Source: Centroberyx gerrardi (Eukaryota; Chordata; Actinopteri; Beryciformes; Berycidae). Taken from it: 64,000 nt of DNA. The stretch spans positions 15,516,725 through 15,580,724 of the forward strand of contig NC_136012.1 in assembly GCF_048128805.1 (NCBI RefSeq), in the 5' to 3' direction. The notes below the pieces were generated by a model, which was not told the origin of the DNA, did no database searches, and was given only the letters and a program-made list of their open reading frames with translations. Every line of letters starts with the position of its first letter. The stretch's first letter is position 1. Below are positions 1 through 64,000 of the stretch, piece after piece. The translations under genes and the position numbers were made by a program.

Positions 1-1089
1 CAGCTTAATAACGCCTTATGAGGTTTCAGTACAGCCACTCTACCTGCCGCAGCCTATTGTCTTCCCAATCCACTTTCCCCTGTGCTGGCTCATGACATTA
101 ACTGGTCGCTAACAAGCTGATGTGTTGCTACTCCAAGTTGTTTAATGCACCAATAACTCAGTGTACTCATAAAGCTTATTCTTATTCTAATTTCATGCAC
201 TAATGGCTCTAGTCTCTTTACCTTTAATGGTTATGATGAGGAGCGGTGTGGACTGAACTTAAGATAATCTAATTTACATCTACCTCATGATTTAAGTCTG
301 ACTGCACACAGTCCCTGACAATGAATGAGATGAATGGAGACATTTGTCTCAGTACCTGAAGGGGAGGATGTAAATGTTTGATGTGCGAGTGACTGGTGGG
401 ATTTGGCATGGGTTGCTTGCCAGAGTTAGGGGGCTAATGAATAATTACTGTATAGTCACAGTAGCAGTGCCAGACTGGCAGTCAGCTCACAGTTAGCCAA
501 CAGCCAATCACCTGGCCAGGTCTCTGTTCACCTGCCTGCATGTTCATTTGTCTTTCTGCATGCACATCTGCCTGCGGTGACTGTTTTCCTGTCTGTCTGT
601 CTTTCCTGTCTGTCTGTCAACTTCCTATCCATCCCAGTCTGTCTACCTGCTCATTTATCTGTCTGTACTTCTTTATTATCTAACTCACCATTCGTTTTCT
701 TTTCTCTGCTTGTCAATTGTTCCGTTTCTGTGGCTCTTTATCACTCATCCTGCATCCTGTGTCTATTTATCTGCCATTTATCTGTCTATTTATCTATTTC
801 ATATTAATTGATGTCTGCCTTTCTCAGTCAATTCAACTTTAATGTGCTATAAAAATTGCAGATGTGTCATATACTTGAAGTTTGATTGTGCCTGCAGTTA
901 AATCCCTGCAAATTTCGAGAAATGTTCCAAAAGCTAATGGGGAATGAGCCTGGCTCAGACACAATAGGCGCCATGTGGCTTCTCAAAGCCGATCAAATGG
1001 CCCTCTGGACCAGATCATTAGAATCCTCACCATTTTAATCCAGTTGTTTTGGATGTACGGAGGTGTGCCCAGCGTTGGTGTTACACATA

Positions 1090-1091
<2 letters not shown>

Positions 1092-1121
<30 letters not shown>
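1092..1121. repeat. (TG)n microsatellite
   Basis: About fifteen uninterrupted TG units, followed by a GCACGCATG stretch and short TCTG repeats. Simple sequence repeat with no coding meaning. Confidence 0.95.
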
Positions 1122-1122
<1 letters not shown>

Positions 1123-2266
1123 ACGCATGTATCTGTCTGTCTGTCTGCACATGTGTTTGGTGTTGATAACACTCCTGGGAAATACATAGAGCCTTTCATC
1201 AGCGTACCAGCCTCACTCAGTGGGGCCCAGAATTCAATCATTGGTCCCTTTTGACAACTCCCCTCTATAATTTTAAATGCAATCTATCAGCCAAGGCTCA
1301 CAGGACTCCACCACCACGCAGAGTGACCTCCTTCTGATTGTGTGTCACTCAGCTCCACTATCTATTCCACCTGTTCTATCCTCTCCTGTACCAATCTCCC
1401 TCAGCATCTTGCTTCCTCTCCCCATACATTCATACACCAATCCATCCATCCACCCAATCAACCATACATACATACAAACATGCATGCACACATACATCCT
1501 TTCCATCTTGTTCTCTGTCCAAGAACATTTAATGCTGCACTTTGGTTCCTTTCTCTCCTGCTACCCATCGTTGCACTTTTCCATATCTCTATCCCTCTAT
1601 GTCTCTCTCACTCTGCCTGTCTCTCAATCGCTGTCTCTATTTCACTCTCTCTCAATATACAGCGGCTGCACAAATAAGCATTTTGATAACCCTGCGTCTC
1701 AGGTAATGCTGCCGCCAGAAAATGGAAACGTCACTGCTTGTGCGTGTCCCGGTGATTTGTTGTCATGTGACAAATGGAAATGTCACTGGACTGCCCAGGA
1801 GAGAGGACAGAGATAAATCTTTCCTAAATGATTTTGACGGCTGCCATGTCCAGGAGGAACATGAATTAACGTGGCGTCAACTCAGTCCGCCTGCCCGACC
1901 TCTCCATCCCTCCGCTCGGAGCCAGCTGCCAAGTCCCCCCCGTGACTGTTCAGCCCCGTATGAGCAGGGTGAAATGTTTTCTCTTATCTTTCTGTATATG
2001 AACAGCACATGAGACAGCAATGAAACATCCTTCTCAACCCTGTTTCCCAGTACTCACCCAGGCTTTGTTGGCATGCGCTCCAGGCTTATCCTGTGGCAGG
2101 GCTTAAGGCAGTCTGTCCTTTGTGAGTCTCTTGTCTTTGTTCAGTCTCTCTGTCCCGGGACAGAGTAAATTGTATCCTCTCTATCTGTCAGTATTCACAG
2201 CACTGATTGAACAGTTGGGTAGTCAACTGGCTCTAATCCTATATCTTCTAGTCCCTCAACTCATGA

Positions 2267-2309
<43 letters not shown>

Positions 2310-2376
2310 TTCACTCTGTGATGCAAGTACCTGTACTTGTACATGCACACACACACACACACGCAGGCACGCACAC

Positions 2377-2425
<49 letters not shown>

Positions 2426-2438
2426 CAGGCACGCACAC

Positions 2439-2495
<57 letters not shown>
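2267..2495. repeat. Compound (CT)n and (CA)n microsatellite with internal duplication
   Basis: A CT tract (2267-2310, with two TTT interruptions) is followed after about 35 bp by a CA tract (2346-2495). The CA tract contains two copies of an imperfect block, CAGGCACGCACACACACGCA, about 60-65 bp apart, so part of the array grew by duplication of a larger unit rather than by slippage of CA alone. Open frames on both strands here are repeat translations. Confidence 0.93.
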
Positions 2496-2497
<2 letters not shown>

Positions 2498-3411
2498 TTT
2501 AAGCAAAAAAATAAAATTCACGTACTACATAGTAATCTCACAGAAATCTTAAATCCCTCCCCATCCCTTATCGAACCCTATGCATGCATCATTCCTCCTT
2601 TCATCTTTTTGCTGGTATAGTTTTGGGTGAGGTGTCTTTAGCCCTTTCAGGCATTTGATTGCACATGTGATATCAGCTGCCTGGTCCCTCCAGAACATTA
2701 TATTCACACTTGTGTGATTGAAATGCTTTGAAAACAATGTTCATAGGGCATAGCACAGCAATCTGTTTGGGAGTGGGACTAAGAGCAGAAACCAACCTTG
2801 TGGACTGTTAACAACAGCTGCATTCTGTATAACAGTTGAGCAGTTTATTAGGCCTTCAAAGAAATAGACACAGCATAGCAGAAAAATATCCATTGGTGCG
2901 ACTCCCTGGCTCAGATCGGCCCTGCATAACTGAATTGATTGCTCTTAATTAGTATGCTCTCTGCCAATAGATAAAAATATAAATTAGCTCATATATTTGC
3001 ATTAATAGTCAGAAATTGGTAAACTGACAGTGGCTAATGAGGGGATTATAACTACAGGATTATACAGGACTATAATGTATGCGTGTAGCCAGGGTTGTTT
3101 TGATCATCCTCAAGGATATGAAGACGAGCTAACTGATCCCCCACACCATCCATCCAACACTGCTGAGATTCAAGACAAAGAAATACTGTTCCATTTTCAC
3201 TCATCAGCTTATCTTTGGCTGGAACAGATGTAAGTAAAAAGGAAAGGAACGCTGATAGCATGGTCTTGCTTTCTTTCCTTGAATAGCAGATTACATATCA
3301 TAAATTTGCTCTGGCCTGAGAATACATGAGCTTGAATATATGAACTGTGCTTAGTGTATGATTAGAAACCAATTTTGTTTTCAAGCAGGTGTAATATGAA
3401 ACTGTGAAAAT

Positions 3412-3480
3412 AATATATTAATATATATTATATATATTATAATATATATATACAGTATATATAATATATATATATTATAT
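3412..3480. repeat. AT-rich palindromic tract
   Basis: Mostly TATATA/ATTATA sequence capable of extensive self-pairing. No gene signal is seen in it. Confidence 0.85.
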
Positions 3481-4105
3481 TCATATATGTTATAAGATTA
3501 TGAAGGTTTTTATTTTACATTTTATATTATAAAATTTACATATTTTATATTTCATCTCAACATACTGTATATTACATTCAATAAAGCTCTTGTATGTTCA
3601 ATTAAGTCTGTTATTGTGTGATGAAGTTCCATATTTTTTGTGTATGCTATATTGTTATAGAAATGTCACCAAACAGTTGGTCTAGGGTCTCCTCTCCTAA
3701 CATTAATTACCAGATGGACGTATGTGACTTTCTGCTAAACTGTATTTAATGTGGGGCATGTGTTTTTGTTTGTTTGTTTGTTTGTTTGTTTTTTTTACAG
3801 AAAACAAGTGGTATATTAAAAGCAAAATTGACTCTCAGTGAAAAAACAGCCACATTTAGAATAAATATTGATTATATTGTTAGTAATAGAGGTATAGAAA
3901 ATGTTAATGGCCAACATACAGTATATTTACTAATTCCATTACACTTTCACTGCTCTAGGCTACAGGTTACTCATAACTGCAGGAATAAAGGTGTGTTTTG
4001 AAGAAATGCGCAACGACACTGTAACAGTAGTGTGCAAATAAATGTATTCAAATAAAATAATTCAGTTGTTCAGTTGTGTAAAGTGGATAGGAAGATGATA
4101 GGAGT

Positions 4106-5584
4106 TCAGAAGTGGCCTGCAGATGAAAGGATGTTCATGCAGGGCTTTGGCTCATCTGCTTCTGTTTGGCAGGTCTGTTGGAGTGGCGTCTCTGCTGTTG
4201 TAGCCATGTTGTCAGCAGATTTCTTGTTCTTCCCCCGGAATATGCGAGATAGCCAAGAAAAGAAGCCACGCTTCTTCTTTGGTTTTGTCGACATGCTGTC
4301 TTTGGCACTGGAACTCTGAGGTCCTGTGGGTTTGACTAGTTGGACGGGTGAAAGTGTTTTTTCCAGGGTCAGACAGGACAGATCCTTGGTGTCCTTCACA
4401 GTTTCAACCACAAGACTTGGTGGAGCTTTGACCTCAACCTGGATGGCTGGAGCCTGGGACTCCTGAAGGAGGTTGGTTGATCCTTCCTTAAGCAGGTGAA
4501 TCAGGGTTTTTTCAGCAAGAGAGACGGGGAGAGCCTTCTCTGAGGTGGAGTTATTGTCAGGTCCAGCAAAGAGGACAGTAACTTTTGTTCCCTCACAGCA
4601 TTCAGGTTGATGCAGGACGGTGACAGAGCTTTCAGCAGCGGCCTCAATCTGTGCACAAGGGCTGACTGTTTCCCTCTTGATGAAAGGACATTGTTTGTCC
4701 TCCTTCTCCAAGTCCTGGAGGAACAGCATCAGTTTAGAATCAGCTTTGACAATTGGCTCCCATTCATCAAGATGATCTTGAGTAGGGGCATGGTGTGCAG
4801 TGCAGGCAGACATAAATGTAGAACTCACTGGTGAGGAAGCAGAGATGTGCTTTTCACCAAGTTCCTCCTCCTCCAGGAGGACTGAGAGGAACTGCATCAG
4901 GTGAGAATCAGTGCTGACTAATGGTTCCCATTTGTCCAGATGGTCCAGAGTCGGCTCATGCTGTGGGGAGCAATCAGCTACAAATCTAGAGAGATGTGAT
5001 GAAGCATAGAGGAGCTCCTCACCAAATCCCTCCTTCTCCAAGTCAAAGTGGGATTTGACCAGTGGCTCCCACTCATCCAGGCAGCCCAGAGTAGATCCAC
5101 AGGGTGAGCAGCAGTCAGCCACAAATATAGATGTGTCACCTGGGGGAGCATAGAGGTATCTCTTTCCAACTGCCTCCAGGTGGTAGTCATCGTCAAAACC
5201 AATGGGAGAGTGCTGAAGCAGCCTCAACCTCTCAATGATTTTGAAGTCATCAGTCATTGGAGCCTCATGGGATGGAGTCTCAACAAGGTGGAGCAGGTTG
5301 GATTGAGCCCGAAGATGGGATGGGTGGATGGATGCTCCAGCATTACCTAACGCTGTGTCTTCGGTCATGAGAGGAGACTCTTTCTCTGTGGGAGGAAGGT
5401 CTCCTTTGTCCACATCCAAGAGAAGTTTGCATGCTGATGAAGCTGCACTGGCTATTGGTTCCCACAAATTGAGGCTCTCAAAACCAAAAGCAGGTTTGGA
5501 GCCGAGACCAACAGCAGACTGAGGTGAAAGGTCACAGTCGAGCTCAGCAGGAACTCCAGAAATGGAATGGTAAATGGACTGCAT
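4106..5584 (-). CDS. Uncharacterised acidic protein with three W-E-P repeats and basic C-terminal motif (main open frame)
   Basis: A 492-codon uninterrupted minus-strand frame, far longer than anything else in the window outside spliced genes. I do not recognise a family. Visible: a WEP motif at residue 41, then three tandem units of about 50 residues (roughly 143-190, 191-244, 245-298). Each has a Y/I-x-A-S/P start, a cysteine pair region, a [LH]-D-[EK]-WEP-[LI]-V motif at about 170, 217 and 273, and an acidic LEKE tail. The C-terminus carries a Lys/Arg-rich segment with FFSWLSRIF inside it (about 432-455), which could be a membrane- or nucleic-acid-contacting amphipathic stretch. The first Met and next four codons come from the repeat at 5571-5834, so this start is probably artificial; the natural 5' part appears to lie at 5835-5953. 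It may be a single-exon gene or an exapted frame. Function unknown. Confidence 0.6.
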   Translation of the reverse strand: MQSIYHSISGVPAELDCDLSPQSAVGLGSKPAFGFESLNLWEPIASAASSACKLLLDVDKGDLPPTEKESPLMTEDTALGNAGASIHPSHLRAQSNLLHLVETPSHEAPMTDDFKIIERLRLLQHSPIGFDDDYHLEAVGKRYLYAPPGDTSIFVADCCSPCGSTLGCLDEWEPLVKSHFDLEKEGFGEELLYASSHLSRFVADCSPQHEPTLDHLDKWEPLVSTDSHLMQFLSVLLEEEELGEKHISASSPVSSTFMSACTAHHAPTQDHLDEWEPIVKADSKLMLFLQDLEKEDKQCPFIKRETVSPCAQIEAAAESSVTVLHQPECCEGTKVTVLFAGPDNNSTSEKALPVSLAEKTLIHLLKEGSTNLLQESQAPAIQVEVKAPPSLVVETVKDTKDLSCLTLEKTLSPVQLVKPTGPQSSSAKDSMSTKPKKKRGFFSWLSRIFRGKNKKSADNMATTAETPLQQTCQTEADEPKPCMNILSSAGHF

Positions 5585-5834
5585 TTATATAGCGCTTTTC
5601 TAGTCTACCGACCACTCAAAGCGCTTTACAATAATGCCTACATTCACCCATTCATTCATACACCGATGGCGGCAAGCTACCACGCAGGGTGCTGGCACAA
5701 CCATCGGGAGCAATTTGGGGTTCAGTATCTTGCCCAAGGACACTTCGACATGCGGACTAGAGGAGCCGGGGATCGAACCACCGACCTTCTGATTAGTGAA
5801 CGACCCGCTCTACCTCCTGAGCCACAGCCGCCCC
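5571..5834. mobile_element. 264-bp teleost dispersed repeat inserted in a reading frame
   Basis: Begins TAAATGGACTGCATTTATAT, contains AGCGCTTTTCTAGTC and AAAGCGCTTTACA, a segment like TTGCCCAAGGACACTTCG, a tRNA-B-box-like GATCGAACC, and ends CTGAGCCACAGCCGCCCC. This pattern is a common interspersed element of fish genomes (SINE/MITE-like; I cannot give the exact family name). It is exactly 264 bp between the flanking open frames. No clear target-site duplication is visible. The segment at 40770-40905 shares its AAGGGCACTTCGGCA and terminal CC[GA]AGACCACC style, so it is probably a related copy. Confidence 0.8.
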
Positions 5835-5953
5835 AATAAAAGAGAGAAACTAGAGGCTTCAGCATAAAGGTATTGCTCCTTATTCAGGATTTTCGCAAAC
5901 ATGCAGTTGATGTTTTCATGGCGGTCGTCATTAAAGTCGAGATGAAACGGCAT
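5835..5953 (-). CDS. Probable 5' coding part of the W-E-P repeat gene
   Basis: A minus-strand ATG at 5953 opens a frame beginning MPFHLDFNDD and running about 39 codons up to the repeat, where it meets a TAG at 5810-5812. The phase here equals that of the main frame below the repeat. Removing exactly 264 bp gives one continuous frame of 527 codons, with TTA-TTC-CAT-TCC at the junction. The region upstream (5953-6080) has promoter-like features: GTGACGTATT (CRE-like) and CGGAAGT (ETS-like) on the gene strand. No GT donor sits at the repeat edge, so a simple intron with those boundaries is unlikely. Alternative: an unrelated short frame. Confidence 0.5.
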
Positions 5954-6770
5954 TTCGAGAGTATCTAACTTCCGTATCGTGACGTATTTCCGAGTGAAAC
6001 AGGAAAGACAGGCGGGACATAACGTCGGGAGGAATTTGATTTGAACGTTGCAAAGTGGGTGTGTCATAACACCCGAAGACACACCGAAGTACCATGCTGT
6101 TGCTAGCTAGCTAACTAATGAATCTTAGCCTCTTAGCTCTGTGCGCTAAAAGTTGAAGATTGATTGATGGGTGATGTCATGATATTATTGGTTGAAATTA
6201 GTTACGGGCATGCTTACGTAAGCACACGGCATATTTTGTTTTACAGGAAGAAAACATGATTGAATTTTGATATAAGAATACAATGAAATTGATTTTTGGT
6301 ATTTTTTTTGGCATATATTGTTAAATAGGTGCACTGTATGACCGGGGATATGATCTAAAAGGGTTAAAAAGGCATTTTTCATTTCATCTCGTCTTTAAGG
6401 GCATTGAGTTGAGCGACCATTTATGCTGAAAGAAATGCAATGGCAACATCTTGATAATCAAATAACCATGAGGACACCTGATGTAGCTTCGTTAAAGGTC
6501 AACATGCTTCATCATAGCTTCATCTTATGCCTTTCATCATACACTCAAAAAACTGCTTATGGGCATTAATTGGTTAGGCATAAAACAATCATGTTGGCTT
6601 TATTTAAATATAACATGTTTCTATTCATACTTATGTATAACTTATTAGATAAATGCAAATTTAACGGGTTGGACATGTAATGAGAGTCAAATAAATTGTA
6701 TTATTAATGAGAAAGATTTTAGTTGGCCACCGGAGACCATGTCAGAACTGCGCATGTCAGAAACCTGGGC
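5954..6770. other. Intergenic region between divergent units
   Basis: Holds the candidate promoter of the minus-strand repeat-protein gene (5954-6080), a GCTAGCTAGCTAAC motif near 6107, and AT-rich sequence. A CACTCAAAAAACTG near 6542 resembles one end of fish MITEs whose other end is TTTTTTTGAGTGTAG, such as that at 10415-10429. I see no coding exon. Confidence 0.45.
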
Positions 6771-8043
6771 GGGTGCGAGGGCTGTTTGAAAGATTACAGG
6801 CGCCAAACAGGACATAGCCAGCTACTTTTCGGTGAGGATTTCAATGTTTTATTACATGTCATGAAGTAGTTTGATAAAACTTGCAAATGGCCTCATTGCA
6901 TTATTTTTGCTGCTAGATCGCTTTCCACTTGCTGGCAAATCCGATTCCAATTACTGAGTTGATCACATTCCCATATGTGGCTAGTTAGCTAACGTTACTG
7001 TAGCAGTAATTGGGTTGTTTTTAGTTTAAATACCGTTACTTGTAAGTTAGTTGAAAAACGATTCTCTGAAAATGCCAATGATCTAGGTGACAGGTGGGAT
7101 TTTCTCGGTCTAGTTATTTTCCACATGGCAGACACTGAAGCTAGCTAACGTTAGCTAACTTGAGCAAATGTTAGCTTTAGCCAGCCTAGCCCGTTCGGCA
7201 GCTAACTCAAGTTTATGTAACGTTAGCTGCAAGTAACTGAAGGGGGCTAACACTGCACTGCAGTGACAGAACGATTGTGATTCCTTTTAAAGACATATGT
7301 AACGTTAGGTCTAGTTAATACTTTATGCTGGGTAGCATCATTTTGAATGCATTCGAGTTTCAAAGTTTGAGCTATCTGCCTTTTCCTCCTCCAGATCACG
7401 AGCTAACATCCAGTGAGGTGCACTGAGCCATCTACACAGTGAGTTCAAAAGCCTTTAGATGTATTTGTAATTATTTATTTATTTATTTTTAATTAAAGAT
7501 TGGTCGTTGTGGCAAAGGCTTTTTTGGGCACTGTATGTGTCTGTAACAGTTGATATTATTTTGGAGGTGGTTTTGATATAACACAGTTCCTAAATCAAGC
7601 TGTTCAGGTTGTATTGCAGTTGTCATCAAGGAGTGAGAAATAGAACCACCATGGGTCCCGCTCTGTCAAGTGACGCATAGGCTACTATGTGGTGTCGCAT
7701 GTTGATGGTTTAAGCTTTATTTGACCCTATATTAATACAGATAGTACAAATATCTTAACGGCTGTTAGAAGTAGACTTATGGTTCAGTTTGCTTCTGTAG
7801 ACACCTGGTTCAATGTTCAGTGTGTTTTCCACCTACTGTGCACCGCCTTGTTCATTGTTCTGATGGTAGCTAGTTATGTCTTTGCAGATAAATGCTGAGT
7901 TCATGTGGATTACTACGGCTCCACTGCAGTCAACGTTCTTTGGGAAACTGGACCAGCAGCCTGATACGCTGATGAAGATCTTCCGCAGCGCCAGAGGACG
8001 AGTTGGAAGAAAAATCCATAACATCTTGGCTGTCTTAGATGAG
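6771..8043 (+). CDS. Possible three-exon transcription unit; third exon encodes 52 residues
   Basis: Candidate exons: a first non-coding exon ending at 6831 (TTTTCG then GTGAGG; an E2F-like GGCGCCAAAC lies at 6799-6808), a second at 7395-7438 (CTCCTCCAG acceptor, GTGAGT donor, no ATG), and a third at 7888-8043 (TGTCTTTGCAG acceptor, GAG then GTATGT donor). The third is open in phase 0 and reads INAEFMWITTAPLQSTFFGK and on through a basic segment with SARGRVGRKIHN. The pattern ITT-x-PL-x-STF-x-x-LD reminds me of multi-copy fish proteins annotated as SAMD3-like, but this is memory and not an alignment. No following coding exon was found in the next 10 kb, so it may be a gene fragment, an exon trapped near a promoter, or a lncRNA. 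Confidence 0.3.
6978..7305. repeat. Cluster of GTTAGCTAACGTTAGC palindromic motifs
   Basis: Repeated copies of TAGCTAACGTTA and related pieces occur at about 6985, 7140-7160, 7168, 7218 and 7297. The perfect palindrome GCTAACGTTAGC lies at 7144-7155. A second cluster sits at 26299-26352, just upstream of syce3. Such motifs are frequent in fish genomes; whether they are remnants of a mobile element or binding sites cannot be told from the sequence. Confidence 0.6.
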
Positions 8044-9070
8044 GTATGTTTTGTCTCGGAAATGCATAAATGGTTTTGTACCCTTTCACACACAAATCAA
8101 GACAGACAGTATTAATTTACTGAATAAGAGGTGTTTGCTATAGATTTGTCTGGAAGACGCACTCAAATTTGAAACTGGGGAGGAGCTTGGTGAAACATGG
8201 GTCCTGCCTAGTTGCATCATGAGATATTGTATATAATGGCTTATGATACAAATATGTGCTCAACTTCATTGATCTGGTGGAGAGAGAGAGGGAGCAGATG
8301 GTCCTGGGGATCCTGAAGATGTGGGAGTAGTCATTTAGGGAGTGACGGTGCTCAGCGGCCTTCCGAGTGTTGCCTGTGCCTATACCAGGCTTCTTGGTTT
8401 GATTTATGCTCTGGATCTGAGCTACCCAACCGGTCTGCAATACACTTGAGGTGTTTCAAAAACTTTTTTTCAACTTGGATGGACAGAAACGGTCGGACAG
8501 AGTCCAAAAACGTACAATAAAGATGCGTCGGTAGACATTACAACTTTTGTCTATCTGAAATGCACTCACACGTGTTCATGTGCAGGCAGTTTACCTTGTT
8601 ACCCTTGTTTGGGTGTTTTAGCTGTTGTTAACCTTTGTCAGCTTTTGATTTGTTACTGTTGCTATTGTTTTCTTTGTCAGGGAAATGTAATTATGGGAGG
8701 AAATGTTTCTGCATTTATCCTTCAGTCACTCTCAGAATGGCTAGCATTAAAGCATTTATCATCGAAATGTTACAACACCTGACAGGCTGTTAAAAATGTG
8801 AAGAAAAAAAAATGTTTAACTGATGGGCAGAATCATGCATTTTTTTTATTTTATTTTTTTAAGCTTGATGGAACAAGTGCCTAAAGATGAAGGAGAAAAT
8901 CAAAATGTCAGGCTATCACTTTTAGAATTCACGTTTGGTATTCATGTAGATGTTGTACTCTTAGGGAGCTTAACTGGAGCAATTAGGGATTACATGCTTT
9001 GCTATTTTCCTATCACAAGCAAGCTTCTAAAGGATTCTGCATCATTTTTATAGAACTCTACTTTACATCA
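8044..9070. other. Intergenic, nothing recognised
   Basis: No supported exon. A minus-strand frame at 8138-8440 and a plus-strand frame at 8823-9053 are short, lack splice or family support, and look random. AT-rich with poly(T) and poly(A) runs near 8805 and 8843. Confidence 0.4.
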
Positions 9071-9071
9071 T

Positions 9072-9848
9072 GTTCTTTTAAAAGTACCTTGTAACAACGC
9101 ATTATGTAATAATACATTTTCACTTCATTATGTAATAACACCCGCATTTTGTAATAATCTGCCGCATTTTGTAATACACAGCCTGAACGCAATATGTAAT
9201 AAATTTCCCCGCATTTTAGTTTTTGTAGTGACTTAAGAATCGGGGTGATGTGGTCTGACCTTTTGGTCCCTGTAAGAACTCTAGCAGCTGCATTTTGAAT
9301 AAGCTGAAGCTTTTTGATGGTCTTTTTGGGGAGCTCTGTCAAAAGACCATTGCAGTAGTCTGCTAGAAGTAAAAGCGTGAATGAGTTTTTCCAGGTCGGC
9401 TTTTGACATGAAGTCCCTGAGTTTGGCTGTATTTGTAAGATGATAAAAAGCTGATCTTGTTACTGCTTTTATGTGGCTATTTAGACTAAGATCAGAGTCA
9501 ACTATAACGCCGGTCTAATTTAATATTTGGGAAGTTTAATTTAGCTTAATTGTTAAAAATGTAACGTGTACAGATGAAGACATCCATTTTGCTTGGTTAT
9601 TACATAATGCACTGTATTATTACATTTTCATCATAAAAAAAGTGCAACTCCCGCATTTTGTAATAACCATCGCAATATGTAATAATTTATTACAAAATGC
9701 GGGGAAATTTATTACATATTGCGTTCAAGCTGTGTATTACAAAATGCGGCAGATTATTACAAAATGTGGGTGTTATTACATAATGAAGTGAAAATTTATT
9801 ACATTTTGTCGTGTTATTACATAATGTGGTGTTACATTCCTTTTAACA
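9072..9848. mobile_element. Long inverted-repeat element with TTATTACA/AAAATGCGG motifs, interrupted by LINE sequence
   Basis: The arm at about 9090-9213 is nearly identical in reverse complement to the arm at about 9690-9840: for example TCTGCCGCATTTTGTAATAC at 9158-9177 against its reverse complement near 9738-9757. Arms are built of repeated ATTATGTAATAA and CGCATTTTGTAATAA motifs. Between them lies a LINE-derived piece. This is the structure of a foldback or non-autonomous DNA transposon that received, or captured, a LINE fragment. High arm similarity suggests fairly recent activity. Exact ends and target-site duplication are not certain. Confidence 0.7.
9226..9525 (-). pseudogene. LINE reverse-transcriptase C-terminal remnant (L2/Rex-like)
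   Basis: The minus strand reads DLEKLIHAFT, then after a small deletion near 9365 shifts frame to DYCNGLLTELPKK, then TIKKLQLIQNAAARVLTGTK and DHITPILKSL. This is the typical thumb/C-terminal region of the reverse transcriptase in L2/Rex-type non-LTR elements of fish. Frame disruption and the missing remainder show it is dead. It lies inside the inverted-repeat element. Confidence 0.75.
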
Positions 9849-10110
9849 GGAGCAGATTTGGACTCCTCTTAGTCTCTGTCTTTCCCTCTTTCTTTTTCTA
9901 TCTCTCTTGCTCTCTTTCTTGGTATTTCTCTCTCTGTTTCTCTCTCTGTCTCTTTATCCTGGTTGTTGAAGTTTGTCAGTTGCACTTAAAAGATTTGCAA
10001 TAAACACCTTAAAATGCCATTTGAGTTGTCATTTTATGAACATGGTAGTTTTTCGTTTAGGTCATGTAAAAACCTGAAAGAAATGCATCCAGGAAACAAT
10101 TCATGTCAGA
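9849..10110. other. Intergenic CT-rich stretch
   Basis: A pyrimidine-rich tract of CTCT/TTTCT type occupies 9870-9960, followed by AT-rich sequence. No gene seen. Confidence 0.4.
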
Positions 10111-10111
10111 T

Positions 10112-10318
10112 AATATAGATATGTTTGACTTGGGCCCAAATCACATTGGATCAACGTAATAGATATATGTTTGATTTGGGGGGAAAACACATTGGATCAA
10201 TGTAATATAGATATGTTTGACTTTGGTACAAATCACATTGGGTCAATGTAATATAGATATGTTTGACTTTGGTACAAATCACATTGGGTCAATGTAGTTT
10301 AAATATGTTTGACCTAAA
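10112..10318. repeat. ~46-bp minisatellite, about 4-5 copies
   Basis: Unit ATATGTTTGACTTTGGTACA followed by AATCACATTGGGTCAATGTA and ATATAG. Copies start near 10117, 10163, 10211, 10257 and a partial one near 10303. The two central units are identical; the first two differ by several substitutions. It lies upstream of a TTTTTTTGAGTGTAG end at 10415-10429, so it may be the expanded core of a MITE. Confidence 0.75.
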
Positions 10319-11257
10319 CATTTTAATTACATGTAATGAACATGGTAAGGTACAGTTGGATTATTTTACGTGGAAATTTGCCACATAATAAAAAATACGT
10401 TGAACTAATGAGTTATTTTTTTGAGTGTAGTTTTGTTTCAACAACAAATCTAACTGTGAATTTACAATGTAAATCAAATTAAGGAAGAACTGGACACAAA
10501 TGCAAATCCTTCAACACAAACAACTAGTCTTTCCTGACTGTCTCTTGTCTGAATGTCTCTTGTTTGTTCAGCAAAATCCTCTGTGCTAATCTTTTCCTGC
10601 TAAATAATACAATTATAAATACATGTGGCTTACCAAGATGGAAATCACTCTCCATGTTTTCCTTTCTAAAAGGTAGATGTTGATGTTTCTCCAAATGAAT
10701 GCAATGTGAGTTTTCTTTCTCAATGTGCAGGTGAACACCGATCAGAGATGAAACTGTGAGTCTGTGTTTGTGTTCAGGTCAATCGCTCCTTTATGACACT
10801 GACATTCTAGTTCTATCAACTTTGCTGCATTCTGTCCAGCTGCATTATGATTCAACAGATGAAGTTCAGGCCACAGTAAACTTTGATGACAGAGATGTCT
10901 CACTTCATACATAGTTTATAAACTACACATGGTTAAAAAACACATTACTGAATATTTGGAATTGTATATTAAGATACCATATTTTTTTATGCAGAAAACA
11001 TCCATTTAATTGCTAATTCCTATTGCACTTTCACTGTTTTAAGCCACAAGTGAGCTCACTCTAATCTTACTACTACCTACTACTATTACTACTATATATT
11101 ACTACTACCTTTTACTACTACCTACTATAATATCTGAGTGGATACTTTAGGAAAATAAAAAGAAAAGTTATTCATCTTCAATTCAGCTTTTCAGGTGTAG
11201 AATTTATTTTTTCCAGAACAACCTGTGCATCAACTCATGTAGTTAATAGAAACATGG

Positions 11258-11545
11258 GTAGCACTTTACAATGGCTTTTTTCCAGTGCATGAACCTTTAA
11301 GCACCGATAACATTTGTTTAGTCCCCCCTAATTACGTTATTGTATCCTGTAATTATTTTTTAAGTATGCAGTAATCACAAAAACGGTTATACCATAACTA
11401 CCTTATAAGTCTCTCATAATTACAAAATTGTTACCCCTTAATTCCCGGACTTTACCCTGTAACTACAGCATTGTTATTTTATTAGTACCCCATAATTACA
11501 AACTAGTTACACTGTAATTAGCGGGCTGTAAAATAAAACGTTACT
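11258..11545. mobile_element. MITE-like element with GTAGCACTTTACA end
   Basis: Begins GGTAGCACTTTACAATGG and ends GGGCTGTAAAATAAAACGTTACT. The ends are imperfect inverted repeats (AGTAACGTTTTATTTTACA on the other strand), and the interior holds repeated CCC-TAATTAC type segments. This combination is typical of abundant short non-autonomous DNA elements of fish. Exact family not determined. Confidence 0.6.
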
Positions 11546-14097
11546 GATAATTCAGAAGTCAAGTTAATGTTCTGAATTTTCGGGACAGATATACACATTG
11601 AATTATGTATCTCTAATGGCACATGACATACACTGAACAATGAGCTACTGACTGAACTAGTGGAGAAGTTATGACATGACTTTGTTAGTGGTCAGAGCCC
11701 AACAGAACAAATGTTTTTGGTTTAGGAGAAGAGCAGCTGCTCCACTGCTCTCCCATGGGGACTTTTAGGATTTGGAGCTCAGCCTGGAGGGAGTGAAAAT
11801 AGAATAATCCAGTGTGTTGTAAACTGCTTACTCCCTCTGCGTTAACATCATTAACAACATTCTCTGTCTTTGGCTGGCATCCACTTGAAATGGCTGGAAG
11901 GTTATTTAAACTCCAAACCCTTGTTTCCCTAAAATTGGAAAACATTACAGCTGCAGATTGAAAAAGAACACAGCAACCATGGCTCATTGTTTCAGGTGTA
12001 ATGGCATTCATTTGATTGACAGTAATGTTCAGGAAATGGAAATTGACATTTTAATTCTCAATTAAGTAGGTGATAAACCTGAGTAAGCCATTGACACTTT
12101 AATCTGAAATATAGCTGGTAGGGCAAAGGTAAATTTGCATGATTTCAACAGACTCATTATCACATTCTGCAAATACAATAACACCTAATTACCCACCTGC
12201 CTTTAATCCTATCCATATCAAACCAGCATTGATCCTTTTTTCCTCAGGGAACAAGCTGTACATATTAGACAAATTCTGTGTTGATACAATAATGATAATA
12301 TGGATTTTAAATGGGATTACACTAATCTTTACTGGAAGAGCTTTGGCCATGTGCTAGCCCAGGGGAAGAGGAACCCTGCAGAGACCAATCACCCTCCTGG
12401 CTCCAGGGCTCCAGCCTGCTCTGCCCTCAGGTCCACTAGGGCTGGCAGCTGTTATTAGAGCTGTCAGTCGTGGAGAAGACTGAGAGCGGCTCTCCATGGG
12501 CCGGCTGTATCTGACCTTACCAGAAAGGAAAGTCTTCCTATCATATCGGTAATTCAGCAGCTGTGGGATTTCACCATCCTCCCCTCAAACGTCATACCAG
12601 CCAACCACATGGGAGTTTTAGGCAAAAAACACTTCAGGGTCAATCAGAGTTGCGATCTTTCATTCAGTCAATCCTGATCTATCTATCATAATATGATTCC
12701 ACGAACAATGTACACTTAAGCGTAACAAAAACGTACAAGCTGTGTGTAAAGGTAGAGATTCTGCAGATGAATTTGAAATGGTGTTAAGTGCCAGTTCCCT
12801 GTGTGTAAATGTTTCAAGTCAGTACCATTGGGACTAGTGAATTGACAGGTTGATGTAGAGTGGAGAAAAACACAGAGGCCAAGAGAGTGCAAGGATAAAC
12901 TCCAGGGAATAGAAGTAGCAGAGCTACCTGAATAGGTGTTGGTGCACCAGGCAGGGTATCGGCATCCTCATTAGCTATGCTGAGGAACCTTAGTCATTAG
13001 CAACACCTCTACTGCCACATCCTCTAGTTGTCTGGATCCTGTCTCTATCTTTCTTCATGTTACCATTAGCAACTTTGTTGTCATGGTAGTGCTCCGATAA
13101 TAAGCTTCCCTCACTTTCTCTCCTTTATTGCTCCAGCTTTGCCATACCATGTAATGAGAAAACTCACTTAACAGGGTAGCAGAAACAACATTACAACTCT
13201 CCCTCAGCTTCTTGCTCGCTCTCTGCATCTCTCTCCCTCTCTCCCCTCCTCAATTCTCTCCATATTTTCAACTCTGTCAGTCCTTTGTCCAATCAAGTGG
13301 AATATTTTGTCCCATGCTTCCCTATGTGAGTGCTGCAGTCTGCTCCTTTTTTTTTTTTTTGAGAAGCAGTGAACGCGTGAATCCATCACACTACTTTCCA
13401 TCAAGCAGCCCGGTGGATCCCGTGGGATCTCATCCTGGCCCGAGTCATTCAGGAAATCAGCTGTAACCCTGGCAACAACCAGCACAGAGGACAAGTCAAG
13501 GGTGACAGTACATATAAGCACTCCCAGTTCTGAGCCTCTTTTGAACCATTCGTTTACGCTTCAAGTATTGTTGTGCCATGGCGGTTATCGGCCATTATCT
13601 CCAGCTTCAACATTTACGTCTCCTCATTGTCTTCCCGGTGCTTCTGCCCCGACAATCGCAGCTCAGGTCTATAAGATTACGACTCATTTTCTCACCATTC
13701 ATTCTCTTTTCCTTGGGCCTGTGCCTCTCTCTATTCATAGCATTAGCTTTGGTACTGACCTCACCTCTATGTAATTCCTTGGCTGTATTCTCTCTACTAC
13801 AGCAGCGCTTACTTTTAACAAATCAGTCTACTGACCCATAGTCTCTGCTTCCAGAATCATCCTCTTTTCCCCGGAGCAAATCCTGTCCCCTTTGCCTTTC
13901 TATTTGAAATTCAGATGAGTGGAGCGTCAGGAGTGGTTATCGTCTGGGCCCGGGTGGCATCTTATTAAATTCCACAGGAGAGAGGAGAGGTGAACAGAGA
14001 ATATGTTCCCCTGTCACACTCACCATGCAAGCTCTGATGGGCCAGTGGGACTGGGAGAGAGGTAATAATGTCTATCTGGGTACCCATATTGGGTGCC

Positions 14098-14104
<7 letters not shown>

Positions 14105-14132
<28 letters not shown>
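14105..14132. repeat. (GT)n microsatellite
   Basis: About fourteen GT units, followed by degenerate TCTGTG units. Confidence 0.9.
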
Positions 14133-17100
14133 CTGTTGGTCTGTGTGTCTGTGTGGGAAGTCTATTTTCTATGATTTCCATTGTTTTATGTTTTTTGGGT
14201 TTTTTTTTTCAACCTTCCATTCAGTTTGATTCAGTCATTTTTTCATACCATTAAGTAATGTTTGTTTTTATTTGCTTTGTTAATTAATTTTGCTCAAATG
14301 TTTCTGCTTAATAATAAACAGAATTGTATTAATTCAGTGATCATTCCTCTGAGATGCTGGCACTACTTTTTTTTGTTTTTTGTTTACATGTTGCAGTAAA
14401 TTGAGATTGTCATAGTATGTGTTGCTATGATGGAAACTGTATTTATTTATTTACTTTTTTATTTGTTTACTTATATTTCAGTTTAACTTTTAGTTTTGCC
14501 ACATATATATGTTTTCCCTTTGATTTCCATTTTTTTTTTTTTTTAGCAAATGTTAACTTTAATTGATTACAGTAATATTGGTCTGTGCGTTCTTAGTGTG
14601 TGTGCGTGTGTGTGTGTGCACGTGTGTGTGGGGGGATTCGATATAGACTTACTGTACTCATGTAAGCTGTAAGATTAAGATGTAAGATTTTCCCTGCAGC
14701 AATGGCAAGGACCAACTGATCAGCATGGTCCAGCAGAGACTCCTCCACCCACATTCTTACACACACACACATACACACACACACACAAGCACACGCATGC
14801 AAGCATACTGTTACTCCTTTTGCCATAGGGGAAAAAGCACACCAATTAACATGCACCAGTTGATTTACTCAACAATTGGAGAAAAGCCCAGTGGGAAGAT
14901 GAAGGTTCAAAAGACCAAGGCTGCATATGGCATGTGCAAACACAGGAATATTAGGCATCCAGTTGTTTCTTGGATTTGTAATGACTTCTGAGGGAATTGC
15001 AGCTAAATAGCTAATTAGTGGGTAAACGGCATTAAAACTCACAGACCTACTGTCATGGCCGTCTGTGTTTATGGCCATAATCCTTCCACCATGTTGATGA
15101 ATAGGTGCGTGCATGAACAAATTCATTCTCACTGGCTGGTTCTGACACATGGATGTGCTGAATATAGAAATTTCATGTTGCGGGGGATATTCTACATCCC
15201 TGCTGTCTACAAAATGTATGTTATTAATATATTATTAATATTATAATAATTTTCAGATTGACAACCAGGTATTTGTTGGGTTTGAATGGGTGTGCTAGGG
15301 TCTTAATCTTAAACCTTCACTTTACAGTTACAAGGTTTTTTAGTGATAAAAACCCTTTTGACTTTTGCACATTTTGCAAGTAAAAATCTAACTATTATTT
15401 TCTATCAACGTGTAGTGGGAATTCAAGAAATGTATGTGAAAGTATAACATTCCAGTAACATAAAAATCTAGTTTGCAAAAGCATTATCCCCCTTTCCTCA
15501 CTTGTTTTTGCCACTTCTCAGTGGCAAAAACATCTCATAACATAAACTGTTCTTCATATTTAGGTAATAGTAAGACATTTTGAATTTCCTGGATTGCAAA
15601 GAAAGAAAAGTATCATCTCTCATCACTATATAAAAGTACCAAGTCAGAAAGTCAATCAGCACTTTCTCTTCTTTAATTTTACTATGAAAGTCGACAAATA
15701 ATTTGGACAGAAAAAAACCTACTGACACCACTACTCAAGGGGGGTGAATACATGTATAATACATGTAGAGCAACTGCATATGCCATTTGAGTAGTATAGG
15801 GCTTAACGTTAGGCTTTGTAATTACTTATTGGATTTTATAAAGTGGGTTTGCTGCTCATATATTGGTTAGCAGTCTACTTGGGGTCTCTGGTGGGATAGT
15901 TTCTTGGGAGAAAACATGCCATTTTAATGATTGTCGTGTGGAAAGTAAACTAATTTATTCTGGCTCTGGCTACTTAAGTGCTCCCTGGTGTTTTCTGTGT
16001 GCGGACACACTTCAGTGGCTCTCAATACAAATTCTCCTCCTTTCATCTCTCTCTCTCTCGTTCTCTGTCACCTCTTCCCTCTTTCTTGCTCAATCGCTGC
16101 TTATCAGACAGGCTTGTTTAATATGAATTAACTCTCCTTCCTCCATCCCCCCACTCGTTACTTTTCCAGCATCCTCCTTCTGTTGCCCTCTTTTACCTCC
16201 TTCCCCCTGTGTTTCCCTCCTAACCTCCCTAGAGCCTAGAAACAGTCCACCTATGTTGTTATGTTCTCTGCATGCTCTTGTGTGCCTTATTTATATGGAA
16301 ATGATGGAATACTGGTTCATTCAGCCTTATATTGTGTTGAGTAAATATATGCACACAAGTGAATAGGAGTGCAGAGCAAATGACTGTGATGCGGACATGT
16401 AAGTGTATGCAATCCTTATCGAGGCTTTTCATGTAGAGGAACGTGCTCAGGAGGAGGCAACAATCAACTATAACACCAGTCTGTTCAAGCACAATGTAGA
16501 AAGTGCACACAACTGAGTCACTGAATCGTGGATCAAGAAAATGCACCATATGCACACAATGAATGCACAATCTCCAAATAATCAATATGTCAATGTGTTA
16601 TTATATTCTACTACATATACCGTGCATGCATTTGTTTGATATTTCCATACCTGGCTGTAATGTATGGTATAGATATACAGTGGTTACCATATAAGGGCTC
16701 CAGTCTTCCAGGTGGATTGATTAGGTATTCAGATCAACCATGTGTGAAACTCCCACTCCAGAAGGACAAAGCAGGCAATTAAACTACCATTGATTTCTAG
16801 TTTGACCTTACTGGATCCAGAGATCTGCAAAGTAATGAAAAAGGAGATGGATTTGTAAAAAGGTTGGTGGCTATTATGTCTTCATTATATTAGAGGGGTA
16901 TAGTACTGTAGCATGGTATGCTTTTGATGCAGTGCACCATTTCATAGAGTTAATGATGTCAGAGGGTCTACATGCATGAACACACACACCAGTATGCACA
17001 CACACACATGCACACACACACACACCCCTCTGTTACAAACTTACATTCCATATCTGCAAAAGTTATACAGTTCTTTTAAAGACCACTAGATGGGCCCTTT

Positions 17101-18021
17101 CACTTTTAGATACCTGTTCCTGCATATGTCACACCTGGTCAGGTTGCTAGACACTCAGCTGTGGGTCAAATGATAATTGGAAGTTATTATTACAATTTGT
17201 TTTAAGAAACCAGATGGGTGGGGTTTACTATATCCTGTGGTTGCCTAAATTCTGCCCAGCACACCGCTCGCAGTGCACTGACATTAATAGAAAAATAAAG
17301 AGATATGGCTTACTGTTGCAGATATCTTCTGTTAACAACATGAGGTTTAGTTGGATGAAATTATACACAAACTGATAGTTCTGTTAACATTGTTACAAAA
17401 TGTGTTTTTGTGATGAGAGGTTTTTGAGAAAAGTTTTTGTTTCGGGTCTGACCATATCAGTCTCTATTGTAACGGCATTATGCATGACGTGCTCATGCCT
17501 ATTTAACAATAAATGCCAAGCAAATGTATTGTATTTTTGTATCAAAATCCCATTACTCTTACTTCCTGGAAAACAGTGTATATTTAGTGATTACCTCATG
17601 ATGTACCAGTGGGCGTACATAAAAACTCCAACCAATAATACCATCACATCTTTTTGAAGAATCCCACCCCTTTGCCCTTCCCTTCAAATAAAACTTCCTT
17701 TCTCTCCTTAAATGATATGCCATTGCACTGCATACTGCATGCTGAATACACACAGCCCTCACCCCCCTTTGAATCCTCTCTTATCTACAAAAATTAGGGT
17801 AATTTATTTGCTTCTAATGCATGCTTCTGTTTGAATCAGGATAACCAAATAGTGCTGGGCAGCTGGCAGGCAAACAACAGTGTCAGAGGCAAGAATTGAA
17901 GTACCTAAATTTCCAATAACTCTTATTCTATTCTTTCCAAACATTTCCCTTTCATGATTCCTGGTAACAGGAATGCTGTGAGACACTGAAGCCCTGACCT
18001 TGTAATTTTATTCTACTGTTT

Positions 18022-18092
18022 TACTCACTTTAAATTGCTCTGGATAAGAGTGCCAGCTTAATCCCTGAACTGTAAAATGTAAATGTAAATGA
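18022..18092. repeat. Fish interspersed repeat tail (GCTCTGGATAAGAG type)
   Basis: Contains AAATTGCTCTGGATAAGAGT followed by a degenerate segment and ATGTAAATGTAAATG. This GCT-TGGATAA-AG plus AAATGTAAATG pattern is a very common 3' tail of fish SINE/LINE repeats. Only the tail is present. Confidence 0.7.
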
Positions 18093-21062
18093 GTTTCACA
18101 CATATCCTCATACATTTACACAATTAAGTATTTTTTCTCTGTAGGCTATAACTCTTGTTGGCTTTATTCTGGTTGTCCTTTTAAAGTTGTGGTCGTTTGC
18201 CATGAGCTGGGTGTTGTGATGCTGTTTAATCAGGCACCACCGTGACATCATGTTATTTGCAGTGGAAATGTGTTTTGTAGTTTTGGGATAATTCAGCTAC
18301 AATCTGATCTTTATTTAGAGAGGTGCCAACAAAGAGGACAACTTATTTTTTTTGTAATGTGTCTGTAAAAGTTATTGCTGAAATAATTGCTACACTACTT
18401 GTTACCTGGAAAAGTAATACACTACTTTAACATACTGAGTCATGTAATAGTCTACCACTGGTGAACAGAGATGCAATATTATCAATGAAAGCCCTCAAAA
18501 CAAAACTGCATTCATGGAATAGCCAAGATTTTCTTCAAGATTCATATTTTTGCTTGACTAAATGCATTGACTTGTTCAACACACCTGACCTAATCCAGTG
18601 CTGTATGTCTCCCATTAACTCATCCTAGCAGGCAAACTGAGAGGAAGCACAGTTGAGGTGAATGAGGATCCTCAAAAGTTTGTTTTCTCATTGTCCTATA
18701 ATTCAACAAGTGGGAAAATGCAAAGAAAGAGAAGAGGGTTATGTTACATGAGGCTTCCAATGTCTCAGATGCCCCATGCAGCTCAGCAGATGTTCAGTCA
18801 GACATATACACTTTCTTTTCCTCTCTCTCCTTCTCCCTCCCTCGCTGCAAGGCCCCGCTCATGTCGCCATGTTTGCTGCATGTTGACATGGCAAATATTT
18901 TAGGGTGAAATAGCAGTGATTCATATATACACACACTCGCTCAACTCTGTGTTTGTCTTTAAACTTCGCTTTTCCCCAAATCGTGTATATAAGCCGTGGT
19001 TAGGATGGGTTGATCACTCACTGCCTTCTTCTCTGGAGTTTGAGAGACTGGAATGCTTTGTTGCTGTATTTTGTACTGTTATATGGGAAACCTTTATGGA
19101 ATTTGCTGGAAAACTGGGAGATTATCCTCGGACTGTTGACAACAAGATTGTTGGACATTGGTGATGGCGACCTGGCAAGCGTCTAAACATTTAGGCACTG
19201 TCATGATTCATATTGTTCATTATTGGTATTAGATTCTGTGACATTTATAGCACAATTGTTATTTTGTGGGATTAAGTGAGATTTAAGTGCTTTGTGTGTG
19301 TCACAACTCCAGCTCTCCAATACAGGCTGTGATATGAGATTTTGTTTGAATTCTAGCATTTACCTTCTTCTTCAGCTGACCTCTAAAGAGCACAAAAAAG
19401 AAAGGGTATTCAGTGACTTGCATATTGACGACAAGGTATTTCATCCCTTTCATCACCTGTGTGCGTGTGTCAGGAGTGTGTGTGGGTGTTTACACATAAC
19501 AGCAAGCTGGTAGTGCATGGGCCCACTCCTAACTGGAGCACTGGGCATGACGACATGTCTCCAGGCTTCACGTTCTCTGTTACCGTTTACTAAACAGCAT
19601 TGATAGGACATGACTGTTTTAGTAAATACAGAACGTGTGTGTGTGTGTGTGTGTGCTCATGTCCTTGTGTGTGTCCTTGTGTGTGTTTTGGGTTGATTTG
19701 GTACCTGGGCAGTTAGATCTCTGTTCAGCATGCAGTTATCCAAAGTGAAGTAGTCACTCTTTCCTCTCTTACACAGCTCCCACATTAGAGGAATAAACAT
19801 GAACAGAGTTGACACCTGTCTGATTTTGTCCACCACACAATGTCTAAAGTGTGGTAATTTTGTATTTATTCAATGCTAATGTCAGACTGTTCTCACACAC
19901 ACACATCCCCCATGCATGGCAGGTATGGTATAATCGTTCTCTGTCTGAGTTTATAATATAAACACCGCACGCATGTAAGCCTTGCACTGCACAAGCGCGT
20001 GTGCACACATGCGCACATGCACACACACGCCTACAGAATGTGTGTGTGTGTGTGTGTGTGTACGTTCCGTTAGTTCGACAGGTGTGTGGAAGACTGCCAC
20101 GAGCCAGGCAGCAGGTGGAGATGAGGATTTATAGATTTTAATCGCATCACTCTGTTGAGCAATAATTCTACTGCCTAAGGCAAGGAAGGCCCATAGTTCA
20201 CGTGTGATTGATGGATGCTGTGTGCCCTTGAATCATAGAGAACTAATGTGTTCCACAATACATGTATATTAGCTTGCACCACAATATATCACAATTTCAT
20301 TGAGCGCACCATACTTGGTAAAGATAGCAGAAAATCCAAACAACCGAGGGGTTTTGCAGCGAACACAGAAAGCACCTTTGAGACAGGCTGACAAAGATAT
20401 GCTACACTGACAAGGGATAAAAGCACATGAGTGAAAGGAAAGGTGTCAGGAAGAAAAAAACAATGTAATTTATTACATTGATTATTCAGCCAGACAAACG
20501 TGTAACCACTTCATGAGGCATCTGTCCAAATAAAGAATACATTCAGTATTAATGCAAGTAACAGACTAAACCGAAAGAAGGGGAATTCCAAAATATTAAA
20601 ATGTGTATTGTGAGTTTGACTAAAAGTGAATTGACTTCGGTTTCACACAGCCTGTAAGGTAAATCCCTCAGGTTTTACCGTTTCTTATCTGTAAAGCTCC
20701 ATCTGGGACACTCCATTTTCATTTTGACCTTGTCATCCCTATCCTTGGCATGATTAACGGTCACAAATTTGCATCAATTTGAAACTGTCTGAATAAGACA
20801 GCAGAAGGTGATGTCTACTGTTAATGGCGTCTCGGAGACAAAAGCCCTATAATGTTTCTGTTGGCAGATACACCCAGAAAGAGCTCATGTAGGATAGACA
20901 AGGCAAGGGCAACCCCCATTCTGTACACCAAAAATAATAATAATTGGCTGTGCAAACAAGCCAAGATGCCAAGTCAATTTGGGATGGAAATGTGACATGT
21001 TGAGACAGTGATAACTTCATTCCATTCATTGCACTATTCTCAGTTCTTCTCTTCCTCCCGCA

Positions 21063-21109
<47 letters not shown>

Positions 21110-21111
21110 TC
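21063..21111. repeat. (TTTC)n microsatellite
   Basis: About twelve uninterrupted TTTC units. A lysine/arginine-rich frame on the opposite strand is only its translation. Confidence 0.95.
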
Positions 21112-22644
21112 CGTTTCTTTATACTGATATTCCTGATGCCACCCCTGAGGAAAATGCAGCTGATCCAGGTAATGTCTGGAAAAGATATGTTATTTGCATA
21201 TGAATTTGGCACAGTCATGATTCCCGGAATGAGTTCTGAGGTTTACAGCACACCGAGAGGCAAGACATTTCACACAGTTAAATCAGATATGCTTGCAAGG
21301 CTAACAAAACTGATACAGCAGGACTTTATGACCCGTCATTTGCAACCTCATCACAAGTTTTGAAATCAGTTATGCAAATTTTGACAGGTTGACCTCTTTG
21401 CTTCCAACTACTGTCATTTGTGCCAGGATGTTAAATTCCACTTGATCTCTATTCTATGTATGACATAGAGGAGGTGTGTGCGTGTGTGCACGTGCGTGTG
21501 TGCACGTGAGTGTTGGAGGGAGGGAGGGAGGGAGGGTTGGGGGATTAATCTTTCTTTCTTTCTGTGTTTAGGGTAAATGGCCGTCATGCTGCCTGTGTTT
21601 CAGGGTAAATAAATGCCTAAGGCAGGCACCTATCAAAGGGTTTATCTTTGTTTAAATAGCACATGTGCAAGACAACTTAAGAACAGAAAAAAATAAAGCT
21701 ATGTTAAATGCTTGGCAAATTGTATTAATCACACAGTTGAGCAGTTTAATTTAACTGATGATTGTGTGGGGCACAAATTGTCAGCATGGCAGGAGAAGAA
21801 TGGAGAAGATGACTGAATCAATTTTTCAATCATTCTTTTCTCCACAATTTTCATCAGTGTTGGAACATATAATATGAAATATTAACAGATAACATATGAA
21901 TATGTTATCTGTGCTATTACTATTGCACTATTGAGTTTATCAGACAGACAGGTTTATCAAAGCATATAAAAGAGAGTTCCAACCAAGTCATCTGATTGGT
22001 TAAAAGAGTCAATTCACCTGTTGCAGGGGCATGTATCCTTTGCTTGTTGAACAAACAAAGCCCTTAGTTGTGGTATAATTTCCATTGACTGTCTAGAGTA
22101 TTGGTTAATTAGCTATAGTGTTATGATAGTAGGCCTAGTGAAAGTTCACAACAATCCTCTATTTGCATGGCAATTGTTGTGTACTTTGTTGTGTGACAAT
22201 GTTTAATATATTCAGCATTTAATTCATTCCTCAGCATCTTTACCCCTTTTTACAGTTGGTCCCGCTCCCTTAACAAACCATAACTCATGCCCAGTCAGCA
22301 GTATTCATGGATGGGTGGTGTGAGAGAAGGATTTTGGTGAAGAGGGACAGTATGGGAATGTGGATTTTCACCGTTTAGGAGAATCAGTTAACCATCCATC
22401 ACAGAAAGATCAGGTTACACTGACAAGGGTTTTACCCTTTCACTGGTCATCGCTTTCCTGACAGGACTGTTTTCTGTCAGGACATGCTTATTGTCTGTCA
22501 CTCTTTTTTGGTCTTTGGAGCAGAGTCACATTTCATGTCTTTATCAAAATTAGCAGCGCTAAGCAATACAATGTGTTCTTAAACACCAATTATTCATTGT
22601 TCATTATAGGAATAAAAAGGAAAATGCAACTTTAGAACTCCAAA

Positions 22645-22655
22645 ACCTTTTATTC
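22645..22655 (-). terminator. foxi1 poly(A) signal
   Basis: TTTATT on the plus strand reads AATAAA on the gene strand, about 775 bp downstream of the foxi1 stop codon. The mature 3' end would fall shortly after, near 22620-22635. Other weaker signals in the 3'UTR are possible. Confidence 0.5.
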
Positions 22656-23427
22656 ATATCAAAAACACAACATATACATCATATACCATACATTATGAAG
22701 CCATTTTGTACATTAACAAGTGTACCAACTAACCAACAATATAAATGTATACATAAACATTACACAACACATAGACATATTTACAAACTACAACCACCAC
22801 TTCATGTATCAGACTCTCAGAAGGTTATCAGATTGCATATTTTCAGCCATCACTGAAGAGGCTTGAACAGAAATTGTCCCCTTTATCTTCCGCTGATTCT
22901 ATAAGGGCAGTGACCATACACCATGTAGACTATCATGTAATTTAACTACTCTTCCAAATGTGCTGTCTGAGCTTTGTACGGGTGATACCATCAAAGAACC
23001 GTAGATAGCAGTGTGGAATGGCCTGATGTCAGCAGGAGATCTGACCAGGGATCTGTTAATAATGAGTCAGATCTGATAGAGACAAGCTTTGCCCAGAATA
23101 AAAGCTGATTGAGGATCTGATAGTGAGGCAGACTGGGGTTTTAGGGAGTGTCAGTCGCAGTGCGGTGCGGCTGACTCAGCTGTTCCTGTGGGAATCATAG
23201 CCTTTTTACTCTTCTGTCACACGCTATAGTGATCTTAACTGTCTCAGTCAGCGCAAACACACTGCTATCTGTGTGTGTCTGTGTGTGTTTGTGTGTGTGC
23301 GTTTAAACAATATTTGCTTTACTTCTTTGACAACAGCATAACCTCACCAGCACAGGTAAATTTTCCTGTCGTGAGCCTCTTGTAGTCGCTTCAGACTAAG
23401 AAACTAATTTCTCTCCCGTCAGTCTCA

Positions 23428-24831
23428 TCAAACCTCTGTGCCCTCTCGAGGGTAGAGGATTCCTGCTGATCCCAGTCCGGGGTAGAAATGCCCATTGAAC
23501 TGGCTGAGGATGGGGCTGCTGTACCCGAGAGAAGAGTGGGTGGGTGAGGAGGAGAGTGCAGGGGGAGGTGGCAGCGGTGATGCCCACTCTGGGCCGCCTG
23601 AGCTGGGGGAGTAACTGCCGAAGCTTCCAGGCTGCGTGGGCCTCTGAGGCCCGTCCATGGGGAGGTTGATCTGCAGCGGCCTGCTTAACCCGTCCCCTCC
23701 GACCTCATTAGCTGCTCCGGCTGTCACTCCAGACATCTCAGATAAGAAGCTGCTCAGACAGGGTGCGGGGCCTGAGGATGAAGGGGAGGGGATCCTGTCT
23801 GGCGTGGGGGCGATGTCGAGGGCAGAGTTGCCGGAGTGCTTGGGGCTGCCCCTCTCACTGTCACCTGACTCAGGAGCCCCCGAACCCCCGTCCCCGCCAG
23901 AGAGGGAGTCGGATTTCCTCTTCCTTTTGCGGCGGAAGTTTCCGTTGTCGAACATCTTCTCGCAGTTTGGGTCAAGTGTCCAGTAGTTGCCCTTCCCTGT
24001 AATATCAGAGTGTAGAGTGGGTGAGATTTGTTTTAGAATTGAAACATGGGACAATAGGTTAACGAATCTAGGTTAATGAAAATAGGTTGATGATATGCTA
24101 CACATCAGGAATACACAAGAGCACATGTTGTGTAAGGCTTTCTTCTTTTGAAATATTATAAGCCGGTGCTACTTGCTTGTTTCAGAAAGACATTCAAAAC
24201 ATATAAAAAAAGACAGGTATAAGTAATTACCTGGATCATCCTCGTCTCTTGGTACTTTTTTGAAGCAGTCATTGAGTGACAGGTTGTGTCTGATGGAGTT
24301 CTGCCAGCCTGCCTTGCTCTTGTTGTAGAAGGGGAAGTTATCAGCCACATACTGGTAAATTTGACTCAATGTCAGCCTCCTATCTGGGGCCCCATGGATG
24401 GCCATGGCGATGAGAGCGGAGTAGGAGTACGGGGGTCTGACCAGCTTCATCAGGTCTTCCTGAGAGGGGAGCGAGAACCAACCCAGTTCCCCTCCTGGAC
24501 CCCCGGCTCCAGCGGGGCCCAGGTAAGGCCTCTGCATGCCGTAGTGCTGAGGGACAAAGGGCGGGCCGGGGTTCCCTGGCGGGCTGGTGGTAGCCAGGTA
24601 AGGCGACGTGTTGATCCCGGAGCCGTTGAACCACAGGTAGGGGTTGGGGGAGGAGGTGGTGTAGTCGCTCAGGTCGTAGGAGGACGGGGTGGTGCGCTGA
24701 GGGCTCGGCAGCGAGGGAGGAGGGTAGTAACAGTCACTGTACATGCTGAGCTCTGGGGGCTCCTGGCCGAGGCTAGGGAACTGCGGGCCACACCGAGGAG
24801 GAGACTGGCCCTGGGCCTCGAACGAAGACAT
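23428..24831 (-). CDS. foxi1: Forkhead box protein I1
   Basis: Two coding exons, 24231-24831 and 23428-23996, joined GATCCAG/GGAAGGG, giving 389 residues. The product is a forkhead transcription factor. The domain spans about 129-222: [34 protein letters not shown], the recognition helix [16 protein letters not shown], and after the intron [17 protein letters not shown], with a basic RRKRKRK nuclear signal. The N-terminus has the [15 protein letters not shown] block and the C-terminus ends [19 protein letters not shown], both FoxI1 hallmarks. The single intron inside the forkhead domain is usual for FoxI genes. FoxI1 acts in otic placode, pharyngeal and ionocyte development. An in-frame upstream ATG at 24942 would add 37 basic residues; I prefer 24831 because the upstream part looks like UTR. 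The nearby lcp2 and C5orf58-like genes support foxi1 over foxi3. Confidence 0.95.
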
Positions 24832-25026
24832 TGTGAAGGCAGAGTTTGTTCTCACCTTTCCGAGTCTTTTCTTAAGCCTTTGCCCTTGGTCGTCCTTTCT
24901 TTCTGTGTCAAAATCTTTTGCCTTGAATTTGGAAACCCTCAAAAGTCCTTCTCTTGTTCAGTCCTTGGTAGATCTTTAGTGCAGGATGTGAGTTGAACCG
25001 AATTGTGGTCTCTAGGCTTCTGAGTT

Positions 25027-25120
25027 TTATTGCTCTTAACTCTCTTCTACCAAATTGTCTTCCTAGAACCTGTCGCCTTTTTGCCCTTGCTTTATGTCAG
25101 AGATGTCACCTGTCACACCT
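25027..25120 (-). promoter_or_regulatory. Candidate foxi1 promoter: TATA-like and paired T-box half-sites
   Basis: Upstream of the foxi1 start, the gene strand has CAATAAAA near 25030-25037 as a TATA-like element. About 70 bp further up, AGGTGTGACAGGTGACA (25104-25120) holds two T-box half-site-like motifs in the same orientation. Positional evidence only; no TSS data. Confidence 0.3.
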
Positions 25121-25149
25121 GCTTTATGTGTTTCCCTGGAAACACCCCC

Positions 25150-26290
25150 AGTCTCTTTTGATTGGTTGTTTTCTCAGGTGAGTAGTTTTTTTCCGTTTTT
25201 TCTTTTTTTCTTTTGTCAGCTAGTTCCTCCAGGGGTTTTACTTACTCTCAATTAAATAATTTTCTACTCTCACTGTTAAACCAACATTAATGGAGTTCAC
25301 AGTTATCTGCAATTAACATTAACAAGCTTCTCCTACAGCTAGTAACAAGAGAGCTTAAGACTGTCTTGTTATCTATGTAATTAATGTATTGTAATGTAAA
25401 TTTATATTCTCCCTCATTTTTGTGCTTTTGATAAATATTTGATAAATATTTGGGTATTTCATGTAGCCTATTTTAGTGTTACAGTGTTATAGTGTAAGGC
25501 TTGAGCTACACTTGTATGAAAGGTATACCTAGGCCTATACTCTACAGATAAAGTATTATGATGATGACAATGATGATGGTTATCATAAACGGCTGAACAA
25601 AACTAAAAAAATATATTTTTGAAGCCATCCTATTTAAACCAGCTTTGGCAGTAGCAGTAGTAGCAGCAGTAATAGTAACGTTAGTAGTTACAGCAATAAT
25701 AGCAGTAACAGTAGCAGTAATAGGTAGTAGTGATTTTCCAATAGGAAAGGTAATGTAGACTACCGCGTTTTCCTACAAGCCAATTAGGCTACATTCTGTC
25801 TGATTTGCTACAGGCACTACAGGTCGCACCAACGTGGTCAGGCAAATATTATAATTGGAAAGGTAGGTTAACTGTTGGCTAACGTATAACATTATTAAGA
25901 ATTATAGTAATCCTATAATACATTTTAGAGGGATGCTATACAAATATCACAGAAAAACTATAAGTGTCTAGTCACAGAGATTAAAAAAATACCATAAGGT
26001 AGGCTATGATAAGGTTACTGTAAACTGACTATTGAGTGTCACAGACAAACTTGAGAATGCCACATCACGCGGCTGTTTAATTTTTGAAGGCACGTGAAGA
26101 TGATTGTAACGTTCTTTTTCAAGCTTTTACGTTAACTACTTTCTGAACGGGAGACACTGCGAGCTTATCGTAAGTTTTGCATACTTCAAATTAAATGATA
26201 ACTGTCAACGCCTAAACTAATAGTTGAAATTCAGGTTAGCGAATGTAAAATAGCTCGTTTTAATCTATAGTCCAACATTTTGATTAACCG
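25150..26290. other. Intergenic between divergent foxi1 and syce3
   Basis: Contains AT-rich sequence, an imperfect AGT/AGC trinucleotide tract at 25650-25735, a dispersed-repeat copy at 25905-26040, and a CACGTG E-box at about 26092. It must hold the syce3 promoter at its right end. No exon seen. Confidence 0.45.
25905..26040. repeat. Dispersed fish repeat, copy A
   Basis: Contains TATAGTAATCCTATAATACA, GCTATACAAATATCACAGA, AGTGTCTAGT, ATACCATAAGG and TAAGGTTACTGTAAACT. The same ordered motifs occur at about 42110-42290 (copy B). Two diverged copies in one window define an interspersed element; type unknown. Confidence 0.6.
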
Positions 26291-26298
26291 GAAGGTAA

Positions 26299-26352
26299 CA
26301 TTCGCTAACGTTAGCTTGCTCGGTCACTGTGTCGTTAGCTAACGTTAGCTGC
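26299..26352. repeat. GTTAGCTAACGTTAGC palindromes upstream of syce3
   Basis: TCGCTAACGTTAGCTTGCTC and CGTTAGCTAACGTTAGCTG lie within 50 bp, ending about 85 bp before the syce3 ATG. The perfect 12-bp palindrome GCTAACGTTAGC is present twice. This matches the cluster at 6978-7305. Confidence 0.6.
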
Positions 26353-26437
26353 CATGTCAACCTAACACAATGGCTTGCTGGCGTTGCGGAGAAGTCAGTG
26401 TGTGAGTATTGTTGATGAGAAAATTGCCGGTTTGTAG

Positions 26438-26852
26438 ATGGCCGATTCACCTTCCTCCACTGAGCTTCAGCAGAGTAGCAACGAAGACATGCTGGAGTTG
26501 GACAAGGACTTGGAGAGAATGATTGAAGACATTGAAAATATATCAGGTTTGGAACTGGCTTTTATCTTACTGTATCATGGTGTTACTCAAACAGACTTTA
26601 GTAAATGGGGTTTCAGTTGTCTTTGGTGAGGACCTGGGTTAGAAATCTAACATAAAGTTACATGTGAGAGAAACAGTTTCCTCGTTCCTTTTCTGTACAC
26701 CTGTAGTGCAGCTGACCTGGATGGCCTATGACATGGTGGTACTGCGGACCAGCCCGGAGCTGGAGGAGTCCATGCGGAGACTGGACGAAGCCTATCTCAA
26801 CTGCAGGGTTGCTGTCTGTGGGGAACATGACCAGGAGCCAGAAGTGTCCTGA
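26438..26852 (+). CDS. syce3: Synaptonemal complex central element protein 3
   Basis: Two coding exons, 26438-26546 and 26707-26852, joined ATATCAG/TGCAGCTG, giving 84 residues, close to the family length of about 88. The signature DLERMIEDIENIS-VQLTWMAYDMVV followed by RTSPELEESMRRLDEAYLNC matches SYCE3 along almost its whole length. Upstream DKDLERM belongs to the first helix of this small all-helical protein. SYCE3 is a meiosis-specific component of the synaptonemal complex central element that links transverse filament SYCP1 to SYCE1. Expression is expected in gonads. Poly(A) signals follow at 27135 and 27173-27182. The C-terminal tail after NCRVAVCGEHD is short and differs from the mammalian one. 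Confidence 0.9.
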
Positions 26853-27134
26853 GGAAAATGCAACGCCACTGACTGATATGTGATGAGATTCTTACAGTTT
26901 TCAGATCACAGAATACTGAATTGAGATTGCCTTTTAAAACAGTGTTTAATGGAATGTTGCATTACTACAATACTGAAGTTGCTTTGAAGAAGTAAATATT
27001 TTGACTAATTTGTCTGCCTGACCAGTAATGTTTGTGTTGAAAGAGTGTGTCTCACAGTATTGTACAGACTGCAGCACTTAGATTGTAATCAGTTGAGGGT
27101 AGTATGGCCTGCAAATAACCCTTGTGCTGTAAGT

Positions 27135-27182
27135 AATAAAGAGATGTGCTCTCTGTTTTGCCTGTTGAGTGGAATAAATAAA
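27135..27182 (+). terminator. syce3 poly(A) signals
   Basis: AATAAA at 27135-27140 and overlapping AATAAATAAA at 27173-27182, about 280-330 bp after the syce3 stop. Confidence 0.65.
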
Positions 27183-27437
27183 AACATGTTTTACTGAGAA
27201 TGCTTTTAGTTGTTTTTTGTAGACTTAGGCTTACATGACAGCCAATCACATCATAAATCACACAAACAGACTTTTTTTTGTCAAAATCTTAACTGAATGC
27301 ATCAGAATAAATACATTAACATCAAGACTTTATTTTTTGCAATCCTATAACAGTATACATAGGATTTACTGTTACAATGTTTTGGTGGTGTATGGTTTGT
27401 GATGACCCTGTTTTATTCTTATGTAATTGTCTTTCAG

Positions 27438-28587
27438 ATGGAGAAAACAGAGAAGAGCACAGAACAAACTGGTTCCACTGACTCCATTGATCTGGAACAC
27501 ATACTGAAAGGGCTGGACTCCTTGTCTAACTGCATGGACCAACTGGCATGTGTGTATGACTGTTTATCCTCTTCCACTCTGTTTACACCTTCAAAATATC
27601 AGTCGGGATCAATTATGCCTGCAAAATGATCTTGACAATTGATTTGCAAATATGCAAAGCACATGATGTAACTGTTGTGCTAGATCTGAAATGTGATATT
27701 CAGAAGTGGATTACTATCCGCCAACTGCTTTGCAATTTAACCATGCATGTAGACTTCAGTGCAGTGCCATGACTGTCAAATAACTTTCTGCTGATGAGTA
27801 GATAGGAGTAACTGAAGTATCTCACACAGAGGGGTGTCCATCAGGCCATTTGTTGTAAGACATAATGTTGCGGCTTCATTTCTGCCGAGGGGGACAGTCG
27901 GTGGGCAAACCAGCAATCAGAGTAAGATCCCGACTTTGTTGTCAGACTGGATTAAAACTATCTGCTAACTTTCATGCCTCAAAGCCTAGAGGCCAGGGGA
28001 AACACCTTGTATCAAACTGGAGATAGAAAGAATCTTGGCTCTGCACTGTCATGGTGACAGTGGCACTTATCCCTGAATAAACAGCAATTGGTACAATATG
28101 TGCGGAATAATAATCACAAAGATAAGGCTGTTAGGGCAATGTACTTGTACTGGGGTAATGTAAACTACACTCAGTTATGCACAGGCACTGAAAAGCCTGA
28201 ACTTCTCTGAAATAACAGCATATTCTCTTAGATGAGAAATTAGATGCACACTGCTTTAAAGATTCTTGGATATTTGTAAAGAGGAATTTAGAATTTGTGG
28301 CTGTCAGGCATACCAGGCTAACTGTAGTCTGCAGTTCATGTGATTTTCTGCTGAGTACAATCACTGTTGGTGTGGAACCTCATATGTTCTGAAATGTACC
28401 TGCCTCAGGTCAATGACCATATTGACCTGAAGAAGTTTTGAAAAGATTTTTTTTTCTGCCTGCAGTGCGGACCCAGCTGAGGCAATGTGATCTGATCGTG
28501 TGCGTTGGCCACCCTGACAAGCTGGCATTTCTGAAAAGAAAGGAGGGAGCAAAGCGACCCGGTGCTAGGCCCGAACATGAGGAGTGA
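27438..28587 (+). CDS. Small protein, candidate fish counterpart of human C5orf58
   Basis: Two coding exons, 27438-27549 (acceptor TTGTCTTTCAG, donor GCAT then GTGTGT) and 28466-28587 (long T-rich tract then CTGCAG), in matching phase, give 77 residues ending at a TGA. The product starts MEKTEKSTEQTGSTDSIDLE, then ILKGLDSLSNCMDQL, and after the junction RTQLRQCDLIVCVGHPDK and a basic tail. The heptad-like LEHILKGLDSLSNCMDQL then QCDLIVCVGHP pattern resembles my memory of C5orf58, a small uncharacterised protein encoded between FOXI1 and LCP2 in human. The same position here (between foxi1 and lcp2) is the stronger argument. The ATG lies directly at the acceptor, so an upstream 5' exon must exist and could extend the coding sequence. 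Function unknown. The stop is only 302 bp from the convergent lcp2 stop. Confidence 0.55.
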
Positions 28588-28889
28588 AGGAAGACCAGAG
28601 GTAATGGTGTGTATCTGGAAAGCATAGTTTAATAATATCTACAAAAGCCACATTGAAATCGTTCTTTTTCTCTTAACTGCTCATTCTGATTAATGAAAAT
28701 GCAAGCGAAGGTAACAAAAAATGGAATTACATAACCATGACATTTATGGGTTACCAGGAGTGTGGCATTTGTTCCGATGTGCTTGAAAGGCTTCTAAAAA
28801 AACCACACACATATACATGCACACACATTTGCAAACACAAACACAGAGACAGATACAAACACCCATATCAAGCTCAGCATTGGTACTGG

Positions 28890-30924
28890 TCAGAATCCCG
28901 CAGGGTGCAGAAGACAGCACTGGCTCTGTGCTCCAGAGCTCCGGTCTGTGGCATCAATGAGCAGCAGCGGGGTGTGTGTGTGATGGCTAATCATCTCCTT
29001 CACCCCAGGGAAACTCTACAGCAGAGCAGCACACAAAAACAGATGACAGTTAGAGACCTAATGACACAGCACAGCACAAGTCACCGTCAAGCAGTCCCTA
29101 AGGCGTGCCATAAGATGTGAACTTTTCAGTTTACTTTCAGTGTACACACTGGCTTTTTTTAAATTTGACATTATAGATAATGGCATCATCATTCTGAGTT
29201 TACCTCACTGCTCTTGAGGCCAGTGCCCAGGGAGTAGGAGTTGCCGTGGTTACGGATCTGAATGTTGTAGACCTTGCCTTGGTTCAGCACCATCAGTGTG
29301 TAGGGTTGCTCAGACAAGCCTTTTGAGCTGTCCCTCACCACAAACGCTCCATCCTTACAGACACACACACAGAGTCATGTCATCGCGGCAAAGTTCTGTG
29401 AAACTTCAACTGCATTTGTGTGTGTGTGTGTGTGTGTGCACGTTTCTGCTCTATCAAAAGCAGGAAGGGACATGTGACATTGTGAGGGACTGCTGCCCAT
29501 CCTGACCTTGTTCACCTGTCTGAGAACAACTTCGGCCTGGCGTCTGGTCACCTGACCTCCATACCACCTGGGATCCATACCCTGGACGCACCATAATGAA
29601 ACACACACATTCAAGAGTAAGGACTGGGAGAAACACTCTTTGTCCATATTTCTCTGTCTCCTCATTTCTATGTTGCAACAATAGGAATGTTTGGTAAATA
29701 ATTGTTGTTGCAAATAAACACAAATAATATTAACTAGCCGAGCCAATGAGATGTCATCTTTTGAGTTCTCAAAGCAGACATAAGGGTTCTCCACAGTTGT
29801 GTTCTTTTTACAACATCGCCATCTGCTGTTCACCTTCCCAAATTACTCAATTTGTGTAATTGTTCAGAAAGGCATAGCCTTGACCAGGATATGATGCATG
29901 TTCCTCAAATTGCATGGTATATAGAAATTCAAGCTTTATTGTGACTCAACTCACCTTTGTATGTCCTACTGCTGAATTGTGAACATTAGCTCGTTGCACT
30001 GGTGGTGCAGGAGCTGGACTGCATTTACTGGATCTGGGAGGGGAGAGACGACATTATCATAACATTATAACCTTATTAGCTGCATATGGTTCTTTTCCAG
30101 ATTTAACTACATAGGTGTGGGTGAGGGGCTGGCTAGGGTCATGAACTGTCCAGGTTAGCCTACCTGTTGGAATGATCTGGTGGCTTAGACTTCGGTTGAG
30201 GGAGCTTGCTGGTGGGAAGGGAGTTGAAAGGGCTGCCATCTTCTGGACATGATGGGTAGTGTGAAATGGGATGGTGTAAAAATTGTGGCATGAGATCACA
30301 ACATTTTGCTGTTCAACTATAATAATTACCCCAAACACTACACATGTACATAATACCTGCACATACTTGATTTTGAGTGGCCTGTCTTGGGCAGGCCAGA
30401 TTGGCCAGGCTTCTTTCCCCTGTCAACATGCGGAGTAGCTAGGCCAGCTGGTGCTAGGGATGGGAAAGGACATTTTATGTAAGACTTAGATCATCATTGT
30501 CCTAGGCCTTATATTTCTGTCAAAAAAAATAACAAATATTCATGTTCATCATCACTAAGCTAGGTGATTGTGGAGTCATCAAATGTACATCGGCCTGGTG
30601 CTTTCAACAGCCTTTGAGGGGCATGGTCCTTTCTCGGTAGAGGAGGATGAGCCAACTGATAAAAAAGACAGGAGAGAGGATGGGTGAACAAATTACCTTA
30701 ACAGCAGCTGGAGAGGAACCACAGTAAATGGGAAGGAGAAAGAAGGAGGGTGTTTTAAGTAGGTTAGAAAAGTGCATTTCCACGTGATAGTGTGAAAAAG
30801 GGTTCCTGATAGTAGGACAGAGTGGACTCACGTTGCTGCGGCTGGGGCCTCCTGTTTGTGGACTCTGTTTGTGGTGATGGGGAGGGCGAGGGGCCCTGTC
30901 AGCAGGGGAGGACACGTGGACAGA

Positions 30925-30962
<38 letters not shown>

Positions 30963-32964
30963 CAAGCACACAAAAGCATAGCAAGTGAATATTACGTGCC
31001 TTTATGCAGATTATTGCATTCTATCATGGTTGCTTTCTGATACCTATGTAGTCACTGTGCCCCAGAGGTTTAGCCAAGCTCAGGCGTTGAGGGAGCTCCT
31101 TTGTGTCTGTGGAGGGAGGCGGCTCATACTCATCTTCATTCCCCTCCTCGCTGTCTCTTTGCCCAGGCTCAGGCAGGGCACAGATATAGTTGTCCTCCCC
31201 GTCCTCGCATTCTTCCTCATAGTCACTGTCGCTTTCTTTTTCCTGACCACAGCCCCGACAAGTGACACATGAGCGGTGAGCACATAACACAGACAAGAAG
31301 CTGATACACAGAATGCAGTTTTGTGAACCATATCTTATGGTTATATGCTGGATATTCAATAACATTCAATTAATATTTAGTCCTTTACTTACAAACTCGT
31401 CAGACTCCCAAGCTTCTTCCTCCTGTGCAAAGTCTGTAGATAAAGCGTAGAAAGAATGGCATCAGACCTAAAGAAAGCTGGCTTTACGATATCAGTGGTG
31501 TAGTTGTACCTAGGTTTTCCTTACCTCGTGTGGGATACTTTGATGCCGTTGATCTGTGCCAGAATTTTTGAAATATCAAAATTATACATTGATGTTCAAC
31601 ACATTGAGCAGTAGAATAACTGTCGACAGAGAGCTGTTTTCTCACCTCTGACCAAAAACCCTCTTCTCTTCACCCCTGTTGATGTTACTGTGGATCATGG
31701 TGATCATTCTAGAAATATACAAGATCAATATATTACCGTTATATTTAGTATTTAGGCTCTCTTTCTCTCTCTTTCGCTCTCGCTGCTACTCATAAAGTGT
31801 GGCCACAACATTTAATGCTGATTACACGCAGCCATTGTATGTAGCCACATCCTCTGTGTTGTCATGCTTGGTCATGATGACCCATTGTGCCTTGTCACAC
31901 CCGTTGAGTGATGTCAAATTTGATGTTTTATCAATACTTTTGGTTTTACTTCTGTTTGGTGTCAGTGAAATAAACAGCTTTTAAATCAGACTCACGGAAT
32001 ATGAATGGTGGGGAACACTTGAAGCTCACTCTCTGTCATTTGCTGGATGGTGTAAATTTGAACATGATTAAAGATATATAGAAAGGCAACTGCTATCAGT
32101 ATTTCAGAATGCCAAACAAGGTAATGGAACTGGAATTATTATTAAAAATTTAAAGAGGCACACATTTAAACACACTTACCATGAACTGTACTCCGGTGAT
32201 GCTGCCCTTCATCACCACTTTGTCACAGCCAGACAACTTCAGCTGAAAAGATCATGAGATGTCACACACTCACGGCATGCAGTGAACAGAACCGCTGTGC
32301 TGTGGGGTCTCACCAAAATTAACTTTCCCTAGTGTGTTTTGAGGTATTATAGAATTGTCTGTTTCTGTCACTCACAAGGTAGTTTTTGAATACTTTTTTA
32401 ATTCATCTGTTTATTCAATCATGTAATCAAACAACTGAATGGGGCAGTGAACTTAACTGAAATAATGAAATAGCTAAGTGTTCTTCAAGTTCTTCTACTT
32501 CCTAGACTCAGTGTATGAAATAGTTACTGGCCCAGAATTACTTGGCCCAGAATGATGCCAACAGAGTGAAGACAACAAAGATGATGTAAAAAAAGAAGAT
32601 GAGATTTGATTGACTATTGATTGTTCATCTTAATATGTAGTGCAGTGGAAAGGCAAGGAGATTGACATATTTGCCCCTCAGGTTTTTTTTTATAGTTCGG
32701 AAGCTGGCTTTAGATTCAGGACTGGTAAAATAAGCGACTTCATATATCATATATTGTTATATTAGTATTCAGTAGTTTCAGAGTGCATATTGTTTCTTTG
32801 AAGGTAATAAATATTTGTTTAGCATGTCACCTCCAGTGTTTAATTAGCAGTAAACCGTACTGTGACCTTGGTCTTTCTATACTCACCCTCTTCATATAGT
32901 CAGCCAGAGTACGGGCATTCCATCCCATCACCTCCACCTTGGGAGGAACAACGTCAAAACTCAT
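28890..32964 (-). CDS. lcp2: Lymphocyte cytosolic protein 2 (SLP-76 adaptor)
   Basis: Fifteen coding exons all join in phase: 32887-32964, 32180-32242, 31996-32042, 31646-31708, 31525-31553, 31393-31433, 31044-31242, 30832-30926, 30589-30655, 30367-30453, 30164-30242, 29955-30033, 29507-29581, 29204-29353, 28890-29015; 425 residues. Order: SAM domain (about 10-80: MGWNARTLADYMKR through MTESELQVFPTIHIP); acidic region with Tyr115, Tyr126, Tyr146 (EYEPPPS) and Tyr172 (DYIDS), close to human Y113/Y128/Y145/Y173; proline-rich middle with a RSSK motif (283-286) in the place of the Gads-SH3 R-x-x-K site; SH2 domain from WYGGQVTRRQAE (about 314) with FVVRDSS (Arg341) and PLLLID near the end. SLP-76 is a cytosolic scaffold downstream of the T-cell receptor and platelet receptors, joining Vav, Nck, Itk and PLC-gamma. 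Shorter than human (533) because the proline-rich part is reduced. Fish may have two copies (lcp2a/b); I cannot tell which this is. Confidence 0.93.
30929..30960. repeat. (AC)n microsatellite at an lcp2 3' splice site
   Basis: On the lcp2 strand this is an uninterrupted GT repeat of about 32 bp ending GTGTGTAG directly before exon 30832-30926. It occupies the place of the polypyrimidine tract. Confidence 0.9.
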
Positions 32965-35900
32965 GCTTGTCTCTTTTCAATATCATCCACCAAAAATAGG
33001 AAAGGTCTACTTGGCAACAGTATTTTTTTGTACTGGGCTCACAAAGATGTTCCTCTTGAATCCCACAACATACTTGACCTACCCTATGAAACTATATCAG
33101 CTTAGAACGACCTCTCTGCTCTCTGAGTGTAATCTTAGTGTGGCTCTCTCACTTTTTCACCCCCTGCCTTTCCTGTTACAGACTCTAAAAAGGGAAGTTT
33201 CAGTAGTCACACATGACCTAAGTCATATAATATTAGAGCTTCCGCGCCCTGCAGAGGAGGCCTATTTCTAAACATAGAGGCTGCTAATAATGTCCTTTGT
33301 CATAGCTTGAGTACATAAGTTACCACATGTATGTAGCTGCATACAGATATTCTCATTTTAGTCTGTTCTAACGTGTCTGCTGCTGTACTGTGTGATCATA
33401 TTTTGACTTTGCAATAGCAGGATCTTACTAAGGATTTTAACTATGTTGTGATCTACATAGACACAATGTGTTGCTCAAGCCTAATTGGTGTTTTTTTTGT
33501 GGGGATCCCTTTTAAAATCGTTATGAAATAAAATGTTTGTTGTAAGATGAAACTTTATTCATTCCTGTGTGGAAATTAGGGTGTAGCAGCAGCAGAAGGA
33601 TTCAGCAGGGGAAGAAGACAAATAATGGTTTAAACACAAAAAATAGGATGTAAAATAAGCAATAAAAACAGTTAACATAATAAAAAAACACAATAAAGCA
33701 ATAAAATAGAATATAAACAACTGTGGGGTTAAACATAGCTGCTTATAATTTCAAAACATCTTGTACAAGTAGACTATGGGTGGGAAATATGGGCAAAGAG
33801 TAGGATTACTTACTTACTAGCAGTCACAATTGCTTGCTTAAATATGGATTACAAAATGTGAAATATGTGATATATGCACACACATATCATAGTGCTTTAT
33901 TCTAATTTGTAACATGAATTGTTCAAGTGCCTGGCTTACAAACGGCTGTCCAAGGCTGTTACAAGCTAACCGGGGTAAGCAGCCCCAGTCTGTCCTGTCA
34001 GGCCTCTTGGTATCTCACACCCAGGTGAGAGAGGAGGGCAGCGGGGAGAAGGGCTGATCCATCACACTCAGGTCCCCCCAGACCCCCAGGCCTGTCTGGG
34101 TGAATACATGAGTCACCCTGGGGGGTCCTTGTGGGAGATCATCCCTCCCCCGAGCCTGCCTCCTGATTGGGAAACAAACCCCCATGAAAGACATGATACT
34201 GCCACTGTGGAGGAGGCATGACGTATAATTGTAAAGGAATTTATGTAACAGTTTTATCAGCGGCTGTATATCAGTGTGAGGTAATGTGCAGAGAAGTAAC
34301 TAGTTTCTGTGAAGTCCATCTGAAAAAGGAAACAAAAGCACATTACAAAATTGTGGTAAACGCACTAACTCCGAAAAAGACACTAAGGCCTATTTATAGG
34401 AAATGTGCTGAGAACGTCATACTAACACCTCTGTAATGTGAAGCAACCCTTTCAGAGAAAAAGAGGGTTGATCAACTGACACCAGCTCACCTTAAGCACA
34501 ATTGAAGAACAACATTAGGTCAGCATGTGCTCATATGGGCCCAATATGGCACCAGTAATAGACCCAGTGGTGAGGGGCGGACCAGTGAGGGCTTCCAGTG
34601 GGCCCAGCCTTCATTAACACACAGCAGGACAGCATGGGAAATACGGGACCTCCCCAGAGGCAAACAGACAAATGGAAAGGGGTGAGGGAGGGAGGGACTG
34701 TTCTGGTCTGTAATTTTATAATGTGGGAATGTTATTTGCTCTGTTTTATTCTGAAGTTTTAATAGGGTGTGCCATGGTACTTTCACATCTTACAAAAGCC
34801 TGTTAGAGCACTCCATTGTGGCCTGAAAATTCATGCCAAAGCAGATGTTCTTCATTTTTTGAGGTTGTCTGTCAATGTGTTAATGTGAATTCAGAGGTAT
34901 TTCTTAATCGGTGTATATCAACTGATACCCTATAAAATATATAACAATACTGTTGGTCCAAATGGAGAAGTGATCTTAACTGACTAATTAAAAAGCTCTA
35001 ACCAGTTCTCCATGACACATATACACCAGTTGATCTAGACATACTCTGACCAGTGACTAGCTAATAATTCATGTTGTAATTTCTCAGTTAAATTGGTCTG
35101 TAAAGGTAGTGTAACAGCCTCCTCACCAACCCCCTTTCTGTTAGACCCCCACCCCCTCTCCCCCAGGCATGGACCCCCTGATGAAGGTAATATCCATGCC
35201 ATCACTCATTTAGCTGAGACAGTGGCAGATTTATGACATACCCAGCAGAGAGGAAGATTTTTGGAGATACAGGGGGTAGGGGAAAGGAGGAGGCAGATGA
35301 ATGACTTCATAGACACAGATCGTGGGCGGAGACCAGGGTGGGCTTGTGTTTTGGAAACCGTAAAATTCTCTTAGACTTAATTACTTGCAAATTATAAGAT
35401 TGGAATTTAACTTGCTGGCAAGGTGCAGCGCGACTCACACTTTATGTTAATGTCTTCAGTGTGGCTTACAGTGTGGACGCATAATGTAGGCTGTAACTGG
35501 ATACTAATGCGACACATTTTGCTGCCTTGCCAAAGGATTAGGGCCATATATAAAAAAAAATGTATTTGAGTTCTGAGATAAACTTCACTCAGAATTCTGA
35601 CTTTATTCTCAGATTTCTAATTCTAATTAATCTCAGAACTCAAATCTATTTTCCACATGTGGCCCTAATCCTCTTCCGTATTGAAGACTGGCAGACTGGT
35701 CTAAATTTCTGTTACAGACTGTCAACGTGTTTCCCTCGCTTTGATTTATTGTAATGCATTTGCGCTGCCCTGTAGGGTGTGACAAAGTAGGCTACACGGC
35801 CACAGTGTCCCGGATTATCATGCCAAATACCTAATTTACCGGTAGAAATACTTCCTTACTTTGTCCTTCAAAGCCTTGCTCCTCTTGGATTCAATGCACG

Positions 35901-36110
35901 TTAACATCAAAGTGCTGCTAGATCAACGCTGGATCAACACCTTGGTTAGGTGTGAACTGCACCATGTTATCCATGTAATCCTCTTGAGTGTATTCACCAC
36001 TCCATTCTTATTCTAATAGACACAACTTTGCCCTATGTGCCTTGCCGTTAAACCTTGTGTGGAGCACATGAAGGAAAATCATCTGACTTATTCTAAAATG
36101 TTTAAAATAA
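32965..36110. other. Intergenic between lcp2 and wnt8a
   Basis: No coding exon seen. It must contain the lcp2 promoter on the left. AT-rich sequence fills 33490-33900; a GC-richer stretch is at 33950-34160; a low-repeat stretch at 35190-35440 could be conserved non-coding DNA. A hairpin MITE lies at 35534-35672. Confidence 0.5.
35534..35672. mobile_element. 139-bp hairpin MITE
   Basis: Perfect 13-bp terminal inverted repeats AGGATTAGGGCCA (35534-35546) and TGGCCCTAATCCT (35660-35672), with inner arms TTTGAGTTCTGAGA and TCTCAGAACTCAAA. The interior repeats CAGAATTCTGA and TTATTCTCAG motifs. A short non-autonomous DNA element. Confidence 0.7.
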
Positions 36111-36150
36111 AAAGGCTTCAGAAAAAGTAATGAGCCCAAAAGTAAATTAC

Positions 36151-36161
36151 TTTATTTTATT
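36151..36161 (-). terminator. Poly(A) signals of downstream wnt8a copy
   Basis: Two overlapping TTTATT (AATAAA on the gene strand) at 36151-36156 and 36156-36161, about 180 bp after the stop codon at 36340. Confidence 0.6.
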
Positions 36162-36339
36162 GTATAAAACGAGCACAAGGTACATAAATAGATGATAAAC
36201 ATTTACATTTGTACAAAAACACACATGTAGAAAAGAGGAATGAAAAGTGCAAATATCAGGCCTATCATTTTCATCGGAATGCAGGATATCATTTGATGGA
36301 CTGAGTCAACTTTTTTTGACATGTCATCTTCTGCGAGGT

Positions 36340-38591
36340 TTATTTAGGTCCACGATATCTCCTCCTAAAGCCATGTCCATGAGCACTTTCTCTCCTGGCG
36401 CACACATGCTTGACTATAACTTGAGAGCAGTCCTCACACTTCACCTTGCAGCACCAGTGGAATTTACAGTTGCAGCTGCTGGCCACCTCCGCGCGCCTCT
36501 CCTCCACCCTCAGGCCGCAATCATGACACAACCTGCGGCAGCTCCGTCTCTCCCACTGGGTCAAACCGTCTCCGTGCTGCAGACACTCCCGGCCCTCTGT
36601 GCCGTACAGCCCCAGACTGCTGTTCTTCCTGCAGTAGTCTGGAGAGTCCTCCAGATAGATGAGCTCCGTCTGGGCGATGCTGCCGAAAGCGTCCACGATG
36701 CCACCTCGGTTGTCCGCGCTATTGCCAGCCCTCATCCGCTTTTTGTCTATCTCCAGTTTCTGGGCATGGTCGTGCTTGGCTTTCAAGTAGTTACCAATGT
36801 CCCTGAAGTCGGACAGCTGTGTCCAGCATGTTTGGACGCTGCAGCTCTCTGACATGCCATGACATCTGCAGATGCGCTTCATTGTTGCCTTCACAGCCTG
36901 TTCAAAACAGGATGATGATGATGAGATTGGAAAACAAGTTTTGGAAGGTGTAGCCTACATGAACTTGAATAACGAATGCATAACAGCATGAATTAGCCTA
37001 TGTAGCCCATTAAATTAAGTTAATTTCTGTCAACTAAATTAGGCTATCCATTTCGTAATGTCAACTAATGGTGTGAATGAAGTGCAAACGCTCACCATCC
37101 GTCCAGCCTCGTTGTTGTGCAGGTTGACAGCGGCCCGGGAGTCCTGGCCAGTCTCCTGTGCATCCACATACTGTTTGGAAATCCTCTCCCCGAAATCCAC
37201 GTTATCACTACAGCCACCCCATAACCAGCCACGTCCACCTGTGATACACACAAATATCATGTTAATATCCAACAAAGGTCGCATTCACCAAAGTGAACCC
37301 TCCCCATTAAGAATAAGGAAATATAATGTATTTAGAATCGATGTCATATGGCATATGCCTCATGGGCTCATTAGCATATCCTGAGTATGCATTTATTTAT
37401 TTATTTGTTTATTTTGCATTAGCCAATAGGCAAATTCACACAAATCTGGCCTCACCAATTTTCCCGTTGTTTGAGACGTCGCAGCCGCAGTTGTCGAGGT
37501 CCCCCAGACTGCAGTTCCTGGTCAGTGTGTACATGACTCCTGCTGCACTGATGGCATGAACGAAAGACGTCTCTCTGGTGGCTGTGAATGAATAATAAAA
37601 TGAGCAATCAGGTTAATTCAATGATTACCAATTTTCTCATCACCAAAAATATATAGACTGCAGAGTCTGACAGACTGATTTCAAAATAGTGAATATATTA
37701 ATATGTCCTGCCAAGCTATTTCAAAATGCAAGCAAATATATTTATGTGGCTATAAAATACCCTGAGATTAGCACATAGGTCCTTTTAAAATATCAGTAAA
37801 TATATTCACTAATAATGTAACCTGGGAAATACTTTTGGGTCCTGCCATAAGATGCATTTACATTATTCCATGTCAAATGTATTTCTGTATCTGTGAATAG
37901 CCCACATATAAATGCATGTAGAACATATAATCTAACATACATAACATGTTATTTAAATGTGTCCAAATGAGATCAGTTTTCTCTTAGGATTTTCTTAAGT
38001 TATAGACCCGGCATCCTTACGTAATCGTGCAAGAAGGGATGATATTTAGAGACATAGCCTACCGCTTCTTAGTCCTTTCAGTTGGATGGCGCTGTCGGGA
38101 CAGTTCCACCGGTCCCAAGCAAACTGGTGTTTACACTCCTCTATCCCATTCTGCGTGCCCACCTGCACGCTGCTTGCATAGGTGAGATAGGCCTGCAGGA
38201 GAGGCAGTGACAGTCACTTTTTGCCCTGAATGCCCTGAAAACTCTGCCCCCTCCCTTTAACCAGGTAATTGTTCTATAAAAGTTTAATATAATTTTGTAA
38301 GTATTAATGTGTGGCCACAATCCCCAAATAATTATTCAACAATACAGGAAAAATAAGTTTTGAATGACCAAGTTTTTTTTTTTTTTTTACCTTGGGTCCC
38401 GTCATAAGAAAGTTATTTGCGACCCTGAGAAAAAGATAGAAGATACGAGAGAATTAGAGAAATACAATCTTACATGTGTAACAAACATGCAGACAAATAC
38501 AGTATATATGTATAATAAGGTCTTACCAAGCATGTCCCGGACAGCTTTTGTAGTAAAGAAGTGGCAGCAGCCAAAACAATGAATGAACCAT
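36340..38591 (-). CDS. wnt8a: Wnt8a, downstream copy (ORF2 of tandem pair)
   Basis: Six coding exons: 38527-38591, 38391-38424, 38063-38192, 37456-37581, 37096-37238, 36340-36897; all in phase, 351 residues. Starts [20 protein letters not shown], a signal peptide. Then the Wnt8 blocks [99 protein letters not shown], the EDSPDYC loop, [21 protein letters not shown] and [16 protein letters not shown]. Ser182 is the expected palmitoleoylation site. The following residue is Glu where most Wnts have Gly (CHG-x-SGSC). Secreted ligand acting through Frizzled/LRP to drive ventrolateral mesoderm and posterior neural patterning. The C-terminus after [10 protein letters not shown] is short and basic. 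Confidence 0.95.
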
Positions 38592-38660
38592 CTTGAGTCT
38601 ACACTGTTGCCCCACAAAGAAGAGAACTACTTATTTTGCGCCGTTGTGTTGCAACTTTCT

Positions 38661-38730
38661 CTTTTATTTGAATGAGGAACAAATGCAACTCTTGTTCTTT
38701 GTCTCCATGGTCCGAGAAAGCTGATTGGAT
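38661..38730 (-). promoter_or_regulatory. Candidate own promoter of wnt8a ORF2
   Basis: On the gene strand ATCCAATCAG (38721-38730, CCAAT box) is followed about 55 bp later by CAAATAAAAG (38661-38670, TATA-like) and about 70 bp later by the ATG at 38591. The spacing suits a TATA/CCAAT promoter with a short 5'UTR. Inferred from position only. Confidence 0.4.
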
Positions 38731-38908
38731 GACGAGTTCAGGAAACGCCTATATGCGCACTTCAAAGGATGGCATTAGGCGACAGTTTATTTTCTACCCT
38801 AAGGCTGCATGACACCAGGGCACCAATATACAAATAGCGGAATCAGAATTTCAAAGCTGTAATCCACACTTTGACAAATCAAACCGAGACATGTATATTA
38901 TTAAAATA

Positions 38909-38914
38909 TTTATT
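38909..38914 (-). terminator. Poly(A) signal after wnt8a ORF1
   Basis: TTTATT on the plus strand, AATAAA on the gene strand, 388 bp after the stop of the upstream wnt8a copy and before the second copy begins. Confidence 0.45.
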
Positions 38915-39302
38915 AGGTAATTTCTTCAATGTAAAAATACATATAACATAAAATATTAGACAATTTACAGACTATAAAGAAGACAAACCCAACAAAAACC
39001 GACCAAATACCCACCAAAACATAAACACTTCCAAGTGATAAAGGAGAGTGAGCGTGCAGGGGGAATTTTGTGCTCATGGAAAAAAAAATTGTAATGAATG
39101 TACAGGAGGTTTATCAAATCAAATCAGATAAAGTGCATTGAAAGGCTGTCGGCTGATGTGGTAAAAGGAGTCATGTAGGCTATATAACATTCACGTAATA
39201 CAGAATCATAATTATTGATTCAGAAATAACAGACAGTCACATTGCTGAAATGAATGATAAATAATGAGCATATTGCCGTAATGCATCCCTCGCCAATGGC
39301 AA

Positions 39303-41557
39303 TCAATGCCGGCGCGCACGGTGCCTCCGCTTCGATTTATTCTGTGGTTTTCTCCCTCTTTCCCTGCGTGCGCAATAATATTTGGTCACAACTTGTGTAC
39401 ATTTCTCACACTTAACTGTACAACACCAGTGAAATTTACAGTTGCAGCTGCTGACCACCTCAATGCGCTTCTCCTCCACCCTAAGGCCGCATTCATGGCA
39501 CAGCCTGCGGCAGCTCCGTCTCTCCCATTGAGACATGTTCTTGCCACCCTGCAGACACTCCCGGCCCTCTGTGCCCTGAAAGCCCAGGCTCCGGTTCTTA
39601 AGGCAGTAGTCTGGAGAGTCCTCCAGATAGATGAGCTCCGTCCGGGGGATGCTGCTAAAAGCGCCCGCGATGGCACCTCGGTTGTCCGCGCTGTTCCCAG
39701 CCCTCAGCCGCCTCTTGTCCATCTCCAGCTTCTTCGCCTGGTCGTGCTTCATCTTCAGGTAGTTGCCCACATCTCTGAAGTCGGACAGCTGCATCCAGCA
39801 GGTTTGGATGCTGCAGCTTCCAGACACTCCGTGACACTTACAGGCTTTCCTCATGGTAGCTTTGATTGCCTGCCAGGAGAGTGAGAATGTTAGTTGGAAA
39901 TTTAATTGATATCAAGCCAACATTAAGTTTTTCCTCTTTTCCTTCTTGAATTTGAGTTTTAATAAACCAATATCTTACCAATCTGCCTGCCTCATTGTTA
40001 TGCAGGTTGATGGCTGCGCGGGAGTCATGGCCATTTTCTAGCGCGTCCACAAACTGTTTGGAGATCTTCTCCCCAAACGCTGCATTATCGCTGCAACCTC
40101 CCCAGATCCATCCCCTGCCACCTGGGGATTCAGAAATGTCTGAGTTATCCTTTGGAACACAAGTCATAAGCAGTACCTTCTCACAATTTTCCCATGGACA
40201 TGTGGACAGTAGTGATTCAATATTAGGCTATTTCATTTTAAGGCACAAACTGTAAAATTGTCTATCATAATAGGTGATATAATATAATATTCAGCCTTAT
40301 TTGTTTATTTCCAAACAAGTGAGAAAATCTGTCATTGGGGTGTGGTAATTTTACTTGTTTCCAAAGTCAATCAACTTTCTTGAATCGACTAATTTTCTTG
40401 GTACTATAGGAGTTGAGCGAGCTTCTGCCAAAACATTGTCCTTGACTCACTATCTCTGTCTATATAGACAACTACTCTACTTTGTCACTCATTACCAACG
40501 TACCCATCTGTCCAATTCTGGAGTCATCGCAGCCGCAGTTGTCAAAGTCCCCCATGCTGCAGTTCTTGGTCAGCGTGTACATCACTCCGGCCGCGCTGAT
40601 GGCATGGACAAAAGACGTTTCCCTTGTGGCTAAATTGAGAAACAAAGAAAATAAACCACGTTTGTTACACTTTACTATCAAATTTGGCACTGTAAAGGCT
40701 TAATGGCCGTGCGCAATCTCTGTGCGTAAAAGGCGCGTAATAGCGTTATCAGAGGTTGATACACATGGTACATGTTGGGCCCCCTAGCGCCCCTTCAGCT
40801 GTGGATTCAGTGTCTTGCTTAAGGGCACTTCGGCAGGATTTAAACTTGCCAGGTTTGAAGCAGAGTCGCTGGTCTATCTAACCACGAGACCACCCTGCTG
40901 CTGTATGTCATGCGTAAGGATAGAATACAAGGATACACATTTTCTTACCACTTCTAAGTCCGTTGTGTGTGGATAATTGGAGTGCGTTCTCTGGACAGTT
41001 CCACCTGTCCCATGCGAACTGGTGTTTACACTCTTGGATTCCACTCTGTGCGCCCACTTGCACACTGCTGGCATAGGTTAGAAAGGCCTTGAAAGAGAAA
41101 GCAAAGAACACTGTTATTCTCAGGGTTCGCATTGAATAACCAATTTAATATTATTAAAAAATAATCAAATATTACCCTGTTTGGCTTTCATTCATTTATT
41201 ATTTATTAATCTATTCATTCACTTTTTGTCAACCAACATCGTAATCTGAATGTTCTAATAAGAGGTTTTTCTAACCTCTTCGTGTATCTCGTAGGCCTAA
41301 ACTATAATAGTCCAGAGAGAAGAAAAGAAATTAACAATTTACCTTAGGTCCAGTCATGAGGAAGTTATTTACTGTCCTATAGAAGGGAAGGAAGCACGAG
41401 ATGCATGTTAAGATCAACCAAAAACCAAAAATCAATTTCATACTGTGGTATTTTTAAATGACAGCCACAACAACTACGCGACATACCAAGCCGAGGCAAC
41501 TTGAACATGACAGAACATGGATAGAGCCACAGCTGTAAGGAGATGCCAGGGTTCCAT
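39303..41557 (-). CDS. wnt8a: Wnt8a, upstream copy (ORF1 of tandem pair)
   Basis: Six coding exons: 41487-41557, 41343-41376, 40949-41087, 40504-40629, 39979-40121, 39303-39869; all in phase, 359 residues. Starts [20 protein letters not shown], a signal peptide. The exon structure is the same as in the downstream copy; exons 2, 4 and 5 are identical in length (34, 126, 143 bp), and exon 3 is 9 bp longer (an added LSTHNG segment). Core motifs: [78 protein letters not shown] with Ser187 at the acylation site (same number as in Xenopus Wnt8), [30 protein letters not shown]. The basic tail [20 protein letters not shown] is longer than in copy 2. Zebrafish wnt8a also has two tandem coding units; this pair fits that arrangement. 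Confidence 0.95.
40770..40905. repeat. Dispersed repeat fragment in wnt8a ORF1 intron
   Basis: Contains GTCTTGCTTAAGGGCACTTCGGCA, then a degenerate B-box-like part and CTAACCACGAGACCACC. It resembles the 3' half of the element at 5571-5834. It lies in the intron between exons 40949-41087 and 40504-40629. Confidence 0.55.
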
Positions 41558-41580
41558 AGCAGTTGTATTCCAAACGCAGG

Positions 41581-41610
41581 CCTCTAGTAGCCTCTAGTAG
41601 CCTCTAGTAA
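41581..41610. repeat. Three tandem CCTCTAGTAG decamers in wnt8a leader
   Basis: Three consecutive CCTCTAGTA(G/A) units within the expected 5'UTR of wnt8a ORF1, between the TATA box and the ATG. Confidence 0.85.
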
Positions 41611-41670
41611 GTTGTGTGCACCGAGAGAGGGGAAGGCAACTGAACTTCTGGCGAGACACCAGGCTGATGA

Positions 41671-41697
41671 TATTTATACCGTCTTTCCCCTTTGATT
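41671..41697 (-). promoter_or_regulatory. wnt8a ORF1 core promoter: TATA box with adjacent TCF/LEF-like site
   Basis: On the gene strand AATCAAAGGGG (41687-41697) is followed by AAAGACGG and TATAAATA (41671-41678), 114 bp before the ATG at 41557. TATAAATA is a strong TATA box, placing the start near 41640-41648. ATCAAAGG fits the TCF/LEF consensus (A/T)(A/T)CAAAG. Confidence 0.6.
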
Positions 41698-41942
41698 GAC
41701 AGATTTGTCCCGCAGGTAACATTTCACTGTGAAAATGCCCCAACGAGGACATTGATTGCCCTGTCCTATAGACGAATAGGAGACGTCGGTGCATAACTGC
41801 ACTTCAAAGAGGTGACGCAGACAGTTAAACAGCCCCTCATTCATTCATTCACCTGTCGTTCCCAGGCTTTAGTCCTTATACACTTTTCCCACGAACTGAA
41901 ACGTGTCTACAGAACTGAATCAATACATTTTATATCGTTCCA

Positions 41943-42022
41943 TATTATTATTGTTATTATTATTATCATTATTATTATTATTGTTATTATTATTATTGTT
42001 GTTGTTGTATATATACAGTATA

Positions 42023-42068
<46 letters not shown>

Positions 42069-42069
42069 G
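41943..42069. repeat. (ATT)n and (GTT)n trinucleotide microsatellites
   Basis: An ATT-rich block (41943-42000, with GTT and CAT interruptions) is separated by TATATATACAGTATAT from a GTT block to 42069. Poly-Leu/Cys frames here are repeat translations. Confidence 0.93.
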
Positions 42070-42109
42070 CCCCCATTGTGATTAATTAAAATTGGACCTT
42101 AACGAAAAA

Positions 42110-42290
42110 AAATATAGCTAAAGTAATCCTAAAATAAAGGACACCATACAAATATCACAGCAAGTGCCTAATAGGAATATTAAGATGATACCATAAGAGA
42201 CAAAAACACCATTAAGTGCGGTAAGGTCACCATAGTACCGCAGACACACTATAAGCCTCTATGGCAGTATTATAGGAATATTATAGTGAT
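42110..42290. repeat. Dispersed fish repeat, copy B
   Basis: AAAGTAATCCTAAAATAAAG, GACACCATACAAATATCACAG, AAGTGCCTAATAGGAATATT, GATACCATAAGAGAC, GGTAAGGTCACC and TTATAGTGATTT follow the same order as copy A at 25905-26040, with TATAGGAATATTATAGTGAT at its right end. Confidence 0.6.
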
Positions 42291-43633
42291 TTTATCGTTA
42301 AGGGAATTTGAAGAGGGGTTGGCTAGTGCGTACTCATGTAAGCCTCATTTAATGTCATTATTCACAACACAATTTGGACTCCCAAAAAGACTTAGGCTAA
42401 TAAGTTTGAATATTGTTGATTTCAGTTACAGTGCAGTACTATGCCACTGTGAGGCTTTATGTTTTGGAGAGGCTGGAAACCTTTGGGAAATGACACCAGT
42501 GTCCCAGGGGGATACACGGTGACTACAAAGCCATAAAGTCTTTCAGCAGCTGACGATATAGTCATGTAAATACTGCCTCACACATTGGCGACATTGGCAT
42601 CGCTGTGATAATAGGATAATAGATGTTTCCCTGGGAAACAACTTGGTGTGAAAATAGTCTGGAATTTACAAGAGTAAAACAAATAAGAAATAAAATGTTA
42701 AAACCATTGTATTGGCAGCTACTGTATGCCTAAACATTATGTTCTAAGTTAAGGTTTTTATTTGTAGGTCTTGTCAATAGATAGACTAGACTGCTGAGGT
42801 ATGCTGGCCAAACCTAAAAAAAAAAATAATAATAATATTGATAATTCATAATGGAAATCTGGGATTATCCAGTACTTAGGCCCATTGCCAGTTGTTTTAT
42901 TTCTGTTTATCGTCTTCTTTGATTTACATAATCATGATTATGTCATTGTGTCTGTCATCAACAGCCATCATGCCAGTTTCTATCATTTCATATTCAATGG
43001 ATCTGATTTGATATGAGAGAAGTTACCTCGTTGATAATGATTAACATTACATGTAGTTTTTAAATTAAATCGTTTACACTTGTCAAATCCCCTATAAACT
43101 ACTCAAAATCCCTTAAAACAACAATTCACTCAGTGCGGTAGACAATGACGGGCCATTGGGCGAGGTCCTCGAGACAATAGTGGCGAGGTGTAGGTGAGGA
43201 TAATCCTGGCTAATTAGATATCAGCCACATCCATTTGACAACATGCCTGAAACCTAAAGCCCCCCGACACCTAGCTGAGAAATAATAAAGAGCGATTAAA
43301 CATCAATCTCGGATGCTTCATAACTTGTCTCCGGCTGAAGGCTTCTTCAAGTGCGCCCTTAACGATTTTAAAGGTACCTTTATGGGTTAATAACCTGCAA
43401 ACAATAGTCTATCCAGCTGGGCGTGTTTCTGCATTGGTGCTAGAGGTCCCATAAACATCGAAACTGTCAAGAACAAATCACGTGAGCTATTCAGTGGCAT
43501 ATTTAAAAAAAAAAAAAATGTATAGACTATTGTGTTTTTTCTATGACATAACTAAATAATCATGGAACAGAAGGCAAACTCAAAATCTGCGCTCACCTGC
43601 GCAAGAGTGTCATATCTTGCGCTACACGTGGTA

Positions 43634-43707
43634 TACTACTACTACTACTACTACTACTACTAATAATAATAATAATTATTATAATAATAATAATAATAAT
43701 AATAATA
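43634..43707. repeat. (CTA)n and (TAA)n microsatellite
   Basis: About nine CTA units followed by about 15 TAA units with one ATT interruption. Confidence 0.93.
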
Positions 43708-44242
43708 TAGAACGACACCTTCATTCACCAACGACATTTTCATATGATCAAAATCCACCCTTTTCTAAAATTGATTTGGATTACTATATTTCCTTTCTAC
43801 CAACTTTGAATGATGTGTATTCAAGATCAATCTCACAACTTTTCCACTTCTGAATTAGACTCTGCTTAAAACAACACGAGGTAAAAATGCACGTTAATTA
43901 AATTCTTCCAACAGGCATTTCAGACACATTACGCCGTCCGGGGTGCGTTGATAGGTGATTTACGGCAGTGCAAGGTGAGATAAATAGAGCAATAAAGGCT
44001 CAGGAGGTGACAGGCTTGACAGGCCGAGGAAGGGTGGCAGGATCGGCGACGCCAGCCAGCGACGTGTCAGTCAGGCGCGCGGGGTGACTCGACTGGCCAT
44101 TAGCAAGTGGCAAAAATGACTATTAAAATGTCTTCAGGCTATTGTGTTTTTATTAGAAAATGGCTCATGTTTTGACATTTACAGAACTGTTATTAAAATG
44201 GGATGTGTATTGTCAAGTTTTTATAGGCCTATTCTTGAGCAA

Positions 44243-44251
44243 CCCCCCCCC

Positions 44252-44292
<41 letters not shown>
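44243..44292. repeat. Poly(C) plus (CA)n microsatellite
   Basis: Twelve C residues (44243-44254) run directly into about 19 CA units. Confidence 0.93.
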
Positions 44293-44297
<5 letters not shown>

Positions 44298-44619
44298 GAT
44301 ATCCAATGCTCTTATTCTAAAGTACACTAAAATATGGCCCCTGTTATCCGCAGGGAAGTCTGTCAAGGCCTTTTTCAAATCAAATTTTTAGTGTACATTC
44401 ATATTGGAAGTGTGATGTATCTTACCTACCACATTATTTAGAATAACTATACAACTGCAAGGAGCCTAAAAAGGATTTACATGGTGTGTCTGTTTCAAGG
44501 CTGTGCACCACCATGCCTCAGGAGGACAGTGTGTGTATTACAGTTTGGAATCGAACAGAGACATTAAATGGAAGCAAGACCGCAAAACACACCGTATTGA
44601 TTGGTTCCACTCCCTCATA

Positions 44620-44625
44620 TTTATT
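44620..44625 (-). terminator. Thymosin beta poly(A) signal
   Basis: TTTATT on the plus strand, AATAAA on the gene strand, 388 bp downstream of the thymosin stop codon; the only clear signal in this 3' flank. Confidence 0.55.
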
Positions 44626-45012
44626 TCATAAAGAAACGTAAAAAGTTGATTATGAAAACATCCCACATGATTAGCTTCTGATTGCTCCCTTGTCTCTAGA
44701 CAACCCCCACCTCCCCTAGCCTGGATGCCTGTCTATCTCTGTATGCTACATCACTACACCACTCCCCAGTTTGGCAATATAGGAGACATGTTGGCTATAG
44801 GCGAGCAGTGCCAGACAGGCACCCAGGCTAACGTTTTCCACCCTAGTGGTAGAGAGCCCCCATGAGGATGCCATATACCCTTACAGCACCCCCCCGGGAG
44901 CCCAAGAGCACCCTTATCCGAAGACAAAATGAGAGATTCAAATACTGTGATAATCAAAACAAAGTGCTTTTCGCTGCGGCATCTCTGCCTCTTTTCTTCA
45001 TGTGCTCAGAAG

Positions 45013-45565
<553 letters not shown>

Positions 45566-46792
45566 TCAGCCGACATCTTCCGAACGCAGCCAGCATGAGA
45601 TGCCTATATTAGATACAGTATATTCTGATGTAAAAGAGCAGCAGAGTCATTTGTAAGGATATGACGAGAGCTGTCAAAAATCTTGATGGCTGTGACTATT
45701 ATTATATAACCTATGTAACCTGCTTGCTCATCAAGGGAGTGGCTACGAGATGTGCAGCTCACACACACACACATGCACGTGAGAGATGGCTGCCTCCCAC
45801 ACATGCTCTATCTTGATTTTGCTCCGTTACAAAATGCTCACAGCCACATATACCTAACATGTATCTAAGCCTGACATTTCTACCATGCTGCCCAGCTGTC
45901 TGTTCTTTCCTTTGTCTCTCCTCTTCCCTCTCTGGGGCTGGGGTCTTTGTTCTCTCCCTCTGCAGCCTCTCTCTGCATCCACCCCTGCAGCCTCCTGGAT
46001 CTAGGCAATGCTCCACAGGCTTCACTGCAGTCTTATTCCTGACCCAGCCTCAGATCTGCCTAATCTGTCTTGTACAGTCCAGCCCGGTCACGCCTGTGTC
46101 GACCACCGTTCTGTCAGAGACTGGTGAGGAAATATGACAAGCCCACTAGCCTGCAGCAAGTCATTTTCAGACCAAGCTAGTGTAAAATTATTCTCACTAG
46201 CTCGAATTTGAATGGGGCCTAATGGAATTGGTTTGACATAGAACTAGACATGCTGGACTCATGCCCAGAATCCTTAAATTCAATCCCTTAAAATGAGGCA
46301 AACTGAGTGATTTTCCAACTACCCTGGGCTAGAAATGGTGTCTATATCCAGCACTGGCCCTGCCTAGCCACGCCATAGACAACAACAATCATAAGTACAT
46401 CTTTTTTTTCACTTCATCAGTACATACAATTATCCAAACATTAGCCCTATTGTTCTCTTATCATCATCATTATCGTCATCACCATCCGTCCTTCACATAA
46501 TTTCGCTGCTGCCATCAGCAGTCAGCTTCTGCTCATCCAGCCACACCCCAATCCTTTGTTTGACTCCCAGAGAAATGGAATCAGAAAGAGACACACGGAC
46601 ACAGAGAAATAAAGCATATAAGAGAGATGATTATGCCTTACCGATGTTCCACACAGCAGTGGGCTAAAATCCACCAGCGGAGAGATTAGGGAGGGATGGA
46701 GAGACAGAGAGATGGAGAAGGGAGAGCGATACGGAAGCTGAGAGAGTCTGCCGGTGTGTGCACGCCTGCGTCTGCACCAGGGTGTGGGTATA

Positions 46793-46893
46793 AGAGAGAG
46801 GGAGGAGAGAGAGAGAGGGAGGGGAGAGAGAGGGAGAGAGAGAGGGAGAGAGAGAGAGAGGGAGGGAGAGAGAGGGAGAGAGAGAGAGGGAGG

Positions 46894-46924
<31 letters not shown>
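46793..46924. repeat. (GA)n/(GGGA)n purine-rich microsatellite
   Basis: Nearly pure purine strand of GAGA and GGGAGA units over about 130 bp, a mirror-repeat-prone sequence. Arg/Glu and Ser/Leu/Pro frames on the two strands are translations of it. Confidence 0.93.
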
Positions 46925-46929
<5 letters not shown>

Positions 46930-49900
46930 TCAGCCTTCCTTCCTGGCGTCAATATTCATGTTCCCTAGGGAAAAGACTAGAAGAAACAGACCACCAATAG
47001 CAAACAGCTGTGCTGCTTAGCTCATCAGAGATTGATTATGATAAATTATTAAGTCAATACAGTGGGTATTATACAGTATTTTTGCTGAATAGGTCAAGGA
47101 CACACTGCATGAGATGGCGGAAAGAGGATTTTGTGTGCTTGTTTCTGTATCTAATCACGATATTGTGTGATGATGACGTCTATGAGAATAATGTATTTTT
47201 TGAAATTGTACCTCTATGGCTGTACAGTATTCATTACAAACTACATTACTGCTTGTGAATGTGTGTAAAATTGAAGTAATAAGTAATAAGTAATAGACCC
47301 AATAACATACATTATGATTCTGCTATACACATTTAATACATTTCATATAATATTTTTCAACATTTTGATAATACTAGCATACACCATATTGTACATGGGA
47401 TTTTTGCAGCCTATTATGGTGAACATCAGTGTCCTTCCTTCAGTTATTCCTATCTAGCAGTTGAACATTATTTGTCACATCCTTTATTTTGGAACTGATT
47501 AAGTGGCTCTTGATTACATCAAGCACTTATAAAGCCATGGTGTGTAGAGCTCATAGTCCCTTGCTGACATCATGAAACCTGTTGGTCTACATTCGTTAAT
47601 CTCCCCAGAGGTACTGTTACAGCCTGCTGATGCCAGGCACTGGGGATATACTGTTGGCATACTCATCTATTTCAGAATAGACAGCTCATCTCAGAAGCAC
47701 ATACTGATGAGTCAGCATGACATCCACCCTTGAGATGGTGAACCACGCAAGTGGATGTAGGTCCGGATAAGCATCCTGTTAATGTGTGACAGCATATTAC
47801 AGGATGACTTGGGTTTTACTGGATTACAGCAACGTCATGGTGAGGTCAGTTCTAAATCAATGCGGCTTCTCAGTAGCGCTCTCTAAGGAGTCTGCAACAC
47901 CACCTAGTGGCTAAACTCCGGCACTGCTCCATTTACCTAATGCCTTTGTGCGTGTGCAACTCACTTCACACAGACCAACACAAAATGAGTGACAACCTGT
48001 AGCCTTGTTGCACTCTCCCCTTTTTCCACAAGGCCTGATTGAATGCTACACACAATCCCTCATGCTGTACAGATCGATCTATCCAATGGCACTACAGAGC
48101 TAATTATGCTTAATAGTGCTCTTTGTATCACTTAGTGATTTAGCATTTCAGATACAAGCTTCCACTGAGTTGTTTGTTCCTGTGTGCATTTGTGAGTGAA
48201 AAACATCTTTGACCTTCTCTGAATATGTCCAGACCTTCCTATTAACCTTTCTACTTGAAATGTTACCATGGCTGAAGCTTGGAGACAAGATACACATTCA
48301 CAAAGGTCAGACCGAGCAGCCAAATGACCTGTCTGAACAGTCTGACATCCCACAGCTTGTTGGTGAATGATATTAGACCAGTAAACCTTTTCTTGGACCA
48401 GTCTGTCTCTACACTATTCACACTATTCACGTTTTAGGGAAAAAAGTAATGTCTGGCAAAGCCCAGAAGATGGCAGCACCATGCAATGTAAGATGCTTCA
48501 GTCTACATAACTATACAACAATATTTAAAACATATGAACAACACCTAATCAGAGCAATTTGGTGAAAAAGTAAAGTAAAAAAAGTAATGTATGCAAGTTG
48601 CCCGATGCTGGCAGCGTACTCATGCTTATTATGTTTTAATCTCATGTATTCAACAATATTGAAAACATACGGGAAATGTTTAATTAGTGCATTGTAAAAA
48701 AATAAGTCGGGTCAACAAGTGGACAGAGGATGGCAGCACAGGATTATTTTACATTTTTCAGGCATGGAGCTCCACTGAGGTGAATAATATGTGAGGGACC
48801 ACCAGGGTGCACTCATCCCCCAACCCAACCATAACAACAACTTGTATCCAAACCTCACAACCTTGCAAAAACAAAAAAGAAAACAAAAAAATCAAATCAC
48901 CCTTCACACCTTTTCAAGCACAGTTTCTGCCAGTCACTAGATGTGTGTGAATAGTGAGCAGAGACACAGGCCAGCTAGCTGAGTGTGGTTTCGCTCAGCA
49001 CTGACAGACAACAGGAGATGAGTCAACTGAGTGGAAAAAGGGGTTCTGGAAATTTTAGTCATTTCAGAAGTGACTCTTGAAGCAAAGCTTGTGCTGTTAT
49101 GCATAAATTAGTGTGCAGAGTGCATCATATTACTTATAGGTTTTAGTTTTGATGCAGTGCTGTGGTTGTGTTGATGCCAAGCGTATTAGTTGCCAGACAG
49201 ATCATGAGAAAACAGGATGCCAGTTAATGTTGTTGAATAGGTTTGGACAGATATGATTCATGCCTGATGCTAAGCAAATGAGTTTCCATCAGGTAGATTC
49301 AAAGAAGAACAGCCAAAGTCATCTGTATTTACTCAGCCAGTATGGAGGCACAGAGACTAGAGTCTGGCCTGGTCACTTAGGAGATTTTGTATTTCAGTTA
49401 ATTAATGTGCTTTCCTCTTTTTACTATCACACTCCTCCCTCCCTTTTCCCTCTGGTGTTTCTTCTTGCGGTCAGGTTCATGTGTCAGCCAGCCACTGCTG
49501 CGTTCTCTGGAGCATGGGCAACGTACGGAGAAGTGGTCTAGTTACTGTATATAGCGCATTGGTGTTAGCGGGCATGCACACACAAGGACACACACACACG
49601 TGCACACAGGTTAAACTGTGTTTCATCACTGAAGTTGATAGAAGATGAGTTTAAGTGTTGGCAGTGAGAGCAGAGATGGAGTGGGCAAATTGCAGCACCG
49701 AACAAAAGAGAGGAGACATTGTTATTCAACAAGTAGAACTCTGCCTGAAGTGTAATTACAAACCACACTTGCACAAATTAAATCCTGCCAGACACTTTTA
49801 TCAGCTCTAAACCAACAGAATGAAGGAACTCTACTTCAGATATGTAGAGGGCTTACAAAAATAATCTTTTCTTTCTACATTGTCAGCCATTGTAAATGCG

Positions 49901-50304
49901 CTGAAATGTCTCTCAAACAAATCTGATTATCCCGCACTCAGAGAGGAAGTAGTGGTAAATCTGAATAAACGAATGCAAGGAAATGAAGCTATTGTGCAGA
50001 CAAACAGAATGGAGCGTATTTAAGGAGAGTATATAGCGTTCTGGGATGTGCAGGACGGGTGAGGACAGTGGAGGATCAGTAGAAGCAGATAAGGGCACTG
50101 CCTCGGCTCGCGGTTTCCACAACTAATGATCCAACATCTGATTGGTGCTGTGCGTTCCATCACCTGGCCAATGAGCTGAGAGTATCTCAGTGTGGAGGAG
50201 TTATCTCACCTAGCCAGCTTGAGGAGAGCGACAGAGATGAAGAGAGGAGAAGGAAAGCAGGAGAGAGGGAGGAGGGGAGATGAAGACAGGGATGGGGGAT
50301 GAGA

Positions 50305-50336
<32 letters not shown>

Positions 50337-52446
50337 CGGGAGATTAGGGTGCTGCTCTAAATACAAAACACGTTTTTAAAGCACCCTATCAGGTATTAGA
50401 GAGAAATGGCAAAATTAACTTAACTGATAGTGTATGTGGGGGTGGTGGTGGTGTGTGCTTGTGTGTGTGTGTGTGTGTGTTTGGGGGTAAAAAGTGACTT
50501 CCATTCTTCCTTCAGAATCTGTCTACTTTAGGGTTAGCTTAAGCTTTGTTTGTGAAGCTTAACACATCAAAGTAAATATCCTTCCTGCATCTTCTCTCTC
50601 TCAACATCGCTCCCTCATGCTCCTCCTCTTGCATGTCCTCTACTCTCCCTTTCTCTCAGGGATAGACGAAATACATTACGCAAGCACACAACTGGAGGCT
50701 TGAATGGATTAAACAAATTAACAAATGATCAGTTAAACCCATGCATCTGTGAATTAAATGAATGAACAAATGAGTGACGACATGAATGAACTCACCCACT
50801 CGGTGAAGTCGAAAACCAGGATGAGTATTGAAAAAAATCATGCCTTGCCTTAAGTAATACAAAATCGGGTATGTTGCTCAGTCATTCATCCATGGCAATT
50901 AAAATAATTAACTATTACTTACTAAATGTCGTTGCTGTAGAGTGAAACACAACACTTCAGTGACCCTTGAAACCAGAGGGATGACTGACTAAATGTCAGC
51001 ACAGCATCGCGGTCTTGAAAAGGTCTGCAACGGTTCACAAAATTAACAGTTTGGCATAAACCTCAGCTTTCAGGACAATGGAAAAGAAAATTATTACATT
51101 GGCCAAATTTGCACACATTGTGTCTCTGAACCCAGCAGTCGGGGTTCACTGTGTGCTTGGATGTTCTTGTCGTAGTCTGTGGTGACAGTCGGGGGTTGTA
51201 GTGTTGGGCCTCCACTCGTGTGTAACTGCCTTCCTCAAGACAGATGTTAACTGTTGTGATTCTTGCTGCATCCTCATAAGATTCTGGACTCCTGTATCCA
51301 ATCTGCTGGCATTCACAGGCTTGGTAGAAACATTTGAATAATAAAAACAACTCAAAATATAAAATGTTTGAAATGTAAACGCTGCATAAAAAAATCGTGT
51401 TTGTTTTCTACCATGTTGTGGTAGTAAAAATGTGACCTCGGGGCACTTTTGGTAGTGTTCAAGGCTAGACTGGCCTGCATCACTTCACAATTTAACAACT
51501 CACATTTGAAAAAAAAAAATCCTGCATGGTCTAGTTTACTCATCTGCGCTGGTGGGCTCTTTGCTTGGACAGTTGAAAACTCATTTATCCTCTAAGCCCT
51601 TCACCACATGAGTATCGTACCAAATATCTTTGGCCTTACTTTTGGAAATACACACTTTAAATGCACTTTACTTTGCAAGGTTTAGGATTTTTACAACAGT
51701 GTTCTGGTTTTTCAGAAATTGGCACATACCTGTGTCCTAAATTGGAATTCACAGAAAAGATTCACAAATGTGCAAGTCAATATTTGAATCAATGGAAAAT
51801 AAGCTGCAAACTTGTAATATACTAATATGATATTTGGTAAAATTTATTTTTTCTTTAATACATTTTTGTAGTACAAGCACAACTCAGTGAATGCAACTTC
51901 TCCAATCTGCCGTGGCAACCTCTCAGAGGAAAAGGAGAGGGGTGACGGCTCGATCAGAAGAGCTGTTTAAACTGTTTAAAATTTTTCCAGTTTGTTCCTA
52001 AATCTAAAAACATACAGGTTTCATCATACAAACCTAAATTATAATAAAGTTATCCTCCTTATGGTTGTCAGTGAGATATGTTTTATCACGTAGTTATAGG
52101 ATATGCATATTGGATTTGGTTAGTTAAAAGTTGGCAGGCTAATAGGCTGATACTTTCTATTTTTTTTGGGAGAGAATATGTTGCCAGATGTAAAAAAAAA
52201 TCTGGCAATTTAATGTTGCTTTATTCATCAGCAAATAATACATGCATTGTAGAACATCACATAACACCTTTTACATATCACTAGCAGCCAGCAGAAAATT
52301 TCTGCATATAAGTGATTCACCATGCAGCACTTAATTTCAACAAAATATCAACTTTTATAGTTAGTTCACCAGCTTTCCCCCAACATACACCATGGTGGGT
52401 GGTAGCAAGCGGGGTGAACCAGAGACGCTCACTTAATCCTAAATCC

Positions 52447-52500
52447 AAGTCAAGTCTCAAGTCTTTGAGGGACAAGTCTGAGTCAAGTCTCAAATCAGTA
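52447..52500. repeat. CAAGTCTCAAGTC-type minisatellite
   Basis: Several degenerate copies of AAGTCAAGTCTCAAGTCT; this motif recurs in fish genomes as a dispersed minisatellite. Confidence 0.65.
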
Positions 52501-53962
52501 TGCATCCTAAACTGTGGATGTAAACAATGCTGACTGCTTTTCCAACTCTACCGTATCAGATTCTTTGCCATTTTGGAGACTGACTGCTTTTGATGATGCG
52601 TAGCTCAGCCTGCACTTTGAAGTCAACTGTTAAGCTGCATAGAGGTTTTAAATTTGAAAATGACAGGCACTAATTATCTTCAGAAGAGACTGAGACTGAG
52701 CAACAACAAGGTACATCACATTGCAATATGTGTGAGTATCAAAGGTATTCCTAAACAAACTCATTGCCGTTTTGCCGAGGCTTTACAGATACGTTTTCTA
52801 TACAGGATCCACCTTCTGAAGAATATATCAAGTCTTTCATTATTATCTAACCAAAATAAATTAACAATAATAGAAGTCATAATAGAATGTAATTCATTAA
52901 TTTAAATTTCTCCCAAATCAAATTGAAGATATATCCTGTCCTCCTCTGGTAGGAGATACGAGTGGTTAACTGTAAAACTTTGTGTCAATACATTTCAAAC
53001 CTAGGATTTTTTGTTGAAGGAGTATTAAGTAATTTCTGAATTTGATCAACCTCTATCGGTGACCAAGGAATTGCAACACCATCAACAGGTCTCTGGCACA
53101 GCTTATGGTGGCCTGTAATGGACACAAATATAAATGTCACATTTTCACAATAGAACAAGTAAGTTGACTAATTGGAGCAGAGATCCAACAGAAACATGTA
53201 GTGAAGAGGTAATAGGATGCAAATAGTACTGCTTTGTTGTTTGAAGATGTTGAAATTATATGAAATGTGTTGCAACACCAGTCGCTCGCTCATAGCCCTG
53301 TACTCCATCCTTGAGCAGTTGAAAATGCAAATGGATGGGGGTTTGTTTCCAAAACAGAAAGTACAAAAAGTGAAATTTTGAAAGCCTGAAATCTCTCTAC
53401 TTCGCCTGGCAAAGTAATGGTTGAGTCATTGGTATTGATCAACATCCCCATCAAACCCCCACAGATGTATTATGGTCATTTTGTGTTATGGGACAGTAAA
53501 AACCTTACTCAATACCTTTAACAGTTGGCGTATATGATAGCAGAGTCTCTTTGACGTAGCAATGACAAACTGTAATTGATCAGACGGCTGTCAGCCTGTG
53601 GTTCGAAGCCTCTGAAATGAGAGATCAATGCAGAGGTTGGCCAGCCACCGGATGTGAGATGGCAAGGTCAGCATGTGTGCACAGTGTTGGTACAGGCAGC
53701 CAAGACATCAGCAGAGAAAACAAAACCTCACCTTTCATTAGGATCAGACAGAGAAGCACTCACACACCCACACATAGGCATGCACACACACACACACACA
53801 CACAAATTAGCATGCACAAAAAGTCAAACACACAGACATGCACAACGTTTCTGTTTGTTATGATCTTGTATTCATGATGAGAAGAGCTGTGAGGTTTCAC
53901 AGTGGAGCACTAAGGTGGCAGTCGATTTCTTGTTACCTTGACAATGAGGGGTAGGATAAAGG

Positions 53963-53964
<2 letters not shown>

Positions 53965-54008
<44 letters not shown>

Positions 54009-54093
54009 GCGCACGTGTGTTGCAGTTGTTTATGGAATAAATCAAATCCAAGAGGAGGGGTCTGAGAAAGACATCATTAAAACACACACGTAT

Positions 54094-54129
<36 letters not shown>
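53965..54129. repeat. Facing (GT)n and (CA)n microsatellites
   Basis: GT repeat 53965-54003 extended by GCGTGTGCGCACGTGTGT, then about 75 bp of unique sequence, then ACACACACGTATGACACAC leading into a CA repeat to 54129. On one strand the two tracts are complementary and could pair as a hairpin. Confidence 0.85.
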
Positions 54130-54132
<3 letters not shown>

Positions 54133-54165
54133 CATATCTCTTCCCTCCTTTCCAAAAAAAGTCTT

Positions 54166-54477
54166 CATCTTTCTGTTGTGCACATCCAGACTATACTCAT
54201 GTGTGATGGTACCAACACTGATCAGCATTTCCCAACTGTAGCTGTCCCCTTTTTTACCATTTCCTCTTCCTGCTTTCTCTCCTCCTCTCCGCCCAACCCT
54301 TCATCTAAATGGGTGAAACTGAGCTCCAGTAATGAAACAGGAGACAGTGGGTGGAGGGGGAAAAGGAGGACAGAGAGCAGGAAGAGGAAATGGTAAAAAA
54401 AAAAGGGACAGATAATGCACTGATCAGTGTCGGCACCATCACACATGACTAGTTTGGATGTGCACAGCAGAAAGATG
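54166..54477. repeat. ~310-bp imperfect inverted repeat (hairpin)
   Basis: Left arm from 54166 (CATCTTTCTGTTGTGCACAT, then CATGTGTGATGGTACC, ACACTGATCAG, ACCATTTCCTCTTCCTGCT) pairs with the right arm ending at 54477 (AGCAGGAAGAGGAAATGGT, CTGATCAGTGT, GGCACCATCACACATG, ATGTGCACAGCAGAAAGATG). Arms are about 130 bp with scattered mismatches and small indels, separated by about 45-50 bp. Not explained by a simple repeat. MITE, foldback element or source of a long hairpin RNA. Confidence 0.8.
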
Positions 54478-54736
54478 GAGCCTTTTTTTATGCCCTGTGC
54501 CTTTCTGTAACCACCTTATCAAGCAGCAGGAATCCCAAACAAAAAGGGTTTTGTTTTGTTGTTGTTGCAATTCCACACTGGGTGGAGATGAGGTGACATC
54601 TGTTCAGGAATTCCTGCTCATGCACCTGAAAGGCTGTGGAGCTGTTCTTCTTCTTCTTCTTCTTCTGAAATAGAGAGATTAATAAACGCCCCTCAGAGCT
54701 CTGCTTTAGGATTTAAACTGAGACATACACCACTGC

Positions 54737-54737
<1 letters not shown>

Positions 54738-54788
<51 letters not shown>

Positions 54789-54799
54789 GTGTGTGTGTG
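54738..54799. repeat. (GT)n microsatellite
   Basis: About thirty GT units with one GC interruption. Confidence 0.93.
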
Positions 54800-55031
54800 G
54801 AGCGCGCATCATCCGCACAACATAGGCCTACTGTATGTTATCTCCACACAGCCACCTGTTTATATGAAGGGAGTCAACAAACACAATATGAATTCCAATA
54901 AGCCTCACCCTCAGAGTACACACACACACTTCATCATCATGAACCTAGCACAGTTCACTATTATCTAAATCCCTTATTAAAAACCCATGTGTTTGTGTGT
55001 GTTTGTGTGTGTGTGTGGGAGGGGGGCGGGC

Positions 55032-55062
<31 letters not shown>

Positions 55063-55789
55063 AGGGGAGAGATTAATACTGACAGATTTCAGTGGTCTTT
55101 AGGGCAGTGTGCAGAGTGGGGTTAAGTTGATGGGTCTTTGGTCTCAGTGAGGGATGGATCACAAATGCTTCGGGTTAATTAGCAAGTGCCATGCTCATCA
55201 TGGAACTGACAGGTAAACCACAGACACGAAGGTAAATGCTGAAAACACACACCGAGAAGCTTTTCTGTTTTGACAGTCTCCTAGACTTCTGGCCATGTTG
55301 TTGTTTTTTTTCCAACACAACTCTTCTCTATTGGACATTAGGATATTGTGATTCAGCTTGTAAGATTTTCCCTTTTCCAAACAGTTAAATCTCATTTCTC
55401 GTACTGGATTGACATCAGTGTTTATCATTATGCTGCTGAACCATAGTGGAAAACAATCTTTCACCAGTTGAAACAAGGAGAAAAATCCCTCGCTACACTT
55501 GATATATTTAAATATTCACCTCACACGCTGTAGCCATTTTCTGGAAGGAAATAAGACTTTTTAAACTGGAAATGTGTTGAGAATTAAAGCTGCTAATCCA
55601 GAGGATTAATACAATTGAGTTTGCAGGAGTTTGGTAATGCCCTGTTTCCTAAGCTTTGCCCATTAGCCAGCTGCTGCCGTCACACTCCGATGGCTTCACA
55701 GGAAATTGCCTGGTTTTGGGAGTGAGAGAGTATGCCAGGACATTTGAACTGAAACATAAAACCACAATGTGCTCACACACCCACACATA

Positions 55790-55791
55790 AT

Positions 55792-55827
<36 letters not shown>

Positions 55828-55884
55828 CGCACACACACAGACGGTCACACACATACACACATACAACACACACACACACACACA
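55790..55884. repeat. (CA)n compound microsatellite
   Basis: CA units with GC, AGACGGT and ATA interruptions over about 95 bp. Confidence 0.9.
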
Positions 55885-56486
55885 AAGAAAAGAAGTGAGA
55901 TTTTGTTGTTCTTGTCCTTTGGCTCCATGAGCCCAATTACCAGCTTCTGTGTGCGTGTGTGCACACATGTGTGTGTGTGTTTGTGTGTGTATGCGTGAAT
56001 GCGTCAGTGCATGTCTGCAGGCAGGTGCGTCAGCAGACCCTGACAGTCAGATTTCATGCACCACAGGCTGTGCCACTAACAGACATCCTCTGTCTTGGAG
56101 TGGAAGAGATGATTGGCCCACGGCTCCTCAAGGAAGCTTTCACAAACATGACAATTTCGAGGAGCCAATTGTGAGTGAGCCATCGGCCACCGATAACCAT
56201 ACTCACCTCCCTTTAGCAACTTGAAAAGAAACTACACAGATTGAACTGCCTGTCAGTTCGGATCCCGTTAGCATGCTGAGAGGAGAGACAGGAGAGAAAA
56301 CCTGTGGACTAAAATGTTCTGAAAGAAGACATACTACCCCAACCAACTTTGACATATGGAGGAGCCACTCAGATTCATGTTTTCTACTACCGTAAATCCT
56401 CTAATATTGGCCTGGGCCTTTATTTACCTCAACTGCAGAGGGTACCAGGCCTTTATTGGAAGCAGGCTTATGTGTGCTTAAGCAGG

Positions 56487-56524
<38 letters not shown>

Positions 56525-56575
56525 GTGTGTGTGTGTGTGTGTGTGTGTGTATAGGTGTGTTTGTGCGTGTGTGTG

Positions 56576-56615
<40 letters not shown>

Positions 56616-56645
56616 GGTGTGTGTGTGTGTGTGTGTGCGCGTGTG
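56487..56645. repeat. (GT)n compound microsatellite with periodic TAGGTGTG
   Basis: GT repeat of about 160 bp interrupted three times by TAGG or ATAGG at intervals near 30 and 60 bp, suggesting duplication of blocks longer than the GT unit. Confidence 0.92.
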
Positions 56646-58381
56646 TATACACGTTAACACATGACTGGTTTGGCCAATTACCTGAATTTTTTTAGTTGGG
56701 ATGTCAGGAGTCACCTCACACGTCTTAGTCAAATCCCACACAGGACCCATGCAATCTATGCCTGCCCCCTTAAAGCATTGCATTACTGACAATAATAGCA
56801 CTCCAACAACAGATACTTTGCATGCAAACATAAATATATTTTTAAGTTTCCCAATGAATGTGTTACAATACAATACAATACAATGTAGTCTGTTTTCCCC
56901 AGTAATAGTCTAATCTGTATTTACAACGTGTCAGTTCCTGTTTATCGCAGTTCCGCAATCATTGGACGCCAGAGTACAATAGCAATAAAACATGTGTGTT
57001 AGCATGTATACGCCTTACAGCAGGACTGCTACTAGGAAAGCAGATTTGTTAACTGGAATGTTAAATCTCTTAAGTGACCAGGCCAGGAGGCACAGATGGA
57101 GTAAATAGATGACTTCAAAAACTATTGTCAAAAGACACCAGGTAGCACTCACAGAAGACCTTGGTTGTTCCTCTTTAGATCGACCTGGTGGAAACTCAGT
57201 TATTTGATTAACATGAGCCATGAATTGTGTCTCTCTAAACCTATTCAGCAACATTAATTGGCAACCTGTTTTCTCATGATCTGTCTACAATTAATATGGC
57301 AGGCATCTGGATGCATTTGCACGTTTGCTTGTATGTGTGTGAAGCCTTGTCACAGCAGTGGGCGAAGTTCTGCCTATGGCGTTGATTCACTGGCTTAGGT
57401 GGTGGAGCGCAATGCATCACCCAACCATACATCCCGATGTATGGCTGCAGCACCGAGGCTGATGATGAGCAGCAGATTACGCTGTATATGTCTGATAACG
57501 TAAACAAGTAGTGAAGAAGAAGTGGAGCAACACCATGGGACTGTCAGCTGCTCCGTTGGCATCCTCCGCTGTCTTCCCATACAGTAACAGGATGTCAGTG
57601 TACTCATGTACTTTCACATTTTGCTCATTCTTTCACACTCAAACCCATACACTGCATATAAATAGACAAGCACAAGTCGTTATCTCCCTTTTGTCTCCTC
57701 TGTGATTCCCTCCCATTTCTTTCTGCCACTAGAAATTACCACTCCTTTCATATATTTATAGTGTTGCTTCTGCTGACCCCATTCTCAGTTTTCTAGCCCT
57801 CCTGTCCCCCCTTACCCACCACCATCTCCATGTGCTCCCGGTGCCCCCGGGGAGGAAGAGTAGTAATTAGTATGCTGATACATTAGCCAGTGCTGTTGCC
57901 ATGACTAGTTAAACAGCTATTTCCACCTCTCATTATGTAGCGATGCAGTAACACATGGACACTGAGGATGCCTCTGATCTGTGTGTGTGTGTGTGTGTGT
58001 ATGTGTGTGTGTGTGCATGTGTGTCTGAGTGGGAGTATGTGTGTTTGTACGTGTGCGTGTGTCTTATAATAAGGCTGAAGAAACACAGAAGCACATACTG
58101 TTCTTGTCACAGTGAAAGGTATAACGCTGATGGCAGATGCTCTCCCTATGTGGTCTAGTACTGACTCACTCTGTCTCTGTCTGTCTCTCTCGCTCTCTCT
58201 TTCTCTTTTCTGTGTGAGTGGGGTTATGTAGTTACATAAGAATCCACACAGATTCCAGGGATCTGTGCTCTATTCGTTTGTGCGAGCGAGGAGCGAGGGA
58301 GTGTTACCATGACGATGGCATTAGAAACCAACGTTACATCAAACCATGTGTGTGTTTGCGTCTTCCTGTTGTGTTTGTGCG

Positions 58382-58415
<34 letters not shown>

Positions 58416-60068
58416 TGAGATAGTACTATTAGAGCCAAGCCAGAGAAATAGGCCTCTTGGTGCAGTGAAAGAGAAGAAGAGGGGAGTTGGATGGTGAAAG
58501 GATGGCGAGCGGAGGATAGATAAAATACTTGGTGGAAAGATGCAGTCTAGAGAGGACAGGATGAAGGAGGAAGGAGGAGAAAAATGAGCATGGAGGGAGA
58601 GTTAATCAGAGGGAGGGAGATACTGATTGTGGACCCAGATGTTTCCAAATGATCCATTGAGACCCCCCCCCACCTCCCCTGCTCCCCTCCCCAATTCTCT
58701 CTCTCACTCTTTCACGCCTCAGAATATGTCATTCTGCCAATGCTGTGAGTAAGCTGTGTGTGGGCACATGCACGTGCGTGTGTGTGTGTGTGTGTGTGTG
58801 ACTGAGTCCTCGTTCGAGTGCACTTGCCTGTGAGTGTGCCTGAGAGTGTGTGCATATATTTGACCTGACCTACTCTGATCAGATTAGTATTGTTTTCTCC
58901 AGCCGATGCTACAGGGTGTGAGTCCATGCTTGACCCACAGCATGGGTCACCTCTCCTTCCCCCTCAGGTCCCCCACATCCCCTTCCACCTTCTGCCACAC
59001 TGGCTCAGTCGCAGGATCTTAGGTATAATAATATTTTTAGGACGTCAAGTTTTCTACACATTTCTTTCTCTCTGCAACCATTCGATACTGATTCTTTTTC
59101 AAAGTTTCATTTCAGCAGAATCAAAGTTCAAAGATTCAGCAAACTCATAAATCCTTGTCTGTAAATATTTTAGCGCTTAACTCTGTGACTCTTACTGTCA
59201 CTTTCTTTTTGCATCACTGTTATCACCAGAGGTCCCTCCAGTCTGTCACAGCTTTGTTCCTCATTTTCCCCCACTGTCCTGATCTCTCATCAACCATCAG
59301 CCTTTTGCTTCTGTTTTCTACATCTGGGAGTCAAATGTTTCTGTCCTGAAAACTACTAGTGGTGTTGAGACTCCAAAATGTACTGTTCAACCTTTTGTGT
59401 CACAGGCATAATTTGACAAAATATCCACGCGGGCCACCTGATGGAATGACATACCTGTTCTCACCTACATAGGTCACCCTAGTTAAATAGCACAAGGGAT
59501 AGTTTCATCAAATCCTGTGTAACGATAAATGCCATCTACTCACAACTGCAGGGTTTTGAATCCATCCAGAGGCTCATGTCCGTTTTCCCCACTTTGAAAC
59601 TCTCCCCTGATAACACAGTGCAAGACATTCCTATCTCTGCACTGGCATTACTCAGCTATCTCTCGCAGTAGTCTACCAACCGTATATTTTCTTAGCACTG
59701 AGCACTGATCTCCCCTATTCCACTGCTCTCCGCAGACCTCCAGCAGGACCAGGGGACGATCCCATAGTGTTGATGTCCTGCAAAAACCCTGCAAAACCTG
59801 TTTCTCAAAAACAAAAACAAAAGTTTTATAGATTTGAGGAAACTGATCGATTTTCCCATTGATGTTTTCTGTTTGACTTGGTTCAGGCTTATAAAATAAT
59901 CTACATGTGAGAGACGATACCAGCTGCTAATTACAAATATGGCAAAATTAAACATACAAATGTGTTTTGACAGGACGGTGCCTATATGCTCCTGCATTAA
60001 AAGAATCAAACGTGACCCTGCTCCTAGCTTAGCCAAAAAGAGAGAGTAAAAGAGAGAGAGAGAATGCA

Positions 60069-60069
<1 letters not shown>

Positions 60070-60110
<41 letters not shown>
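60070..60110. repeat. (TG)n microsatellite
   Basis: ATGTATGTG leading into about twenty TG units. Confidence 0.92.
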
Positions 60111-60111
<1 letters not shown>

Positions 60112-60134
60112 TCTCAAAGGCCTCAGACTGTCAT

Positions 60135-60190
60135 TCAAGCTTTGGGGGGCTTATCTTGGGGAGCAAGGGCACCTGGCTTAGCTGGCTTTG
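60135..60190 (-). CDS. Doubtful terminal coding exon, Lys/Pro/Ala-rich
   Basis: The minus strand has a good acceptor (TATCTGCCGTCCCCACAG) followed by an open 56-bp stretch reading KPAKPGALAPQDKPPKA and a TGA. The pattern looks like the tail of a basic, proline/alanine-rich protein. No upstream exon that joins it was found in the 3.8 kb up to the window edge, and the family is unknown. It may be chance. Confidence 0.18.
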
Positions 60191-61158
60191 CTGTGGGGAC
60201 GGCAGATACTGTATCTGCGTGCACACTCACTGAAGATGTGACAGCAGGTATCCACTAGGGGGAAGAGACACAACACCATGTCATCATGGGCAACACATAA
60301 AACATGCACAGGAAAAAGCTCTTCTTTTCGGTGTTTGCGCCTTTTCTGTTAAGTTCTGTTCATTTCTGTTCTGTTCTGTTAAGTTCTGTTCTGTTCTCTT
60401 CTCTTCAATAAACAAACAAACACACACACACACATACATAGGAGCAGCAAGCTGTAAGGGGAGATAGAATAGAGCAGGGATTTGAAACATACGTATGTTC
60501 GTGCCTCAGCCTGTTATCTTTTCTCAGTCAATGCACCACATGACGACTGCCTGAGAGGCTTGAAATTACAATCATGCTCATGTGAAGTGAAAATATTTAG
60601 GGTGAGCGATTTCAGTAGCTCCTACTCTCTTCTTGTAGCAGTCTCCTCTTTTTCCTCTGCTGCTCTTTTGTGCCCACCTACACTTCAAGGCACACGGAAT
60701 TGTGCACGCGTGCACTCAAGCCCATACGCGTGCACACAATATACACACACACACACACACATACGTGCACACATACACACACACGCGCAGACACACACTC
60801 AACACACACAGAGTCCATATGTTTGCAGCTGGCTGGATAAATCATTTTGACAGGTGAACACAGATTAGGAGTCCCTGAGCTCTCTCTTCAAACAGAATGA
60901 TGGCAGAAATTCCCATGGCAGTAATAGTAGGAGGTAGCAGTGGCACAAGTAACAGTTGTAGAAGCAATAGCTAGCACAAATTGTTATTTTAAACACCATT
61001 TGGAAACACTAAAGGCCAAATGTGATAAATCAAAATCCTAAAAAATTCTAACATCTTGCTTGAGTCCACTTAAACTGTCTCTCTCTCTCGCTCTCTCACT
61101 TCCATCTGTCTGTATGTTCATTCCTGACTTTTTCGCTCTCAAGAAATTAAAGTACGCC

Positions 61159-61197
<39 letters not shown>

Positions 61198-64000
61198 ACG
61201 AACACACACAGATACTGATTGTTCATAGAGAAGTACAGCAGTCTATGTTTGTCCGCCTTTCTATTAAGACCACTTAAATCCCCCCGTCTGCTCTCAGATC
61301 TTCATCCCCCTCACTTCTCAGACCTCTTCAGCCAACCTCCTTTCCTCCTGGCCCATTACATTTCATCATCTCAGCTATCCCTTCTGTCATAAGTGGGCAT
61401 CGGCTTTTAACAAGACGCGGGAGGCCAGCGAAGCAAGAATGGTTAAACGCTCTCTGCCCCTCCATTTCCCTCTCTTGAGCGCGGTGGTGATGGAGCCTCA
61501 TGTCTGGAAGCTTTATTTCCCCTGTGGCCACTCTAGCATATTGTGGGTCATTTGTAGCGCTTAGATGGCTGAGCTGGTGCGCAGATCTCAGCCTAAGCCC
61601 TCCACAGGCTGCCCCAGTCTCTGCCTCAGTCTCTAAGCCCACAGCCAACAGAGAGAAATGTATCACAATGGATGATCAGTTTTCCACTACAATAAAAGAG
61701 CTGTGGGGGAATGGGCTATAGCATTGGATGCACTGTCCAATGTCCTGAAATGTTGAGTTTATCTGTGGAACTGTTCCCATAGCAGCCAGCCTTACAGCAT
61801 GTGTTTTTGGGCATGATAAAATACATTAAAGTCATAATGCACAATGTTAAACAACTTTATGTGCTAAAGAAAACCCCTTTTTCCCGATTTGGCAAGAAAA
61901 AAATGCTGTCTACAGTACAAACACCGTAACTAAAGTGTTTCTTTCAAACAAACAAATACTAAACAAGCCTTATCCTTAGCTTCCAAATTGCCGTTTAAAC
62001 AGGTGCGGGAGAGATGACACCAATTAGGAGCAAAATAGGATATTAATCCACAGCATGAACACAATGTACTGGTAACATTTAAAAATCTGAGAAGGTTAAT
62101 GGAGCTGAATCTCCAGTGTCGAAGGTCTGAAATGTCAACAGAACTCATAGCAACTATCATTCTGACAGAATTTAGGTTTGCAGCCAAGACACAATCCCAT
62201 CTGTTGATGTGAGCAGAGAGAGAGAGAGAGAGAGAGAACAAGAGGAACAGAGGGAAAGAGATAGAGAGAACTGCTTCAGCTCAACTTCATTCATTTCCCA
62301 GCCACATGGAAATAATCTTGAGGCATGAAAAGCGTATCAACATCCCCTAATTGGCATGGACATATCAGAGCGCCCCAGAGGAACAATCTCACCACAACCT
62401 CTGTCTGTGTGGCGGAAAGAGAGAGGACGAGACAGAAAGAGAGACAGAGAGACGAGAGTGAGGGGGAGATGAGCGCAAGAGACGAGAGGGAGATTCAGAA
62501 TGAGACAGAGAAAGATAGAGGAAAAGACAGAAATCAAGACGGATGAACTGGTGTCCTTTGTATACCAAGGAAAGCTGTGTGATACTTATATCATATGACA
62601 CAAGTGTTTAGCGGGGGTAAGTGAGATCTCTGCGGCTCCAGTGTTTTGCTGACAGAAAAGAGAGAAGCACAAGAAGACAATCCACACAGGATATGCCAGG
62701 TAGCATCAGCCTCATTATAAAGTTGAGACGAGCGGTGTTTGTTACTGTCAGATGGAGTTCTTTTTCCTTTTCCTCTTCTTAGAACTATTATATGTCGATT
62801 TGTGTGTAGACATAACACTTGCGCTTGTGCGTGTGTGTGTCTGTGCAGGAGTGTGCGAGGTGTGGGTATGCGTGCGTGCGTGCATGCGTGTGTGTGTGTG
62901 TGTGTGTACGCGCGTACATTCTCTTGTTATGCTGCGGTCCCGGTGGAGAGGCTGAGAATAGTGTGGTCTGTGTTTGAGCGGCACCTGCTCTGTGAGGCTG
63001 TTAGCTCCAGCCTGTCCTCTGTGATTTCAGCCTCGCTCATTATACGGCCCAGAGCTGCCTCCACACTGATACAGCCAAAAACCCTAATGGAGGATAATGA
63101 GCCGCACAGTTTCCCCGCTGCCTAACAGACATAGAGCAGGGGCTGTGCAACCACAGAACCACAGTCCCCCCAGGCCCTGACAATCCCCCAGAAGAAGGGG
63201 GAGGGGGGGGGGAGGGGGGGACAGAAAAGAGACAGATGCGGCTGATGTGACTGTTATGTTTACTGTGAGAGGGTGTGTGGCATTTCATTGTCACAAAATC
63301 GGTGGTTCATGACGTGTCTGCACAGGCCAAACTCTCCAAAGTCCTGGAGATAAACAGGAATCCCCATGGGCCAGACAGAAGCCACACTGAGTTAAGAGCC
63401 TGAAGCTCTCTCCTAAAGAGTGCCGTAGTAATAAACCGACCCACATTATTGGCCGTTACCTCTACAAACATCCGCACAGAACAACAGACGAGCCTCGTCA
63501 AGCTCCTTGCCCTCCTCTCGCGCCACCTCTCCTATTCTCTGTTCAGATCTAACATCAGTCAGAGGCTTTTGGACCTCAGATGTAATTTGCACAGCTGGAT
63601 CGAGGCAGCCGATCTGAGAGGGCGAATTTGGCCGCCGAATAATGCAGAAACACTGCATAATGCAGGGAATAGGCTGTTTGAAGTGCGATGGGGAGGTAAG
63701 AGAGTTACACGAAGGGCAACGGGAGTGCAGATGCATGTGAGCGCACGGGGGAGAAAGACAGAGGATGGGTGTGGAACAGCGAAATGTGAAAGAAATTCCG
63801 GCGATGTTGTTGCACTGCTTGTATTTACTCCACAGCTACTTCAAAGACCTTCTCCGCAGGCTCTGTGGGGCCTGTCTCCACTGGAAGTCGGGATATAATT
63901 CACAGTATCAAAGTCCTGAAGGGCCACTGAAAAAATGTGCATGCCTTCCTTGTACTATACTTCCTCCCTGCTTCAAGTGCTAACATAATCCTGGGGGACG
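60191..64000. other. Gene-poor right end
   Basis: GT/CA tracts at 60415-60436, 60740-60790, 61163-61192 and 62880-62908, a TTCTG pentanucleotide array at 60339-60406, GA-rich tracts at 62216-62236 and 62410-62530, and a G-rich purine run at 63197-63222. Segments 62985-63130 and 63420-63690 are repeat-free and look like candidate conserved non-coding DNA. No exon recognised. Confidence 0.45.
60339..60406. repeat. (TTCTG)n pentanucleotide array
   Basis: About twelve imperfect copies of GTTCT/GTTAAGTTCT with CTTCT variants at the right end. A Thr-Glu-Gln-Asn repeat frame on the minus strand is its translation. Confidence 0.85.

Follow-up and report, generated by a model that had tools for sequence, protein, structure and literature searches.

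The window analyzed here is the whole stretch of 64,000 nucleotides from Centroberyx gerrardi (contig NC_136012.1; C16:15516725-15580724 of a 779-Mb genome). On its minus strand, a reading frame opens with an ATG at 5953, meets a repeat at 5834-5571 and runs on to a stop at 4106 with its phase unchanged. The original prediction had described a gene split by this repeat, and its outline was accurate: the ATG, the minus-strand element and the in-phase continuation are all present, removal of 264 bp gives 527 residues, and a TAG (5812-5810) and a further ATG (5584) lie where they had been placed. The TAG was the one in-frame stop named for the element; two others were found, at 5602 and 5587. As a chance control, 3244 points were sampled, and 166 of them (approximately 5%) had an ATG-led in-phase open stretch of at least 39 codons on their upstream side. 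Coordinates of all features related to this frame are given in Table 1.

Other genes were observed elsewhere in the window. A forkhead gene, which we take to be foxi-type, is located at 23431-24957 of the minus strand (Pfam Forkhead, E = 5e-32 at 24172-24957). Two tandem wnt genes, approximately 3 kb apart, occupy 36343-41089 of the same strand (Pfam wnt, E = 7e-43 and 4e-45) and presumably resemble the wnt8a pair of fish.

Table 1. Features associated with the split frame (window coordinates)
Feature	Position	Strand	Basis
Window copy of the ~3.3-kb inverted-repeat DNA transposon, enlarged by three nested insertions	3490..11546	-	blastn against 19 genome copies and the complete 3309-bp copy L060
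5′ terminal inverted repeat	11299..11546	-	many relatives carry its inverted counterpart at their other end
Exon 1, coding part ATGGAGAGTGATTTCCATCTTG, then GTAAGC donor	10634..10655	-	predicted from sequence; joins exon 2 in frame in L060
Predicted intron (293 bp in L060), enlarged here; acceptor TTTCTTTCAG at 6435-6426	6426..10633	-	comparison with L060
3.9-kb nested insert, CACTCAAAAAA inverted ends, TA duplication 10429-10428 / 6541-6540	6542..10427	-	blastn to copies
Exon 2, interrupted by MITE and SINE	4106..6425	-	alignment to relatives
460-bp MITE, TTAA duplication 6398-6395 / 5934-5931, ends AGACGAGATGAAA / AGTCGAGATGAAA	5935..6394	-	blastn and genome copies
SINE insertion, 285 bp: TCT target duplication, CTTTTATT, 264-bp core, CCATTCCATT tail	5561..5845	-	empty site in 19/19 relatives
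SINE core, tRNA-like head 5831-5761, 3′ end CAGTCCATTTA	5571..5834	-	genome copies and fetched ends
Remaining open frame, 492 codons, start within SINE	4106..5584	-	ORF and own-genome protein search

An inverted-repeat transposon with a predicted gene

A protein search of the C. gerrardi genome with the 492-codon frame returned 89 rows at 87 places, 86 of which lay beyond the window on many chromosomes (best 87 of 444 candidates scored). These 86 places were 82-90% identical to the query, and in none did the match begin before query residue 6, the five SINE-derived codons being left out each time. The frame that had been read as a gene interrupted by a repeat is one member of a large set of copies borne by a transposon. 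No internal stop was present in 72 of the 89 rows, a proportion biased to intact copies because the best candidates were scored first.

DNA homology of 19 fetched copies extended well past the ORF, corresponding to window positions from 11544 down to 3490, and many copies end in an inverted version of 11299-11544. Ends of the element read GGTAACGCTTTATTTTACAGCCCGCTAATTA or near variants. A 20-base end occurred exactly 151 times in the genome versus 0 for a reversed-pattern control, and the 248-bp inverted repeat was found at no fewer than 40 places (40 scored among 439 first-look candidates). When 37 loci were scanned with a strict end pattern required at both ends, six element pairs were available for analysis of target duplications; five had perfect 8-bp duplications and one had a single mismatch. 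In some copies, such as L066, an 8-bp duplication was not clear by eye. A 3′ inverted repeat of the window copy was not detected by blastn against the 19 copies and L060. In addition, 18 terminal inverted repeat (TIR) loci were selected apart from the ORF matches. The ORF was retained in whole or in part at 13 of them, and neither the SINE nor the MITE of the window was reported at any of the 18. The family has inverted repeats at both ends and an 8-bp duplication, as TIR DNA transposons do, and these features, together with the ORF-bearing copies, imply that the presumed gene is part of a DNA transposon.

A shorter derivative was also observed, and possibly a second. One locus (L079, G000:C2:15967100-15968900) is a 1406-bp form that lacks the ORF but has the two inverted repeats and an 8-bp duplication without mismatch. 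This suggests that the element can do without the ORF in cis, unless the ORF was deleted once the copy was already in place. At G000:C11:22967415-22967897, two exact TIR ends face each other 483 bp apart; the transposon may have a MITE-sized derivative there.

In the complete copy L060, exons 1 and 2 lie on either side of a 293-bp intron and join into an uninterrupted frame of 534 codons; the other open frames of this copy do not exceed 96 codons. The exon-1 motif was present in 16 of 20 sequences (the 19 copies and the window) and a strict acceptor pattern in 15 of 20. A two-exon gene encoding a protein of about 534 residues is thus predicted from the sequence. The protein contains WEP-containing repeats, three units of which were compared pairwise (0 of 2000 shuffles for each comparison); scores of a fourth, more divergent stretch were reached by 268, 51 and 1 of 2000 shuffles. 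Its C-terminus carries a basic patch. No significant match was detected in Pfam, NCBIfam or PDB (best E 0.08-0.27), and gp41 and other PDB rows with E of 0.12-0.92 were taken as chance. Searches of viral contigs revealed no relative, none of six pattern matches being confirmed.

Three elements nested in the window copy

The repeat that splits the frame is a SINE, probably of tRNA type. It had been assumed that the insert was the 264-bp core alone; however, all 19 fetched relatives of the frame show the empty site AGTTTC^TCTGGAG, and the true insert is 285 bp long (5845-5561). Its extra bases are the TCT duplication, eight at the 5′ junction and ten of the tail, and the 527-residue join therefore retains seven foreign codons. 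Since 285 bp equal 95 codons, the phase was kept, the chance of which is one in three. Homology to insert-free copies provides direct evidence that 5934-5846 and 5560-4106 were once one frame. The proposal that a young repeat broke a formerly continuous frame holds.

The genome contains at least 40 places with this SINE at 94-100% identity, including that of the window (40 scored of 189 first-look candidates). Inside the window, the repeat, described earlier as dispersed, has a single copy and one weak relic, and its dispersal is genome-wide. The relic is a decayed SINE-like sequence at 40777-40882 of the minus strand that matches SINE positions 67-120 (E = 0.014). Fixed ends were seen among 39 fetched copies: 5′ GGGGCGGCTG in most, and at the 3′ end usually CAGTCCATTTA followed by variable CCATTTA units. 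The window SINE differs from the majority of these copies at 5 of 264 positions (1.9%), a value that understates its age because the 39 copies were chosen by similarity to it. The insertion looks young, as had been suggested, on the evidence of this near-identity to other copies; the open 3′ part, the argument used originally, dates nothing by itself.

Like tRNA-derived SINEs, the element has a body, a short repeated 3′ tail, (CCATTTA)n, many similar copies and a putative tRNA-like head, and no unusual trait was seen in comparison with them. A full-length tRNA model gave a weak score of 13.8 bits on its head, below the 29-bit cut-off, and ARAGORN found no tRNA; by eye, we regard some motifs in the head as box A/B-like. 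The SINE possibly belongs to the V-SINE group and may resemble its V-domain. Target duplications were 3 bp (TCT) at the window SINE, 6-10 bp in some other copies and not clear in many; the 3-bp duplication and the eight extra bases at the 5′ junction are atypical for a SINE. No exact match to the SINE tail was found in viral contigs or prokaryote genomes. Literature text contained no match to the SINE-tail and TIR strings, which says nothing on the content of Repbase or Dfam.

The ATG at 5953, previously regarded as the original start, lies inside a MITE, and relatives are homologous to the frame only from 5934 on. All 16 copies that cover the site of this MITE (of 19 fetched) lack it. A 446-bp MITE query against the C. 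gerrardi genome gave 41 rows, comprising the window's own, 39 other places with 99% identity and a partial match with 93% (40 scored of 1137 first-look candidates), which indicates a burst that is very recent and may still be under way. The element shares with TTAA-type MITEs a short length without a long ORF, inverted ends of the form AG(A/T)CGAGATGAAA, many near-identical copies and a TTAA duplication, the last judged from the window copy alone; we presume a piggyBac- or Kolobok-like origin. It differs from other such MITEs in that it happens to provide the broken frame with an in-phase ATG, located near the MITE end and reading outward (MPFHLDF) into the old frame. The in-phase match of both the MITE-borne ATG and the SINE length was taken as coincidence.

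The third element, a 3.9-kb insert, sits in the intron and is absent from L060, L061, L063 and L064, the four copies compared at this site. Tandem 46-bp repeats are present within it at 10111-10340. A reverse-transcriptase-like fragment was noted by eye at 9061-9459, with no Pfam match.

Decay of the window copy and possible selection on the gene

Immediately after the acceptor, the window copy reads CATAAATGG, whereas relatives read CATCCATGCAAATGG or similar. This change brings a TAA just past the acceptor, and the predicted spliced product is therefore MESDFHLA*, with a stop after eight codons. Two routes of rescue had been proposed, and both fared poorly. For a start at 5953, 20 introns could bring the frame back; the highest-scoring site pair among them totals -0.64 bits and includes a very poor donor (-8.31). 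All 300 shuffles reach -0.64 bits, but the shuffled stretch contains neither of the two sites and this control is uninformative. The new start at 5584 has T at -3 and is preceded by eleven other ATGs from 5953 on. Its CTATATAA lead belongs to the 3′ end of the SINE and was accordingly rejected as a separate promoter sign. Rescue by splicing or by restart at 5584 thus appears unlikely from these sequence features. The window copy is a relic, and we infer that it makes no protein. Its long open remainder is a fossil with which decay has not yet caught up.

Selection on the gene was assessed by comparing copies. For 17 ORF-ascertained copies, a set that left out two prematurely stopped ones, mean dN was 0.044 and mean dS 0.075, with a ratio of 0.587 over 136 pairs. 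In an analysis of 28 sequences (10 of 37 fetched element loci without the start motif were left out), the ratio of nonsynonymous to synonymous changes relative to expectation was 0.96, near neutral, for private changes and 0.72 for changes common to three or more copies; two poorly aligned decayed copies, L083 and L094, contributed 134 of 431 private changes. Among 18 ORF-ascertained copies, distances were 0.045 at codon positions 1+2, 0.055 at position 3 and 0.056 in the intron; the corresponding values for 18 TIR-ascertained copies were 0.055, 0.065 and 0.067. All eight TIR loci with an ORF start motif were broken before the end, a result biased towards decay because these loci were chosen away from the best ORF matches. 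The view that purifying selection keeps most copies open was dropped, as the 72/89 and 8/8 values are biased in opposite directions. A fair reading of these comparisons is that sources whose frame still worked, themselves under weak constraint, gave rise to the copies in a burst of fairly recent date, and that the copies then decayed in place in a roughly neutral way.

Interpretation and origin of the carried gene

We conclude, with a probability of roughly 0.93, that the window frame is a dead copy of a gene-carrying DNA transposon, broken by three nested mobile elements. A transposon that has inverted repeats of ~250 bp, makes 8-bp target duplications and carries a gene predicted to have two exons spread to many sites, and one copy lies in the window. 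Probably after the arrival of this copy, a TA-flanked element entered the intron, the TTAA MITE entered exon 2, and the young SINE added 285 bp (95 codons) to exon 2. The spliced message of the copy is predicted to end after eight codons.

Other explanations have to be weighed against this one. The locus could instead be a single-copy fish gene that starts at ATG 5953 and is split by a polymorphic SINE, which would be spliced out or bypassed through ATG 5584. The frame is indeed continuous from one flank to the other, the codon score of the head frame is exceeded by fewer than 7% of the 480 stop-free non-coding frames used for comparison (a weak test), and a 14-residue motif of the head resembles the internal repeats of the protein (5 of 5000 shuffles; 0.2% of 1457 control peptides), although this motif was spotted before its significance was tested. 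A general alignment of the head with the internal repeats was not significant, with 1122 of 5000 shuffles reaching its score; homology of the head to these repeats, overall null with one suggestive motif, was superseded by the genome copies. Given the 86 other places, the location of ATG 5953 in a MITE that relatives lack, the poor score of the best frame-restoring intron and the unfavorable context of ATG 5584, a single-copy gene is extremely improbable. A second alternative is that the ORF family represents a selected host multigene family spread by segmental duplication, with the transposon ends merely nearby. The preponderance of open rows, though ranking favors intact copies, and the pairwise dN/dS of 0.587 would fit such a family. 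However, homology stops at the inverted repeats with their 8-bp target duplications, private changes are near neutral (those common to at least three copies have a ratio of 0.72 of expectation), and distances at codon positions versus the intron show only weak constraint, so we regard a host family as very unlikely.

Instead of being a passenger gene captured by the element, the ORF might also encode the element's own mobility protein, such as a helper or transposase of an unrecognized kind. Consistent with this idea are the ORF parts held by most TIR loci picked away from ORF matches, the weak historical constraint and the shortage of other long open frames in L060. On the other hand, the protein has no significant database match, its acidic, repetitive composition with a basic end is, by eye, unlike that of known transposases, and the target duplication of the ORF-less L079 is perfect, even if this copy may have lost the ORF only after it inserted; overall, a mobility function is possible, if rather unlikely. 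No transposase with these ends was found in the three loci examined (L084, L086 and L088), and evidence for mobility therefore rests on copies, ends and target duplications. By eye, a BEL-type retroelement is nested in L084 and a LINE-type piece is present in L088, while L086 shows nothing relevant. A profile search for KDZ (Zisupton) gave no match, but neither did its control. Members of the hAT and Zisupton superfamilies generate 8-bp target duplications, as does the element described here, for which no transposase linked to its ends was found. A host donor gene for the ORF was not found in the C. gerrardi genome among the best 87 of 444 candidates scored.

The nest of mobile elements around a dead transposon copy is real but ordinary; some novelty attaches to the transposon itself and its predicted two-exon gene. 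We tentatively propose, at slightly less than even odds, that a vertebrate inverted-repeat transposon took an entire two-exon gene with it to loci that number in the dozens or hundreds, this gene being either a captured host gene or an unrecognized mobility protein. Transduplication has been described mainly from plants. Plant Pack-TYPE elements are non-autonomous DNA transposons with non-transposase coding DNA (PMC8903248). Both they and the C. gerrardi element carry coding DNA other than a transposase, but the latter occurs in a vertebrate and has a seemingly complete two-exon gene for which the donor host gene was not found. In Caenorhabditis elegans, Turmoil-1 contains sequences from two known genes inside its inverted repeats, and its 2008 abstract stated that transduplication was unknown in animals (PMC2572040). 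Turmoil-1 and the present element are both animal transposons with unrelated protein-coding sequence, whereas here a long ORF is situated between the inverted repeats, not in them.

These observations indicate that a frame in a fish genome may look like a gene, have an apparent start codon and many open relatives, and still be cargo of a transposon. The start and the sequence splitting such a frame can both be other transposons. If the carried gene was captured from a host, it would represent a vertebrate case of transposon-driven gene amplification, in which copies of ~3.3 kb would be open to counting, dating and tests of expression.
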